NCBI RefSeq assembly: GCF_002939705.1
Contig: NZ_MDCB01000011.1
Span: forward strand, 1 to 64,000
Source: Xanthomonas albilineans
GTDB lineage: Bacteria > Pseudomonadota > Gammaproteobacteria > Xanthomonadales > Xanthomonadaceae
DNA length: 64,000 bases
Direction of reading: 5' to 3'
The notes beneath the pieces were generated by a model. That model saw only the letters and a program-made list of their open reading frames with translations. It was not told the origin of the DNA and searched no databases. How positions within the stretch are numbered: the stretch's first letter is position 1; each line of letters starts with the position of its first letter. Of this stretch, positions 1 through 64,000 are shown piece by piece. Both the position numbers and the translations under genes were made by a program.

Positions 1-107
1 TCGTAGACCTTGAACGCCAGCGGGTTGTCCGAGGCCTTGCCTTCGAATGGAATGCGGCCGATGCCCGGAAAATATTCCTTGGCGCCGATATAGACGGAAT
101 TGCTCAT
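1..107 (-). CDS. xylA: Xylose isomerase, N-terminal part (runs off the left edge)
   Basis: Only the first 35 or so codons are inside the window. They read [20 protein letters not shown] and continue into a segment ending FKVY, which is the N-terminus of proteobacterial xylose isomerase. The enzyme interconverts D-xylose and D-xylulose in the cytoplasm using two divalent metal ions; the metal ligands and catalytic residues lie outside the window. The gene follows xylB on the same strand with a 36-base gap, so the two are probably co-transcribed. Together with the alpha-xylosidase upstream they would carry xylose released from xyloglucan into the pentose phosphate pathway. The identification rests on the N-terminus alone but is distinctive. 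Confidence 0.9.
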
Positions 108-143
108 TACAAAGTCCTGATAGGCATGACGTGGGAAAAAGGA

Positions 144-1637
144 TCAACCGGCGTAGAGCGGGCCGATGGCCTGCAGATGCTGCGCGAAAGTACGGTAATG
201 CGCCTGGTACTGTTCGCCGCGTTGCGCATCCGGCTGCGCGGAGAGCGCCGCATCGTCCTGTTGATGCTGCAGCACGACCTCGGCCAAGCTGGCGCGCTCG
301 CCTTGGGCGTGGGCATCGGCCCACAGCGCCTGCAGGGCGGCGCCGAACGCGGCCCCCTCGGCCTGCGCCGGCACATGCACCGGCAGCGCGAACAGATCGG
401 CGATGAGCTGACGCCAACCGGCGCTCTTGCTGCCACCGCCGGTGACGTAGATCGAATCGAAACGCAGGCCGGCATCGACAAACGCATCGAAGCCATTGCG
501 CAAGCTGTAACTGGCCCCCTCCATCGCCGCGCGATAGAAATGTGCCGGCGTGGTGTTGTGCAGATCCATACCAGTCAGGCAACCACGCGCCGCCGGTAGA
601 TTGGGGGTGCGCTCGCCGTTGAAGAACGGCAGCAGCACCAAGCCACCGGCGCCGGGCGTGGTCGCGTCGAGCAAGGCCTCGCCCTGCCCGGTCTTGATCC
701 CGAACAGACGTGCGATGGTCTCGGTGGCAACGGTGCAGTTCATGGTGCAGATCAGCGGCAACCAACCGCCACTGGAGGAGCAGAACGCGGCCCAACGCGC
801 ATCGGCATCCACCACCGGGCGGTCGGCGTAAGCGAACAGGGTGCCGGAGGTACCCAGGCTCATGGTGAGGCGTCCAGGCACGACATTGCCGGTGCCGATC
901 GCGGCCATCATGTTGTCGCCGCCACCGGTGGCCACGCGAACCTCGCGCGGCAATCCCAGTGCCTGCGCCGCCGTGGCGGACAGGGCGAAGGTGGTCTCGG
1001 TGGGCACCAACGGCGGCAACGCCGCGGCCAGATCCCGCTGCGGATCGATCGCCTGCAACAGCGGCGCCGACCACTGCCGACGGCGCACATCCAGCCAGCC
1101 GCTGCCGGACGCATCGCCGAACTCGGTGTAACGCTCACCGGTGAGCCAGAAGTTGACGTAGTCGTGCGGCAACAGCACCGAGGTCATCGCGGCATAGGCC
1201 GGGTGACGGTGCTTGCGCGTCCACGGCAGCTTGGAAGCGGTGTAGCCGGCCAGGATCGGGTTACCGGCCAACTCCACGCAGCGCTGCGCACCACCGACCG
1301 CCTGCATGATCTCCTCGCACTCGCGCTGGGTACTGGTATCGCACCACAGCTTGACCGGCGCGGTGACCTGCCCCTGCGCGTCCAGCGGCACGAAGCCATG
1401 CTGCTGCCCGGAGACCGCGATCGCCCGAACCTGCGCACGGCGTTCGGCGCCAAGGGCGGCAAAGCAGGCGAGGATGCCGTCGATCCACCACTGCGCCTCT
1501 TGTTCGCGGGTGCCATCGTCGCGACTGATGAGCTCCAGCGTATGTCCGTGCATGGCGACCACACGACGACTGTCCGCATCATAGGCGAGCAGTTTGACGC
1601 TCTGAGTGCCCACATCCAGACCGATATACAGGCTCAT
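144..1637 (-). CDS. xylB: Xylulokinase
   Basis: A 497-residue FGGY-family sugar kinase that phosphorylates D-xylulose to xylulose 5-phosphate. The N-terminal phosphate-binding motif is DVGTQSVK (about residues 7-14), GGGDNMMAAIGTG lies near residue 250, and the FGGY C-terminal signature GGGSKSAGWRQLIADLF is near residue 400. The length fits the family (about 490-500). A start 30 bases further upstream is open, but MSLYIGLDVGTQ is the conserved family N-terminus, so I start there. It sits between the GH31 alpha-xylosidase upstream and xylA downstream on the same strand. Rhamnulokinase or glycerol kinase are less likely because of the xylA neighbour. Confidence 0.94.
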   Translation of the reverse strand: MSLYIGLDVGTQSVKLLAYDADSRRVVAMHGHTLELISRDDGTREQEAQWWIDGILACFAALGAERRAQVRAIAVSGQQHGFVPLDAQGQVTAPVKLWCDTSTQRECEEIMQAVGGAQRCVELAGNPILAGYTASKLPWTRKHRHPAYAAMTSVLLPHDYVNFWLTGERYTEFGDASGSGWLDVRRRQWSAPLLQAIDPQRDLAAALPPLVPTETTFALSATAAQALGLPREVRVATGGGDNMMAAIGTGNVVPGRLTMSLGTSGTLFAYADRPVVDADARWAAFCSSSGGWLPLICTMNCTVATETIARLFGIKTGQGEALLDATTPGAGGLVLLPFFNGERTPNLPAARGCLTGMDLHNTTPAHFYRAAMEGASYSLRNGFDAFVDAGLRFDSIYVTGGGSKSAGWRQLIADLFALPVHVPAQAEGAAFGAALQALWADAHAQGERASLAEVVLQHQQDDAALSAQPDAQRGEQYQAHYRTFAQHLQAIGPLYAG

Positions 1638-1907
1638 CGCCGCACCCGCCGCTCGTTGCACACACACAGATCCATCGTCGCTCCAGGAGAAAAAGCGGCA
1701 GCAGGGGGCTGGCCACCATCGACACAGTGTAGTCCGCCCGACGCCGGTTGCTCAGCCCCACCGACATCGGGCACGCATCGCTTCAGGTTGCCATCGTGCC
1801 TATGATCGACGTTGCAGTGAGTGCGAAGCCCGTTGGAGCGCATTGAAACAAGGCCTGCACCGCCGTCTCAGCGCACTGCAGACGGCTTCGCGCCGGGTTG
1901 ACCGAGA

Positions 1908-4802
1908 TCAGCGCGGCGCATCAGACGAAAGGACAGGCTTTGCCACACGCACAGCCTGGCCGTGGTACTGCACTTGGATGTCGGCCATGGGCTCAAGTGC
2001 GCCAGCATCGGCACGTGGGCCATCGACGAAGCGCACGTTGAAGCTGCGCCTAGTCTGCATGCCCGGCCAGCGGCCCACGCGCGCCCCGATGGTCAACACG
2101 CCTGTACGCTGGTCCCAGGCCAATGGAATCCGGCTGAATTCGCCCTGCTCGTAGCCATAGCCCTTGCCATCGTCCTCGTACAGCGAGAAACGGCCGTCGG
2201 TGCCGGTATAGACCACGAGGGTCAGCGGCGCATCCGGCGTTTCGTCGACATACTGCTGCACATGCGCGGTCGGCACGATCGCGCCGGCGCGCACGAACAA
2301 CGGCATGCGCTCCAGCGGCGCGGCCGCCTCGATGGTCTGGCCACCGTCGTAGCGCTTGCCGCTGTTGAAGTCGATCCAACTGGTCCCGGCCGGCAGGTAC
2401 ACCTGACGCGAGGTCGCGCCGAAACGGGTCACCGGCGCGACCAGGAACGCCGGCCCGAACAGGTACTGATCGTTGATGTCGGCGACCTTGGGATCGTCCG
2501 GAAAGTCCATCGGCAAACCGCGCATGATCACCCCGTCATGGTGGTAGGTATCGCCAGCGAGGGTGTAGATGTAGGGCAGCAAGGTGTAACGCAGACGACT
2601 GTAGTACGCCATGCTGGCGTAGTACGGCGTGCCTTCCGGGGCAATGTTCCAGATCTCGCGGTACGGGAACTGCCCGTGCGAACGGAACAGCGGCACGAAC
2701 GCGCCGAACTGGAACCAACGCGTATTGAGTTCGCGCCATTCCCGCAGATGCGCCGGATCCTGGTGTGCGTAACGCGTCTCCACCGCAAAACCGCCGATGT
2801 CGAAAGTCCAGTTCGGCAGGCCCGACATCGACAGGTTGACGCCGGCGGAAATCTGCTCGCGCAAATCGTCCCAGCGCGATGCGATGTCGCCGCTCCACAC
2901 CGCCACCGCATTGCGCTGCGTGCCGGCGTAGCCCTTGCGCGAGAGGATGAATACGCGTTTGCCGTCGGCGGCACGGTCGCCGACGTAGATGCCGTGGGTA
3001 TGCGGCAACGGATAGGAATTGAAGAACTCCGTCGAAGGCCCCAGCGCGGTCGGCGTGGTACGGGCCTTGCGCTCGGCGATGTCCAGGTTGGAATGCACAT
3101 CGGGTTCGTCGGCGTCCAGCCACCAGGCGTCGAAGCCCTTGCGGTTGAGCGTCTCCTCGATCTGGCGCCAGTAGATCGCCTGCGCCTGCGCCGCGTATGG
3201 ATCGTAGAAGGCATTTTTGTAGCCCTTGCCGATCCAGTCGCGTTCACCGACCTGGACATTGCGTCTGTAGATGTAGCCGGCCGCATCCAGTTCTTTGTAG
3301 TGGGCGGTACTCGGATAGAACTTGGGCCATACCGAGATCATGATCTGCGCGTGCAGGTCGTGCACCGTCTTGACCATGCCATCGGGATCTGGAAAACGGC
3401 TCTTGTCGAAGGTGTGTGCCCCCCAGGCATCCTCGGGCCAGTACGACCAGTCCTGCACGATGTTGTCGATGGGCAACCTGCGTCGGCGATACTCCGCCAG
3501 TACCGCGAGCAATTCGTCCTGGCGCTTGTAGCGTTCGCGGCTCTGCCAAAACCCGTAGGCCCACTTCGGCAGCAGCACCGCCTTGCCGGTGAGCGCACGG
3601 TAACCGGCGATGACTTGATCGGCGTTGTCGCCGGCAACGACGTAGTAGTCGATCATCTGCCCGACCTCGGACCACAGCGATAGCTCCTTGGCCTCGGCAG
3701 CAGGCAAGGGATCGCGATGCAGCAGGGCGATGTAGCTGGGATCGATCAGGCTCCATTCCAGCTTCAGCGTATGCCGCTGGCCTGGCTGCAGGTGCAACGC
3801 GAATTCGTGATGCCAGGGATTCCAGTTCTGTCGCCAGCGGTCGAGCACCAGCCTGCCGTCGATCCACAGCTTGGTGTATTCGCTGGCATACAGCGAGAAC
3901 GTATGCTCGCCGCCCCTGCGGGCTTCGAACGCGCCCTCCCAGACCACCTGCATGCGGCGCGTGTCGCCGGGCTTGGCCTGTTTCGGAAACTTGGCGAGGT
4001 CTTTGATGTACTGGTAGTCGATCTCGTTCTCGCGCCGCTCCAGCACCGGCTTGCCGTCGAGCGCATAGCGCGCCGTCAACGCGCCAAGCTTGCCCTGCGC
4101 GTCGTACAGGGTCAGCGATGCCGGTAGCGGTTGCAGACCGCGCGGATCGCCCATGCGGGTGATCGCGTTGTTATCCCACAAAATGCCGTAGTGGCGGCTG
4201 GACAGCAAAAACGGCACCGCCATGTCCAGATTGCTCTGCAGCAGTTCGACGTTGTGCCCTTTCTGATTCATCCAGCCTTGCTGGTGCTGACCGAAGCCAT
4301 AAAAGGCCTCGTCGGCCGGCGAGGCGAAGCGCTGACGCACGCTGAAGTACGCCTTGCCCTCCACCGTCAACGGGACGAAGCTGCGCCCACCCGGCACTTC
4401 GGACAACAACGGTCGGCCATGCGCATCGACAACACTGACGTGGCCATCGATCATGGAAACCCGCGCGCTCAATCTGGCGGTCCGGACCCACACCGCATCG
4501 CCCTGGCGCTCGAAACGAAAGCTGTTATCGCCCTGCACCGGCACGCGCATCAAACTCGACGTGCGTTGGAAGGTGCCATGCGGATCGGCGCTGACCCGCA
4601 ACAGATTGCTGTCCACCACCTGCAGCCGAACCGGCACGCTTCCCTCCGCGCTGGGCCGCACGATGATGCCATCGGCTTGCTGGGTCACCTGCTGCGCGAG
4701 CGCAGCGCCGGCGATGCATGCACTCAACGCCAAGACCAAGGCGAACAGACGCCTCCGCAGCGTCATGGCCGAACGAACGGTGTGGCTCGAAATGTGCATC
4801 AT
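1908..4802 (-). CDS. GH31 alpha-xylosidase with PA14 insert, exported
   Basis: A 964-residue glycoside hydrolase of family 31 that should remove alpha-1,6-linked xylose from the non-reducing end of xyloglucan oligosaccharides. The start at 4802 follows a GGAAGGA ribosome site. The protein begins with a signal peptide whose basic and hydrophobic part is RRRLFALVLALSACIAGAALA. Residues about 255-365 form a PA14-type insertion in the N-terminal region, with a run like TFSLYASEYTKLWIDGRLVL. This architecture is known from Cellvibrio Xyl31A-type enzymes that act on long xyloglucan oligosaccharides. The catalytic nucleophile is the Asp in WWLDADEPD (about residue 563); the acid/base is probably the Asp in VWSGD (about 637). 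The acetylesterase gene is 92 bases upstream. An alpha-glucosidase activity is possible but less consistent with the PA14 insert and the xylAB neighbours. Confidence 0.88.
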   Translation of the reverse strand: MMHISSHTVRSAMTLRRRLFALVLALSACIAGAALAQQVTQQADGIIVRPSAEGSVPVRLQVVDSNLLRVSADPHGTFQRTSSLMRVPVQGDNSFRFERQGDAVWVRTARLSARVSMIDGHVSVVDAHGRPLLSEVPGGRSFVPLTVEGKAYFSVRQRFASPADEAFYGFGQHQQGWMNQKGHNVELLQSNLDMAVPFLLSSRHYGILWDNNAITRMGDPRGLQPLPASLTLYDAQGKLGALTARYALDGKPVLERRENEIDYQYIKDLAKFPKQAKPGDTRRMQVVWEGAFEARRGGEHTFSLYASEYTKLWIDGRLVLDRWRQNWNPWHHEFALHLQPGQRHTLKLEWSLIDPSYIALLHRDPLPAAEAKELSLWSEVGQMIDYYVVAGDNADQVIAGYRALTGKAVLLPKWAYGFWQSRERYKRQDELLAVLAEYRRRRLPIDNIVQDWSYWPEDAWGAHTFDKSRFPDPDGMVKTVHDLHAQIMISVWPKFYPSTAHYKELDAAGYIYRRNVQVGERDWIGKGYKNAFYDPYAAQAQAIYWRQIEETLNRKGFDAWWLDADEPDVHSNLDIAERKARTTPTALGPSTEFFNSYPLPHTHGIYVGDRAADGKRVFILSRKGYAGTQRNAVAVWSGDIASRWDDLREQISAGVNLSMSGLPNWTFDIGGFAVETRYAHQDPAHLREWRELNTRWFQFGAFVPLFRSHGQFPYREIWNIAPEGTPYYASMAYYSRLRYTLLPYIYTLAGDTYHHDGVIMRGLPMDFPDDPKVADINDQYLFGPAFLVAPVTRFGATSRQVYLPAGTSWIDFNSGKRYDGGQTIEAAAPLERMPLFVRAGAIVPTAHVQQYVDETPDAPLTLVVYTGTDGRFSLYEDDGKGYGYEQGEFSRIPLAWDQRTGVLTIGARVGRWPGMQTRRSFNVRFVDGPRADAGALEPMADIQVQYHGQAVRVAKPVLSSDAPR

Positions 4803-4894
4803 CGTTCCTTCCCGGCACGCATGCCTGCAACAGATGTCGGCAACCGGCACAGCACACTGACTGCATGGTAAAAAACGGCGGCAGCCACCGTCGC

Positions 4895-6820
4895 TCACCA
4901 GGTATCGGTACGGAACGGAGACACCGGCAATTGCTCGCGGTTAACAAGGTTGGCGTCGGCCGGGTTCTCGCTCCAAGCGTAACGCACCGCCTGCGGCTGC
5001 GGCACCGCCGCGCTACGCACCAGCACGTGGTCGCCCTCGATGCGCGCTTGTGCAGGATGAAAACGGCGATCGGCCCCGGCAATAGCAAAACCATGCAATT
5101 CCCCGCCACCGCGTACCGCCAGCGCGCTGCCCAGCAGATCGAAACGCAGCCTCGCCTGGCCGTGATCGAAGTGAGCATCGGCCAGCACCGGCGCCGTGTA
5201 GATCAACGTTTCACCGTAGGCGACGTGGCGCGCGGCAAGCGCCAGACGATGGGCGACATCCTGCTTGTCGGGCGGATGGATGTCGCCAGGCGTACCGATA
5301 TCGATGGTCACCACCTGCGCCGTCGCTGGCAGCGCCAGCGCTTTGGACTGCGACTCGCGCAGCAGCGCCCATGGACTCAGGTCGTCCGTGTCGGCACCAG
5401 CGCGGAAATTGGCCAGTTGCACCCACAGGAAGGGCAATTGCGGCTGCCCACGTTCCTCGCGCCAGTGCCGGATCATCGCGGCGAACTGTTCGCGATAACG
5501 CAGCGCGCCGAGCGCGGTGGCATTACTCTCGCCCTGGTACCAGATCACGCCTCGCACCGGAAACGGCTGCAACGGATGGATCATCGCGTTGTAGAGCAGC
5601 GTCGGCTCATGGTTCTTGTCATCGTTCAAGTTCACCGTGACCTTGGCCGGACGGAACTTCCAGCCCTGCAATGGGCGTCTGGCGCCACCGGCGACTTCGA
5701 CGAAGCGCTCGCTGTCCTCGCCATGCAGACCACCGCCGCCGCCGAGATCGGTCACCTGCACCGCAATCCGGTTGACGCCCGGCTTCAGCACCGTCGCCGG
5801 CACTGGATACACGCGCGCCTGATTCCAGCGATTCTCGGTGCTGCCGACCTGCTGGCCATTGACATAGGTCACGTCGGAGTCGTCAACCTTGCCCACGCCC
5901 AGCACAATACCGGCCTTGGCTTCGGCGGCGCTGAGGGTAAAGGAGGTGCGATACCAGGCGATGCCATCCATGCCCTCGTAACCGCTACTTTCCCACGTGC
6001 GCTCGACCGAAATGCTGTCCCACTGACTGTCGTCCAGGTCGGCCGCGCGCCACGCCTTCGCGCTGTCCTGCACCGCCGGCCAGCGCGCGATGCGCTGACG
6101 CACCGCGGCCAAGGTGCGCGCGTCCTTGGCCTGCTGCTCGGCTTGGCGCCGCGCACTCTGCGCCGCGTCGATATCCAGCGCCGACCGGTCCATCCATGCC
6201 TCGATGGCACTGCCACTCCACGTGCTGTCGATGATGCCTATTGGCACGCCAATGTGCTCGCGCAGCTCACGCGCGAAAAAATAAGCTACTGCGGAAAACG
6301 CGTGGGCATGCTCCGGCGTGGTGGCTTGCCATGTTCCGCCGGTCAAGCGCGGCTGCGGCTGCGGCGACCAGGTATGCGGCACTTTGAAATCGCGCAACTG
6401 CGAGTCCGTCGCAGCCGCGATTTCGCGCGCACCGTCGCGGGCCATCACCAGCGGCATTTCCATATTGGACTGACCGCTGGCCAGCCAAACATCGCCGATC
6501 AACACATCGCCGATACGCTGCCGGCTGCCGTCACCCTGCACCTCCAGCACATAGGGACCGCCCGCCGCATGCGCCGGCAACTGTGCCTGCCAGCGTCCAT
6601 CCGGCGCAGCGACCGCGTTCGCCTGCGCATCGTCCAGGCGCACCTGAATACGCGCCCCCGGGGTGGCCCATCCCCACACTGGTATTGGCACATCGCGCTG
6701 CAACACCGCACCCTCGGTGAACAGCAAGGGCAACTGCAACGCGGCCGCCGCCGGCCACGACAACGCTGCCATCGCCAACAGAGTCAGCCAGCGAACGGAG
6801 GAAAACCTGGAAACGGGCAT
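4895..6820 (-). CDS. Sialate O-acetylesterase-like esterase (CE20-type, probable xyloglucan acetylesterase)
   Basis: A 641-residue SGNH-hydrolase with a signal peptide (MPVSRFSSVRWLTLLAMAAL, cut after AAA). The nucleophile block is SGQSNMEMPL near residue 118 and the Asp/His block is GDIHPPDKQ near residue 515. Between them, about residues 200-340, lies an inserted beta-rich region with WYRTSFTL and DSDVTYVNGQQVG, resembling GH2-type sugar-binding domains. Enzymes with this split arrangement in Xanthomonas xyloglucan loci have been assigned to carbohydrate esterase family CE20 and remove acetyl groups from xyloglucan side chains. Its place between a TonB receptor and a GH31 alpha-xylosidase supports that role. 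The sialic acid name is a legacy family label; nothing here suggests sialic acid use. It probably acts in the periplasm. Confidence 0.85.
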   Translation of the reverse strand: MPVSRFSSVRWLTLLAMAALSWPAAAALQLPLLFTEGAVLQRDVPIPVWGWATPGARIQVRLDDAQANAVAAPDGRWQAQLPAHAAGGPYVLEVQGDGSRQRIGDVLIGDVWLASGQSNMEMPLVMARDGAREIAAATDSQLRDFKVPHTWSPQPQPRLTGGTWQATTPEHAHAFSAVAYFFARELREHIGVPIGIIDSTWSGSAIEAWMDRSALDIDAAQSARRQAEQQAKDARTLAAVRQRIARWPAVQDSAKAWRAADLDDSQWDSISVERTWESSGYEGMDGIAWYRTSFTLSAAEAKAGIVLGVGKVDDSDVTYVNGQQVGSTENRWNQARVYPVPATVLKPGVNRIAVQVTDLGGGGGLHGEDSERFVEVAGGARRPLQGWKFRPAKVTVNLNDDKNHEPTLLYNAMIHPLQPFPVRGVIWYQGESNATALGALRYREQFAAMIRHWREERGQPQLPFLWVQLANFRAGADTDDLSPWALLRESQSKALALPATAQVVTIDIGTPGDIHPPDKQDVAHRLALAARHVAYGETLIYTAPVLADAHFDHGQARLRFDLLGSALAVRGGGELHGFAIAGADRRFHPAQARIEGDHVLVRSAAVPQPQAVRYAWSENPADANLVNREQLPVSPFRTDTW

Positions 6821-7011
6821 GGTGTGGATCCTAGAGCGTGTTATTTAGATTGAAATACGTGCGAAACCGTGGATTACATTGCGACAAGGCGTGCGCCTTG
6901 CCCAGGCTATTGCCGCCAGGGCAAGGCGCGCACCACCGTTTCGGCGCACTCCAGATCACGTCCCGCGAGGTTGGCCGTCAGCGGCCCGCTGCACCCACGG
7001 CAGGATCGCCA

Positions 7012-9930
7012 CTACCAATTGGCGCGCAGCACCAGCGAATAGCGCCGGTCGTTGACGAACCAACTGCGGGTGTACAAGTGTGGATCGACCTCGCCGTCGC
7101 TATAGGACGTCGGCCCCATCAGCACCTTGGTCACCGTATTGGTGAGGTTGTTGGCCTGCACTCCCAGTTGCAGGTGCGGCGTGAATCGATAGAACAAGGA
7201 GGCATCCAGTTGCCCGAAATCGTCCGACCACGCCGGCAACTTGGTGATGACGTCGCTGGCGCTCAACAGGTAGCGCGAGCGCCAGTTGTAGGCCAGACGA
7301 ACCGACAACGGTCCTTTCTCGTAGATGCCGGCCAGGTTGTAGCTACGCCGCGACAACCCTTCCAACGGCAGGCGCACGCCGGTAACGGTCGTCTTGGTGT
7401 AGGGATCGGTCGCAGTATTGACCCCGCCGTTGCTATCGACGAAGGTAAAATTAGCATTGACGCCAAAGCCGCTCATCCAGCCCGGCAGGAAATCGAAGAA
7501 CTGGGTATAACCATATTCGAAGCCGCCGATGTGGCCCTTGTCCATGTTGTAGGGACGCGTCACCAGCCACGGCTGGCCGTTGTAGATCTCGGTGACGGTC
7601 TGATTGGAGAAGTAGTCCCTGACGTCTTTATAGAACAACGTCAGATACATCATGTCGCTCTTGCCGAAATACCATTCCAGCGCGGTGTCGTACTGGTTGG
7701 CCTTCATCGGTTTCAGGTTCGGGTTGCCGGCGGTGCCGGTCCATTGGGTCACCACGCCATCTTGGATCGTCGCGGCGAGCAACAGATACGGTTGTAGCTG
7801 GCTGTAATCCGGACGCGCGATGGCCTTGGAGGCGGCAATGCGCCATTGCAGCGCGTCGGAGAACTTGAAACGCATATTGAAGCTTGGCAATACGTTGGTG
7901 TAGCTCCCCTTGGCATTATTGGGAAAATACTGGCCGGTGTACTCCGCCGCCAATGCGGCCGAGGAAGTACTCGCAGACAGATCGGGAAATTGCCCGTAGC
8001 CGGTGGCACTGGTCTTGGTCTGCACCACACGCACGCCGACATTGCCGTCCACCGGGACACCCAAAGCCGTATCGTTGCCGAAGTACAGCATCATGTACGC
8101 GGCCTGGGTGCGCTCGAACTGGCGATTGATATCCTGCAACTGGTAATGCTCCGGCGACCAACCGGTGCCGCGCAATGCGACGATCTGCTCGATCAGCTTG
8201 GTGGTGCCGGCATAGTCCTTGACCGCCGCGTCGCTGGGGAAATACAACTGTTTTGGCACGTTCACCTTGCCCCGGAACAGGTTCGACAAGGTGTACCACG
8301 ACGAGGATTGGGTCATGTAATCGGCCAGATCAGCCAGCCCGGTGGCCGTGCCGGGAATGGGCGCCCAATTGTCGGAAATCACGCCCCAGTTGTAGCGGGT
8401 GTTCTTGTTGGTCTGGGTACGGGAAGTGCCGCGAATGCCGGCGCGGAAACTGCGCAACCACGGATTATCGTCGTAGCTGTAGTCCAGATCGAAGCGTGTG
8501 GCCAGCTCCCTGCCACTGTTCTGCCCCAGGTGATCCATCGCCGCGCTCCAGAAATAATTGGCAGGAGCGGAGAGATAACTGGGATTGGCAAGCGTCACCG
8601 ACGGGTAACTGCCGCTCAGATCGAAGGTCAGGCCCGGCATGTAGATCGAATCGAACAGAGTGAAATCCAGCGCATCGCTGTGCGACTGCACCAATTGCAT
8701 GTCGCCGCGCAGGTTCAAGCGGTCGGTCAGGCGTTGGGTGAAACCACCGGACAGGTCCGCGGTCGTGGTGGTCTGCTGCGCGTAGCGATTCTGGGTATAG
8801 AAGCGCACGCCGTCATTGCCGGTAATATTGCCGCGCGAGGAACTGGACACCGGCTCACCACTGACGAAGCGGCCTTCATCGTTGTAGGTGAACATGGTTC
8901 CCGGCGCAGGACCGACCGCATTGCTCTGATCGTTGAAAAACGCCGCGTGCTCCTGCCAGTTCATGTCGTACGTCGAACGCAAGTACTGCACATAGATGTC
9001 GGTGTCATCACTGGGTCGCCACTGGAATGCAGCCGCAATGCCCTTGCGCTTGCGTTCGGAATCCATTTGCCGCCAATTGACCCCACCCGGCACATAGACC
9101 TTGGAAAAATTGGTCCCAGCCAGCAGCGCCGGATCGGTGCGGCGCACGAACGGTTCGACCTGGACGCCATCGCTACGCGTGGCCATCGACGAATACGCCG
9201 CATCCAACATCAACCCCATTTCGCCCAGGTCAGTGTTCCAGCGGTTACTGAACAGGAACGAGCCAGACGGCTTGTAAGTCTTGCTGAGGTCGCCGTAGTT
9301 GGCGTCGGCGTTGAAAGCGATGCTCCGGCCCGGCTGGTCGAACGGCATGCGCGTACGCAGGTTGACCGTGCCGCCGAGTCCGCCCTCGATGATCTCTGCC
9401 GATGGATTCTTGTAGACGTCCACACCGGCCATCAGTTCGGCCGGGACATCCTCGAAGCTGAGGCCACGGCCGCTGGCGGCGCTGAAGCTATCGCGACCAT
9501 TGAGCTCGCCGCGGACCTGGGTCATGCCGCGGATCATCACTCCGCTGCCTTCGGCGGAGAAATGGTCAGGATCGTTGCGCGCCATGAAGTGATCGATGGT
9601 CACGCCGCTGACCCGCTGCAGGCTTTCGGTCACGCTGCGGTCGGGTAACGCACCGATATCCTCGGCGCTGACCGAATCGACGACCTGTTCGGCATCGTGT
9701 TTGATCGACTGCGATTTGATCAAACTGCCACGCACGCCTTTGACTTGCACCGTATCGAGTTCGGTGACGGACGCATTTTTTTTATTGCCGCTATCCTCGG
9801 CCTGCTGTGCCAGTGCCTGAGCACTGAGCAATAAACCGATACTTACAGCGATGACGGAGCGGGCCAGAATGTGCGTTGCACATGGCCGTGCGGTCGGCCG
9901 AGCCGAACCGCGTGGGTACTGCGATGACAT
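7012..9930 (-). CDS. TonB-dependent outer-membrane receptor, carbohydrate type
   Basis: A 972-residue outer-membrane transporter. The long frame opens 201 bases earlier, but MSSQYPRG at 9930 has a GGGAGGG ribosome site 8 bases upstream and is followed by a cleavable signal (SVIAVSIGLLLSAQALAQ). After the signal come a segment TELDTVQVKGVRGSLIKSQ, where a TonB box would lie, and a plug domain (ALPDRSVTESLQRVSGVTI, MIRGMTQVRGELNG). The rest is a 22-strand barrel ending in an aromatic residue (YSLVLRANW). Length and motifs match the Xanthomonas TonB receptors linked to plant polysaccharide use. It is first in the row receptor, esterase, alpha-xylosidase, xylB, xylA, so xyloglucan oligosaccharides are the likely cargo. 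Substrate is inferred from neighbours only. Confidence 0.9.
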   Translation of the reverse strand: MSSQYPRGSARPTARPCATHILARSVIAVSIGLLLSAQALAQQAEDSGNKKNASVTELDTVQVKGVRGSLIKSQSIKHDAEQVVDSVSAEDIGALPDRSVTESLQRVSGVTIDHFMARNDPDHFSAEGSGVMIRGMTQVRGELNGRDSFSAASGRGLSFEDVPAELMAGVDVYKNPSAEIIEGGLGGTVNLRTRMPFDQPGRSIAFNADANYGDLSKTYKPSGSFLFSNRWNTDLGEMGLMLDAAYSSMATRSDGVQVEPFVRRTDPALLAGTNFSKVYVPGGVNWRQMDSERKRKGIAAAFQWRPSDDTDIYVQYLRSTYDMNWQEHAAFFNDQSNAVGPAPGTMFTYNDEGRFVSGEPVSSSSRGNITGNDGVRFYTQNRYAQQTTTTADLSGGFTQRLTDRLNLRGDMQLVQSHSDALDFTLFDSIYMPGLTFDLSGSYPSVTLANPSYLSAPANYFWSAAMDHLGQNSGRELATRFDLDYSYDDNPWLRSFRAGIRGTSRTQTNKNTRYNWGVISDNWAPIPGTATGLADLADYMTQSSSWYTLSNLFRGKVNVPKQLYFPSDAAVKDYAGTTKLIEQIVALRGTGWSPEHYQLQDINRQFERTQAAYMMLYFGNDTALGVPVDGNVGVRVVQTKTSATGYGQFPDLSASTSSAALAAEYTGQYFPNNAKGSYTNVLPSFNMRFKFSDALQWRIAASKAIARPDYSQLQPYLLLAATIQDGVVTQWTGTAGNPNLKPMKANQYDTALEWYFGKSDMMYLTLFYKDVRDYFSNQTVTEIYNGQPWLVTRPYNMDKGHIGGFEYGYTQFFDFLPGWMSGFGVNANFTFVDSNGGVNTATDPYTKTTVTGVRLPLEGLSRRSYNLAGIYEKGPLSVRLAYNWRSRYLLSASDVITKLPAWSDDFGQLDASLFYRFTPHLQLGVQANNLTNTVTKVLMGPTSYSDGEVDPHLYTRSWFVNDRRYSLVLRANW

Positions 9931-10274
9931 GACGAATCCCTCCCAGGAAACACGCACACCGACACAGGCGACGGATGCGCGCGAACGCCCCGTCAGATAA
10001 GTTGTAAAGATACAAAGCGTGACAAAAAGCACATCGGATCGATCACCACACGCGCGCCGCACACGGCGCTCACCCCCCGTTAATCGCAATCGCGATGGAG
10101 CGAGACTAGGAACGAACCCCCAAACGAACAAATGAAAGTTTCAGGATGAGCTATGTGCGTTTGGACTATCTGAACCGACACGTGCACCTCGCCCGCACCC
10201 ACGCTGTCTCCACGCACCGGCACGTCTCCGGTACCGTGCGCGACGATCCGCGCCCGCAAGCAGCGTGACACGGC
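9931..10274. other. Non-coding stretch upstream of the TonB receptor
   Basis: This 344-base stretch lies between the receptor start and the stop of the LysR gene, both on minus, so it should hold the promoter of the xyloglucan gene row and the end of the LysR transcript. A small dyad ATCGC-N4-GCGAT is present at 10083-10096, about 150 bases upstream of the receptor ATG, and could be an operator. I saw no convincing coding frame or strong terminator. Confidence 0.5.
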
Positions 10275-11237
10275 TCACGCCAGCGATACATGCTCCGGAT
10301 ACAAACGCTTGGCCGCGTTGCGCAACGCCAACAACACGCGCTCGGCGCCCGGCGGCAGCAGATAATCGCGACGACGGATGATCCCGAACGACTCCATGCG
10401 CACGCCCAGCGCAATCGGCAGCACCGTCAGCAGTTTGGCCTGCACGTAGGGCGCCACCGCCTCCGCCGGCAACGCGGCCAGTAGATCGCTGCCACGCAGC
10501 AAACTGGTCATTACCGGCAACGACGAGGTTTCGATCACGTTCTGCGGCACCGGCACCGCATGTTCCAGAAACATCGCATCCAGGCGTGCGCGCAACACGC
10601 TGTCCAGCGGCGGCAACACCCAGCCGTACCGCGCCAAGTCGGCATGACGCAGCTCCGCGCGGGCGGATAACGGATGACCGGCACGCGCCACCACCGAATG
10701 CGGCTCGTCCGCCAACGGCTCGAAGTCCAGTTCCTCGCCACCGTATGGGCCCAGGATGCGACCGATCACGATATCGAGCTGACCATCCAGCAGCCTGGCC
10801 ACCAGCGGCCGGCTGTAATCCATCTCCACCCGTACCAGGATGCCCGGAAACTCGCGCTTGACCTCGATGATCGCCTGCGGCACCAAATTGGTCCCTGGGT
10901 TGACCACCGTGCCGATCAAAACCTGACCCACGCGCCCCTGGCACAGCGCGGCGATCTCCTCGTGGGCACGGCCGATCTCCGACATCGCCGCGCGGGCGCG
11001 GCGGATCAGCACCTGCCCATAAGAGGTCGGCTCCACCCCACGCGCATGCCGCTCGAACAGCCGCACCCCCAACAAGTCTTCCATCTCCGCCAGCAGCTTG
11101 GATGCCGCCGGCTGGGTCATGCTCGCCGCCTCGGCGGCGCGCAACACGGAACGGTGCTCGTGCAACTGCAGCAACAGCAGCAGATGCCGGGTCTTCAAGC
11201 GCGACGCATTGAACCAGGGGTTGGTGGAAGCGATCAT
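10275..11237 (-). CDS. LysR-family transcriptional regulator, divergent from the dgo operon
   Basis: A 320-residue LysR-type regulator. The N-terminal winged helix-turn-helix contains VLRAAEAASMTQPAASKLLA (about residues 31-50) followed by LGVRLFERHARG. The remainder is the periplasmic-binding-protein-like effector domain (GQVLIGTVVNPGTNL onwards). It is transcribed away from dgoA with a 279-base shared control region, the usual arrangement for a LysR activator and its target operon. It resembles the GbpR/galactose-catabolism branch of the family by general appearance, and the effector is probably galactose, galactonate or KDPGal; that part is inference. A longer antisense-frame ORF over the same DNA is a composition shadow. 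Confidence 0.88.
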   Translation of the reverse strand: MIASTNPWFNASRLKTRHLLLLLQLHEHRSVLRAAEAASMTQPAASKLLAEMEDLLGVRLFERHARGVEPTSYGQVLIRRARAAMSEIGRAHEEIAALCQGRVGQVLIGTVVNPGTNLVPQAIIEVKREFPGILVRVEMDYSRPLVARLLDGQLDIVIGRILGPYGGEELDFEPLADEPHSVVARAGHPLSARAELRHADLARYGWVLPPLDSVLRARLDAMFLEHAVPVPQNVIETSSLPVMTSLLRGSDLLAALPAEAVAPYVQAKLLTVLPIALGVRMESFGIIRRRDYLLPPGAERVLLALRNAAKRLYPEHVSLA

Positions 11238-11268
11238 CGTGGACGAACATCCTGAACAGGAGATTTTG

Positions 11269-11285
11269 TATTCGCAAGGAGAATA
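11269..11285. promoter_or_regulatory. Possible LysR operator in the divergent control region
   Basis: TATTC-N7-GAATA is an exact 5-base dyad with the T-N11-A character of LysR-family sites. It lies 32-48 bases upstream of the LysR start codon and between the two divergent genes. Seen by eye only; binding is inferred. Confidence 0.4.
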
Positions 11286-11516
11286 GAATATGCCTAAAAT
11301 TTCATTTGCAGCACATAGCTCGCACGCGCACGCTAATCACTCGCGGCGGCTCTTGTCGCAATGCCGTTGCACCGCGTGCTCACGACCGACGGACCCGTTT
11401 GCGGGTCAACGTCAACGCGGATGCGCTGGACGCCCTGCATATTGCGGTATCGATGGCTCGTCCCTTCTCTGACCCGATCGCGGCGCACGCCGTGTATTCC
11501 CCTGCCAGGTAAGCCG

Positions 11517-12137
11517 ATGTCCGCCACCTCCGTGTTCCAACTCCCCCTGATTGCGATCCTGCGCGGCCTCACACCCGAGGACGCGCTGGCGCACGTCGGC
11601 ACGCTGGTCGACACCGGTTACGACGCGATCGAGATCCCGCTCAATTCACCACGCTGGGCCGACAGCATCGGCTCCGTAGCGCAGGCGTTCGGCCAGCGTT
11701 GCTGGATCGGCGGCGGCACGGTGCTGCACACCGACGACGTCGACACCCTCGCCGAACTGGGCGCGCGCTTCATCGTCACCCCCAACACCTGCCCAGCGCT
11801 GATCCGTCATGCACTGACGCGCGGCCTGCAGGTGGTGGCCGGCTTCGCCACCGCGACCGAGGCGTTCGCCGCCCTGGACGCCGGCGCGCAGATGCTCAAA
11901 CTGTTCCCCGCCGCCACCTATGGCCCCGGCCATGTGCGCGCATTGCGTGCGGTACTGCCGGCGCAGGTGCCGGTGTTCGTGGTCGGTGGCGTCACCATCG
12001 ACACCCTGCACGACTACCTCGCCGCTGGCGCGATCGGCGCCGGCATCGGCGGCGAACTATATCGACCTGGGCAGGCGCTCGCGCAGACTCAGGCACATGC
12101 CGCCGCCTTCCGCCACGCCTATCTGGATCGCGCATGA
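11517..12137 (+). CDS. dgoA: 2-dehydro-3-deoxy-6-phosphogalactonate (KDPGal) aldolase
   Basis: A 206-residue class I aldolase of the KDPG/KDPGal family that splits 2-dehydro-3-deoxy-6-phosphogalactonate into pyruvate and glyceraldehyde 3-phosphate. The catalytic Glu is in IEIPLNSP, the Schiff-base Lys is in QMLKLFPAA, and the phosphate site is in [23 protein letters not shown] matches the family N-terminus; the open frame further upstream has no support. Its stop overlaps the dgoD start (ATGA). KDPG aldolase (eda) is the alternative, but the neighbouring galactonate dehydratase and DgoK kinase settle it. Confidence 0.93.
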
Positions 12138-13285
12138 AAATCGTCCGCCTCACCACCTACCACGCGGCGCCGCGCTGGCTGTTTTTGAAGGTCGAAACCG
12201 ACGAAGGCATTACCGGCTGGGGCGAACCGGTCATCGAGGGCCGCGCACGCAGCGTCGAGACCGCGGTACACGAACTCAGCGGCTATTTGATCGGGAAGGA
12301 TCCGGCGCGGATCAACGATCTGTGGCAGCTGCTTTATCGCAGCGGCTTCTATCGCGGCGGCCCGATCCTGATGAGCGCCATCGCGGGGATCGACCAGGCC
12401 TTGTGGGACATCAAGGGCAAAACACTCGGCGTGCCGGTCTACGAACTGCTGGGCGGACTGGTGCGCGAGCGCATGAAGACCTACCGCTGGGTCGGCGGCG
12501 ACCGCCCCGCGGCGACCATTGCGCAGATCCAGAACTACCGCGACCTCGGTTTCGACACGTTCAAATTCAACGGTACCGAGGAAATGAAGCTAATCGACGG
12601 ACCACGTGCGGTCGACGCGGCGATCGCCAAGGTCGCACAGATCCGCGAGGCCTTCGGCACCAGCATCGACTTCGGGATCGATTTCCATGGCCGGGTCGCC
12701 GCACCTATGGCGCGCGTGCTGCTGCGCGAGCTGGAACCGTTCAAGCCACTCTTCGTCGAAGAGCCGGTGCTGCCGGAACTCGCCGAGTACTACCCGCGCC
12801 TGGCCGCCGCCACACCGATCCCGCTGGCTGCGGGCGAGCGCATGTTCTCGCGCTTCGACTTCAAGCCGGTACTGCACGCCGGTGGCCTGTCGCTGTTGCA
12901 ACCGGATCTGTCGCACGCCGGCGGCATTACCGAATGCCTGAAGATCGCCAGCATGGCCGAGGCCTACGACGTCGGCCTGGCCCCGCACTGCCCGCTCGGC
13001 CCGGTCGCCCTGGCCGCCTGCCTGCAGGTCGACTTCGTCTCGCACAACGCGGTGCTACAGGAACAGAGCATCGGCATCCACTACAACGAAGGCGCCGACC
13101 TGCTCGACTACGTGCTCAACAAGGACGACTTCGCCTGCGACGCTAGCGGCAGCATCGCCGCATTGCCCAAACCGGGCCTGGGCGTGGAAATCGACGAAGA
13201 ACGCCTGCGCCATGCCAGCGCCAATCCACCCGACTGGCACAACCCGGTCTGGCGCCACGCCGACGGTAGCATCGCCGAATGGTGA
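12134..13285 (+). CDS. dgoD: D-galactonate dehydratase
   Basis: A 383-residue enolase-superfamily enzyme that dehydrates D-galactonate to 2-dehydro-3-deoxygalactonate. It begins [15 protein letters not shown], within the ATGA overlap with dgoA. Visible landmarks are the metal ligand regions DFHGRV (about residue 183) and FVEEPVLPE (about 210), the segment [11 protein letters not shown], and the active-site His in APHCPLGP near residue 285. The length equals that of the characterised enterobacterial enzyme (382). The general mandelate racemase group contains other acid-sugar dehydratases, but the surrounding dgoA, lactonase and dgoK genes make galactonate the clear substrate. Confidence 0.94.
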
Positions 13286-13289
13286 TTCC

Positions 13290-14213
13290 ATGAACGCACA
13301 CGCCTCTGCCCAAGATAGCGCGACGCTGGCCGTGGATAGCCGCTGCGCGCACGGCGAAAGCATCCTGTGGTGCGAGCATCGCCAGGTGCTGTTCTGGGTC
13401 GACATCACTGGCCGCCGATTGTGGCGGCACGCCCCGGCCAGCGGCGCGACCCGGCACTGGGATCTACCCGACCGTCCCGGCTGTCTGGGCCTGTTCGACG
13501 ATGGTCGGCTGCTGCTGGCGATGGTCAAGGGCGTGTACGCCGCCGACCCGGATGCGGCCACCGACACGGCCAGCATCTTGTCGCTGCAACAACTCGCCGA
13601 ACTCGAACCCGAGCGCGACGATACTCGCAGCAACGATGGCCGCAGCGACCGCCACGGCAACTTCGTGTTCGGCACCATGAGCGAGCGCGCTGATCGAGCG
13701 CCGGTCGGCAGCTTCTACCAATGGTCCGCGCGCCACGGCCTACGCCGATTGCCCTTGCCCGGCGTGGCCATTCCCAACGCCATCTGCTTCAGCGCCGATG
13801 GCCGCACCATGTATTACTGCGATTCGGTGCACCCGCGCATCCTGTGCTGCGACTACGACGCCGCCAGCGCCCACACCAGCAACAGCCGTGTATTCGTCGA
13901 ACTAGAGCGCGACGGCGGCGAGCCGGATGGCGCCATCGTCGATGCCGAAGGCCATGTGTGGAACGCGCAATGGCGCGCCTGGCAGGTGGTGCGCTACCGC
14001 CCCGATGGCAGCATCGAGCGGCGTGTCGCACTGCCAGTCAAGCATCCCAGTTGCCCCGCACTGGGCGGTGTCGACGGCACCACGCTGTACCTGAGCACCT
14101 CGCGTCAGGACCACAGCGAGGCCGAACTGGCGCGCACACCGCAGGCCGGTGGCGTGTTCATGGCCGCGGTCGGCATTGCCGGCCTGCCCGAAGGACGCAT
14201 CGCCAAAGCATGA
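13290..14213 (+). CDS. SMP-30/gluconolactonase-family lactonase (probable galactonolactonase)
   Basis: A 307-residue beta-propeller lactonase of the SMP-30/regucalcin/gluconolactonase family. The metal ligand Glu appears in CAHGESILWC near residue 22; the Asn and Asp ligands are in IPNAICFSADG and YYCDS, and later in EPDGAIVDAEG. It starts 4 bases after the dgoD stop and its own stop overlaps dgoK (ATGA). In this operon it most likely hydrolyses galactono-lactone from galactose dehydrogenase to galactonate. No galactose dehydrogenase is in the window. L-arabinonolactonase is a possible side activity for this family. Confidence 0.88.
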   Translation: MNAHASAQDSATLAVDSRCAHGESILWCEHRQVLFWVDITGRRLWRHAPASGATRHWDLPDRPGCLGLFDDGRLLLAMVKGVYAADPDAATDTASILSLQQLAELEPERDDTRSNDGRSDRHGNFVFGTMSERADRAPVGSFYQWSARHGLRRLPLPGVAIPNAICFSADGRTMYYCDSVHPRILCCDYDAASAHTSNSRVFVELERDGGEPDGAIVDAEGHVWNAQWRAWQVVRYRPDGSIERRVALPVKHPSCPALGGVDGTTLYLSTSRQDHSEAELARTPQAGGVFMAAVGIAGLPEGRIAKA

Positions 14214-15109
14214 TCGTCGTCGATTGGGGGACCAGCAGCCTGCGCGGCTATCGGCTCGACGCCGATGGCGGCATCCTCGAACAGCGCCGCAGCGACCAAG
14301 GCATCGCGGTCTGCCAAGGCCATTTCGCGGCGACCCTGGCCGCATTGATCGACACCTGGCCGGGCGACGTCGTGCTCTGCGGCATGATCGGCAGCCGCAA
14401 TGGCTGGATCGAGCTACCCTACGCGCCCTGCCCCGCCGACACCACCGCGCTGGCTAAGGCGATGCGCTCGCTGCGGGACCCGGCACTGCCCGGACGCACG
14501 CTGTGGTTCGTGCCCGGCGTCGCCAGCACGAATGCCCCCGTGCCGGACGTGATGCGCGGTGAGGAAACCCAATTGATCGGCCTGCTCGACACCCTGGCGC
14601 AGGAGCGACAGGACAGCGCCCACCACACCGTTTGCCTGCCTGGCACCCACAGCAAATGGGTCGACCTGGAACACGGCCGCATCGCCGCCCTGGCGACGAT
14701 GATGACCGGCGAACTCTACGCACTGCTGCGCCAACACAGCCTGCTGGCGCGGTTGATGGAAAGCGACGACGCCACCTTCGATGCACTCGGCTTCGCCGCC
14801 GGCGTGCAGCGCAGCGGCGACCCCGGGGGATTACTACATCACCTGTTCGGCGTGCGCAGCCTGGGCCTGTTCGAACGCCTGAGCGCGGCAGCAGCGCCCT
14901 CGTACCTGTCCGGGCTGCTGATCGGCCACGAACTGCGCGCACGCCTGCCGCTTGCGCCGGTGGTGCATCTAGTCGGCGGCAGTAGCCTGCTGACGCGCTA
15001 CGCGCACGCCTTGCGCGCACTCGGCAGCAGCGTCCACACCCACCCGGAGGATCTGGCCGCACGCGGGCTGTACCGGCTGGCGCGGCAGCACGGCGGTATC
15101 GCCAGTTGA
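14210..15109 (+). CDS. dgoK: 2-dehydro-3-deoxygalactonokinase
   Basis: A 299-residue kinase of the DgoK family that phosphorylates 2-dehydro-3-deoxygalactonate (KDGal) at C6 before aldol cleavage. The N-terminal phosphate loop is DWGTSSLRGYRLDADG, followed by the family motifs CLPGTHSKWV and MMTGELYALL. It starts inside the ATGA overlap with the lactonase gene, and a much longer upstream frame is a shadow. It is the last gene of the dgo operon; the order aldolase, dehydratase, lactonase, kinase supplies every step from the lactone to pyruvate and glyceraldehyde 3-phosphate. Confidence 0.93.
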   Translation: MIVVDWGTSSLRGYRLDADGGILEQRRSDQGIAVCQGHFAATLAALIDTWPGDVVLCGMIGSRNGWIELPYAPCPADTTALAKAMRSLRDPALPGRTLWFVPGVASTNAPVPDVMRGEETQLIGLLDTLAQERQDSAHHTVCLPGTHSKWVDLEHGRIAALATMMTGELYALLRQHSLLARLMESDDATFDALGFAAGVQRSGDPGGLLHHLFGVRSLGLFERLSAAAAPSYLSGLLIGHELRARLPLAPVVHLVGGSSLLTRYAHALRALGSSVHTHPEDLAARGLYRLARQHGGIAS

Positions 15110-15169
15110 TCGGCGCTCGTCGAGCACGCGGCTACCGACCCATTCTCCACTCCACGACATCGACTGTTT

Positions 15170-15175
15170 TAGAAT
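15170..15175 (+). promoter_or_regulatory. Possible -10 element for fdxA
   Basis: TAGAAT lies 27 bases upstream of the fdxA start codon in an A/T-rich patch, at a plausible place for a sigma-70 -10 box. No good -35 box is visible at the usual distance. Confidence 0.3.
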
Positions 15176-15201
15176 TGCACAGTTAATCCCCGGATCGAAC
15201 C

Positions 15202-15525
15202 ATGCCTTTCGTCGTCACCGAAAACTGCATCAAATGCAAATACACCGACTGCGTGGAGGTGTGCCCCGTAGACTGTTTCCACGCCGGTCCGAACTTCCTG
15301 GTGATCGATCCGGACGAGTGCATCGATTGCACCCTGTGCGAACCGGAATGCCCGGCCAACGCCATCTATCCGGAGGATGACGTGCCGGCTGGCCAGGAGG
15401 CTTTCGTCGCGTTGAACGCGGAACTGGCCAAAGCGTGGCCGGTCCTGACCACGCGCCAGGAACCGCTGGCCGACGCCGCCGAGTGGGACGGCAAGCCGAA
15501 CAAGCTGTCGCTGCTGCAAAAGTAG
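15202..15525 (+). CDS. fdxA: Seven-iron (3Fe-4S/4Fe-4S) ferredoxin
   Basis: A 107-residue ferredoxin of the Azotobacter FdI/FdxA type, a small cytoplasmic electron carrier. Cys9, Cys17 and Cys50 fit the [3Fe-4S] cluster and Cys21, Cys40, Cys43 and Cys46 the [4Fe-4S] cluster. The residues sit in [15 protein letters not shown] and [13 protein letters not shown]. The 107-residue length, with a C-terminal extension after the cluster domain, is normal for this family. The gene stands alone and is followed by a strong terminator; its electron partner cannot be told from the neighbours. Confidence 0.95.
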
Positions 15526-15627
15526 GCCGCCCGGAACATGCGCGGCGGCTCCGGACACACGCCGGGCAGCGACCAGCAAGCGGCCCAGGAAAATCCGGTT
15601 ACGACTGAGCCCTTCCGCAGACACATA

Positions 15628-15663
15628 AACGAACGGGCGCCCTGCGGCGCCCGTTCGTTTTTT
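15628..15663. terminator. Strong, probably bidirectional terminator between fdxA and the BamC-like gene
   Basis: A perfect 14-base inverted repeat (AACGAACGGGCGCC and its complement) with a CTGC loop, followed on plus by six T. The genes on each side converge here. It should end fdxA on plus and may also end the minus-strand lipoprotein transcript. Confidence 0.85.
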
Positions 15664-15711
15664 GGTGGCCGCAGCCGGCGCGAACGCCGTACTGCCAACG
15701 CCTGATCGGGT

Positions 15712-16230
15712 TCAATGGACGAGCTTGGCCTTCAACGCGGCGATCAGCTTGACCGGGGCCTCACCCGACATCGGCAGGCCACGCGCATCGACCGCCGAGA
15801 CGGACACACCGGCGTCCACAGCCACCACACGAATCAGGAAATTGCTGCCTTCATAGCCCACGTCGTAGGAACCAAGCAGTTGCGCACTGCTGGCGATGGT
15901 GACACCCGGGATACCACCCAGCGCATCGCCGACCTGGCCGAACACCTGATCGCGCGTACCCGGCACCACAAAACCGCTGTTCGACGCGGCCGGCGCCTGG
16001 GCCGGCGCCGGGCGTTGGGCCGAAGCCAGCGCCGGGATCTTCATCGCCGCCGAGGTATCCGGCGCGGTCAGGTCAGGCGGCACTTCCAGCGGCCGCATGG
16101 CGGGCGGCAACAGGTAATCGCCACGCGGCTTGCCCTTGTGGAACCAGCTGCAACCGCTGGTGGCCGCGACCATGGTGGTCGCCAGAACGGCGGCCGATAG
16201 CACGCGGACGTAGGGAACGGAAGCACGCAT
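15712..16230 (-). CDS. bamC: BamC-like (NlpB) outer-membrane lipoprotein, short form
   Basis: A 172-residue lipoprotein. The signal ends at the lipobox ATSGC (Cys about 28) and is followed by KGDYLLPP-type sequence (PRGDYLLPPAMRPLEVPPDL), the unstructured N-terminal segment by which BamC proteins contact BamD. One small folded domain follows (about residues 88-172). BamC is an accessory lipoprotein of the outer-membrane protein assembly complex. The location just downstream of dapA on the same strand is the conserved dapA-bamC arrangement. ATG at 16230 with AGGAG 8 bases upstream is preferred over the TTG one codon before. The protein is much shorter than the roughly 340-residue enterobacterial BamC and appears to have one helix-grip domain, not two. 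Confidence 0.75.
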   Translation of the reverse strand: MRASVPYVRVLSAAVLATTMVAATSGCSWFHKGKPRGDYLLPPAMRPLEVPPDLTAPDTSAAMKIPALASAQRPAPAQAPAASNSGFVVPGTRDQVFGQVGDALGGIPGVTIASSAQLLGSYDVGYEGSNFLIRVVAVDAGVSVSAVDARGLPMSGEAPVKLIAALKAKLVH

Positions 16231-16247
16231 CAATCAATCTCCTGGGG

Positions 16248-17156
16248 TCAGGCCGCGAGTGTTTCGCGGCTGGATAAATGTTCCAACGCGACGGCGTCGG
16301 CGGCGAGACGGTCGGCCGTGGCATGGTGCGCCGCCGACAAGGGCAGCAGCGGCAGCCGCAGGCCATGACCGATCCCGGCACGCTGCAACAGCGCTTTGAC
16401 CGGAATCGGGTTGGATTCGATGCCGCAAAAAGCATGAAAGGGGCGCAGACGCGCATCCCAGGCCTGGGTCGGCTCGGCCTGCTGCGCCCGCGCCAGATCG
16501 CACAAATGGCGATAGGCTCCCGGCAACGCATTGGACGCGACCGAAATCAGTCCGTCGAAGCCGCTCAGCATGGCCTGCGCAGCGCTACCGTCGTCACCGC
16601 TCAACACGGCAAAGTGCTCACTGCGCAAAGCCACGAGCGCAGCGATACGCTGCGGGTCGCTACTGGCCTCCTTGATGCCGACGATCGCGGGGTGCTGCGC
16701 CAGCCGTGCCACGGTCTCCGGCAGCAAATCGCAACCGGTGCGGCCTGGCACGTTGTACAGCACCACCGGCAGACCACCTTGCTCGGCCACTTGCGTGTAG
16801 TGCGCCAGCAAACCGGCCTGCGTCGGACGCACATAAGGCGGCGTCACCACCAGCGCGTACTGGGCACCGTTGGCCGCCGCGCGGCGCGTCAGCGCCACGG
16901 TCTTGGCGGTACCGGACAAGCCCGCCCCGGCCAGCACCGGCACGCGCCCACCGATGGCGCCGACCGCCTCGCGCATCAGCAGATCGTATTCATCGTCCAG
17001 CAGCGTGGCCGCTTCGCCGGTCGATCCCGCCACCACGACACCCTGCACGCCGCCCTCGATCTGACGTTTGAGCAGCCGCTGCCAGGCGTCGAGGTCGAGA
17101 TCGCCATTGGCCTGAAAGGGCGTGGCCAGAGCGGTGATGATGCCGGAGAAAGACAA
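16248..17156 (-). CDS. dapA: 4-hydroxy-tetrahydrodipicolinate synthase
   Basis: A TIM-barrel lyase that condenses pyruvate with aspartate semialdehyde in lysine and diaminopimelate synthesis. The Schiff-base Lys is in [11 protein letters not shown], the catalytic Tyr in [11 protein letters not shown], and the substrate motif is GSTGEAATL. The start is uncertain. The family N-terminus aligns with [14 protein letters not shown], whose first codon is TTG at 17156 (302 residues, the usual length). An ATG at 17219 would add 21 residues that do not look like DapA. Neither has a strong ribosome site. It is divergent from gcvR and followed at once by the BamC-like lipoprotein. Confidence 0.93.
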
Positions 17157-17300
17157 GATGCCGGATGCTCGTTGGGAGATGAGGGCCGCGCGGCCTGCGC
17201 CGACGGGTTTCCAGTGCATGTTACTTGCGGCCCGAAAGCGCGGGCAAGTATGCTGCACCTCATGTCGGGCGACTGCCCTGACGCCGTTCAGCCATACGCA

Positions 17301-17876
17301 ATGCCGGAAGCCCCTTTGACAGACACCACACCCCGGCCCGCGCCGACCGAAAACCACCTCCTGATCAACGCCTACACGACGCATCCGGAGTCACCATTAT
17401 TGCAGGTCACACGTCGTATCACCGACAGCGGTTGCAATCTCGTCGATGCGCGTCTGGCCACTGTCGGGCGCGACGTGTCGGTGACCGCCCTGGCGACCGG
17501 TTCGTGGGACGCGGTGGCCAAGCTGGAAGCCATGCTCACCCGGCTCGACCGCGAGGAAGGCATGAAGCTGGTGTGGTACCGCACCGGCCCCAAACAAGCG
17601 CAGTCCAACCTGCTGCCCTACATCGTCGAGGTCATCGCCGCCGATAAACCGGGCATCCTGTTCCAGTTGGCCGATTTCTTCGACCGCCAGGGCATCACTA
17701 TCGAAAACCTGCAAAGCACGCGCTACCGCGCAATGCAGACCGGTGCGGAGATGTTCTCGGCCCAGGTGACGATCGGGGTGCCGGCGAATATGCACATCGC
17801 TGCGCTGCGCGACGACTTCCTGGAATTCTGCGACCACCTCAACCTGGACGCGATCATGGACCCGATGAAGTTCTGA
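17301..17876 (+). CDS. gcvR: Glycine cleavage system repressor-like protein (two ACT domains)
   Basis: A 191-residue ACT-domain regulator of the GcvR family. The first ACT domain (about residues 15-90) starts [13 protein letters not shown] and the second (about 100-185) contains [21 protein letters not shown], the ligand-binding face. GcvR proteins bind GcvA and tune the glycine cleavage operon and small-RNA responses to glycine. The ATG at 17301 is used; a TTG five codons later has a better-spaced GGAAG, and ATGs at 17250 and 17262 are also open. It lies head to head with dapA, followed by bcp on the same strand, which is also the order in E. coli (dapA, gcvR, bcp). Confidence 0.88.
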
Positions 17877-17937
17877 GACGCGCTGGACAGCCACGCAACC
17901 GAACGCCGATGATGGCGATGCACGCAGAGGACACCCC

Positions 17938-18417
17938 ATGAAGGATGGCGACACCCTGGATCGCAGCACGCTGACCTTGCCGCTGGCCCTGTCCGGCGGC
18001 GCCAGCGCCACGCTCGGCGACTATGCCGGCCGCTGGCTGGTCCTGTATTTCTATCCCAAGGACAGCACCCCCGGTTGCACCACCGAAGGGATCGATTTCA
18101 ACGCGCTGTTGCCGCAGTTCCAGAAAGCCGGGGCCGTGGTTCTAGGCGTGTCGCGCGACTCGGTGAAGTCGCACGACAACTTTTGCGACAAGCAAGGCTT
18201 CCGCTTCCCGTTGGTCAGCGATGCCGACGAGGCGCTGTGCCGCGCCTTCGACGTGATCAAGGAAAAGAACATGTACGGCCGTCAAGTGCTGGGGATAGAA
18301 CGCAGCACCTTCCTCATCTCGCCCTCGGGCCAGGTGCTGCACAGCTGGCGCAAGGTCAAGGTTCCCGGCCACGCCCAGGCCGTTCTCGACGCACTGCAGA
18401 CCGCCAGCCAGCAGTGA
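17938..18417 (+). CDS. bcp: Thioredoxin-dependent peroxiredoxin (PrxQ/Bcp)
   Basis: A 159-residue PrxQ-family peroxiredoxin that reduces hydrogen and organic peroxides in the cytoplasm. The peroxidatic Cys47 is in KDSTPGCTTEG, and Cys83 in NFCDK is at the position of the resolving cysteine of atypical 2-Cys PrxQ, as in the Xylella enzyme. The conserved active-site Arg is in IERSTFLI. An AGAGGA ribosome site precedes the ATG. It is downstream of gcvR as in other gammaproteobacteria. Confidence 0.94.
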   Translation: MKDGDTLDRSTLTLPLALSGGASATLGDYAGRWLVLYFYPKDSTPGCTTEGIDFNALLPQFQKAGAVVLGVSRDSVKSHDNFCDKQGFRFPLVSDADEALCRAFDVIKEKNMYGRQVLGIERSTFLISPSGQVLHSWRKVKVPGHAQAVLDALQTASQQ

Positions 18418-18499
18418 CAACCCTGGTTCCCAGCACATCGCATCCCCCTGCCCCGCAGGCGGCGATGGTTTTCCCCTGCCCCTTTTCCAGGAATCCACG

Positions 18500-19900
18500 A
18501 TGACCCGAGGCAAGCGCATCTACGTGTTGGATACCAATGTGCTCATGCACGATCCGACCGCGCTGTTCAAGTTCGAAGAACACGACGTGTTCCTGCCGAT
18601 GCAGGTGATCGAGGAACTGGACAACGCCAAGAAGGGCATGTCCGAAGTCAGTCGCAACGCACGACAGGTCAGCCGCTTCCTCAACGAATTGATAGAAGGC
18701 GCCGGCGCCGAGCAGATCGCCTCCGGCATCCCGCTGAGCCACCCACAAGGCATCCAGCTCAAGAGCAACAGCAGCATCGGCCGGCTGTACTTCCAGATTC
18801 AGCCGGTCGAGCCCGGGCGCAGCTTCGGCAGCGTCGCCCCGGACAACAAGATTCTGGCCTCGGTGCTGGCGCTGTGCGAACAGCGCCCGGAAACGCCGGT
18901 GATCCTGGTCTCCAAGGACATCAACCTGCGGATCAAGGCGGCGATCAGCGGCATGGTCGCCGAAGACTACGAGAACGACCGCGCGCTCGACGATTTCAGC
19001 CTGCTCTACACCGGCGCGATCGAACTGCCGGAGCATTTCTGGCAAAAACATAACCAGGACCTGCGCAGTTGGAGCGACAAGGGTCGCACCTGTTACGAAA
19101 TTACGCTGGCCGCCGACGAGGACTGGTATCCGAACCAGTACCTGTATCTGCCCGGCGAGGACGAAGTGGAACTACGCGTGGTCAAGGTCAACGCCGAGCG
19201 CAAGGCCACGCTGGCGCTGGTGGACGACTTTCGCAGTGGTCAGCACGCGGTGTGGGGCGTTGCCGCGCGTAACCGCGAGCAGAACTTCGCGCTCAACGCC
19301 CTGATGGACCCGGAAATCGACTTCGTCACCCTGCTCGGCACCGCCGGCACCGGCAAGACCTTGCTGGCGCTGGCCGCCGGTCTTGCGCAGACCATGGACC
19401 AGCAGCGTTACCGCGAAATCATCATGACCCGCGCCACGGTCAGCGTCGGCGAAGATATCGGCTTCCTGCCAGGCACCGAGGAGGAAAAGATGACGCCATG
19501 GATGGGGGCGCTGACCGACAACCTGGAAGTGCTCACGCACACCCAGGAAGGCGGCGCCTGGGGCCGCGCGGCGACCAACGACCTGCTCGCCAGCCGGATC
19601 AAGATCCGTTCGATGAACTTCATGCGTGGGCGCACGTTCCTGTCGCGCTATCTGATCCTGGACGAAGCGCAGAACCTGACGCCGAAGCAGATGAAAACGC
19701 TCATCACCCGTGCCGGCCCCGGCACCAAAATCGTCTGTCTGGGCAACGTCGAACAGATCGACACCCCCTATCTCACCGAAACCACCTCCGGTCTCACCTA
19801 TGCGGTGGACCGCTTCAAAGCCTGGCCGCACAGCGCACACATCACTCTGCGCCGTGGCGAGCGCTCGCGTCTGGCCGACTATGCCTCGGAGGTTCTGTGA
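18500..19900 (+). CDS. phoH: PIN-PhoH ATPase (PhoH2/YlaK type)
   Basis: A 466-residue two-domain protein. Residues about 1-150 form a PIN ribonuclease domain with acidic residues in YVLDTNVLMHDP, VIEELDNAKKG and VILVSKDINLR. From about 240 onward is a PhoH ATPase domain with Walker [16 protein letters not shown] and Walker B YLILDEAQNLTP. PhoH2-type proteins are RNA helicases/nucleases in vitro; their cellular role is not settled. The stop overlaps the GTG start of a downstream lipoprotein (GTGA), so the two are translationally coupled. Confidence 0.93.
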   Translation: MTRGKRIYVLDTNVLMHDPTALFKFEEHDVFLPMQVIEELDNAKKGMSEVSRNARQVSRFLNELIEGAGAEQIASGIPLSHPQGIQLKSNSSIGRLYFQIQPVEPGRSFGSVAPDNKILASVLALCEQRPETPVILVSKDINLRIKAAISGMVAEDYENDRALDDFSLLYTGAIELPEHFWQKHNQDLRSWSDKGRTCYEITLAADEDWYPNQYLYLPGEDEVELRVVKVNAERKATLALVDDFRSGQHAVWGVAARNREQNFALNALMDPEIDFVTLLGTAGTGKTLLALAAGLAQTMDQQRYREIIMTRATVSVGEDIGFLPGTEEEKMTPWMGALTDNLEVLTHTQEGGAWGRAATNDLLASRIKIRSMNFMRGRTFLSRYLILDEAQNLTPKQMKTLITRAGPGTKIVCLGNVEQIDTPYLTETTSGLTYAVDRFKAWPHSAHITLRRGERSRLADYASEVL

Positions 19901-20388
19901 GTACCGGGGGCGCACGCCTGAGCGGTGCGGCACTGGTCATGGCCTTGCTTGGCGCCTGCGCCACCGCACCCGGTCCGGCCAGCGTACCGACCGCGCTCAA
20001 AGTCGGGCAATCGTGGGTGGTCACGCGCAACAGCACCGCCGCGCAGGTGCTGGACACCTGCGCGCGCGACAGCCCGGCACACCACGACGGCGCGGTGAAC
20101 GGCTATTGGATTCCGACGCCGGAACAGATCGCACAACTAGAAGCGCATCTGGCGCAACTACAGCCGCAGATCGCCGATCCATCGAGCTCCGATCACCAGT
20201 ACGTAGGCATCGTGTATCACGGCAAGCAAGCGATCTACGTCAACGCTTTCGCCCCGGACGACAACCGCGATCGCAACCCCGCCATCGATGCGGTACGCAC
20301 CTGCGGCGGCGGCGCCCGCTTCTGGGGCGCTGTCTACGATCCGGCTAGCGGCAGCTTCTCCGAAATCGCGGTCAACGGCGCCCACTAA
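19897..20388 (+). CDS. Small lipoprotein of unknown function, coupled to phoH
   Basis: A 163-residue protein read from GTG at 19897, which has GGAGG 4 bases upstream and overlaps the phoH stop. An export signal (LSGAALVMALLGAC) ends in a good lipobox, LLGAC, with Cys about 22. The mature part has no domain I recognise; it contains two further Cys that could form a disulphide (LDTCARD, RTCGGGARFWGAVYD) and the segment GIVYHGKQAIYVNAF, suggesting a small compact beta fold. Expected in the periplasmic face of a membrane. No function is assigned; the coupling to a cytoplasmic PhoH ATPase is unexplained. Confidence 0.75.
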   Translation: MSTGGARLSGAALVMALLGACATAPGPASVPTALKVGQSWVVTRNSTAAQVLDTCARDSPAHHDGAVNGYWIPTPEQIAQLEAHLAQLQPQIADPSSSDHQYVGIVYHGKQAIYVNAFAPDDNRDRNPAIDAVRTCGGGARFWGAVYDPASGSFSEIAVNGAH

Positions 20389-20439
20389 GTTGGCAACTGG
20401 TATCCACCGCTACCAGATGCGTACACATCACCATACGGC

Positions 20440-21114
20440 ATGAGCTTCACGTTGCCGCGCTGGGCATGGATTCTCGCCGGGGCACTGGCCGGCGTCGCCG
20501 GCATGGTCAACGTGGTCGGCTATCTCGGTTTCGAGCACCAGGCGGTGACCCACCTCACCGGCACCACGACCTTGCTCGGGGCGGCACTGGCTGACGGTGA
20601 TACTCGCGCGATCGGCCAACTGACCGGCGTGGTGCTCGCGTTCCTGGGCGGCGCCATACTAGCCGGTAGCATCGTGCAGGATAGCTGTCTGCATCTGGGC
20701 CGGCGCTACGGTCTGGCGCTTGCGCTGGAAGCGCTGCTGTTGCTCGCGGCGATGCAGGTGTTCAAACAACAGCAGCTCTCTGGCGCTCTGCTCGCCGCGA
20801 TGGCCTGCGGCCTGCAGAACGCCACCACCACGATCTACAGCGGCGCCGTGGTACGCACGACCCATCTCACCGGCATGTTCACTGATCTGGGGATCGGTCT
20901 GGGCCAAGCGCTAAGCGGCCTGCCGCTGCAACGTCGGCGCATTCGCCTGAGCCTGCTGATCATCGGCGGATTCCTGCTCGGCGGCGTGATGGGTGCATTG
21001 GCGTACCGCCGCATCGGTTTCAATGCACTGTTGGCGCCAGCGCTGCTGACTGGCACGGTCGGCACGCTGTACACCCTGCTCATTCAATCCCATCACCGCA
21101 AGCGCTATGAGTGA
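20440..21114 (+). CDS. DUF1275 (YoaK family) membrane protein
   Basis: A 224-residue integral membrane protein with about six hydrophobic helices. The N-terminal helix is [20 protein letters not shown] and the motif [12 protein letters not shown] follows. The family motif MACGLQNA near residue 125 and [11 protein letters not shown] near 145 place it in DUF1275. The function of the family is unknown; a transporter-like role is sometimes suggested. It stands between the phoH pair and thiD with no overlap, so it may be a single unit. Confidence 0.85.
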
Positions 21115-21260
21115 TCAACAAAAGCTTCGCCAGTCGTGTGCAGCCGGCGCATGAGGATTCCGAGCACTGCCCGCGCCCAGCCAGCGGCGACACAGCAGTT
21201 TTGTTAGCCACTCTAAGCGACACCATCGCCAAGGCGTCGCCAGGACTGCACAATCTGCGC

Positions 21261-22070
21261 ATGACCGACCCCATCTCCGTCTCCGCGCTGAGCATCGCCG
21301 GCACCGATTCCGGCGGCGGTGCAGGAATCCAGGCCGATCTGAAAACCTTCGCCGCGCACCGCGTACACGGCCTGTCTGCGGCGGCCGCACTCACCGCGCA
21401 ACACACCCGTGGCGTGACCGCCGTGCATATTCCGCCATTGCCATTCCTGCGCGCGCAGATCGAGGCGTGTTTCGCCGATTTCGACATCGCCGCGGTCAAG
21501 CTCGGCATGCTCGCCAATGCCGCGGTGATCGACCTGGTGGCCGATGTCTTGGAACACCACCGTCCACCTTACGTGATTCTGGACCCGGTGATGGTGGCGA
21601 CCAGCGGCGCCACCCTGCTGGAAGACGACGCGCTGGACGCACTGCGCCAGCGCCTACTGCCGTTGGCGACCCTGGTCACGCCGAACATTCCGGAAGCGCA
21701 GTTACTGCTGCGTCGCCCGATCGAGAACGCCGACGATGCCGAGCACGCGATCACCGCCTTGCTGGAAGCTGGGGCGCGCGCAGTACTGCTAAAAGGCGGC
21801 CATCTACACGAAGGACAGAGGGTAATCGACCGCTACGACGATGGCGCCAGCCGCAGCGAATTCAGCCATGCACGGCTGGCGCTGGACGCACACGGCACTG
21901 GCTGCACCCTCGCGGCGGCGATCGCCGCGCAACTATGCCTGGGCATGTCATTGCCAGCCGCTTGCGCAGCGGCGGTCGACTACGTGGCTCGCGCACTGCG
22001 CGGCGGCTACCGTCCTGGCCGCAGCGCAGTGGTTGTACTGGACCATTTCGGCGCCGCACGCAGCGGATGA
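21261..22070 (+). CDS. thiD: Hydroxymethylpyrimidine/phosphomethylpyrimidine kinase
   Basis: A 269-residue ribokinase-fold kinase of thiamine synthesis that phosphorylates HMP and HMP-phosphate. Recognisable parts are [20 protein letters not shown] at the N-terminus, [15 protein letters not shown] in the middle, and the catalytic base region [13 protein letters not shown] near residue 215. The start at [14 protein letters not shown] is chosen; 50 upstream codons are open but unlike the family. No other thiamine genes are nearby. Confidence 0.93.
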
Positions 22071-22271
22071 GCAAGCTGACACATCGCGTAGAAAACACAT
22101 TGCGCCACTGCCTATATGAGCACAGCCTGAGCCAAGCGGACAGGCCACGCCCCCTTGAACCGAGCAAGCGGTAATCGTGACACAGGACCTCGCTGAACGA
22201 GATCGACTGAATTTTTTGAAGGAAGGATTGACGCCTCCAACCACCTCACGCATAATTCCGCTCCTGACAAC

Positions 22272-22348
22272 GCGCCCGTAGCTCAGTTGGATAGAGTACC
22301 TGGCTACGAACCAGGCGGTCGGGAGTTCGAATCTCTCCGGGCGCACCA
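22272..22348 (+). tRNA. tRNA-Arg (anticodon ACG)
   Basis: A complete cloverleaf with a 7-base acceptor stem GCGCCCG/CGGGCGC, the D-arm GCTCAGTTGGATAGAGT, and an anticodon stem CCTGG/CCAGG around the loop CTACGAA (anticodon ACG). The T-arm contains GTTCGAAT and the 3' CCA is encoded. A terminator follows directly. Confidence 0.97.
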
Positions 22349-22355
22349 GTCAGAT

Positions 22356-22388
22356 AAAAAAACGACAAGCCGTTGCTTGTCGTTTTTT
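22356..22388 (+). terminator. Terminator after tRNA-Arg
   Basis: The inverted repeat ACGACAAG / CTTGTCGT with a 6-base loop is preceded by a run of A and followed by a run of six T. It ends the tRNA transcript and would also work in the opposite direction for the DedA-rhodanese gene. Confidence 0.85.
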
Positions 22389-22512
22389 GTTTTCAGCCAA
22401 CTCATCGGCGGGACAAACAAGCCGCCTGCGGCGCATAAGCGCTATGGCTGCCTGCATATAAAACCTTCTGCACGTAAAGCATGCAGCACGCATCGTCCTC
22501 CTGACCGCACGC

Positions 22513-23502
22513 TTACGCAGCACCCACACCTTCGTGCGGCGCTACAGGCGGAACACCGGCGTCGCCGACCTCTATCACCGGGTAACCGGCCATCTGCCAT
22601 GCCTCCAACCCACCCCGCAACGGCACCACGTCATCGTAATGCCGCTGGCGCAGCCGCCTAGCCAGCACGGCAGCAGACACCTCATTCGGACACGCACAGT
22701 AAATGACGATTTTGCGCTCGCGCGGCAACGCCGCGACAATCTCGTCGATACGTCGGTCGTCCACAGGCATCGCCCCCGGAATGACATACGACTCCAGCGT
22801 GCGATAGCCCGGAGCGCGAATATCCAACACAACTGGTACCTCCTCACCCTGCATCAACGCGTAGAGTTCGTCCACGTCGATGCGCGAGGACTCCATCGAC
22901 TTCATCAATCTGTACCGGCGCCAAGCCCTATAACCCACATAGAAGGCCAGCAGACCGCCTAGCAACAGCGACGCGCGCGCGCCTAACAAACTCAACCAAT
23001 CCAGCAATGCCTGGAGTTGGCCGGCAAAGCATAGACCGAGCAACAGACCACAGACAGCCCACAACGCGGCGCCCAAGGTGTCGTAGCGCAGAAACATAGC
23101 CAACCGTACCCGCATCGCACCGGCCATCGGCACCGAGACCATGGACAAACCAGGCACGAACTTTGCGAGCATCAGCAGGCGTACTCCCCAGCGCGCATAG
23201 AAGCGCTCGGTTTGCCTCATGCAGCTGTCGCGCGACAACGACAGCCGACACAGCGACTGCAACGTGCGATTGCCATAACGGCGACCAGCCCAGAACCAGA
23301 GCAGATCACCGAGCAGACTAGCCAGGATCGAAACCGACAACGCGCTCAACAGTGCAACCCACATCTCCACACCGTGGAGCAACGCATACGTCGCACCAAC
23401 CAGAATCAGGGTTGGCAATGCTGGCACAGGCAAACCCAACGACAACGCCAACACGTTGACGAAGAGCAGAGCCAGCCCATAACGCGCGATCAGTTCCTGC
23501 AT
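22513..23502 (-). CDS. DedA-family membrane protein fused to a rhodanese domain
   Basis: A 329-residue fusion. Residues about 1-190 are a DedA/VTT (SNARE-associated) membrane domain with several helices and the family-type segments LGLPVPALPTLILVGATYA and FVPGLSMVSVPMAGAMR. Residues about 215-320 are a rhodanese domain; LDIRAPGYR begins it and the active-site loop is IYCACPNEVSAA, with the candidate sulphur-carrying Cys there. DedA proteins flip lipid carriers or support membrane energetics; a fused rhodanese would sit on the cytoplasmic side. MQELIARYG is taken as start; a TTG nine codons earlier is possible. The gene stands alone between two tRNA genes. Confidence 0.88.
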   Translation of the reverse strand: MQELIARYGLALLFVNVLALSLGLPVPALPTLILVGATYALLHGVEMWVALLSALSVSILASLLGDLLWFWAGRRYGNRTLQSLCRLSLSRDSCMRQTERFYARWGVRLLMLAKFVPGLSMVSVPMAGAMRVRLAMFLRYDTLGAALWAVCGLLLGLCFAGQLQALLDWLSLLGARASLLLGGLLAFYVGYRAWRRYRLMKSMESSRIDVDELYALMQGEEVPVVLDIRAPGYRTLESYVIPGAMPVDDRRIDEIVAALPRERKIVIYCACPNEVSAAVLARRLRQRHYDDVVPLRGGLEAWQMAGYPVIEVGDAGVPPVAPHEGVGAA

Positions 23503-24235
23503 GTCATGCTGCACCCAAGACGAAAACAACCGAGGCCATTATCCTCCCAACACCGACGGCGCGTGTCCGCGCCGACGCATCACCGGCCGGACACATCCAT
23601 CCATCGTCGCGCAGCACATGCGCACGACGACCCGCACCAACCACACTTCGCCCAGACCACGTCAAGCACAGTCAATCGCGCCAAGTGGCCCACTCCTTGC
23701 CACTGCGCCAAGCAACCTGAAATTGCTCATCAATGGCTTTAGCCCACCTCCCTGCGGAACCACTTGCTCAGCAGCGCGTGGCGGGAGTCCGCGCAACAGA
23801 TCTCCGGCAGGCCAACCAAGCCCAAGCCGCCCCACTACAGCCCGCGCATGCCACGCATAGCCAACATGCTCAGGGCATCCTGAGCGAACAATCCGCCAAC
23901 CTTGCGCCGCGCCGAGTTCGCCAACACGCTCGCGCGATGCACACGCAACCAGGGACGACCGAACACGGCGCGCCATTGCACCAACCGGCACAGGGCCTAC
24001 CTGTGTCGCAGCAAGGATCGGCCCCCATAGGGCAGCGGACTTCCATCCATCCACCTTCTCGTCATTGCCTGGAAAATCCTTCACAGCGATACCGTTGATG
24101 AGCTTACGCGCCACCAAACTCGCAGTGGGTTGGGATGCACAAACGAACGTCGTCGCGACCGATGGCCGCCTCACGGAAGGCCGTCCGAAATCGCATACAA
24201 GCATCCCGTCCTAGCCTGCCAGCTCACCGGCCAGA
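23503..24235. other. Long stretch without a supported gene
   Basis: About 730 bases between the DedA-rhodanese gene and the tRNA-Ser terminator. A 180-codon minus frame at 23662-24204 is open but matches no family I know, lacks a clear ribosome site and has an odd mix of residues. It may be a decayed gene or a dispersed intergenic repeat. No RNA gene or operator was seen. Confidence 0.5.
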
Positions 24236-24279
24236 TAAAAAAGAAACGCCTGCAAATCATTGCTTTGCAGGCGTTTCTT
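24236..24279 (-). terminator. Terminator of tRNA-Ser (minus strand)
   Basis: A perfect 16-base inverted repeat (AAGAAACGCCTGCAAA and its complement) with a 7-base loop, followed on the minus strand by a run of six T. It begins 7 bases beyond the tRNA 3' end. Confidence 0.9.
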
Positions 24280-24285
24280 GACTAC

Positions 24286-24378
24286 TGGCGGAGTGAGAGG
24301 GATTCGAACCCTCGATAGAGCTTTTGACCCTATACTCCCTTAGCAGGGGAGCCCCTTCAGCCGCTCGGGCATCACTCC
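24286..24378 (-). tRNA. tRNA-Ser (anticodon GCT)
   Basis: A class II tRNA of 93 bases with the acceptor GGAGTGA/TCACTCC, a discriminator G and an encoded CCA. The anticodon stem CTCCC/GGGAG holds the loop CTGCTAA (anticodon GCT). A long variable arm follows and the T-arm contains GGTTCGAATCC. It lies downstream of csrA as in many gammaproteobacteria. Confidence 0.97.
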
Positions 24379-24459
24379 GGATTTACGCGTTGCGGGTATT
24401 CCGCGACCGGCCGCGAAGGATACAGGGTTCGACTATCTCAGGTAAACCCTTTCCTCACA

Positions 24460-24675
24460 TCAATCGTCAGATTGATCGTCATGAGGTATCGCACCATGCG
24501 AGTTCTGCTCATCACCGCGCCGGATGCGTTGATAAATTTCTTCGCGATGCACAGCCACGTCCTTAGGCGCGGTGATGCCGATACGCACTTGGTTGCCCTT
24601 GACCCCAAGCACCGTCACGGTGACCGAATCGCCGATCATCAAGGTTTCGCCTCCCCGGCGAGTCAAGATCAACAT
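24460..24675 (-). CDS. csrA: Carbon storage regulator CsrA/RsmA
   Basis: A 71-residue RNA-binding regulator that binds GGA motifs in mRNA leaders and controls translation and stability; in Xanthomonas (as RsmA) it affects virulence and biofilm traits. It begins [16 protein letters not shown] and has the RNA-contact region [19 protein letters not shown] near residues 33-51. Start at 24675 follows GGAGAATTCTAAAA; upstream open codons are shadow. It lies between alaS and tRNA-Ser. The C-terminal tail is polar and longer than the 61 residues of E. coli, as is usual for this family in Xanthomonas. Confidence 0.96.
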
Positions 24676-24804
24676 TTTTAGAATTCTCCAAAGAAACCAG
24701 CACTCCCACCGACACAACACTCCATGCGGAGCGTCACCATAACCAATACGCTTATGTATGTTAGCGAAGACGTGCCCTGCCAGCAAGGCTTCATGTATGA
24801 ATAT

Positions 24805-27456
24805 TCAGGAGAGATGTTGCTTGACCCATTCGGTGACGCCTGCCAAAGCATGAACAAGGGCGGGCCCGTCCTCGCCACCACCCTGGGCGAGGTCCGGGCG
24901 GCCGCCGCCCTTGCCCGATATCTGACTGGCGATGTGGCTCAACAGTTCCCCGGCCTTGACCCGTCCCATTGGGCTGCCATTCACCCCTGAAACCAGTGCA
25001 ACCTTGCCTTCGCTAGCACCAGCCAACACGATCACACTCTCGCCAAGCTGCTGCTTCAAGCGATCCATCGCCTCGCGCAATGCCTTGGCATCGAATCCCT
25101 CCAACCGTACCGCAAGCACCTTCACCCCGCCCACATCGACCGCCGAACCGGCTAGGTCGGCCGTAGCGCTGGAGGCCAACTTGGCCTTTAATGCCTCCAT
25201 TTCGCGCTCCAGGCGCTTGTACTTGTCACCAAGCTGACGAATCTTGTCTACCATGTCATTCGCGCTGCCACCGACTAACTCGGCAGCCTCGTGCAACATG
25301 GCTTCTTCGGCCGACACGTAATCCAGGGCTCCCTGACCTGTCACCGCCTCGATGCGACGTACGCCGGCGGATACGCCGCCTTCGCTGGTCATCTTGAACA
25401 GGCCGATGTCGCCTGTCCGCGTTACATGCGTACCGCCGCATAGTTCAGTGGAGTAATCGCCCATCTTCAGTACCCGCACGCGCTCGCCGTATTTTTCGCC
25501 GAACAGCGCCATCGCACCGAAGTCCAGCGCTTCCTGCATCCCCATCTGATGCACTTCGACGGCGTGGTTGGCGCGCACTTGCTGATTGACCTTGCGTTCG
25601 ATCAAGGCCAGTTCCTTGGCAGCGATCGGCTGGAAGTGCGAAAAATCGAAGCGCAGGCGATCCGGCGCCACCAGCGAGCCTTTCTGCTGGACATGCGTTC
25701 CCAAGACCTCGCGGAGCGCAGCATGCAACAAATGAGTAGCAGAATGGTTGAGGATAGTCGCACGACGGCGTTCAGCATCGACCTGAGCGGCGAGCACATC
25801 GCCGATCTTCAGAGTACCCTCGATCAACGTACCGACATGGCCATGGAACTGGCCAGCGAACTTCTGCGTATCGGTCACTGCAAAGCGCGTACTGCCCTGG
25901 AGCAATATGCCGATATCACCGACTTGACCGCCAGATTCCGCATAGAATGGCGTCTTATCGGTCAGTATGATCACCGCATCGCCGGACTGCACGGACTTCA
26001 CGGGCCGCCCATCCTTGAGCAATGCGACCACACGCAAGCCATCGGCCTGCAAGCTGTCGTAGCCCAGGAACACGGTCGGCGCCAGCGTCGCGACCAAGTC
26101 GGCCGGCAACTGCACGCCACCACCGAACTTGCCGGCCTCGCGTGCACGCCTGCGCTGCTCTTCCATTGCCGTCTCAAAACCCTGCTCGTCCACGCACAAA
26201 GCGCGCTCGCGGGCGATGTCCTGAGTCAAATCCAGTGGGAAGCCGTAAGTGTCGTACAAACGGAAGGCATCTTCGCCAGCGATCACGCCTCCCTGTGCCT
26301 TCGCAGCAACGTCTTCGAAGATCTTCATCCCGGCGTCGAGGGTCTCGGCAAAACGCTCTTCCTCAGCCTGCAAGGCGCGCAACACGATGTCCTGCGCCGC
26401 GACCAGTTCGGGATAGGCCTCGCCCATCAGCGTAACCAGGGTCGGCACGAGCTTGCTGAAGAACGCCTGCCGCACGCCGAGCATCCAACCATGGCGCAAG
26501 GCACGGCGGATGATCCGGCGCAGAACATAGCCGCGCCCCTCGTTGGACGGCAACACACCATCGACGATCAAGAATGCGCATGCACGAATGTGATCGGCAA
26601 TCACGCGTAACGACTTGTTTTCCAGGTCGGTGGTGACGGTCAGTTCGGAGGCCTTGCGAATCAGTGCCTGGAACAGGTCGATCTCATAGTTGGTGTGCAC
26701 ATGCTGCAGGATTGCCGCTAGGCGCTCCAATCCCATCCCGGTATCCACGCAGGGCGCCGGCAGCGGCACCAGGGTCCCATCGGGCTGGCGATCGAATTGC
26801 ATGAACACCAGGTTCCAAATTTCGATGAAACGGTCGCCATCCTCCTCCGGCGATCCCGGCGGGCCGCCCGCGATATGTGCGCCATGGTCGTAGAAGATCT
26901 CGGTACAGGGACCGCAGGGGCCGGTGTCGGCCATCTGCCAGAAGTTGTCCGAGGCGTAAGGCGCACCCTTGTTGTCGCCGATGCGCACGATGCGCTCCTC
27001 CGGCACACCAACCATATCGCGCCACAGGCCATATGCCTCATCGTCAGTGTGGTAGACCGTGACCAACAAGCGCTCGGCCGGTAATTTCCACACCTGGGTC
27101 AGCAACTCCCAGGCCCAGGCGATCGCATCTTTTTTGAAATAATCGCCGAAGGACCAGTTACCGAGCATCTCGAAGAACGTGTGATGGCGGGCGGTATAAC
27201 CGACCGAGTCCAGATCGTTGTGCTTGCCGCCAGCGCGCAGACAGCGCTGCACATCCGCCGCGCGTACGTAGCTGCGCTTCTCGGCGCCAAGGAATACGTC
27301 CTTGAACTGGACCATGCCGGAATTGGTGAACAGCAGGGTCGGATCGTTACCGGGTATTAGTGGGGCGGAGGGAACGATGGTATGGCCCTTCCCCTTGAAG
27401 AACTCGAGGAAGTCACTGCGAATCTGGGAGGTAGAAAATTTGGCGGGTGCGTTCAT
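24805..27456 (-). CDS. alaS: Alanyl-tRNA synthetase
   Basis: An 883-residue class II synthetase that charges tRNA-Ala. The aminoacylation domain contains [18 protein letters not shown] near residue 90. The editing domain has the zinc motif [16 protein letters not shown] (about 570) with LCGGTHV (about 670). A C-terminal oligomerisation region with coiled-coil sequence ([20 protein letters not shown]) and a DHHA1-like [13 protein letters not shown] motif completes it. The length is standard. It is transcribed between recX and csrA. Confidence 0.97.
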
Positions 27457-27561
27457 GGGCTGGCTGTAGACGAGCGGGCGGGTTTTTCACGCGTGCCATC
27501 AACGATGAAGACGCATAGAAACCCGACAAGATAGCCACCAAGGGTAACAGGCCCGACCCGC

Positions 27562-28053
27562 TCAGTCCTCCGTGGCATCGCGCATAGCTGCGCGGATGCT
27601 ATCGCCATCGAAACCCCGCCGCGCCAGCAAGTCGGCAGCCTTGCGCCGTTGTTGCAGATCTCTTGACGCTTCCGCGCCGAAACGCCGCATCACCAAGTCG
27701 CGGGCATTTTCGGCCCAATCGCCTTCGAAGGTCGCCATGGCCATCGCGATGGCATCGCTATCGAACCCATGCGTGCATAGCATTGCGCGGATGTACAGCG
27801 GTCCATAGCCCAGGCTGGCACGGCTGCGGACCAACAGTTCAGCAAATCGGCCATCGTCCTGCCAGCCATCGTCACTGAGGCGATCCACTGCCGCATTGGC
27901 AGCCTCTACCTCCACACCGCGCGCCAACAACTTGCGGGTCAATTCCTTGCGTGAATGCTCGCGCCGCACTAACAATCCCAAAGCCTTTTGCAGCGGCGTC
28001 TGCTCCGGTTGTCGGCGACGCCGATGGCGCTCCTGTGCAGGCTCTTCGCTCAT
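27562..28053 (-). CDS. recX: Regulatory protein RecX
   Basis: A 163-residue RecX-family protein that binds RecA filaments and limits RecA activity. It is made of three-helix repeats: [20 protein letters not shown], then [19 protein letters not shown], then [18 protein letters not shown] at the C-terminus. [14 protein letters not shown] at 28053 is chosen over a start 12 codons earlier. It lies directly downstream of recA, the usual place, and before alaS. Confidence 0.93.
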
Positions 28054-28166
28054 GGAAATCCACCACCAGTCATGCGCCATCCCTGGCACGTGTGCTCCTT
28101 AGCTTGATCAAGACCGCCGAGGGAGACGAGCGGCACTGACTCCACCGCTCCCCCGGCAGAAAACCC

Positions 28167-29204
28167 TTAAGCGTCGAGGTCTTCGGCGTCGGCGGGGCTG
28201 GGCGCGATTTCCGTGGGCTGGAACTTCTCGCGCAGTTCGCTTTCCAACTTGGCGGCAACCTGAGGGTTGTCGCGCAGGTAGCCGCGAGCGTTGTCCTTGC
28301 CCTGGCCGATGCGCTCACTGCCGTAGCTATACCAGGCGCCGGCCTTTTCAACCAGCTTGGCCTCCACGCCCATGTCGATCAGTTCGCCCTCGCGACTGAT
28401 GCCTTCGCCGTAGAGGATCTCGGTGACGACCTGTTTGAACGGGGGAGCCAACTTGTTCTTGACCACCTTGATTTTGGTCTGGTTGCCGATGATTTCATCG
28501 CCCTTCTTGATCGCGCCGATGCGGCGGATATCCAACCGCACCGATGCGTAAAACTTCAGTGCGTTACCGCCGGTGGTGGTTTCCGGGCTCTGCCCCGGCA
28601 TCATCACACCGATCTTCATGCGCAACTGGTTGATGAAGACGACCAGGGTGTTGGAGCGCTTGATGTTGCCGGTGAGCTTACGCAGCGCCTGGCTCATCAG
28701 ACGCGCCTGCAGGCCGGGCAGTTGATCGCCCATTTCACCCTCGATTTCGGCCTTTGGGGTCAACGCGGCGACCGAGTCAATCACCACGATGTCCACCGAC
28801 CCCGAGCGCACCAGCATATCGGCGATTTCCAGCGCTTGTTCGCCGGTATCCGGCTGCGACAGCAGCAATTCGTCGACATTGACGCCCAGCTTGGCAGCGT
28901 AGACCGGGTCCAGCGCATGTTCGGCATCAATGAACGCAGCGGTGCCGCCGTTCTTCTGACACTGAGCGATGGCCTGCAGGGTCAGGGTGGTCTTGCCCGA
29001 GGATTCCGGACCGTAAATCTCGACCACGCGGCCCTTCGGCAGGCCACCGATGCCGAGCGCGATATCCAGCATCAGCGAACCGGTCGGAATCACTTCCACG
29101 GCTTCGATGACACGATCGCCCATCCGCATCACCGAGCCCTTGCCGAACTGCTTTTCGATCTGACTCAGGGCGGCCGCGAGCGCGCGCTTCTTGTTCTCGT
29201 CCAT
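28167..29204 (-). CDS. recA: Recombinase RecA
   Basis: A 345-residue RecA. The Walker A motif is [11 protein letters not shown] (about 67), Walker B is [10 protein letters not shown] (about 140), and the DNA-binding loops include [16 protein letters not shown] and [15 protein letters not shown]. It drives strand exchange and stimulates LexA self-cleavage. The start [16 protein letters not shown] follows AAGGAAACAACA; the longer open frame is not used. A 192-base gap separates it from lexA, in which I found no copy of the LexA operator present before lexA. Confidence 0.98.
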
Positions 29205-29396
29205 TGTTGTTTCCTTGGAAAGTGAGGAGGATGTGCGGAGTGGGTTCAATGTAATGACTTGGTATCGCACAGGCTGAGACGACGCGTGGCGAAGCCAAAA
29301 TAATGTGCGCGAGCATGTCTACGACAGCGGCGAATGGCGATGTGCAAGGTCGGGAAAGTCCTAAGAACGGTGTCGTGCATGCCCCACCCCACCGCA

Positions 29397-30032
29397 TCAG
29401 CGGTTTGGACGCAGCAGGCCGCAATATAGGCCTTCGATGGCGAAATCCTGATCGGGCAACACTTCGATCGGCGCGTAATCCGGATTCCGTGGTAACAGAC
29501 GAATACGGTCCTTGCCGATCTTGAGCAGCTTGACGGTGATTTCTTCTTCGATCCGTGCCACCACAATCTGCCCCGAACGCGCATCGCGGGTACGGTGCAC
29601 ACCGATCAGGTCGCCATCGAAGATGCCTTCGTCGCGCATCGAGTCGCCCTGCACTTTCAGCAGGTAATCCGGCGCCGGCGAGAAGAACACCCGGTCCAGC
29701 ACCACGAAATCGTCGGAGCCGATGTCCGCACCGATCGGCAAACCGGCCGCGACCCGCCCCAGCACGGGTAAGCGCAGGATGTCGGCCTTGTCGATCTGCG
29801 GCGGCGCCGTCGGCGTGCCTCCTCCGCCCAGCAAGCGGATTCCGCGTGCCTGCCCCGGCACACGCCGGATCGCGCCTGCCTGCTCCAATGCCTCCAGATG
29901 ATATTGCGCGGCGCGCACGCCCTTGAAGCCGAGGGCACGGGCAATTTCAGTCTGGGAAGGCGGGACGCCTTCGTGTTCGATGCGCTCGGCGATCAAGTCG
30001 AGGATCGCCTGTTGGGTTTCGGTTATCTCCAT
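29397..30032 (-). CDS. lexA: SOS repressor LexA
   Basis: A 211-residue LexA. The N-terminal winged helix (about 1-65) contains PPSQTEIARALGFKGVRAAQ. The self-cleavage site is Ala96-Gly97 in GRVAAGLPIG, and the peptidase dyad is Ser131 (QGDSMRDEG) and Lys168 (EITVKLLKIG). It represses DNA-damage genes until RecA filaments trigger cleavage. The start at 30032 is set by the LexA operator just upstream; the longer frame would place the operator inside the gene. The lexA-recA-recX order is typical of Xanthomonadaceae. Confidence 0.97.
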   Translation of the reverse strand: MEITETQQAILDLIAERIEHEGVPPSQTEIARALGFKGVRAAQYHLEALEQAGAIRRVPGQARGIRLLGGGGTPTAPPQIDKADILRLPVLGRVAAGLPIGADIGSDDFVVLDRVFFSPAPDYLLKVQGDSMRDEGIFDGDLIGVHRTRDARSGQIVVARIEEEITVKLLKIGKDRIRLLPRNPDYAPIEVLPDQDFAIEGLYCGLLRPNR

Positions 30033-30034
30033 GA

Positions 30035-30053
30035 TTAGTAGTAATACTACTAA
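30035..30053. promoter_or_regulatory. LexA operator (SOS box) of lexA
   Basis: TTAGTAGTAATACTACTAA is a perfect 9+1+9 palindrome that begins 2 bases before the lexA start codon. It contains the TTAG-N6-TACTA pattern known for Xanthomonas and Xylella LexA. It takes the place of the ribosome-binding region, so bound LexA would block transcription close to the start codon. Confidence 0.9.
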
Positions 30054-30470
30054 AATCTCCAAAAGGCAACTGCCCTTACCGCCGCTATGCTCCAAGCACT
30101 CGACACAGCGACTCCAATCCCATCTTTCGGCCAGCGCGGCTGAGCGCATGACAGCCCGGCCCGCAACGGTCGCCCCCTCGGACTGACGCCAGCAGCATGC
30201 TCAGCGCCAGCTGCGTCGGATCCAGAAGAGGATGTCGCAGGCTCGACCCAACGAGTATCGCGCGGCAGATATCGCCGAGCAATTGCAGTGCGCCAAGCAC
30301 GACACGGCAGGCAGGAGAAGTACGCCAACAGGATTGAAAATCGCCGTGTCGGCTCCTCCCTCGCCCAGGGCATCGATGAGTTAACGCAGAATGGCAGGCA
30401 ATCCAACGTCGGCGCCACGATCAACGTTTCCCACATCGCGCACTCTGCTATCGCATGCGCTCGGCAACGT
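30054..30470. other. Gap between lexA and cinA
   Basis: About 420 bases that must hold the lexA promoter upstream of the operator. Short open frames here resemble no family and have no ribosome site. No terminator for the cinA-side operon was seen. Confidence 0.45.
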
Positions 30471-30965
30471 TCACAGCAGCGCGTCCAGACCGCATAGTGC
30501 CGCGGCCACGGTCTGCCGACGCACCGCATCGCGGTCGCCGGGGAAGTGGAACAGTTGTGCACTGGCATAGCCACCGCGCCGCTTCCAGCCCAGCCAGACG
30601 CTGCCCACGGGCTTATCCGCCGAACCGCCACTTGGTCCGGCGATGCCGGTGACCGCCACCGCGATGCTGGCCCCGGAACTGACCAGCGCGCCAGACACCA
30701 TTTCGATCACCGTCTCGCGGCTGACCGCACCATGCTGCTCCAGCGTCTGCGGACGTACACCAAGCAACGCCTGCTTGGCTTCGTAGCTGTAAGCGACGAT
30801 GCCGCAATCGAACCAAGTCGACGAGCCGGCGACGTCGGTCATCACCTTGGCGATCCAGCCGCCACTGCAACTCTCGGCGGTCACCAACCGTTCGCGCGCG
30901 GAGCGCAGGCGCTCGCTGAGCGCAGTGGCCAGATGCAGCAGGTCTTGATCGGCGGGCAGGGTCAT
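30471..30965 (-). CDS. pncC: CinA C-terminal domain protein (nicotinamide-nucleotide amidase, PncC type)
   Basis: A 164-residue stand-alone CinA C-terminal domain. It has the family motifs LVTAESCSGGWIAKVMTDVAGSS (split here as TAESCSGGWIA and MTDVAGSS), YSYEAKQALLGV and AVTGIAGPSGGS. Such proteins deamidate nicotinamide mononucleotide to nicotinate mononucleotide for NAD recycling. It is the last gene of the row folP-miaA-hfq-hflX-cinA. The N-terminal MoCF-like domain of full-length CinA is absent, as in the E. coli YgaD/PncC form. Confidence 0.92.
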   Translation of the reverse strand: MTLPADQDLLHLATALSERLRSARERLVTAESCSGGWIAKVMTDVAGSSTWFDCGIVAYSYEAKQALLGVRPQTLEQHGAVSRETVIEMVSGALVSSGASIAVAVTGIAGPSGGSADKPVGSVWLGWKRRGGYASAQLFHFPGDRDAVRRQTVAAALCGLDALL

Positions 30966-31145
30966 GGCGCAACTCGGAAAACCAATGCGCTTTGTAGCCC
31001 AATTCGCCGTGGCTGTCGCGCATGCGTGTGCCAGCGGATGACTGGTCCTGGCGGTCAGCGACAGGCGCGCCTGTGCCAGATCGACGCGGATGGCGCGCCA
31101 CGCCCGATCGATGTCGTGCCTACAAGACTGCACCAAGCAGAGGGC

Positions 31146-32477
31146 TCAGCGCTGCTGCCATTCCTCCTGCTCGCGCGGCGGCAACAGCGCGCGGATCGGC
31201 GCGCCATCGGCGGTGGCGGCAAGGCGTTCGGCTTCGGTGATCGGGATGTCCACCTGCAACAACCAGCCATCCTCGTCGCCCTGTTCGCTGCGGATCACTT
31301 GCAACTGGTGCAACTGCGAGCGCAGGCGCCCAGCGCTCGGCGGAAGGCGCAAACGTCCCTGCACATGACGCAGTCCCAGACGCTGGCCGAGCACTTGCTG
31401 CAGCAGATCCTGGCCACGTCCGTCGCGTGCCGAGATCCACACGCGCTCGCGCCGCGCCGCGTCCGGGGCGCCGTCCTGGGCGTCGTGGCGCGCTTGGGCG
31501 CCCTCGATGCGATCAATCTTGTTGAACACCAGCAACTGCGGCAACTCGCCAGCACCGACTGCGTGCAGCACCTCGTCGACCTGGGCGATGCGCTCCTCGC
31601 GCAGTGGATCGGCAGCATCGACGACATGCAGCAGGAAGTCGGCCTCGCGCGCCTCGGACAGGGTGGAACGGAACGCGGCGACCAGTTCGTGCGGCAGGTC
31701 GCGCACGAAGCCGACGGTGTCGGCGAGCATGGCATTGCCACCGGGCAAGGCGATACGGCGCACGGTCGGATCCAAGGTCGCGAACAACTGATCGGCGGCA
31801 TATGCCTCGGCGCCGGTCAGCGCATTGAACAGGGTCGACTTACCCGCGTTGGTATAGCCGACCACGGCGATCCGTGGCAGTTCGCTGCGTACCCGCGCGC
31901 GACGCATCTGGGTGTGCTGAACTTCGACCTTTTCCAAGCGCTTCTGCAACTGCTCCACCCGCTTCTGCAACAGGCGTCGGTCGGTTTCCAGCTGGGTTTC
32001 GCCAGGACCGCGCAAGCCGATCGACCCACCGCGCTGACGCTCCAGGTGGGTCCAACCGCGCACCAGGCGCGTGGCCATGTGCCGTAATTGCGCCAGCTCG
32101 ACCTGCAGCTTGCCTTCATGGCTCCGTGCGCGCTGGGCGAAGATGTCCAGAATCAGCCCGGTGCGGTCGATCACGCGCCGCTCCAAGTATTTCTCCAGGT
32201 TACGCTCCTGGCCCGGGCTGAGCGCGTGGTTCACCAGTATCAGATCGGCGCCGCTGGCATCGGCCGCCGCCTTCACTTCCTCGAGCTTGCCGCTACCGAT
32301 CAGCGTGGACGGGCTGGGCTTGTCGATGCGCGCGGTCACGGTCGCGGCGATGCTGGCACCAGCCGAGCGCGCCAGATCGGCGAACTCTTCCAACACGTCG
32401 TCTTGCAATGGACCGCCCGCGTAGGGCTGGATCAACAGTGCGTGTTCGCCGCGACGCGACCGATCAAACACTTGCAA
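31146..32477 (-). CDS. hflX: Ribosome-associated GTPase HflX
   Basis: A 443-residue GTPase. The N-terminal HflX domain contains TLIGSGKLEEV, and LVNHALSPGQERNLEKYL leads into a helical linker (GGSIGLRGPGETQLETDRRL). The G domain has Walker A GYTNAGKSTLFN (about 207), switch region DPTVRRIAL, ADTVGFVRDLP and the NKxD motif VFNKIDR. HflX rescues or splits stalled ribosomes under stress. It follows hfq by 20 bases on the same strand, the conserved miaA-hfq-hflX arrangement. Confidence 0.96.
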   Translation of the reverse strand: MQVFDRSRRGEHALLIQPYAGGPLQDDVLEEFADLARSAGASIAATVTARIDKPSPSTLIGSGKLEEVKAAADASGADLILVNHALSPGQERNLEKYLERRVIDRTGLILDIFAQRARSHEGKLQVELAQLRHMATRLVRGWTHLERQRGGSIGLRGPGETQLETDRRLLQKRVEQLQKRLEKVEVQHTQMRRARVRSELPRIAVVGYTNAGKSTLFNALTGAEAYAADQLFATLDPTVRRIALPGGNAMLADTVGFVRDLPHELVAAFRSTLSEAREADFLLHVVDAADPLREERIAQVDEVLHAVGAGELPQLLVFNKIDRIEGAQARHDAQDGAPDAARRERVWISARDGRGQDLLQQVLGQRLGLRHVQGRLRLPPSAGRLRSQLHQLQVIRSEQGDEDGWLLQVDIPITEAERLAATADGAPIRALLPPREQEEWQQR

Positions 32478-32497
32478 CTCCAGCCTTCAACAACCCG

Positions 32498-32773
32498 CTA
32501 CTCGGCTTCGTCATCGATCGCACTGCCACCTTCATTCTGTTGCACATAACCGCCGCCCGGCCCCACACGCACGTTGCGTGCCGGTACCACGGTGGAAATG
32601 GCGTGTTTGTAGACCATCTGGCTCACGGTGTTGCGCAACAGCACCACGAACTGGTCGAACGACTCGATCGTCCCCTGCAACTTGATCCCGTTGACCAAAT
32701 ACACCGACACAGGCACCCGCTCGCGCCGCAACGCGTTGAGGAAAGGATCTTGCAAGGATTGCCCCTTGGACAT
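32498..32773 (-). CDS. hfq: RNA chaperone Hfq
   Basis: A 91-residue Sm-like protein that forms a hexamer and pairs small RNAs with mRNAs. The Sm1 motif runs from [20 protein letters not shown], and the Sm2 motif is [15 protein letters not shown]. The proximal-site residues are in FDQFVVLL and YKHAIST. After residue 68 comes a short Gly- and acid-rich tail ([21 protein letters not shown]), as in other Xanthomonas. It lies between miaA and hflX. Confidence 0.97.
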
Positions 32774-32893
32774 GCTTCACTCCCGAACTTATTGTTTTTA
32801 TTGGCCGGCACGGCAATGCAGCTCCCCTGCCGTGGTCCGGAACGCTGATGGTACACAACCGCGAGCGCAAGCACAGCGCGACAGGAATGCGGA

Positions 32894-33844
32894 TCAGATG
32901 AGGAAGGACTCCAGCGCCGCCTGCAAACGCCCGGCATCGCCCTGCGGATCGAACCAGCGCGCATCCAGTTCACCGCGTAGCCAAGTCAATTGACGCTTGG
33001 CAAGCTGACGGGTGGCGGCGATGCCACGTGCGCGGAAGGTCGGCGCGTCAGTCTCGCCGTCCAGGTGCTCCCATGCCTGACGATAGCCGACCGCGCGCAC
33101 CGCTGGCAGTTGCAGCGGCTGTTCCACCGCGCGCATGCCGGGCAAAGCGCGCAATGTACGCACCTCGTCGAGAAACCCTTGCGCCAGCATCGCATCGAAA
33201 CGCGCTTCGATGCGCCGATGCAGCACACTGCGATCGGTAGGCGCCAAGACCAGCTTGAGTACGCGCAGCGGCAACCGAGGCGGCCTGGGCTGGGCCTGCC
33301 AAGCACTGATCGGGCGACCACTGTGCTGGTACACCTCCAGCGCGCGCTGGATGCGCTGCGCATCGCCCGAGCGGATCCGCTCAGCCGCCACCGGGTCGAT
33401 CCGCTGCAATTGCGCATGCAATGCGGCCCAGCCTTCGGCACGTGCCCGCGCGGCCAATGCGGCCCGAAACTGCGGGTCGGCTGGTGGCATCGGCGCCAGA
33501 CCTTCGAGCAGGGCCTGAAAGTACAGGCCAGTCCCGCCGGCAAGGATCGGCAGGCGACCACGGGCGACGATCCCCTCCAATGCGGCGCGCGCATCCAGCG
33601 CGAATTCGGCCGCCGAATAGGTCTGCCAGGGATCGCGCAGGTCTAGCATATGGTGGGGCACCCGTGCCCGCTGCGCGGAATCGGGCTTGGCCGCGCCGAT
33701 CTCCAGATTTCGGTACACCAGCGCCGAATCGACGCTGACGATCTCGCCACCGTAACGCTCGGCGAGGGCGATGGCCACCGCGGTCTTGCCCGAAGCGGTC
33801 GGGCCCATCAACGCGATCGCGCGCGGGCGCTGGTCGGCCGGCAT
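32894..33844 (-). CDS. miaA: tRNA dimethylallyltransferase
   Basis: A 316-residue enzyme that adds a dimethylallyl group to A37 of tRNAs reading U-starting codons. The P-loop is [15 protein letters not shown] (about 13-27), followed by [22 protein letters not shown] and the conserved [15 protein letters not shown] near residue 105. It is the partner of hfq-hflX. Its start overlaps the folP stop by one base, so folP and miaA are coupled. Confidence 0.96.
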
Positions 33845-34746
33845 CAGTCCTCGTCCGGCCAGCGGATCGGCATTGCCGTCCCCGTCGCAACACGCGGCGA
33901 CGGCACGGCCTGTACCGCCTGCCAGACCGTCAGTGCGTCCACGGTCGCGGCGACGTCATGCACACGCAACAGCAATGCGCCGCGCTGCGCGGCCAGCAAG
34001 TGTGCGGCGACAGAACCGGCCACGCGCTGTTCCGGCGACTCGCGTCCGGTCAGCTCGCCGATGCTGCGCTTACGCGACAAGCCCGCCAGCACCGGGACGC
34101 CCAACTCGCACAGACGCGGCAGATGCGCAAGCAACTGCACATTGTCGGCGGTGCTCTTGCCGAACCCGAAGCCCGGATCGATCAGCAAGCGGCGCTTGTC
34201 GATGCCGGCCATCTCCGCAGCGAAAACACGCTCGACCAGAAATCGATGTACCTCGGCGACCACGTCGTCGTAGTGCGGCGCACTGCCAGCGGCGTAGGCA
34301 TCGCCAGGCATATGCATCAGCACCACCGGCACGCGCAGGTCCGCGGCCGCATCCAGCGCATCGGGCTGACGTAGGGCCTGCACGTCGTTGATCATGCCGG
34401 CACCAGCCGCCACCGCCGCGCGCATCACCTCCGGCTTGAAGGTGTCCACACTCAGCGGCAGCGCGGTCTGCGCGACCAGTCGCTCGATCACCGGAATCAC
34501 CCGACGCAGTTCTTCCTCCACCGGCACCGGCGCGGCTCCAGGCCGGGTCGATTCGCCACCGATATCGAGCAGGTCCGCGCCCTCCTCGGCCAGACGCAGG
34601 CCATGCGCGACCGCCGCTTCGACCGTCGCATGCGCGCCGCCATCGGAGAACGAGTCGGGAGTAACGTTGACGATGCCCATGACCCGCGGGCGGTCCAGCG
34701 TCAGGATGCGGCCAGCGCAATCCAGGCGAGGCGAGGTATCGAACAT
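33844..34746 (-). CDS. folP: Dihydropteroate synthase
   Basis: A 300-residue TIM-barrel enzyme that joins p-aminobenzoate to hydroxymethyl-dihydropterin; it is the sulphonamide target. Signatures are [15 protein letters not shown] near residue 24, [11 protein letters not shown] near 60 and [11 protein letters not shown] near 200. The start is ATG at 34746 with AGGAG 8 bases upstream; the preceding TTG is ignored. It overlaps miaA by one base. It comes after ftsH but a terminator separates them. Confidence 0.95.
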
Positions 34747-34962
34747 CAACAGATCTCCTGGTCATCTGTGCAGCCGGAACACGCCGCGACGGTTACACCG
34801 ATAACGGCGCGCAAGACGGCAAAAACGGCTACCGGGAACGGTCGCGTCGAATGGGACAGCAGCATGGCAATGGACGCACCGCGAAAACATCATTGTCGCG
34901 CAGAACACAGCCACGCGACGAGCATGGTGTTTGCGCGCCCCGATCAGACTCCCACTGACGAC

Positions 34963-34989
34963 AAAAAAGCCGGGGATCGCTCCCCGGCT
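34963..34989 (-). terminator. Terminator after ftsH (minus strand)
   Basis: A perfect 9-base stem AGCCGGGGA / TCCCCGGCT with a TCGC loop, followed on the minus strand by a run of six T. It starts 32 bases after the ftsH stop and separates rlmE-ftsH from folP-miaA-hfq-hflX. Confidence 0.88.
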
Positions 34990-35020
34990 CGTCTGCGGAC
35001 GCGACTGTCGGCGTCACACC

Positions 35021-36955
<1,935 letters not shown>

Positions 36956-37014
36956 CCTCATTGGCTCCGGTGCCCCTTCAACTCTGTCTCGATGCGTAAC
37001 ATAGCGTGTTCAGC

Positions 37015-37647
37015 TTACTTAATTTGGGTGCGCTTACCCTGTCCCAGGGCATAAACCTCCGGCGAGCGCTTGCGCGACGCGGCCGGTTTGCGGATGGTCA
37101 CCTTCTCATAGCGGCGGCGCATCGCGCGAATGTAGTCATCGAACCCGACACCCTGGAACAGCTTGATCAGGAACACACCGTTCGGTTTCAGGTGGCTATC
37201 GGCGAACGCCATCGCCAATTCCGCCAGATGCATCATGCGCGGCTGATCCACCGCATCCATTCCACTCTTATTTGGGGCCATATCCGACAGCACAAGGTCC
37301 ACCGCAGTCTCGCCCAGCATGGCCTCCAATTGCGATAGCACGGCTTCCTCCCTGAAGTCGCCATGAAGGAATTCCACACCGGCCAACGGCGGCATCTCCA
37401 GGATGTCCAGCGCCAGCACTCGACCGCGATCGCCCATCGACTTGCGCACCTGCTGCGACCAGCCACCGGGGGCTGCGCCAAGATCGACCACGACCATGTC
37501 CGGCTTCAGTAGCCTGTCGCGTTGCAAGAGCTCTTCGAGCTTGTAGGCAGCGCGCGAACGCATGCCTTCGGCCTGGGCCTTCTTCACGAAGGGGTCGGCG
37601 AAATGTTCGCGGAGCCAACGTTGGCTGCTTTTGCTGCGGGTGGCCAT
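37015..37647 (-). CDS. rlmE: 23S rRNA 2'-O-methyltransferase (U2552)
   Basis: A 210-residue FtsJ/RrmJ methyltransferase that 2'-O-methylates U2552 in the ribosomal A loop. The SAM motif is VVDLGAAPGGWSQQV near residue 59. The catalytic K-D-K-E set fits Lys in RSRAAYKLEEL, Asp in LVLSDMAPNKSG, Lys in GVFLIKLFQG, and Glu in RSPEVYALG. MATRSKSSQRWL is the start; a much longer open frame continues into the yhbY region and is a shadow. It is directly upstream of ftsH and divergent from yhbY. Confidence 0.96.
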   Translation of the reverse strand: MATRSKSSQRWLREHFADPFVKKAQAEGMRSRAAYKLEELLQRDRLLKPDMVVVDLGAAPGGWSQQVRKSMGDRGRVLALDILEMPPLAGVEFLHGDFREEAVLSQLEAMLGETAVDLVLSDMAPNKSGMDAVDQPRMMHLAELAMAFADSHLKPNGVFLIKLFQGVGFDDYIRAMRRRYEKVTIRKPAASRKRSPEVYALGQGKRTQIK

Positions 37648-37713
37648 GGACGGGCGGACGGAAAGGGTGACCATGATACCCTGATCGCCCCTGCCAACCC
37701 TGCTGCCACTTGC

Positions 37714-38019
37714 ATGTCGATCCGTCTGACCCCGTCCCAGAACCGCTTCCTGCGCGGCCTGGCGCACGACCTCAAACCCCTGTTGCAGATCGGTAGCAAA
37801 GGCGTCACCACGGCGTTCCTGGCGGAACTGGACGAGGTTCTGGAACGTCACGAACTGGTCAAGGTGAAAGTCGGCAGCGACGACCGCGAGACCCGCGACA
37901 GCGCCATCGGCAGCTTGATCGAGCAGTCGCACAGCGCACTGGTGCAGCGGATCGGCCACACCGCCATCCTGTACCGCCCGGCCAAGGAAGACCGCCAGAT
38001 CGTGCTGCCGCGCGGCTGA
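37714..38019 (+). CDS. yhbY: Ribosome assembly RNA-binding protein YhbY
   Basis: A 101-residue CRS1-YhbY (CRM) domain protein that associates with pre-50S particles. The motif GSKGVTTAFLAELDEVL, holding the conserved basic loop, and VGSDDRETRDS are typical. It lies divergent from rlmE-ftsH, the order found in E. coli. MSIRLTPSQNRFLRG is the natural start. The next gene starts 18 bases after its stop and may be co-transcribed. Confidence 0.93.
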   Translation: MSIRLTPSQNRFLRGLAHDLKPLLQIGSKGVTTAFLAELDEVLERHELVKVKVGSDDRETRDSAIGSLIEQSHSALVQRIGHTAILYRPAKEDRQIVLPRG

Positions 38020-38037
38020 CCGCAGCACGGTGACGTC

Positions 38038-38412
38038 ATGCAACTGACCCAGGAGCTGCCCGATTACAGCTACGCCCTGCGCATGGCCGATGGCCACCAG
38101 GCCAAGGTGAACGAACGCCTGCTGACCCGCAGCTTCATCTTGGCCCCGGACACCCTTGTCGAGGACTGGGATACGCCGGCGGCAAGCGAATTGCACCCGC
38201 GGCATCTGCAACCTGTGCTGGCATTGAACCCGACCCTGGTCATTCTCGGCACCGGCGAACACCAGGTGTTTCCCTCAGCGGCGGTGATGGCCCTGTTCCT
38301 CACCCGCGGCATCGGCATCGAGGCGATGAGCAACGCCGCCGCCGCTCGCACCTACAACGTCCTCGCCGCCGAGGGTCGGCGCGTGGCGGTCGGTTTCCTA
38401 CTCGAAGGCTGA
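38038..38412 (+). CDS. Mth938-domain (DUF498/DUF598) protein
   Basis: A 124-residue single-domain protein of the Mth938-like group, related to the complex I assembly factor NDUFAF3. Characteristic pieces are LVILGTGEHQVFPSAAVMAL and GIGIEAMSNAAAARTYNVLAAEGR (given here as IEAMSNAAAARTYNVLA). Bacterial members are of unknown function, with complex I assembly suggested for some. It follows yhbY closely on plus. Confidence 0.86.
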   Translation: MQLTQELPDYSYALRMADGHQAKVNERLLTRSFILAPDTLVEDWDTPAASELHPRHLQPVLALNPTLVILGTGEHQVFPSAAVMALFLTRGIGIEAMSNAAAARTYNVLAAEGRRVAVGFLLEG

Positions 38413-38644
38413 GCGCAAACCTTGCACGCCAGGACATCGTCCGGCGGCGCGCGGCGGCGTCCCACGCTGCTCTGCGATCCCCCTTTGCGGCTGACGCATT
38501 GGCGACCAGCACGACACACTTGCGCCTAAACCGATAGGGTTTGATCGAGGCGCAAGCGCACGGCGACTCATTGGGTTGCACCGTTCGAGCACAGCCGGCA
38601 TAGCTTGAACTGGGCTGAGAGCAGGCAGCGCGAGACAGCAGCAG

Positions 38645-39448
38645 CTACCTGGGCGGCAAGTACAGCAGCGGGTCCACCGGTTTGCCGTTGTAGCGAATCT
38701 CGAAGTGCAGCATGTCGCGCGCCGCGCCGCTACGGCCCATTTCGGCGATCTGTTGGCCGGCCTTCACGTTCTGGCCTTCGTTGACCAGACGCTTGCGGTT
38801 ATGGCCGTAGGCCGACAGCCATTGCTCGTTATGCTTGACGATGATCAGCTCGCCATAGCCGACCAGGCCGGCACCGGAGTACACCACCACGCCGTCGGCG
38901 GCGGCCCGCACCGGTTGACCGCTGCTGCCGGCGATATCCACACCCTGCCTGGTCGCCTCGCCACCGACGAAACGGCTGACGATCGCACCATCGGCCGGCC
39001 AGCGCCAATTGAAAGCGCTGCTCGCCGGGGTCGCAACCGGGGACGCGCTCGCAGACCGAGCCTCCGGGGCCGTGGCTCCCGTCGACGTCGATACCACCGA
39101 CGCACTCCCGGGCTGTGCCGCAATCGTCGCCCCGGGTGGATACAGCTTCAACGACTGCCCAGGATAGATCGTGTACGGCGGCGACAATCGGTTCCAGCCG
39201 GCCAGATCCTGCGGAGTGACGTTGTTGGCGCGGGCGATCGCGTACAGGGTGTCGCCGTGGCGCACGGTCGCGCTCACACCGGGCTTGACGGCGGACACGC
39301 GTGGCGTCGCGACGCTGGAGCGCACGGATGTCTCAGCAGAGGAGGAAGTCCGCACCACCGTGGCGCTACTGCAGGCACCGAGCGCTAAAGCGACCAGCAC
39401 CACGGCACCACCGCGCAGGCCGTTCCCCACGATCCGATCAACGCTCAT
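38645..39448 (-). CDS. nlpD: LysM-M23 lipoprotein, NlpD-like
   Basis: A 267-residue lipoprotein with the lipobox ALGAC (Cys about 26), a LysM domain (about 62-106: VRHGDTLYAIARANNV to YPGQSLKLY), a low-complexity Ser/Ala/Thr linker, and a C-terminal M23 (LytM) peptidase domain. In the M23 domain the usual HxxxD is replaced by RQGVDIA, and the second His motif HxH appears as MLHFEIR; so it is probably a degenerate activator of an amidase, as NlpD/EnvC are. The start overlaps the yqaA stop (ATGA). The surE-pcm-yqaA-nlpD row is conserved in gammaproteobacteria. Confidence 0.93.
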   Translation of the reverse strand: MSVDRIVGNGLRGGAVVLVALALGACSSATVVRTSSSAETSVRSSVATPRVSAVKPGVSATVRHGDTLYAIARANNVTPQDLAGWNRLSPPYTIYPGQSLKLYPPGATIAAQPGSASVVSTSTGATAPEARSASASPVATPASSAFNWRWPADGAIVSRFVGGEATRQGVDIAGSSGQPVRAAADGVVVYSGAGLVGYGELIIVKHNEQWLSAYGHNRKRLVNEGQNVKAGQQIAEMGRSGAARDMLHFEIRYNGKPVDPLLYLPPR

Positions 39449-40059
39449 CCGTATTTCGCTCTCCATAGGACGCACAGGAACAAAAGCACCAGAATCGCCA
39501 TCGCGCCCCAGCCCAGCGGCTCGATCCAGCGGCGCAACGCAGCTTCCGCGCGCGGCCCGCCGAGACGGATCGCGCCTGCCAACAGATAGACGCGTTTGCC
39601 GCGCCCAACCAGCATGCTCGCCAGAAACGGTAGCAGCGGCACTCCGACAATGCCTGAGGCCCAGGTGAATATCTTCAGCGGAATGGGCATAAAGCCGGCC
39701 AGGACCAACAGCCAGAACGCCTGCCAGGGCGAGGCGACGATCACCTCGCGCAAGTGGCTGACCTGCGCATCGATTTTCTGCCTCCATCCCAGCCAATCGA
39801 TCAGCGGCTGCACTGCGGCGAACGCGAAGTGACCAAGCAGGTACCCGATCATGGCACCGGCGATCGAACCGATCAGACTCAACGTGGCAAACCACAATGC
39901 ACGCCGCGGCTGCGCCAGCGACATCGGCGCCAGCATGACTTCCGGCAACACCGGAAACACGATGGCTTCGGCGAAGCTGAGCCCGGTCAGCAGCACCGGT
40001 GCGTGACGATGCCGCGACCAGAGGATGGCACGTTCGTACAGCGGCCCGAATATTTTCAT
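39445..40059 (-). CDS. yqaA: YqaA-type DedA-family membrane protein
   Basis: A 204-residue membrane protein of the DedA/VTT superfamily, YqaA branch. It has the segments GLSFAEAIVFPVLPEVMLAP, then GSIAGAMIGYLLGH, and a hydrophobic C-terminal helix. The acidic residue in LPEVML fits the family's conserved reentrant loop. Its role is not proven; DedA members move lipid head groups or carriers across membranes. It sits between pcm and nlpD, overlapping nlpD by 4 bases. Confidence 0.88.
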   Translation of the reverse strand: MKIFGPLYERAILWSRHRHAPVLLTGLSFAEAIVFPVLPEVMLAPMSLAQPRRALWFATLSLIGSIAGAMIGYLLGHFAFAAVQPLIDWLGWRQKIDAQVSHLREVIVASPWQAFWLLVLAGFMPIPLKIFTWASGIVGVPLLPFLASMLVGRGKRVYLLAGAIRLGGPRAEAALRRWIEPLGWGAMAILVLLFLCVLWRAKYG

Positions 40060-40078
40060 GCAGCGTGGCTCCGACGGT

Positions 40079-40756
40079 TCAATCCAGCATGCCAGACAGC
40101 AACGGGACGAAGGTCACCGGCGCCAGCACGTCGTGTTCGATGACGCCTTCGGCATCGCGGCGCAGGCGCACCAGCGACTGCGCTGATGCCTCACCCACCG
40201 GCGCCACCAGGCAGCCACGCGGAGCCAGTTGCTCGACCAGCGCATCCACCAGCGCCGGTGCCGCCGCGGTGACCACGATCGCATCGTAGGGGCCGTGCTC
40301 GGGCCAACCGATACGGCCATCGTCGTGCTTGCTGCGCACGTTCATGCCGAGCTGGCGGAAACGCTTGCGCGCCTGCCGCAGCAAGTCGCCGATGCGCTCG
40401 ACCGTATGCACCTCCAGCCCCAGCGCGGCCAGAACCGCCGCCTGATAGCCGGAGCCGGTACCGACTTCCAGCACCTTCTTCGGCGCGACGTGGAGCACGG
40501 CCTCGGTCATTCGTGCGACCACCCAGGGCTGGGAAATGGTCTGCCCGTGACCGATCGGCAAGGCGGTGTCCTCGTAAGCCCGCGACGCCAGCGCCTCATC
40601 GATGAACAGATGCCGCGGCACGGTGCGCAAGGCGTTGAGGACGCGCTCGTCGCCAATGCCCGACTCGCGCAGACGCGCGACCAGACGGTCGCGCACACGC
40701 TGCGAGGTCATGCCAATACCGATCGCTTCCGATTGCAGACGCAACCGTGGGGTCAT
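40079..40756 (-). CDS. pcm: Protein-L-isoaspartate O-methyltransferase
   Basis: A 225-residue SAM-dependent methyltransferase that repairs isoaspartyl damage in aged proteins. Motif I is [18 protein letters not shown] (about residue 88), motif II is [11 protein letters not shown], and [14 protein letters not shown] forms the substrate region. ATG at 40756 overlaps the surE stop (ATGA), fixing the start. The surE-pcm pair is conserved. Confidence 0.96.
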
Positions 40757-41532
40757 GTCGGCTGACCCAACGCCGCGCTGAGGCCACCAACCCAACCGGC
40801 GAGCGTTTCCAGCGCCTGATAGCGAGTGAGATCGACCTGAATCGGGGTGATCGAGATGAAGCCCGTGCGCACCGCATGGAAATCGGTGCCCGGGCCAGCA
40901 TCCTGCTCACGTCCGGCGGGGCCGATCCAATACACGGTGCAACCGCGCGGGTCCGATTGCGGCAGGCACGCTTCGGAACGGTGGCGATTGCCGAGCCGGG
41001 TGACCTCGAACCCTTTGATTTCCTGCCACGGCAGGTCGGGCACGTTGACGTTGAGGATGGTGTCCGCCGGTAGCGGATCGGCCTTCAGTCGCGCCACGAT
41101 CTCAATGGCGGCCCGCGCGGCGGTCTGAAAATGCTGCGGTGCGTGGTTACGCGCGGCCAGCGACACCGCCACCGCGGGCAGACCCAGAAAGCGGCCTTCC
41201 ATCGCCGCCGACACCGTCCCGGAATAGATCACGTCGTCGCCGAGGTTGGGCGCATTGTTGATCCCGGAGACCACCATGTCCGGCTCGAAGTCGAGCATGC
41301 CGGTCAGCGCCAGATGCACGCAGTCGGTCGGCGTCCCGGCAACGCTGTACGTGTCGCGGTCGATGCGCTTGAGTCGGATCGGCAGATCCAGGGTCAGCGA
41401 GTTGCTCGCGCCGGAGCGATCGCGGTCGGGCGCGACCACCGTCAACTGATGGCCGGCACTGCGCAGATGCTCGGCCAGCATGCGGATGCCGGGAGCGTCG
41501 ACGCCATCGTCGTTGCTGACTAGAACGCGCAT
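40753..41532 (-). CDS. surE: 5'/3'-nucleotidase SurE
   Basis: A 259-residue survival protein with nucleotidase and exopolyphosphatase activity. The metal site is made by [15 protein letters not shown] (Asp8, Asp9) with SGASNSLTL and [15 protein letters not shown]. It is the first gene of surE-pcm-yqaA-nlpD on minus and overlaps pcm by 4 bases. The 226-base region upstream, shared with the divergent smr gene, should hold its promoter. Confidence 0.96.
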
Positions 41533-41758
41533 TTCACCTCTAACTAATTGATTCTAAAGCAACACATACAGACGAAACCTGAGCGTACCAACGCTGGTAC
41601 CAACACCTTGTTTCGATGAAATGAATGCGTCGGCAAGTCGCACATAATGCCCGTTAGCGGCCCCCCAGCGCCACCTTCGCGCTAGCGTTGGCGCACCAGC
41701 TTGCCCCCGGACGGCGCCATTTCCCCTCAACCTACACGACACACTCTAAGCTGTGCGC

Positions 41759-42292
41759 ATGTCGCACCCCGAAGACCAAGACTCCACCGCCTTGTTCCGC
41801 GCGGCGATCGGGCCGGTAACGCCGCTCAACGCGACGCCGCCGGCCAATACCAAGCCACGGCCCAAACCGCGTGCGCGCATGGCCGAACACGACGATGCCC
41901 AAGCGCAAAGTGAGTTCCACACGCTGCTGCGCGAACGTGCGCCGCTGGAGGCCGGCGACATCGCCAGCTATCGCCGCGCGCATCTGCCGGCGCGGCTGTT
42001 CCAACGCCTGCGCAAGGGCCAGTTCTCGGTCCAGGACGAGCTGGACCTGCACGGCGCCACCACCACGCAAGCCGAGGCGCTGCTACGCCAGTTCCTGATC
42101 GAAGCGCACGCGCACGAATTGGGTTGCGTGCGCATCGTGCATGGCAAGGGTCTGCAATCGGGCAGCACGCCTTTGTTGAAGAACCTGGTGGACCGCCTGT
42201 TGCGCCAGCGCAACGACGTGTTGGCGTTCCATTCCGCGCCACCGGCCCAGGGCGGCACCGGCGCGCTGCTGGTGCTGCTGGCGCGGCGCTGA
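41759..42292 (+). CDS. Smr-domain protein (SmrA/YdaL type)
   Basis: A 177-residue protein with an unstructured, Pro-rich N-terminus and a C-terminal Smr domain starting near residue 95. The catalytic-type motif ELDLHGATTTQAEALLRQFL is followed by VRIVHGKGLQSG and a C-terminal ALLVLL strand. Small MutS-related domains are nucleases or RNA/DNA binders; the target of this one is unknown. A GTG two codons earlier is also possible. It stands alone between divergent surE and convergent truD. Confidence 0.88.
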   Translation: MSHPEDQDSTALFRAAIGPVTPLNATPPANTKPRPKPRARMAEHDDAQAQSEFHTLLRERAPLEAGDIASYRRAHLPARLFQRLRKGQFSVQDELDLHGATTTQAEALLRQFLIEAHAHELGCVRIVHGKGLQSGSTPLLKNLVDRLLRQRNDVLAFHSAPPAQGGTGALLVLLARR

Positions 42293-42302
42293 CACCGCGC
42301 GG

Positions 42303-43367
42303 TCACGGCAATGCAGCGGGCGAGTCGTCGCGCGTCTGGCCGGCGTCGACGACCTCGCCCAGTTCGTGCAGCAGCGCCGTGGCGTAACTGCCCGGTGGCA
42401 GTGCGAAGCGTAACTCCAGCACATCATCGTGCCCGTCCAGCCAACGCCAATGCAGATCGGCCACACGTAAACGAGTCGCACGCCGTTCCTGTTTCAATCC
42501 CTCACGTTCCAGCCCCTCGCGTAGGCGCAGCGCAAGCGTATCGTCCAATGCCGCCAGTTCCAGTGCTTGCGCCGCATCGGCGCTGCGCAGTGCGCCGCTT
42601 CCCCACAGTGGCGCCGAGGGATGGATATCGAAGCACTGCAACCGCGCGGCCAGCGCCTCGGTCCATGGCTCCGGACCGAACACGCTGCGACTGCCATCGA
42701 GCATCCACACCTCGCCGTCGAGCGGGCCATCCCAGTTGCCAGCGCTCACGCGCGCCGACAGCACCCGATTGAACAATTCCGAACGCGCCGCGGACAGCAG
42801 CAGCGCACGCTGCTCGCGACGCACCCGACGCCCGCCGAACATTGCCAGCGCGGCCGCGACGTTGCCACCGTCGCGGCCGAAGCGCTGCTCGCCGAACCAG
42901 TTGGGAATGCCGCGCGCGGCAATCTGCGCCAGCCGCGCATCGATCGCGGCGCGCGCGCCACGCACTTCGCGTAACACCAAAATAAAGGCATTGCCGGCCA
43001 GCGCGCCACGCGGCAACTTGCGATTGTGCCAGTGCGTTTCCAGCACTTGCAGGTCGGCATCGTGCAACGTCTCCAGTGCTGGAGCCACGCGTTTGGGCAA
43101 ATGCACCGAGAAACGCTGGGTGGTGACCGCATGACGATCCTTCATGCCCGCATAGCCGATCGCCATCTCTGCCACGCCGGCCCACTGCGCCAGGCGGCGC
43201 ACGACAAACGCGGTGTTCATGCCGCGCTTGCGCACGCGCAGCAGCAAGTGCTCGCCCTCGCCGCTCGGCGCGAATGCGGGCATTTCGTCAACCTGAAAGT
43301 CTTCCGCCGCACAACGCATGCGCGCCTGCAGCGACGCCACGCCGAACGCGCGCGGCAATGCGCTCAC
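42303..43367 (-). CDS. truD: tRNA pseudouridine(13) synthase
   Basis: A 354-residue TruD pseudouridine synthase that modifies U13 of tRNA-Glu. The catalytic Asp is in [14 protein letters not shown] near residue 80, and FQVDEMPAF and [14 protein letters not shown] are TruD hallmarks. Its start overlaps the ispF stop (ATGA). The ispD-ispF-truD-surE order is well known in gammaproteobacteria; here a single smr gene on plus is inserted between truD and surE. Confidence 0.95.
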
Positions 43368-43861
43368 CGCGCCACCAGCAGCACCACCGCCTGGGCCGCG
43401 ATGCCTTCACCGCGACCGGTGAAGCCGAGCTTTTCGCTGGTGGTGGCCTTGACGCTGACGCAATCCACCTCGACCTGGAGCAAGCCGGCCAGACGCGTGC
43501 GCATCGCCAGCGCATGCGGGCCGACCTTCGGCAACTCGCAGACCACGGTGATGTCGGCATTGCCCAGGCGCCAGCCGCGCTCGCGCAACAGGCTGTCGCA
43601 ATGGACTAGGAACTGCGCGCTGTCGGCACCTTTCCAACGCGGATCGGAAGGCGGGAAATGCTGGCCGATATCGCCCAGCGCCAATGCACCGAGCAAGGCA
43701 TCGCACAACGCATGTATCACCACGTCGCCGTCACTGTGGGCCAGCACGCCGTGCGCGTGGGGGACGCGCACGCCGCCCAGCATCACGTGGTCGCCATCGC
43801 CGAAGGCATGGACATCGTAACCCTGGCCGATACGGAAGGGAGGCAAGTCAGACATCGACAT
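43364..43861 (-). CDS. ispF: 2-C-methyl-D-erythritol 2,4-cyclodiphosphate synthase
   Basis: A 165-residue trimeric MEP-pathway enzyme. The zinc ligands are Asp and His in GQGYDVHAF and the His in [21 protein letters not shown]; the substrate loop is AHSDGD. ATG at 43861 is used, but the ATG two codons later (MSDLPP) is equally likely; neither has a strong ribosome site. It is 81 bases after ispD and overlaps truD by 4 bases. Confidence 0.95.
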
Positions 43862-43942
43862 AGAGATGGAAACGTCGTCCGGAAAAGAGAGAAGTTCGCA
43901 CGCCGCACCGGAGCGCAGCGCCGGTCGTGCACAACGGGCCGG

Positions 43943-44644
43943 TCACGGTTGCCCTTCGCGCTGGAACAGCGCGAATTCGAAGCGCGCCAGATCGGCCGGG
44001 GTGGTGATCTTGAAGTTGTCCTCCGCCCCCTCGATCAGAAGCGGCCGCAGCCCCAGCAATTCCATTGCCATCGCGTCGTCGGTGACCTCCACCCCAGTCG
44101 CTTCGGCCTGCTCCAGCGCACGACTCAACTGCAAACGACGAAACAATTGCGGGGTCAGCGCGCGCCACAGGCGCTCGCGCGGCTCGGTCCCGTCGATGCC
44201 ACCATCGTCGCCAGCGCGCTTGAGCGTGTCGCGCACCGGCGCGGCCAGAATCGCACCGACGGGATCCCCGCGCCCGGTCTCCAGCAAGCGGTCCAGATCG
44301 GCCAGCGCCAGATTGGGACGCGCCGCGTCGTGCACCAGCACGAAATCGTCCGGCTTGACCGTCTCCGGCAAGGCATGCAGCGCGGCCAGCACCGAGCCGG
44401 CCCGACTGCCCGCGCCGAGGCAGGTCAGCACCGGCTTGCCGGCCATTTCGGTCCAGCCGGGCCACTGCACATCGTCGACGCCGAGCGCGACCATCGCCCC
44501 CGCCACCGCCGGATGCACCAACAGCGCCTCCAGCGCGTGCGCGAGCAAAGGACGCCCACCCGCCTGCAGATACTGTTTGGGTGTGACACCCCCGAATCGA
44601 GTGCTACGACCAGCCGCCGGCACCACCGCCCAGACCGCCGCCAT
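43943..44644 (-). CDS. ispD: 2-C-methyl-D-erythritol 4-phosphate cytidylyltransferase
   Basis: A 233-residue nucleotidyltransferase of the MEP isoprenoid pathway. The CTP-binding motif is [29 protein letters not shown] contains the metal-binding Asp, and [13 protein letters not shown] is the C-terminal signature. It overlaps the ftsB stop by one base and is followed by ispF. Length is normal. Confidence 0.96.
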
Positions 44645-44997
44645 CAGGGTTGCTCGCCTGGGGCCGGGGACTCCGGCGAAGCGGGCGCGGCAGCGTCCGG
44701 CGCATTGGGCACCGGCGCGTTCTCAACCACGCGGTAGAACTTCTCGCCAGGTTTGATCATGCCCAGTTCGCTGCGCGCGCGCTCCTCGATGGCCGCCTCG
44801 CCGTCCTTGAGATCCTTGACCTCGGCGGCGAGCGCGGCGTTGCGTTGTTGCAATCCTTCGTTATCGCGCTTCTGGTGCTCGACCTGACTCTCGAGCACCA
44901 GCACCTCGCCGGAATTTCCCGGACCGAACCAGAAGCGGTACTGCAACCACGCCAGCAGTCCCGCCAGCACCAGCAACAGCCAGCGCCAGTTGCGCAC
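44644..44997 (-). CDS. ftsB: Cell division protein FtsB
   Basis: A 117-residue bitopic protein of the FtsQBL division complex. One transmembrane helix ([19 protein letters not shown]) is followed by a periplasmic coiled coil ([20 protein letters not shown] and on to KDLKDGE) and the conserved [21 protein letters not shown] Pro/Ala-rich tail ends it. It begins 2 bases after the eno stop and overlaps ispD by one base, the conserved eno-ftsB-ispD-ispF operon. Confidence 0.94.
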
Positions 44998-44999
44998 GA

Positions 45000-46304
<1,305 letters not shown>

Positions 46305-46450
46305 TTACCAGGAATAAAGGGGGAAGGCGGCAAACCATCGGATTATCGCCGTAGTGCCGCAGCTTGCCAAATACGTCACGCGTTGCTGCAACGTGACCCA
46401 TGCAGGGGCGAGGCTCGACAGCGCAGGCGCCCAGTGTGCGGCGCACCGGG

Positions 46451-47287
46451 TCAGCCCAGGTCGTGTTCGGGAAAGCCACTGCGCTTGGCGATGGCATCCA
46501 GCGCCAGCAAGGTTTCCAGCAAGCCTTCCATCCGCTCCAGCGGCCAGGCATTGGGGCCATCGGACAGGGCCTTCGCCGGATCGGGATGGGTCTCGGCGAA
46601 CACGCCGGCCACGCCCACCGCGACCGCCGCGCGCGCCAGCACCGGCACGAACTCGCGCTGGCCGCCGGAACTGCTGCCCTGCCCGCCAGGCAACTGCACC
46701 GAATGGGTGGCATCGAACACCACCGGACAGCCGGTCTCGCGCATCACGCTGAGCGAGCGCATGTCGCTGACCAGGTTGTTGTAACCGAAGCTGGCACCGC
46801 GCTCGCAGACCATGATCTGCGCGTTACCGGTGGACTTGGCCTTTTCCACCACCGGCTTCATGTCCCATGGCGACAGGAACTGGCCCTTCTTGATGTTGAC
46901 CGGCTTGCCGGCGGCGCACACGTTCTTGATGAAATCGGTCTGCCGCACCAGGAACGCCGGGGTCTGCAACACATCCACCACCGCCGCCACTTCGTGCAGC
47001 GGGGTGTATTCGTGTACGTCGGTCAACACCGGCACGCCGATCTGGCGCTTCACCGCCTCCAGCACCTTGAGCCCCTGCTCCAGGCCGGGGCCACGGAAGC
47101 TGGTACCGGAAGTGCGGTTGGCCTTGTCGAAGCTGGACTTGAACACGAAATGGATGCCCAGCTTGTCGGTGATTTCCTTGAGCTTGCCGGCGACGTCGAG
47201 CTGCAGCTGCATCGACTCGATCACGCATGGGCCGGCGATCAGAAACAACGGCTGATCCAGACCGACATCGAAGCCACACAGTTTCAT
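46451..47287 (-). CDS. kdsA: 3-deoxy-8-phosphooctulonate (KDO8P) synthase
   Basis: A 278-residue aldolase that condenses phosphoenolpyruvate with arabinose 5-phosphate, the first step to the Kdo sugar of lipopolysaccharide. The phosphoenolpyruvate-binding region is [11 protein letters not shown] at residue 15, with [21 protein letters not shown] and [13 protein letters not shown] following. It lies between pyrG and eno as in other Xanthomonadaceae. Asn in KANRTS suggests the metal-independent class. Confidence 0.96.
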
Positions 47288-47499
47288 CAGATCACCTATC
47301 GGTTGAACCCTACTCCCAACGGGAGAGGGATGCGGGCGCGAAGCACCGCGAAATCACTCCCCCCTCCCGCCGGAAGAAGGGATGGCGTGGAAACGCGGGC
47401 GCAGCCCGGTGAAGGCGAAGGCGCAAGACGGCACATGTGCGCGCACTCGGCAACTGGCGTTTACTGTCCGCGAAAAGGGAGTCATGCGCCGACGAACAC

Positions 47500-49555
<2,056 letters not shown>

Positions 49556-49723
49556 GGCAGGACTCCTCTTGAAACCTGCGACGGAGATGGGAATGCCGTC
49601 GCGCTTTTGCCATGGTCAGCCTAGCGCAACAGCGCCACACCCGCCCTGAATACCGGGCCACGTGCAAAAAAACCCCGCAGCCCGCACACTTCCGACTCTG
49701 CTTCGCGCCACCTGTTGAGACGC

Positions 49724-51613
49724 ATGAACACCCGCTACAACGCTGCCGACATCGAAGTTCTCTCTGGTCTGGACCCGGTCAAACGCCGGCCCGGCATGTA
49801 CACCGACACCTCACGCCCCAATCATCTGGCGCAAGAGGTCATCGACAACGCCGTGGACGAGGCGCTGGCCGGCCATGCCCGGCACATCGAGGTGACGCTG
49901 TACAAGGACGGCAGTTGCGAAGTCTCCGACGACGGCCGCGGCATGCCGGTGGACATCCACCCGGAAGAAAAAATCTCCGGTGTCGAACTGATCCTCACCC
50001 GGCTGCACGCCGGCGGCAAGTTCAGCGACCGCAACTACACCTTCAGCGGCGGCCTGCATGGCGTCGGTGTCAGCGTGGTCAACGCCCTGTCCAAGCAGGT
50101 GCAACTGTTCATCCGGCGCGAGGGCAACGAGTACCGCATGGCCTTCGCCGACGGCCATGCGGCCTCCAAGCTGGAAATCGTCGGCAGCGTCGGCAAGAAG
50201 AACACCGGCACGCGCTTGCGCTTCTGGCCCGACCCCAACTACTTCGACACACCCAAGTTCGCCGTGCGCGCGCTGCGCCACCTGCTGCGCGCCAAGGCCG
50301 TGCTATGCCCCGGCCTGACCGTCAAGCTGCACGACGAGGCGACAGACGAGCATGACACTTGGCACTTCGAGGATGGTCTGCGCGATTACCTGCGCGGAGA
50401 ACTGGCCGAACGCGAACTACTGCCGGCCGATCTCTTCGTTGGCAGCCTCAAGAAGGACCGCGAAATCGTCGACTGGGCGGCGGCCTGGGTGGTCGATGGC
50501 GACCTGGTGCAGGAGAGCTACGTCAACCTGATTCCCACCGCACAGCACGGCACCCACGTCAACGGCCTGCGCAGCGGCTTGACCGATGCGCTGCGCGAAT
50601 TCTGCGATTTCCGCAACTTACTACCGCGCGGGGTGAAGCTGGCGCCGGAAGACGTGTGGGATCGCGTCGCCTTCGTGCTGTCGCTGAAGATGACCGACCC
50701 GCAGTTCAGCGGGCAAACCAAGGAACGCCTGTCCTCGCGCCAGGCCGCCGGCTTCATCGAGGGCGCCGCGCACGATGCCTTCAGCCTATGGCTGAACCAG
50801 AACGTGGAGACCGGCACGCGCATCGCGCAGATCGCGATCGACCGCGCCAGCGCACGCCTGAAAACCGAAAAGCAGATCACCCGCAAAAAAGTGACCCAGG
50901 GCCCGGCGCTGCCGGGCAAGTTGGCCGACTGCATCAGCCAGGACCTCTCGCGCACCGAATTGTTCCTGGTGGAAGGCGACTCCGCAGGCGGCAGCGCCAG
51001 ACAGGCGCGCGACAAGGACTTCCAAGCGATCCTGCCGTTACGCGGCAAGATCCTCAATACCTGGGAAGTGGCCTCCGGTAGCGTGCTGGCCTCCGAGGAA
51101 GTGCACAATCTGGCCATCGCCATCGGCTGCGACCCGGGCAAGGAAGAGATCGATGGTCTGCGCTATGGCAAGGTGGTGATTCTGGCCGACGCCGACTCCG
51201 ATGGTCTGCACATCGCCACGCTGCTGACGGCACTGTTCCTGCGTCACTTCCCGTCACTGGTCAAGGCCGGCCATGTCTTCGTGGCGATGCCGCCGCTGTT
51301 CCGCGTGGACGTAGGCAAGCAAGTGTTCTACGCGCTGGACGAGGAAGAAAAGCGCTCGCTGCTGGAAAAGATCGCGCGCGAGAAGATCAAGGGCCAAGTC
51401 AGCGTGACCCGCTTCAAGGGCCTGGGCGAGATGAATCCCCAGCAGTTGCGCGAATCCACCATCCACCCCGACACCCGCCGACTGGTGCAATTGACCGTGG
51501 ACGAAGGCGACGACACCCGCGCGTTGATGGACATGCTGCTGGCCAAAAAACGCGCCAGCGACCGCAAGCAATGGCTGGAGACCAAGGGCGACCTGGCGTC
51601 GCTGGATGTCTAG
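49724..51613 (+). CDS. parE: DNA topoisomerase IV subunit B
   Basis: A 629-residue type II topoisomerase ATPase subunit that works with ParC to decatenate chromosomes. The GHKL ATPase site shows EVIDNAVDEALAGHA, SDDGRGMPVDIHP and GGLHGVGVSVVNAL. The Toprim domain contains FLVEGDSAGGSARQARD and ILADADSDGLH. Length and LPLRGKILNTWEV favour ParE over GyrB. ATG at 49724 is chosen; a TTG three codons earlier is open. The Lys normal after EGDSAGGSA is Arg here (residue 426, codon AGA). Confidence 0.95.
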   Translation: MNTRYNAADIEVLSGLDPVKRRPGMYTDTSRPNHLAQEVIDNAVDEALAGHARHIEVTLYKDGSCEVSDDGRGMPVDIHPEEKISGVELILTRLHAGGKFSDRNYTFSGGLHGVGVSVVNALSKQVQLFIRREGNEYRMAFADGHAASKLEIVGSVGKKNTGTRLRFWPDPNYFDTPKFAVRALRHLLRAKAVLCPGLTVKLHDEATDEHDTWHFEDGLRDYLRGELAERELLPADLFVGSLKKDREIVDWAAAWVVDGDLVQESYVNLIPTAQHGTHVNGLRSGLTDALREFCDFRNLLPRGVKLAPEDVWDRVAFVLSLKMTDPQFSGQTKERLSSRQAAGFIEGAAHDAFSLWLNQNVETGTRIAQIAIDRASARLKTEKQITRKKVTQGPALPGKLADCISQDLSRTELFLVEGDSAGGSARQARDKDFQAILPLRGKILNTWEVASGSVLASEEVHNLAIAIGCDPGKEEIDGLRYGKVVILADADSDGLHIATLLTALFLRHFPSLVKAGHVFVAMPPLFRVDVGKQVFYALDEEEKRSLLEKIAREKIKGQVSVTRFKGLGEMNPQQLRESTIHPDTRRLVQLTVDEGDDTRALMDMLLAKKRASDRKQWLETKGDLASLDV

Positions 51614-52851
51614 GCCGCATGATGCACCACTGAAGTGAATGCCAAGTCGCCTGGAGCGCGCAGCAACGACGTTGCGCATCTTGTGTAGACAGGCAGAGTC
51701 CGCCTGGGCGGCGCCACGCAACACCACCTGCGCACCAGCGACAACCAACGCATCGCACTTCAGCAGGGAACAGCACGCTCCAGGAAGCCCAAGTGCGACA
51801 AGCCGCAACGCAGGAACGGATCCTGACGCCACCGTAGCGCGGACATCGTCGCGTGCCACATTGGGATGGACATCGAGACGGAGGGTAAGGACTGTAGAGA
51901 CCAACGACAGTATCGCGCGAGGCGAGGCGAGGCGCTCAAGCGCCCCACCACATCGCCACAGTCAAGGAAACGACAGCGAAACGAAGCGTATTGAAAGCAC
52001 CGTGAGGTGGAACGTACCGCGCGCCCATCTGCCTATAGGCGGCCATTGGGACAGTCGCTCAATTAGTTCCCATGCGCTTCGCACAGACCCAAGACGGCGG
52101 TATACGCAGTCAACACCATCACACATTACAAATGCTCATACGCAAGCTCGGCCGCATGCTGACGCATGCATGAAAACGACGATACCACGCCCGCATCGCG
52201 GACACTGGTCATGCAGAACGCATCCGATCAACGACAAGTCAATCCGACGCGAGGAACAACTCCGCAAAACATCCAGGCGATGTTCAACGAAAACCGCACG
52301 CCAACGAACACAAGATGCGCCGACCAGGGGACAACGTTAGTTTGGAACATCCAGAGTTCACCATTCCTTATCCGCCGGACAGAATCTTGCACAAGGATGA
52401 AAAAGGTGCGCGAACTCACACATCCATCAACGCACCTACATCGCACAACATGTAGATTTGGATTGCCGCCCTAGACTTCGGTAGACAACTCTCATTGATG
52501 CATGAAAACCAGCCACGCACTCCAAGAAACAGACTTTTTTCCTGAGGCGATGTGTGATGGCTGTATATCTCAGCGCCTCTCGATCAACGCAATGATCTTC
52601 ATCATGTTACATGCACTTTGATGAGATAACGTTGACCTTCAACTGTGCGATTGGCGTGTTGCGCAATCAGCGTCAACGCGCCGATTTGCCTAGCTTGTGA
52701 CTTACCCAAAATCATGTAAATGGCGGCTCTGCAATTAATTAAAAATAAGTAAAAACACCCATCATCCCCATCAATTCGCGCCCCTACCGGGCAGCAATTT
52801 CGGTTGTGACCGAGATGCTATGCAAGCGACTCCAACAAGGATGCATATTTC
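51614..52851. other. Long non-coding stretch upstream of the NRPS gene
   Basis: About 1.24 kb with no convincing gene. Open frames in it (for example 51639-52340 on plus) are rich in Arg, Thr and Ser and match no family. The last 370 bases are clearly richer in A and T than the neighbouring genes, with a TTAATTAAAAATAAGTAAAA patch at 52735-52754 about 100 bases before the NRPS start. This is probably the NRPS promoter region together with decayed sequence. Confidence 0.55.
52629..52678. promoter_or_regulatory. Nested dyad upstream of the NRPS gene
   Basis: The outer arms CGTTGAC (52630-52636) and GTCAACG (52672-52678) enclose inner arms GATTG and CAATC, with the exact palindrome TTGCGCAA near the centre. 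It could be an operator or a structured leader for the NRPS transcript. Seen by eye; no function is shown. Confidence 0.3.
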
Positions 52852-55800
52852 ATGAACTCCCCCTACCCCAGCGATTCACTGCCTTTGACCACCAACCAGC
52901 GTGCATTATGGGTGTGGCAAAAAATCCACCCCTATTATCCGATGAATTTAATCGAGGCACTGGAGTTACAAGGACCAATCCAACCCGAACTATTTTTCCA
53001 GGCAGTACGACAGCTTGTACGCGAATGTGAAAATGGCCGGACTTCCATTGTCGAAGAAAACGGCTTGCCGCGGCAATACGTTGCGGCCGAATACCAAGGC
53101 GATTTTCCGTATGTGGATATGCGCGACGCCGCTTCGCCATGGCAGGCAGCCCAGGATTGGATCATGCAGAAATTCGATCGGCCATTTGATTTAGTGCGCG
53201 ATCCGCTATGGCAGTGCGTGCTTTTCCGACTGGACGACGCGCACTACCTATATGCGCAAGGCGGGCACCATCTGATAACCGATGGCTACAACAGCGCGAT
53301 CAGCGTGCAGCGTCTGGCCACGCTGTACAGCAGCTATGTCGCCGGCATCGAACCGCCTGCCAATCCCATTGGCACCATGCGTGACCTGGTCGAACAGGAA
53401 GCCTCCTACCGCGCGTCGGAACGCTACCAACGCGACCGCGAATACTGGATGCAAGCACTGGCCAATCCGTCGCCACCAGTGACGCTGTCGCGCCGTCCCG
53501 GCATGTCGCAATGCCGAGGCTTACTACGCAGCAGGGGGCATCTATCCAGTGATCAGATAACGCGTCTGCACGAACTCGGCGCGCGCTATGCTGCCTCGTT
53601 GCCGCAGGTACTGATCGCCTTGGTCGCCACCTTCTACCATCGCAATACCGGCGCCGAGGATCTCATCATGAACATGCCGGTGACCGGACGCACCCGTCGC
53701 CAGCACCGCGACATACCGGGAATGATGTCCAATGCGGTGCCAATCCGCCTGGCGATGGCACCACAGGTGCCGTTCCATACCCTGTTTCCACAGGTGGCGT
53801 CGGTGGTCAAATCAGCGTTGCGGCATCAACAATATTCCGGCGAAGATATCCATCGCGACCTGGACCTTGCCTACACTAACCAGCAACTGGCAGCGCTGGG
53901 AGTGAACATCGAGCCATTCGATTACGTATTGGACTTCGCTGGTGTCAAGGCGATCCCGCATAACTTATCCAATGGAGGGGCCCATAATCTGACCATCTTC
54001 TTCTATGATCGTGGCGATCATGGCGGCGTTTACTTCGATCTCGATGCCAATCCCGCGCTGTATGCGCAAGAGGAGCTGGACGAACACCGTCGGCGCCTGC
54101 TGCAACTGATCGAATCGGTGCTGGAGGATCCCGGCCAGACATTAGGCCAGCTGGACATCCTGGGTGAGCAGGAGCGCGCGCGCCTGCTCTACGACTGGAA
54201 CCGCACCGATACCCCACTGCCCGAACCGAGCACCCTGCCGCACTGGTTCGCACAGCAGGCCGCCGCCACCCCCAATGCAGCGGCCGTGCGCTACGATGGC
54301 AGGATTCTGGATTACCGTACCTTGCATCAGCGCAGCGCACAACTGGCCGCGCTATGGGTCAAGGAAGGAATATCGGCTGGTCATGTCATCGCGGTGGCCC
54401 TGCCACGCACCGAACAGTTGCTGGTGGTGTTATTGGCGGTAATGTGGAGCGGCGCCACCTATATGCCACTGGATCTGTCCGGACCATCCGAGCGCAATGC
54501 GACGATGCTACGCGAATCCGGCGCGACCGCCATGGTGTGCGAGTCCACGCACTGGCCGCACTATGCGCAAACCGGCCTGATCTGGCTCGACCCACATGCG
54601 ACCACCGACATCACGCCGTTGACCGCGCCGCGTACCTCGGCCGATGGCGCTGCTTACGTGCTTTACACCTCCGGCTCCACCGGACTCCCGAAGGGCGTGG
54701 AAATCAGCCATCATAATTTGGCCAACTTCTTGTTCGCGATGCAGCACGAACTGCAATTGAAGACGAGCGACCGGGTGCTGGCACTAACCACGATCAATTT
54801 TGATATCGCTGCGTTGGAGCTGTATTTGCCGCTAATCTGCGGCGCAAGCTTAGTCATGGCCGAAGATAATATGCAACATGACCCGATCGGTCTGTCCCGA
54901 TTAATCGCCAGCGAACGTATCACCTTGATAGAAGCAACGCCCTCGATGTGGCAAGTGCTGCTCGCCAACGTGGAGTTACCGTTGCAGCATGTGCATGCGC
55001 TGATCGGCGGCGAAGCACTCAACGCTCCGTTGGCGACCCAACTACTGCAGCGTGCCGAGCGGTTGACGCAAATGTACGGCCCCACCGAAACCACGGTCTG
55101 GTCCACCATGATGCCCCTGACCCTGGACGATGTGGCATCAGGGTCACTGCCGATCGGTCGACCGGTGTACAACACGCGCATCTATGTCCTTGATGCCCAA
55201 CAGCAGCCGGTGCCCACCGGCGTCAGCGGCGAGATCTACATCGGCGGCGCCGGCGTAGCAAGAGGCTACCGCAACCGGAAGGAACTCAGTGACGCGCGCT
55301 TCATGCCCGATCCATTCGCCACCGATGGCGGACGCATGTACCGCACCGGCGACCTCGGACGCTGGCGCGAGGATGGGGTACTGGAATTCATCGGCCGCGC
55401 CGATGCGCAATTGAAGATCCGCGGATACCGGGTGGAGCCGGGAGAAGTGGAAGCGGCCTTGCTGCACCATCCGGCGATTGCCTCAGCGGCTGTCCTAGGC
55501 CACCGCGATAGCAATGGCACGATGCACCTGGTGGCCTATCTGGTGGCGGCCGACGGTGCGACGCTGCCGGCACTGGACGCGCTACGCAAGCAGTTGCAAG
55601 GGCGTTTGCCGGACCACATGATGCCCTCCACCTGCATAACCTTGCCGACCTTGCCGCTGACTCCGAACGGCAAGCTCGACCGCAAGGCACTGCCGCTACC
55701 GGAAAAGACCAGCGCACAGCGCTACGTGGCGCCGCGCAACGAACTGGAACAACGCCTGGTCGCGCTATGGCAGAGCATGCTGAAAGTGGAGCGGGTCGGC

Positions 55801-56856
55801 ATCCACGACAACTTCTTCGAACTGGGCGGCAATTCGTTGACCGCAGCCGAACTACTGGCGCGGTTTCCCAGCCAATTCGGGATCGAACTACCGCTGGGCA
55901 GCCTGTTCCAGGCATCCACCGTGGCCGGGCTGGCGACGCTGATCGTCAGTGACGACAACGTACACAGCGATCCGCTCGCCCCCTTGCTGCGGCTACGCAA
56001 GGGCGATGAGAGCAATCCACCGCTATTCTGTATCCATCCGGTGGTCGGGCTGGGTTGGTCGTATTTTGCCTTGCTCGGCCAACTCGATCCAAGTTATCCG
56101 GTCTATGCATTGCAAGCACCGGCCTTGCGTAGTGGCGTGGCATTGCCGGACAGCATCGAGACAATCGCCAGCGAATACTTGCGACGCATCCGCGGCATCC
56201 AGCCACAGGGACCGTATCGGTTACTGGGCTGGTCGCTGGGCGGGTTGATTGCCCACGCAATGACCGCTCAATTGCATGCCGACGGCCAGGAGGTGGAACT
56301 GCTGGTCATGCTTGATGCATACCCTTACCGTCAGCACATCAATGCGCTGGGCGACGATGCGGCCAGGATACAAGCCACCATGGAATTCCTCGGGATCCGC
56401 CTATCTCCCGACCAGCCGGCTCCAGTGCATGTGACCGATCTATCGATGCTGGTGTGCGAACACTATGGCTTGCTGTCGCTGCCGTTGATGGAGCAATTTC
56501 TGAAGAAAGACCCACAGTTGCTGAACCGCATCGCCGTGCTGGCAGATCAGCAAATAGCACTGGCCAGCCACTATCGGCCGCAATGCGTGGACGTGGATGT
56601 GCTGTTCTTCGATGCGGAAATCAAGCCAGCGCTTGACCTGTCGTCGATGCTGGATCAGCGTCCCGATAGCTGGCGCGATTTCGTTGGTGAATTGGACGTG
56701 CATTCGATCCACAGCGACCACCAATCGATGCTGCAGCCTGCGACAGCAGCGCAGATCGCCCGGATCGTGGATGCGCGCCTGCATCGACGCACGCATGCAG
56801 CAGGCAGGCCAGTGATCACAGCGCACCCCGTCAGCGAGATACTGGCCCATGGCTGA
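52852..56856 (+). CDS. Single-module nonribosomal peptide synthetase (C-A-PCP-TE)
   Basis: A 1334-residue NRPS. The condensation domain (about 10-440) has an intact HHLITDG at residues 139-145. The adenylation domain (about 465-950) has YVLYTSGSTGLPKG near 602, MYGPTETTVWS, and the final NGKLDRKAL Lys. The carrier domain has its phosphopantetheine Ser995 in ELGGNSLTA. The thioesterase triad is Ser1128 (GWSLGGL), Asp1155 (MLDAYP) and His1290 (HSDHQSM). Aligning by eye with GrsA gives the pocket D-I-L-E-L-G-M-V-W-K, close to glycine codes. The order equals EntF: the first C domain must take an acyl or aryl donor made elsewhere. Ribosome site AAGGA lies 10 bases upstream. The stop overlaps the glycosyltransferase start by 8 bases. 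No MbtH or phosphopantetheinyl transferase is nearby. Confidence 0.93.
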   Translation: MNSPYPSDSLPLTTNQRALWVWQKIHPYYPMNLIEALELQGPIQPELFFQAVRQLVRECENGRTSIVEENGLPRQYVAAEYQGDFPYVDMRDAASPWQAAQDWIMQKFDRPFDLVRDPLWQCVLFRLDDAHYLYAQGGHHLITDGYNSAISVQRLATLYSSYVAGIEPPANPIGTMRDLVEQEASYRASERYQRDREYWMQALANPSPPVTLSRRPGMSQCRGLLRSRGHLSSDQITRLHELGARYAASLPQVLIALVATFYHRNTGAEDLIMNMPVTGRTRRQHRDIPGMMSNAVPIRLAMAPQVPFHTLFPQVASVVKSALRHQQYSGEDIHRDLDLAYTNQQLAALGVNIEPFDYVLDFAGVKAIPHNLSNGGAHNLTIFFYDRGDHGGVYFDLDANPALYAQEELDEHRRRLLQLIESVLEDPGQTLGQLDILGEQERARLLYDWNRTDTPLPEPSTLPHWFAQQAAATPNAAAVRYDGRILDYRTLHQRSAQLAALWVKEGISAGHVIAVALPRTEQLLVVLLAVMWSGATYMPLDLSGPSERNATMLRESGATAMVCESTHWPHYAQTGLIWLDPHATTDITPLTAPRTSADGAAYVLYTSGSTGLPKGVEISHHNLANFLFAMQHELQLKTSDRVLALTTINFDIAALELYLPLICGASLVMAEDNMQHDPIGLSRLIASERITLIEATPSMWQVLLANVELPLQHVHALIGGEALNAPLATQLLQRAERLTQMYGPTETTVWSTMMPLTLDDVASGSLPIGRPVYNTRIYVLDAQQQPVPTGVSGEIYIGGAGVARGYRNRKELSDARFMPDPFATDGGRMYRTGDLGRWREDGVLEFIGRADAQLKIRGYRVEPGEVEAALLHHPAIASAAVLGHRDSNGTMHLVAYLVAADGATLPALDALRKQLQGRLPDHMMPSTCITLPTLPLTPNGKLDRKALPLPEKTSAQRYVAPRNELEQRLVALWQSMLKVERVGIHDNFFELGGNSLTAAELLARFPSQFGIELPLGSLFQASTVAGLATLIVSDDNVHSDPLAPLLRLRKGDESNPPLFCIHPVVGLGWSYFALLGQLDPSYPVYALQAPALRSGVALPDSIETIASEYLRRIRGIQPQGPYRLLGWSLGGLIAHAMTAQLHADGQEVELLVMLDAYPYRQHINALGDDAARIQATMEFLGIRLSPDQPAPVHVTDLSMLVCEHYGLLSLPLMEQFLKKDPQLLNRIAVLADQQIALASHYRPQCVDVDVLFFDAEIKPALDLSSMLDQRPDSWRDFVGELDVHSIHSDHQSMLQPATAAQIARIVDARLHRRTHAAGRPVITAHPVSEILAHG

Positions 56857-58186
56857 GTCCGGCTCAACCGTCACCATCTTCACCCTGGGTACGCGTGGCG
56901 ATCTCCAGCCACTATTGGCGCTGGGCCAGGGACTACAACAACGTGGCCACACCGTGCGTATCGCCACCAGTGTCAACTTCGCCGAGCAGATTCGTGCGGC
57001 AGGTTTTGTCTTCTTCGAATTGAGCGGCGATTTTCAGTCCACCCTCAACGACAATCCGAACCTGGGCGATCTCGGGCTGGAGATGCTGGCGGTAGCCAGG
57101 ATGTTTCGCGAGCGCATGACATGTTGGGCCAAGGATTGGGCCACGCAAGGGCAATTGGCGTGCAATGGGGCAGACCTGCTGATCGGTGTTGGCAATGCCA
57201 ACCTGCTGGCCAAGCTACTTGGCGAAGCCTTTGCAATTCCGGTGGTGTTCGCGCATTTGATGCCGTTGACGCCTTCCCGGTACTTGCCGCCGATGTCGTT
57301 GACCAGTCGCACTCTGCCAGGGCCTTTGAATATTGCCGCCTATCAAGCGCTGCGCCTTGCGATGTGGCGGATAATGGTGAAGCCCACCATCGATCAATGC
57401 GTGCGTGCGCTTGGGCTGCCTGCTTATCCTTGGTACGGGCCTTACTTCCAGCGACGGTGGGCGCAGATCCGCGTGGTGTATGGCTTCAGCCAGCACGTGG
57501 TATCGCGTCCCGCCGACTGGCCGGATTCGGCACAGATCTGCGGATATTGGATGCTACAGGAACCGCAATGGCAGCCACCTACGGCGTTGCAGGCGTTTCT
57601 CGACGCTGGTCCGGCACCGGTCTATATCGGTTTTGGTAGCATGGTCACCGGGGATCCACAGGCATTGACCGCGACGGTGATCGAAGCGGTACGACGCAGT
57701 GGCCGGCGCGCCATACTTGCCGGCGGCTGGGGTGCGCTGGACACGGCACACGTGGAAGCGGATGCGCAGATCTTTCCGCTGCAACAGGCACCGCACAGTT
57801 GGCTGTTTCCGCGCATGGCCGCGGTTGTGCACCACGGTGGTGCCGGCACCACCGGTGCGGCGGCGGCGGCGGGCGTGCCCTCGGTGGTGGTTCCGTTCTT
57901 CCTCGACCAACCATTTTGGGCACACTGCCTGGCGCGGCAGGGCGTGGCACCACCGGCAATTGTACGTAGAAAAATGCAAGCACAGACCCTGACCGACGCC
58001 ATCAACCAGACAACGCAACCGGCGATGGTGCGAGCAGCGGCGCAACTGGGCCAACGCATCCGTGCCGAGGATGGGGTAACGACGGCTGTGGATTGGCTGG
58101 AGCGCTGGGGCGTTTTGCCCCGACTTCAGCGCGACGATCCGGTGCGCACAGCGCCGCGTCATGCGCTTGACGCGCGACTCCCTTAG
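56849..58186 (+). CDS. GT1 glycosyltransferase, sterol-glucosyltransferase-like
   Basis: A 445-residue GT-B glycosyltransferase. The N-terminal acceptor domain opens with IFTLGTRGDLQPLLALGQGL, the motif of sterol and lipid/macrolide glycosyltransferases. The C-terminal nucleotide-sugar domain has PVYIGFGSMVTGDP, then HHGGAGTTGAAAAAGVPSVV and PFFLDQPFWA. It should move a hexose or deoxyhexose from a nucleotide donor to a lipophilic small molecule in the cytoplasm. Its ATG lies inside the last codons of the NRPS (ATGGCTGA), so translation is coupled and the NRPS product is the likely acceptor. Sugar and acceptor are not known from sequence. Confidence 0.9.
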   Translation: MAESGSTVTIFTLGTRGDLQPLLALGQGLQQRGHTVRIATSVNFAEQIRAAGFVFFELSGDFQSTLNDNPNLGDLGLEMLAVARMFRERMTCWAKDWATQGQLACNGADLLIGVGNANLLAKLLGEAFAIPVVFAHLMPLTPSRYLPPMSLTSRTLPGPLNIAAYQALRLAMWRIMVKPTIDQCVRALGLPAYPWYGPYFQRRWAQIRVVYGFSQHVVSRPADWPDSAQICGYWMLQEPQWQPPTALQAFLDAGPAPVYIGFGSMVTGDPQALTATVIEAVRRSGRRAILAGGWGALDTAHVEADAQIFPLQQAPHSWLFPRMAAVVHHGGAGTTGAAAAAGVPSVVVPFFLDQPFWAHCLARQGVAPPAIVRRKMQAQTLTDAINQTTQPAMVRAAAQLGQRIRAEDGVTTAVDWLERWGVLPRLQRDDPVRTAPRHALDARLP

Positions 58187-58375
58187 CCCCGGTCGCGGAT
58201 GTGTGGTGACGTGCGGCAGGGCTCGGCGGCGTACCGAACCCCGCCGTTCGACGCAAGCAAGCCAAAACAGCTCCCGACGCGCCTGCGTGCGCTCACGCCA
58301 TGCATTGGCTCGATGACCATGTTCATCCCGACAGTGTCTTTATGCACATTCACTGGCGGCACCATCGCGCCTAGG

Positions 58376-59917
58376 ATGCCGTTCCCCATTGCCGAGCGCC
58401 CGCGCGTGTCGAATCCCTCATCGCCCCTGCTCGCCAGCGCGCTATTGCTGGCCATGTTGCCGTTCTCCACCGCGCTCGCCACCGAGACGGCGCACAACAA
58501 TGAGAAGTCCGATGCAGCCGAGCATGCCGACGCGGACAAGCCCGCGCCGCTGCCAGCCGATGCGCAAACCAGCCAGACCACCCAGTTGAACGGCAAGACA
58601 CTGCATTATAAGGTCAAGGTCGGCACGCTCCCGATCAAAGACAGCCAAGGCAAAATCATCGCCGACGTGGTGTACACCGCTTACACCATGGACGGCAAGG
58701 ACCGACCGGTCACCTTCGCGCTGAACGGCGGCCCCGGAGCGGCCTCGGTCTATCTGAATCTGGGCGCGATCGGCCCCAAGGTGGTCACTTTCGGCAGCGA
58801 GGGCGACAGTACCTCGGCACCGGCCCAGCTGCACGACAACCCTGGCACCTGGCTGGATTTCACCGACCTGGTGTTCATCGATCCGGTCGGCACGGGTTTC
58901 AGTCGCTCCCGCATCGGCGAGGAACAGGCCAAGAAACAGTTCTATACCCCCAAGGCCGACGTCGAGTATCTGTCGCGCACCATCTACGACTGGCTGCTGA
59001 AAAACCAGCGCCTGCAATCGCGCAAGTACCTGGTCGGCGAAAGCTATGGCGGCTTCCGCGGCCCACGCATCACCCATTATCTACAGACCCGGCTCGGGGT
59101 GGGGATGAATGGCGTGGTGCTGGTCTCGCCATATCTGAACCCGATGGACGACAACGGCGACGTCTCGCCGCTGCCGTGGATGCTGACCCTACCCTCGATC
59201 ACAGCCGCGCATCTGGAGCGCGAAGGACGCCTGACGCCCGAGGCAATGCACAAGGTGATCGAATACACCCGCGGCGATTACGTCACTGCGCTGCTGCGCG
59301 GACGTTCGGACCCGGCGGGCAGCGCACGCATGATCGAGCAGGTGACCGCAATGACGGGACTGGATCCGGTTTTCGTGCGCCGCGCAGGCGGTCGCCTGGA
59401 AACCCAAGCCTATCTGCGCGAGGTGTTCCGCGACAAAGCCGAACTCGGCAGCCGCTACGATTCCAACGTCACCGCCTTCGACCCGTTCCCTAACGCACCC
59501 GAGCAGCGTTCCAACGATCCAATACTGGACAGCATCATTGCTCCCACCACCACCGCGATGGTCGACTTCGTGACCCGTGTAGTCGGCTGGAAAGTGGATG
59601 CGCGCTACCATGCGCTGAATTACGACTTGAACGCACTGTGGGATTGGAACGACGATCCACACAAAGGCTCAGTGACCGAACTGCGACAGATGGTGGCGAT
59701 CGATCCCAAACTGCGCGTGCTGATCGTGCACGGCTGGAACGACCTCTCCTGCCCCTTCATGGGTTCGGTGCTGATCGTGGACCAGATGCCGGTGATGGGC
59801 AATGACCCGAACCGGGTTCAGGTCAAGAATTACCCCGGCGGCCACATGTTCTACAACCGCGCCGATAGCCAGCGCGCGCTAAGGCAGGATGTGATGGCGA
59901 TGTATAAGGCCAATTGA
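58376..59917 (+). CDS. Serine carboxypeptidase, family S10, exported
   Basis: A 513-residue alpha/beta-hydrolase of peptidase family S10. A signal-like segment (SSPLLASALLLAMLPFSTAL) is followed by a low-complexity acidic stretch. The oxyanion-hole motif LNGGPGAASVYLNLG is near residue 120. The triad is Ser in LVGESYGGFRGP (about 222), Asp in VHGWNDLSCPF (about 455) and His in YPGGHMFYN (about 488). It removes C-terminal residues from peptides in the periplasm or outside the cell. Start choice is uncertain: ATG 58376 is used; ATGs at 58313 and 58319 and a GTG at 58406 are open. It is 189 bases after the glycosyltransferase, so a link to that pair is possible but not shown. Confidence 0.87.
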   Translation: MPFPIAERPRVSNPSSPLLASALLLAMLPFSTALATETAHNNEKSDAAEHADADKPAPLPADAQTSQTTQLNGKTLHYKVKVGTLPIKDSQGKIIADVVYTAYTMDGKDRPVTFALNGGPGAASVYLNLGAIGPKVVTFGSEGDSTSAPAQLHDNPGTWLDFTDLVFIDPVGTGFSRSRIGEEQAKKQFYTPKADVEYLSRTIYDWLLKNQRLQSRKYLVGESYGGFRGPRITHYLQTRLGVGMNGVVLVSPYLNPMDDNGDVSPLPWMLTLPSITAAHLEREGRLTPEAMHKVIEYTRGDYVTALLRGRSDPAGSARMIEQVTAMTGLDPVFVRRAGGRLETQAYLREVFRDKAELGSRYDSNVTAFDPFPNAPEQRSNDPILDSIIAPTTTAMVDFVTRVVGWKVDARYHALNYDLNALWDWNDDPHKGSVTELRQMVAIDPKLRVLIVHGWNDLSCPFMGSVLIVDQMPVMGNDPNRVQVKNYPGGHMFYNRADSQRALRQDVMAMYKAN

Positions 59918-60448
59918 ACCCGAAGATCCGCAAGTACCGCACGATGGGCCGAAATGAAATCCGCACCGGCAGCCCTACGGGCCGGCCGGTGCGCTAAAGA
60001 ATTGGTCCAGCCGCGGATGCCTGCATCCTTGAAGCAGCCCTGAGCGTCGCTTTGGGCCGCACAGCTGGTAGGCCAAGCATGCGCGCAGCACTGTTACGAC
60101 GGCGTCCTGACGGCGTTGCGAAATAATGTCGCCCACCACGCCGAAGACTGTAATCGAAGTGACCACGCGCGCCCCGACGCGGCGGCGGCCAAAGGCGAAA
60201 GAAGTCATCGCTCCCCGCTGCGCGCATCAGCACTGTGACAATGGTCGCCCGCCGATAGGACTGAACAACACAATAGCCTATCCGTCCGGATACGAAATGC
60301 GCGAAACTGCTCCGCAACGCGCAGTCCGGCATGAAACTTGCCTTCCAAATACGGATGCTTTTGCCTAACCGCACCGCTCTATGCCTATCGTTTCTCGCAT
60401 CATCCCTCCATGCCACCCAAGCCCGCACGGCCCTGCGAGCCTGGCGCC
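59918..60448. other. Stretch between the S10 peptidase and the diguanylate cyclase
   Basis: About 530 bases without a supported gene; if the cyclase starts at 60338 or 60410 it is shorter. A hairpin GCACCGGC / GCCGGTGC (59963-59992) with a 14-base loop and no T-run is just after the peptidase stop and may help end its transcript. Short frames elsewhere have no family resemblance. Confidence 0.45.
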
Positions 60449-61438
60449 ATGAGTCTGTCCATGCGCCGGCAATTCCGGCTCGGCATCATCAAGATCCTCG
60501 GGCCGTCCACCTCGGCACTGTTCCTGCTGTTCGGGGCCTACCAGGCATCGCTGGACCAACCCTGGGCGGCGGTCGCCAACCTGGCATTGGCGAATCTGGC
60601 GGCGCTGGCAACCTGGCTGTCGTTGCACCATGGCGACGGACGCATGGGCCCCTTGCTATCGCTGAGTTGGCTACTGGGTTGCGCCCTGGTGTGCCATGTG
60701 CTTCACCATGCGGCGGTGCCATGGCTGTACTTGGTGATGATGAGCAACTTCTTCGTGGTCGGGCGCACGGTGGGACTGGCCTGCAACATCACGCTGATCG
60801 TGATGCTGCTGCTCATCATCCCAGGCACTTTCCTCGGCCCGGAACATATGTTCTCGCTGTTGACGGTTTCGCTCCTCATCACCGGGCTGGGCTATATGCT
60901 GTCGCTGCGCCTGGAAGACGACCGGGTGCAACTGGAACAACTGGCCTCGCACGACGCACTGACCGCTTTACCAAACCGACGCATGCTGGAACGCAGCCTG
61001 TCACAATGCGTGACCGACCCGCGCCGGACGGTGCGGCGACACGGACTGGTCGTGCTGGACATCGATCACTTCAAAAAGGTCAACGACCTGCACGGGCACG
61101 CCGAAGGCGACCGAACCCTGACCGAACTCGCCGCCTTGCTGCGACTGCAAGTGCATGCGCCGGACGAGGTGTTCCGCTTCGGCGGCGAAGAATTCGTGAT
61201 CGTGACCCGGCTGCAATCGATACACGAACTGACCGCGTTCACCAAGCGCCTGTATGAGGCAACGCGCAGCGTCCTGCATAGCCCCAGCGGGGCCATCACC
61301 GTGTCCTTGGGCGCGGCGATGCTGTGCGACGAACAACAATGGCAGGACTGGTTCTCGCGCGCGGACGCCGCGCTCTATCAGGCCAAGAACAACGGCCGCG
61401 ATACCTACGTAGTGGCCGAGGACGTAACACAGGACTGA
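60449..61438 (+). CDS. Membrane diguanylate cyclase (GGDEF)
   Basis: A 329-residue protein with five or six hydrophobic helices (about 15-160), for example LGPSTSALFLLFGAYQA and FSLLTVSLLITGLGYMLSL, and a C-terminal GGDEF domain (about 165-325). The catalytic motif is FRFGGEEFVIV, with HDALTALPNRRMLERSL and LDIDHFKKVNDLHGHAEGD upstream, so cyclic di-GMP synthesis should be active. The inhibitory RxxD site is replaced by HAPD, suggesting no product inhibition. The start is uncertain: ATGs at 60338 and 60410 are open; MSLSMRRQFRLG is preferred because it leads directly into the first helix. Signal sensed is unknown. Confidence 0.9.
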   Translation: MSLSMRRQFRLGIIKILGPSTSALFLLFGAYQASLDQPWAAVANLALANLAALATWLSLHHGDGRMGPLLSLSWLLGCALVCHVLHHAAVPWLYLVMMSNFFVVGRTVGLACNITLIVMLLLIIPGTFLGPEHMFSLLTVSLLITGLGYMLSLRLEDDRVQLEQLASHDALTALPNRRMLERSLSQCVTDPRRTVRRHGLVVLDIDHFKKVNDLHGHAEGDRTLTELAALLRLQVHAPDEVFRFGGEEFVIVTRLQSIHELTAFTKRLYEATRSVLHSPSGAITVSLGAAMLCDEQQWQDWFSRADAALYQAKNNGRDTYVVAEDVTQD

Positions 61439-61520
61439 GCGCGGCGCTCAACACCGCACGAGCGCATCGTCGCCGGGCCGACGCAGGCATTGACAGCAAA
61501 TCCGTATCGCCAGAGTTGGA

Positions 61521-62216
61521 TCAGGAACGCAGCGGCACCACACGAATCTCCACACGACGGTTCTGCGCACGCCCGGCCTCGGTGCTGTTGTCGGCGATCG
61601 GATACTTCTTGCCAGCACCCAGCGTCTGGATACGCTCGGGCTGCACGCCCTGCGCGGTCAGGTAGGCCGCCACCGAGGACGCACGCTGTTCGGACAGACG
61701 TTGATTGACCGCATCGCTGCCGATGTTGTCGGTATGACCGACCACTTCGATCATGGTCTGATTGTACTCGCTCAACGTCTTCGCCACGCCGTTGAGCGCG
61801 GAATAAAACTGCGGCTTGAGCGTGGACTGATTGAAATCGAAAGTGATGCCGTCGGGCAGGTTCAAGGTGATGTTGTCGCCATCGCGGCGCACGTCGATGC
61901 CGGTGTTAGCGGTGCGTTCGCGCAACGCGCGCTCCTGGCGGTCCTGATAATTACCGATCGCCGCGCCGCTCAGCGCACCGATACCGGCGCCAATCATCGC
62001 GTGCTGGCGACGTTCGGTGGCACTACTGCCACTGAGCAGACCGGCGACCACTCCCACTGCGGTTCCGATCAACGCACCGCGCCCGGTACGATTCTCTTGC
62101 TCGGTGGGCTGACCGTTTTGATCGCGTTGTACATACGATCCGCCGGTGGCGCAGGCCGATAGCAACAGCGCACCGATCAGTGCAACAGACAGACTTGAAA
62201 GGGCGATCGCTTTCAT
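61521..62216 (-). CDS. OmpA-family lipoprotein (YiaD-like)
   Basis: A 231-residue outer-membrane lipoprotein. The lipobox LLSAC (Cys about 22) is followed by a Gly-zipper region (GALIGTAVGVVAGLLSGSS and IGAGIGALSGAAIGNY). Residues about 115-228 are an OmpA peptidoglycan-binding domain with FDFNQSTLKPQF, VVGHTDNIGSDAVNQRLSEQ and AQNRRVEIRV. It anchors the outer membrane to the wall. The same architecture is found in YiaD-type proteins; single gene, no clear operon. Confidence 0.92.
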   Translation of the reverse strand: MKAIALSSLSVALIGALLLSACATGGSYVQRDQNGQPTEQENRTGRGALIGTAVGVVAGLLSGSSATERRQHAMIGAGIGALSGAAIGNYQDRQERALRERTANTGIDVRRDGDNITLNLPDGITFDFNQSTLKPQFYSALNGVAKTLSEYNQTMIEVVGHTDNIGSDAVNQRLSEQRASSVAAYLTAQGVQPERIQTLGAGKKYPIADNSTEAGRAQNRRVEIRVVPLRS

Positions 62217-62311
62217 CGTGATCTCTACCGAAAATGGATGGAGGGGCGGTCAGCTTAAACAGTCCTGTGCGCGATGCGGATAAACTTGGACATGCGCGGC
62301 ATGCGCACGGT

Positions 62312-63769
62312 TCAGGGAAGCGACAACAAGCCTTCCGCATCCACTGCACGCAACGGATACTCCCAGTCCCCCATCAGCGCCAGGTACAGCAGTTTCTCGA
62401 ACTCGGCCGCCACACGCCGCATCACCGCATCCGGATCGGGAATCAGCCGCGCATCGCCGATCAGGCCGAAATGCACGCGATGGTTGTAGCTCATGATCGA
62501 CACGCCAACGCCGATCGAGCCGGTCTGCGGCACCCAGAACATCATCTCGCGCACCCCACTCCCCGCCAGATACAGCGGTTGCTGTGGCCCCGGCACGTTG
62601 GTTGCCACCGTGGTCGCTTTGCGGCTGAACAAATCCAGCGCCGCCGACTGCAACGCCGCCGGCGCCATCCCCACCGCAGCCAACAACCCGAACACCACCA
62701 TCGCCTGACGCGACTGCTTGAGTTGTTGCATCGACGCGGCGACACACTGCAGCCGCCGCACCGGATTGGCTTCGCCCACCGGCAAATCCAGGAACACCAG
62801 ACCGAAGTGGTTACCGAGCTTGCGCGCGTGTTCAAGCGGACGCAGATTGACCGGCACCGTGGCGCGCAGGGTCACTCCCTCCAGGCGTTCGCCGCGTTCG
62901 AGCATGTAGTCGCGCAACGCACCGGCCATGGTCGCCATCAGCACATCGTTGACCGTGCAATCGCAAGCGCGGCCAACTGCCTTCACTTCGCTCAAGTCCA
63001 GCGGCGCGGCCCAGGCCACACGCTTGCTGACGCCTAGACGACCGCGCAGCAGCGTGGGCGGATCGTCGGACAACAGCAGCGCGTTGACCAGTTCGCGGCC
63101 GATCAGCCCGCCTTCGCGCGCCAGTATGGTCGGCAGGTTAGGATCCTGCGCCATTGCCCGACCTTTATCGAGCATGCGCCCGCCCAGCTTGAGATAACGA
63201 TCCATCGCACCGACCCGGCGCACCACCTCCTTGCCATCGTCTTTCAGCCAGGCGCGGCCAAGTTGTGCCGACGGCTCCGGCACGCGTTGCGTATCAGTCA
63301 GCGACAACAGCACCTGCACCAGAGCGATACCGTCGGCATAGCTGTGGTGGATACGCACCACCAAAGCCGAACCGCCCTCGTAGCGCTCGATCAAATGGAA
63401 TTGCCACAGCGGCTTGGTTTTGTCCAAGGACGTAGACGCCATCTGCCCGGCAAACCGCTCCAGCGCTTTCTTCTGCCCACGCCCAGGCAATGCCGACAGA
63501 CGCACGTGCCAATCCAAGTCGAAATCGTCGTCGCGTTGCCAATAGGCCCCGGTGGCGGCCTCCACCGGCTTTTGCAGAAAACGTGGAAACGCCAGGAAAC
63601 GTTTGCGCACCAATTGTTTGAGCCGCTCTAACGTCAATGGCTCGTCCAACATCAGCACGCCGGTGATCATCATCGGATTGGTCGGCCGGTCCATCCGCAA
63701 CCAGGCGGTATCCACGCGGGACATCGGTTCGCGCTGCGAATTACGGCGAGCTGATCTGCTGGCGGCCAT
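62312..63769 (-). CDS. Wax ester synthase/diacylglycerol acyltransferase (WS/DGAT) family protein
   Basis: A 485-residue acyltransferase of the WS/DGAT group. The catalytic HHxxxDG is present as RIHHSYADGIAL (about residue 140). Other family pieces are RVDTAWLRMDRPTNPM at the N-terminus, NDVLMATMAGALR, and the C-terminal ATNVPGPQQPLYLAG. Members esterify fatty alcohols or diacylglycerol with acyl-CoA to make storage lipid, but many bacterial copies have unknown acceptors. It is related in fold to NRPS condensation domains. The next gene on the same strand upstream is the photolyase. Confidence 0.9.
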   Translation of the reverse strand: MAASRSARRNSQREPMSRVDTAWLRMDRPTNPMMITGVLMLDEPLTLERLKQLVRKRFLAFPRFLQKPVEAATGAYWQRDDDFDLDWHVRLSALPGRGQKKALERFAGQMASTSLDKTKPLWQFHLIERYEGGSALVVRIHHSYADGIALVQVLLSLTDTQRVPEPSAQLGRAWLKDDGKEVVRRVGAMDRYLKLGGRMLDKGRAMAQDPNLPTILAREGGLIGRELVNALLLSDDPPTLLRGRLGVSKRVAWAAPLDLSEVKAVGRACDCTVNDVLMATMAGALRDYMLERGERLEGVTLRATVPVNLRPLEHARKLGNHFGLVFLDLPVGEANPVRRLQCVAASMQQLKQSRQAMVVFGLLAAVGMAPAALQSAALDLFSRKATTVATNVPGPQQPLYLAGSGVREMMFWVPQTGSIGVGVSIMSYNHRVHFGLIGDARLIPDPDAVMRRVAAEFEKLLYLALMGDWEYPLRAVDAEGLLSLP

Positions 63770-63853
63770 GCGGGCTCCTGTGCGGATCCGGAGTGAATCA
63801 TGGCCCGGCGAAGGGCGTCAATCGTGTCCGCGCTGTTCTCGCGCAGCGCGACT

Positions 63854-64000
63854 ACTCAGCCAGCGACGGTTTCACGGTACGCGGCCAGCGCGGCATCGCG
63901 GCCAGCGGCCAGATCGACGATCGGCTGACGCGGATAGTGCGGCGCGACACGCGCCAAACGCTGCGGCGCCAACCACGGCGCGAAACGATCGGGGACCGGC
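63854..64000 (-). CDS. phrB: DNA photolyase, C-terminal end (runs off the right edge)
   Basis: The last 48 codons of a minus-strand gene, reading DRFAPWLAPQRLARVAPHYP and then QPIVDLAAGRDAALAAYRE before the stop. The pattern YP-x-PIVD followed by R-x-x-ALAAY is the C-terminus of class I cyclobutane pyrimidine dimer photolyases, flavoenzymes that repair UV damage using blue light. Flavin-binding residues lie outside the window. The name rests on this short end only. Confidence 0.75.

What the first reader, a model, noticed from the sequence alone, without database searches (positions are those of the whole stretch)
52852..58186. NRPS-glycosyltransferase cassette likely to make a glycosylated N-acyl amino acid
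The sequence shows one complete C-A-PCP-TE module whose stop overlaps (ATGGCTGA) the start of a GT1 glycosyltransferase with the GTRGDLQP motif of lipid/sterol glycosyltransferases. All catalytic residues are present. From known NRPS logic, a leading condensation domain needs a donor made in trans. The expected product is a one-residue acyl or aryl amide that is then glycosylated. I do not know a characterised product with exactly this two-gene arrangement.
Basis: partly seen in the sequence, partly recalled or inferred. Interest (0 to 1): 0.75.

Follow-up and report, generated by a model that had tools for sequence, protein, structure and literature searches.

The report
Single-module NRPS coupled to glycosyltransferase
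A bacterial gene pair, already noted in print, that most likely joins a fatty acid to a small amino acid and then adds a sugar, giving a soap-like envelope glycolipid similar to one known from an oil-degrading marine bacterium; this copy looks re-tuned, and its product has not been identified.

Summary
In detail: 52852-56856 is one complete C-A-PCP-TE module whose stop overlaps by 8 bp the start of a GT1 glycosyltransferase (56849-58186); the catalytic residues are present. The pair is not new. Royer et al. 2013 (PMC3849588) describe it in Xanthomonas albilineans as XALc_1145/XALc_1144, with a glycine-coded sister pair XALc_0364/0365 (also in this genome, contig C21) and homologues ABO_1784/1783 in Alcanivorax borkumensis, which makes a glucosyl-tetra(3-hydroxyacyl)-glycine. 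In Acidobacteriota and some relatives it is followed by a RhlC-type rhamnosyltransferase and C-like acyltransferases, which points to a rhamnolipid-like glycolipid. This copy is inserted between parE and a peptidase gene, sits on a long branch, and alone among the homologues examined has Glu instead of Gln in the substrate pocket (DILELGMVWK). Best reading: it makes a glycosylated N-(3-hydroxyacyl)-amino acid, probably a variant of the glycine glycolipid. The chemistry is inferred, not shown.

The parts
52852..56856 (+). NRPS gene, one module C-A-PCP-TE, 1334 aa (orthologue of XALc_1145)
   Evidence: matched to Royer 2013 by architecture, 8-bp overlap, non-Gly code and by the sister copy
52873..54189 (+). 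Condensation domain, starter type; HHLITDG at 53266-53286
54247..55674 (+). Adenylation domain, pocket code DILELGMVWK; Glu694 (pocket position 278) at 54931-54933
55750..55944 (+). Carrier domain (PCP); phosphopantetheine Ser995 at 55834-55836
56017..56775 (+). Type I thioesterase domain; Ser1128 (56233-56235), Asp1155 (56314-56316), His1290 (56719-56721)
56849..56856 (+). 8-bp stop/start overlap ATGGCTGA, likely translational coupling
56849..58186 (+). GT1-family glycosyltransferase, 445 aa (orthologue of XALc_1144)
52837..52841 (+). Shine-Dalgarno-like AAGGA, 10 nt before the NRPS ATG
   Evidence: read from the sequence
51614..58311 (.). Stretch absent from the parE-peptidase junction of the nearest relative (G012): apparent insertion carrying about 1.2 kb of low-GC DNA and the pair

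Best explanation
A lipo-initiating one-module NRPS plus a lipid glycosyltransferase. An Sfp-type PPTase encoded elsewhere arms the PCP. The A domain loads glycine or another small amino acid. The starter C domain takes a 3-hydroxyacyl-CoA or -ACP made in trans and acylates the amine. The TE releases the N-(3-hydroxyacyl)-amino acid; further 3-hydroxyacyl units may be added, as in Alcanivorax. The GT, translated from the overlapping start, puts a hexose on the free 3-hydroxyl. The product would be an anionic amino-acid-capped glycolipid of the cell envelope, of the glycine-glucolipid kind. Shown here: gene structure, intact motifs, purifying selection, C-domain class, co-conservation, the altered A code. 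Inferred: every chemical step, the sugar, chain length, amino acid and location.
For: Intact domains and motifs. Among solved structures the C domain is closest to 7c1k/7c1h/7c1p (228-233 bits; recalled to be the RzmA starter domain) and CDA synthetase I (177; recalled to be lipo-initiating), ahead of EntF (139), ObiF1 (132) and the rest (94 or less). Tree: pair C domains plus those two starters 96/93, EntF outside. Royer 2013 also places these C domains with starters. 34 of the 35 pair-type NRPSs aligned have a Gln278 code, nearly all of the Gly type. The Alcanivorax product is glucosyl-tetra(3-hydroxyacyl)-glycine and its GT ABO_1783 is called similar to RhlB; Royer 2013 reports ABO_1784/1783 as the same overlapping arrangement with a PPTase next door. 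In Acidobacteriota and some relatives the pair is followed by a TIGR01556-type rhamnosyltransferase and C-like acyltransferases. The GT's best solved relatives are sterol 3-beta-glucosyltransferases. Two PF01648 proteins are encoded in the genome, of Sfp-like size.
Against: I found no product reported for a Xanthomonas pair (passages). I could not obtain the Alcanivorax sequences, so that homology rests on the 2013 paper. A 2023 paper says the Alcanivorax pathway has not been elucidated. The immediate neighbours, parE and a serine-carboxypeptidase-like gene, offer no acyl donor. In 3 of 61 genomes the GT stands without the NRPS in the DNA fetched, so it can act on something else. The window A code departs from the Gly type at one charged position. 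Full-length NCBIfam scores favour MxcG and EntF, though far under cut-off, and in the smaller C-domain tree the order of EntF, starters and pair was unresolved. The rhamnosyltransferase and acyltransferases were not found in the Xanthomonas loci. TIGR01556 was tested on one protein of this kind and scored below its cut-off (149.5 against 200.55 bits).
Confidence: 0.66

Rival explanations
1. The TE dimerises or cyclises the N-(3-hydroxyacyl)-amino acid as in serrawettin W1 (SwrW, also C-A-T-TE), and the GT decorates that product.
For: Same domain order; serrawettin W1 has two Ser and two 3-hydroxydecanoic acids (PMC7767323 passages). The TE has a full triad.
Against: A ring would use up the 3-hydroxyls that the GT needs; the best-matching known product is linear; the A codes are Gly-like, not Ser-like (the Ser code is recalled).
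Confidence: 0.09
2. The GT is a self-protection or inactivation enzyme for the NRPS product rather than a step in making it.
For: Its best NCBIfam match is a rifamycin-inactivating GT, far under cut-off (112 against 800 bits), then macrolide GTs.
Against: The pairing, and in most loci the overlap, are conserved in two phyla; other loci add a second sugar transferase and acyltransferases.
Confidence: 0.07
3. Aryl-initiating, EntF/MxcG-like module making an aryl-amino acid (siderophore-like).
For: NCBIfam's best full-length matches are MxcG (706.7 bits) and EntF (652 bits), both far under their cut-offs of 2300 and 2400; EntF's C domain is the next branch outside the pair and starters.
Against: EntF's C domain lies outside the pair-plus-starter group (96/93); no aryl-acid gene was recognised among the neighbours annotated; the pocket is Gly-like.
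Confidence: 0.05
4. The window copy is a drifting, near-redundant paralogue with little or no function.
For: Long branch in both genes (0.42 against 0.16 in the NRPS tree, 0.37 against 0.14 in the GT tree); 16 of 301 otherwise invariant residues changed, against 7 of 292 in its sister G003; related NRPS genes are interrupted in some Xanthomonas.
Against: Both frames open, catalytic residues kept, dN/dS 0.28 and 0.23; the paralogue at C21 is also intact.
Confidence: 0.13

Closest known systems
XALc_1145/XALc_1144 of Xanthomonas albilineans GPE PC73 (Royer et al. 2013, PMC3849588)
   Same: One C-A-PCP-TE module, 8-bp overlap with a GT, starter C domain, non-standard A code, sister pair with Gly code in the same genome.
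   Different: Paper gives 4,011 bp, here 4,005 bp; paper gives a 4-bp overlap for the sister pair, here 8 bp. Very likely another strain of the same species (inference).
ABO_1784/ABO_1783 (+ PPTase ABO_1782) of Alcanivorax borkumensis SK2; product class glycine-glucolipid
   Same: Same gene order and overlap as reported in print; product has acyl chain, amino acid in amide linkage and sugar.
   Different: No PPTase beside the pair here; chain length, sugar and amino acid here unknown; sequences not compared by me.
RhlB/RhlC rhamnolipid pathway
   Same: ABO_1783 is described as similar to RhlB; a TIGR01556-type GT2 (RhlC membership recalled) lies next to the pair in Acidobacteriota and some relatives.
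   Different: The carboxyl end is amide-linked to an amino acid by an NRPS; no GT2 found in the Xanthomonas loci; RhlA was not searched for.
SwrW, serrawettin W1 synthetase
   Same: C-A-T-TE enzyme joining a 3-hydroxy acid to one amino acid.
   Different: Ser product and symmetric double unit; overlapping GT not mentioned in the passages seen; sequence not compared.
EntF / MxcG
   Same: C-A-PCP-TE order (EntF); best full-length NCBIfam scores.
   Different: Scores far under cut-off; EntF's C domain outside the pair-plus-starter group.

Membership tests
Short NRPS-GT pair of Royer 2013 (XALc_1145/1144 type) | One C-A-PCP-TE module | tested here: met
Short NRPS-GT pair of Royer 2013 (XALc_1145/1144 type) | 3' end overlaps a glycosyltransferase gene | tested here: met
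Short NRPS-GT pair of Royer 2013 (XALc_1145/1144 type) | C domain of starter type | tested here: met
Short NRPS-GT pair of Royer 2013 (XALc_1145/1144 type) | PPTase for PCP domains in the genome | tested here: met
   two PF01648 hits over cut-off in ORFs of 209 and 278 aa; Sfp type by size is an inference; neither adjacent to the pair
Glycine-glucolipid synthase (Alcanivorax type) | Glycine-specific A domain code | tested here: inconclusive
   DILELGMVWK; differs from the Gly-type DILQLGLIWK at 278 (Q to E), 322 and 330; E278 seen in no other homologue examined
Glycine-glucolipid synthase (Alcanivorax type) | Sequence homology with ABO_1783/1784 | not tested
   no Alcanivorax sequence was obtained; homology taken
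Glycine-glucolipid synthase (Alcanivorax type) | Product is a glucosyl-(3-hydroxyacyl)n-glycine | not testable with these tools
   needs lipid chemistry
EntF/aryl-initiating module | C domain grouping with EntF rather than with acyl starters | tested here: not met
   EntF falls outside the pair-plus-starter group (96/93); the 30-row tree did not resolve this
Chain-elongating module fed by another module | C domain grouping with domains that follow a PCP | tested here: not met
   all 22 other C domains of this genome in the tree, most of them following a PCP, fall outside (99/95)
SwrW-type serrawettin synthetase | Ser-specific A domain and cyclic double-unit product | tested here: inconclusive
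   A code is Gly-like rather than Ser-like (Ser code recalled); product not testable; SwrW sequence not compared

The most novel reading that the evidence does not exclude
The pair is the core of a cross-phylum family of glyco-lipo-amino-acid pathways whose loci vary in A-domain code (Gly type, DIFQLTLVWK, DVLQLALVYK, DILELGMVWK) and in optional rhamnosyltransferase and acyltransferase genes; the window copy is a neofunctionalised paralogue that caps its glycolipid with a different small amino acid and probably a different acyl chain, so one strain makes two distinct amino-acid glycolipids.
Probability: 0.33. Interest if true: 0.58.

Novelty: already known. Interest (0 to 1): 0.38.

Why it matters
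If right, an orphan pair noted in 2013 gets a concrete chemical hypothesis: an amino-acid-capped, rhamnolipid-like envelope glycolipid, checkable by lipid mass spectrometry. It also offers a candidate gene set for the Alcanivorax glycine-glucolipid, whose pathway a 2023 paper calls not elucidated, and shows related gene sets in Acidobacteriota and Lysobacter-like bacteria. The divergent copy here would be a natural case of a glycolipid pathway changing its amino acid.

Tried and rejected
Rejected: an elongation module missing its partner (C-domain tree); EntF-like aryl initiation; the Acyl_transf_3 gene downstream of the sister pair as part of the system, since it is in 19 of 20 genus genomes while the GT is in only 3 of the same 20; the peptidase gene after the pair as a partner, since it is in 20 of 20 genus genomes and its match lies 36 bases from the end of the parE match in the nearest relative, which lacks the pair there. 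Led nowhere: Rfam, 0 matches in 51500-58500; promoter scan, 0 found where shuffles give 3.3; the upstream 1.2 kb has no second copy in the genome and no match in the loci tested; repeats around the insertion, only weak chance-like pairs; plasmid search for the GT, 39 records, at most 43% identity in the 20 listed; Alcanivorax was sought by searching three unnamed orders, 53 + 40 + 5 genomes, no match, and none of those orders is known to hold Alcanivorax. The four distant GT1 hits of the class sample show no NRPS neighbour in the stretches read. The first C-domain tree used wrong strands for minus-strand loci and is discarded; replace it. The EntF code printed looks misaligned at its ninth position (judged from the recalled Ser code) and is not used.
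Full report
What is there. The + strand carries a 1334-aa NRPS (52852-56856) and a 445-aa GT1 glycosyltransferase (56849-58186) overlapping by ATGGCTGA. Pfam gives Condensation, AMP-binding with its C-terminal part, PP-binding and Thioesterase in order, and Glyco_transf_28 / EryCIII-like_C on the GT. NCBIfam's best scores for the NRPS are MxcG and EntF, both far below cut-off; for the GT a rifamycin GT, also far below.

Already in print. Royer et al. 2013 (PMC3849588; I saw the passages returned) describe two short NRPS genes in X. albilineans GPE PC73, XALc_0364 (4,047 bp, Gly signature, 4-bp overlap) and XALc_1145 (4,011 bp, unknown signature, 8-bp overlap), each one C-A-PCP-TE module overlapping a GT gene, with starter-type C domains; [quoted passage not shown] PMC4584326 and PMC4408752 (passages) repeat that no precise function is attributed. 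XALc_1145, XALc_1144 or XALc_0365 occur in 2 papers of the held library.

Which pair is this. The host genome (3.68 Mb, 148 contigs) holds two GT copies. The other, on contig C21, has NRPS L025:2937-6962 and GT L025:6955-8283, code DILQLGLIWK, and is 93% (NRPS) and 89% (GT) identical to the pair of a relative, G012. G012's contig has the length of the Xanthomonas sp. GPE 39 record and its NRPS is identical to that record's; PMC4584326 says GPE 39 has only one of the two, the orthologue of XALc_0364/0365. So C21 is the XALc_0364 pair and the window the XALc_1145 pair (inference). Small differences in length and in one overlap are listed under Closest known systems.

Conservation. The search for related loci with the GT gave 72 loci. 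Of the 36 with at least 50% identity over at least 397 residues, 31 have the NRPS as one open frame just upstream (30 of 1,317 to 1,506 aa; one, L047, only 1,106 aa), 3 have it interrupted (L045, L049, L057), 1 is cut by the contig end with the TE visible (L072), and 1 lacks it (L041, Lysobacter antibioticus). None of the other 36 shows NRPS domains in the DNA held, but six of those hold under 1 kb upstream, and two (L110, L111) are short fragments of high identity. In two of the 31 the GT frame is short (L059, L062). In 395 genomes drawn from the family, 61 in 6 of 54 genera hold the GT at E 1e-90. I fetched all 58 that are not in the window's own genus: 55 have NRPS C and TE domains beside the GT, one of them (L174) without a detectable A domain, and 3 (L126, L132, L136) have no NRPS in the DNA fetched. 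With G000, G003 and G012 that is 58 of 61. The sets largely overlap. In the own genus only 3 of 20 genomes have the GT at E 1e-40. The 8-bp overlap is present in the four own-genus pairs read and in 27 of the 31 loci. In one search, 34 of 48 NRPS frames read have a start codon at the same place (33 ATG, 1 GTG; the GT frame was not checked there); the other 10 of the 58 were not read as one frame, for lack of NRPS (3), interruption (L174, L175, L178) or because my filter did not catch them (L130, L144, L152, L179).

Starter C domain. Against solved structures the window C domain scores 228-233 bits with 7c1k/7c1h/7c1p, 177 with CDA synthetase I, 139 with EntF, 132 with ObiF1 and 94 or less with the rest of the 44 listed; that the first are RzmA and that both are lipo-initiating is recalled. 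In a 34-row tree (9 pair C domains, 2 solved starters, EntF, 22 other C domains of this genome; 10 of the genome's 34 hits are partial, split or weak and were left out) the pair domains form one group (100/100) and join the two starters (96/93); EntF comes next (99/95 for these twelve), and the 22 others lie outside. The earlier 30-row tree left the order of EntF, starters and pair open, and both carry long-branch warnings.

Substrate pocket. Reading the code by alignment (mapping to GrsA positions recalled), 34 of the 35 pair-type NRPSs have Gln at position 278 and the window alone has Glu: DILELGMVWK. Two of the 35 rows come from one genome (L035, L053). In the family set (53 rows with 5 references) it is again the only Glu, while Lysobacter-like genomes show DIFQLTLVWK (5) and DVLQLALVYK (4), so the family does change its code. 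The window NRPS changes 16 of 301 residues that are invariant in the other 33 (L047 left out): 8 of 98 in C, 6 of 146 in A, 1 of 17 in PCP, 1 of 40 in TE. Controls in the same call: its sister G003 changes 7 of 292, L040 11 of 296, L073 11 of 296, C21 1 of 286, and the more distant Luteimonas L071 also 16 of 301. Both window genes sit on long branches, while dN/dS stays low. This fits altered function better than decay, but the Luteimonas control shows that the number of changes is not exceptional; for that reason I lowered the novel case from 0.35 to 0.33.

Extended gene sets. In Granulicella (L042), three Bryobacterales (L048 cut by its contig end, L051, L054), an Acidobacteriaceae MAG (L073) and Luteimonas (L071) the pair is followed by a C/PapA-like acyltransferase (two in L073), a GT2, and, where the contig goes on, one to three further C-like acyltransferases; Luteimonas has a penicillin-amidase-like gene in between. 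The fourth Bryobacterales locus (L062) ends too soon to tell. The GT2 of L042 matches TIGR01556 rhamnosyltransferase (149.5 bits, below the cut-off of 200.55); the others are 58-71% identical to it. A RhlC-type GT2 beside a GT whose Alcanivorax homologue is described as similar to RhlB argues for a rhamnolipid-like head group on a 3-hydroxyacyl tail (inference).

Known product. A. borkumensis makes glucosyl-tetra(3-hydroxyacyl)-glycine, with minor alanine forms and sugar-free trimer and tetramer precursors; the authors speculate that glycine is joined first and glucose last (PMC10684412, PMC10710537, passages). That order fits an NRPS followed by a GT. PMC10710537 says the pathway is not elucidated. 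My searches for a paper tying the NRPS to this lipid gave none in what I saw: passages of PMC3849588, PMC10710537, PMC10684412, PMC6669457 and PMC6223728, and only listings of the other papers; one paper I recalled is not held, and subscription papers are mostly not held.

Locus history. In G012, the parE and peptidase-gene matches lie 36 bases apart where the window has 51614-58311, and in G003 386 bases; in two other species tested the gap is longer (about 2.6 and 1.4 kb) with no match to the pair. The window copy is nearest to G003's pair (NRPS 71%, GT 73% identical), but G003's pair sits beside the speA-like gene (named by eye) and the Acyl_transf_3 gene, where the C21 pair also sits. So the window copy was moved or acquired (inference).

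Verdict.

Noticed in passing
L025:2937-8283 (host genome contig C21): Second NRPS-GT pair of the same kind with a standard Gly-type code; its NRPS C-terminus has a (Pro-Thr)n repeat that may vary in length between strains.
   Followed up: yes
L042:8357-14859, L051, L054, L071, L073, L123, L124, L130, L133, L134, L143, L144, L147: Pair followed by C/PapA-like acyltransferases and a RhlC-type rhamnosyltransferase: a larger candidate glycolipid gene set in Acidobacteriota and Lysobacter-like bacteria.
   Followed up: partly
L041 (Lysobacter antibioticus; L126 appears to be the same record), L132, L136: Same GT1-acyltransferase-GT2-acyltransferase set but with no NRPS in the DNA held upstream.
   Followed up: partly
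L125, L127, L128, L139, L142 and L123, L124, L133, L134: Pair-type NRPSs with other A codes (DIFQLTLVWK and DVLQLALVYK), so the amino acid may vary across the family.
   Followed up: no
   Followed up: no
hit H46, plasmid record NZ_CP020970.1 (Xanthomonas phaseoli, 18 kb): A C domain 46.8% identical to the window's over 70% of its length lies on a small plasmid record.
   Followed up: no
window 51614-52851: About 1.2 kb of low-GC DNA before the NRPS with no second copy in the genome; one ORF in it (51639-52340) has no PHROGs match.
   Followed up: partly
window 62312-63769 (-): A protein that looks like a wax-ester-synthase/DGAT-type acyltransferase (HHxxxDG-like motif, weak Condensation hit); name given by eye, not checked.
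   Followed up: no
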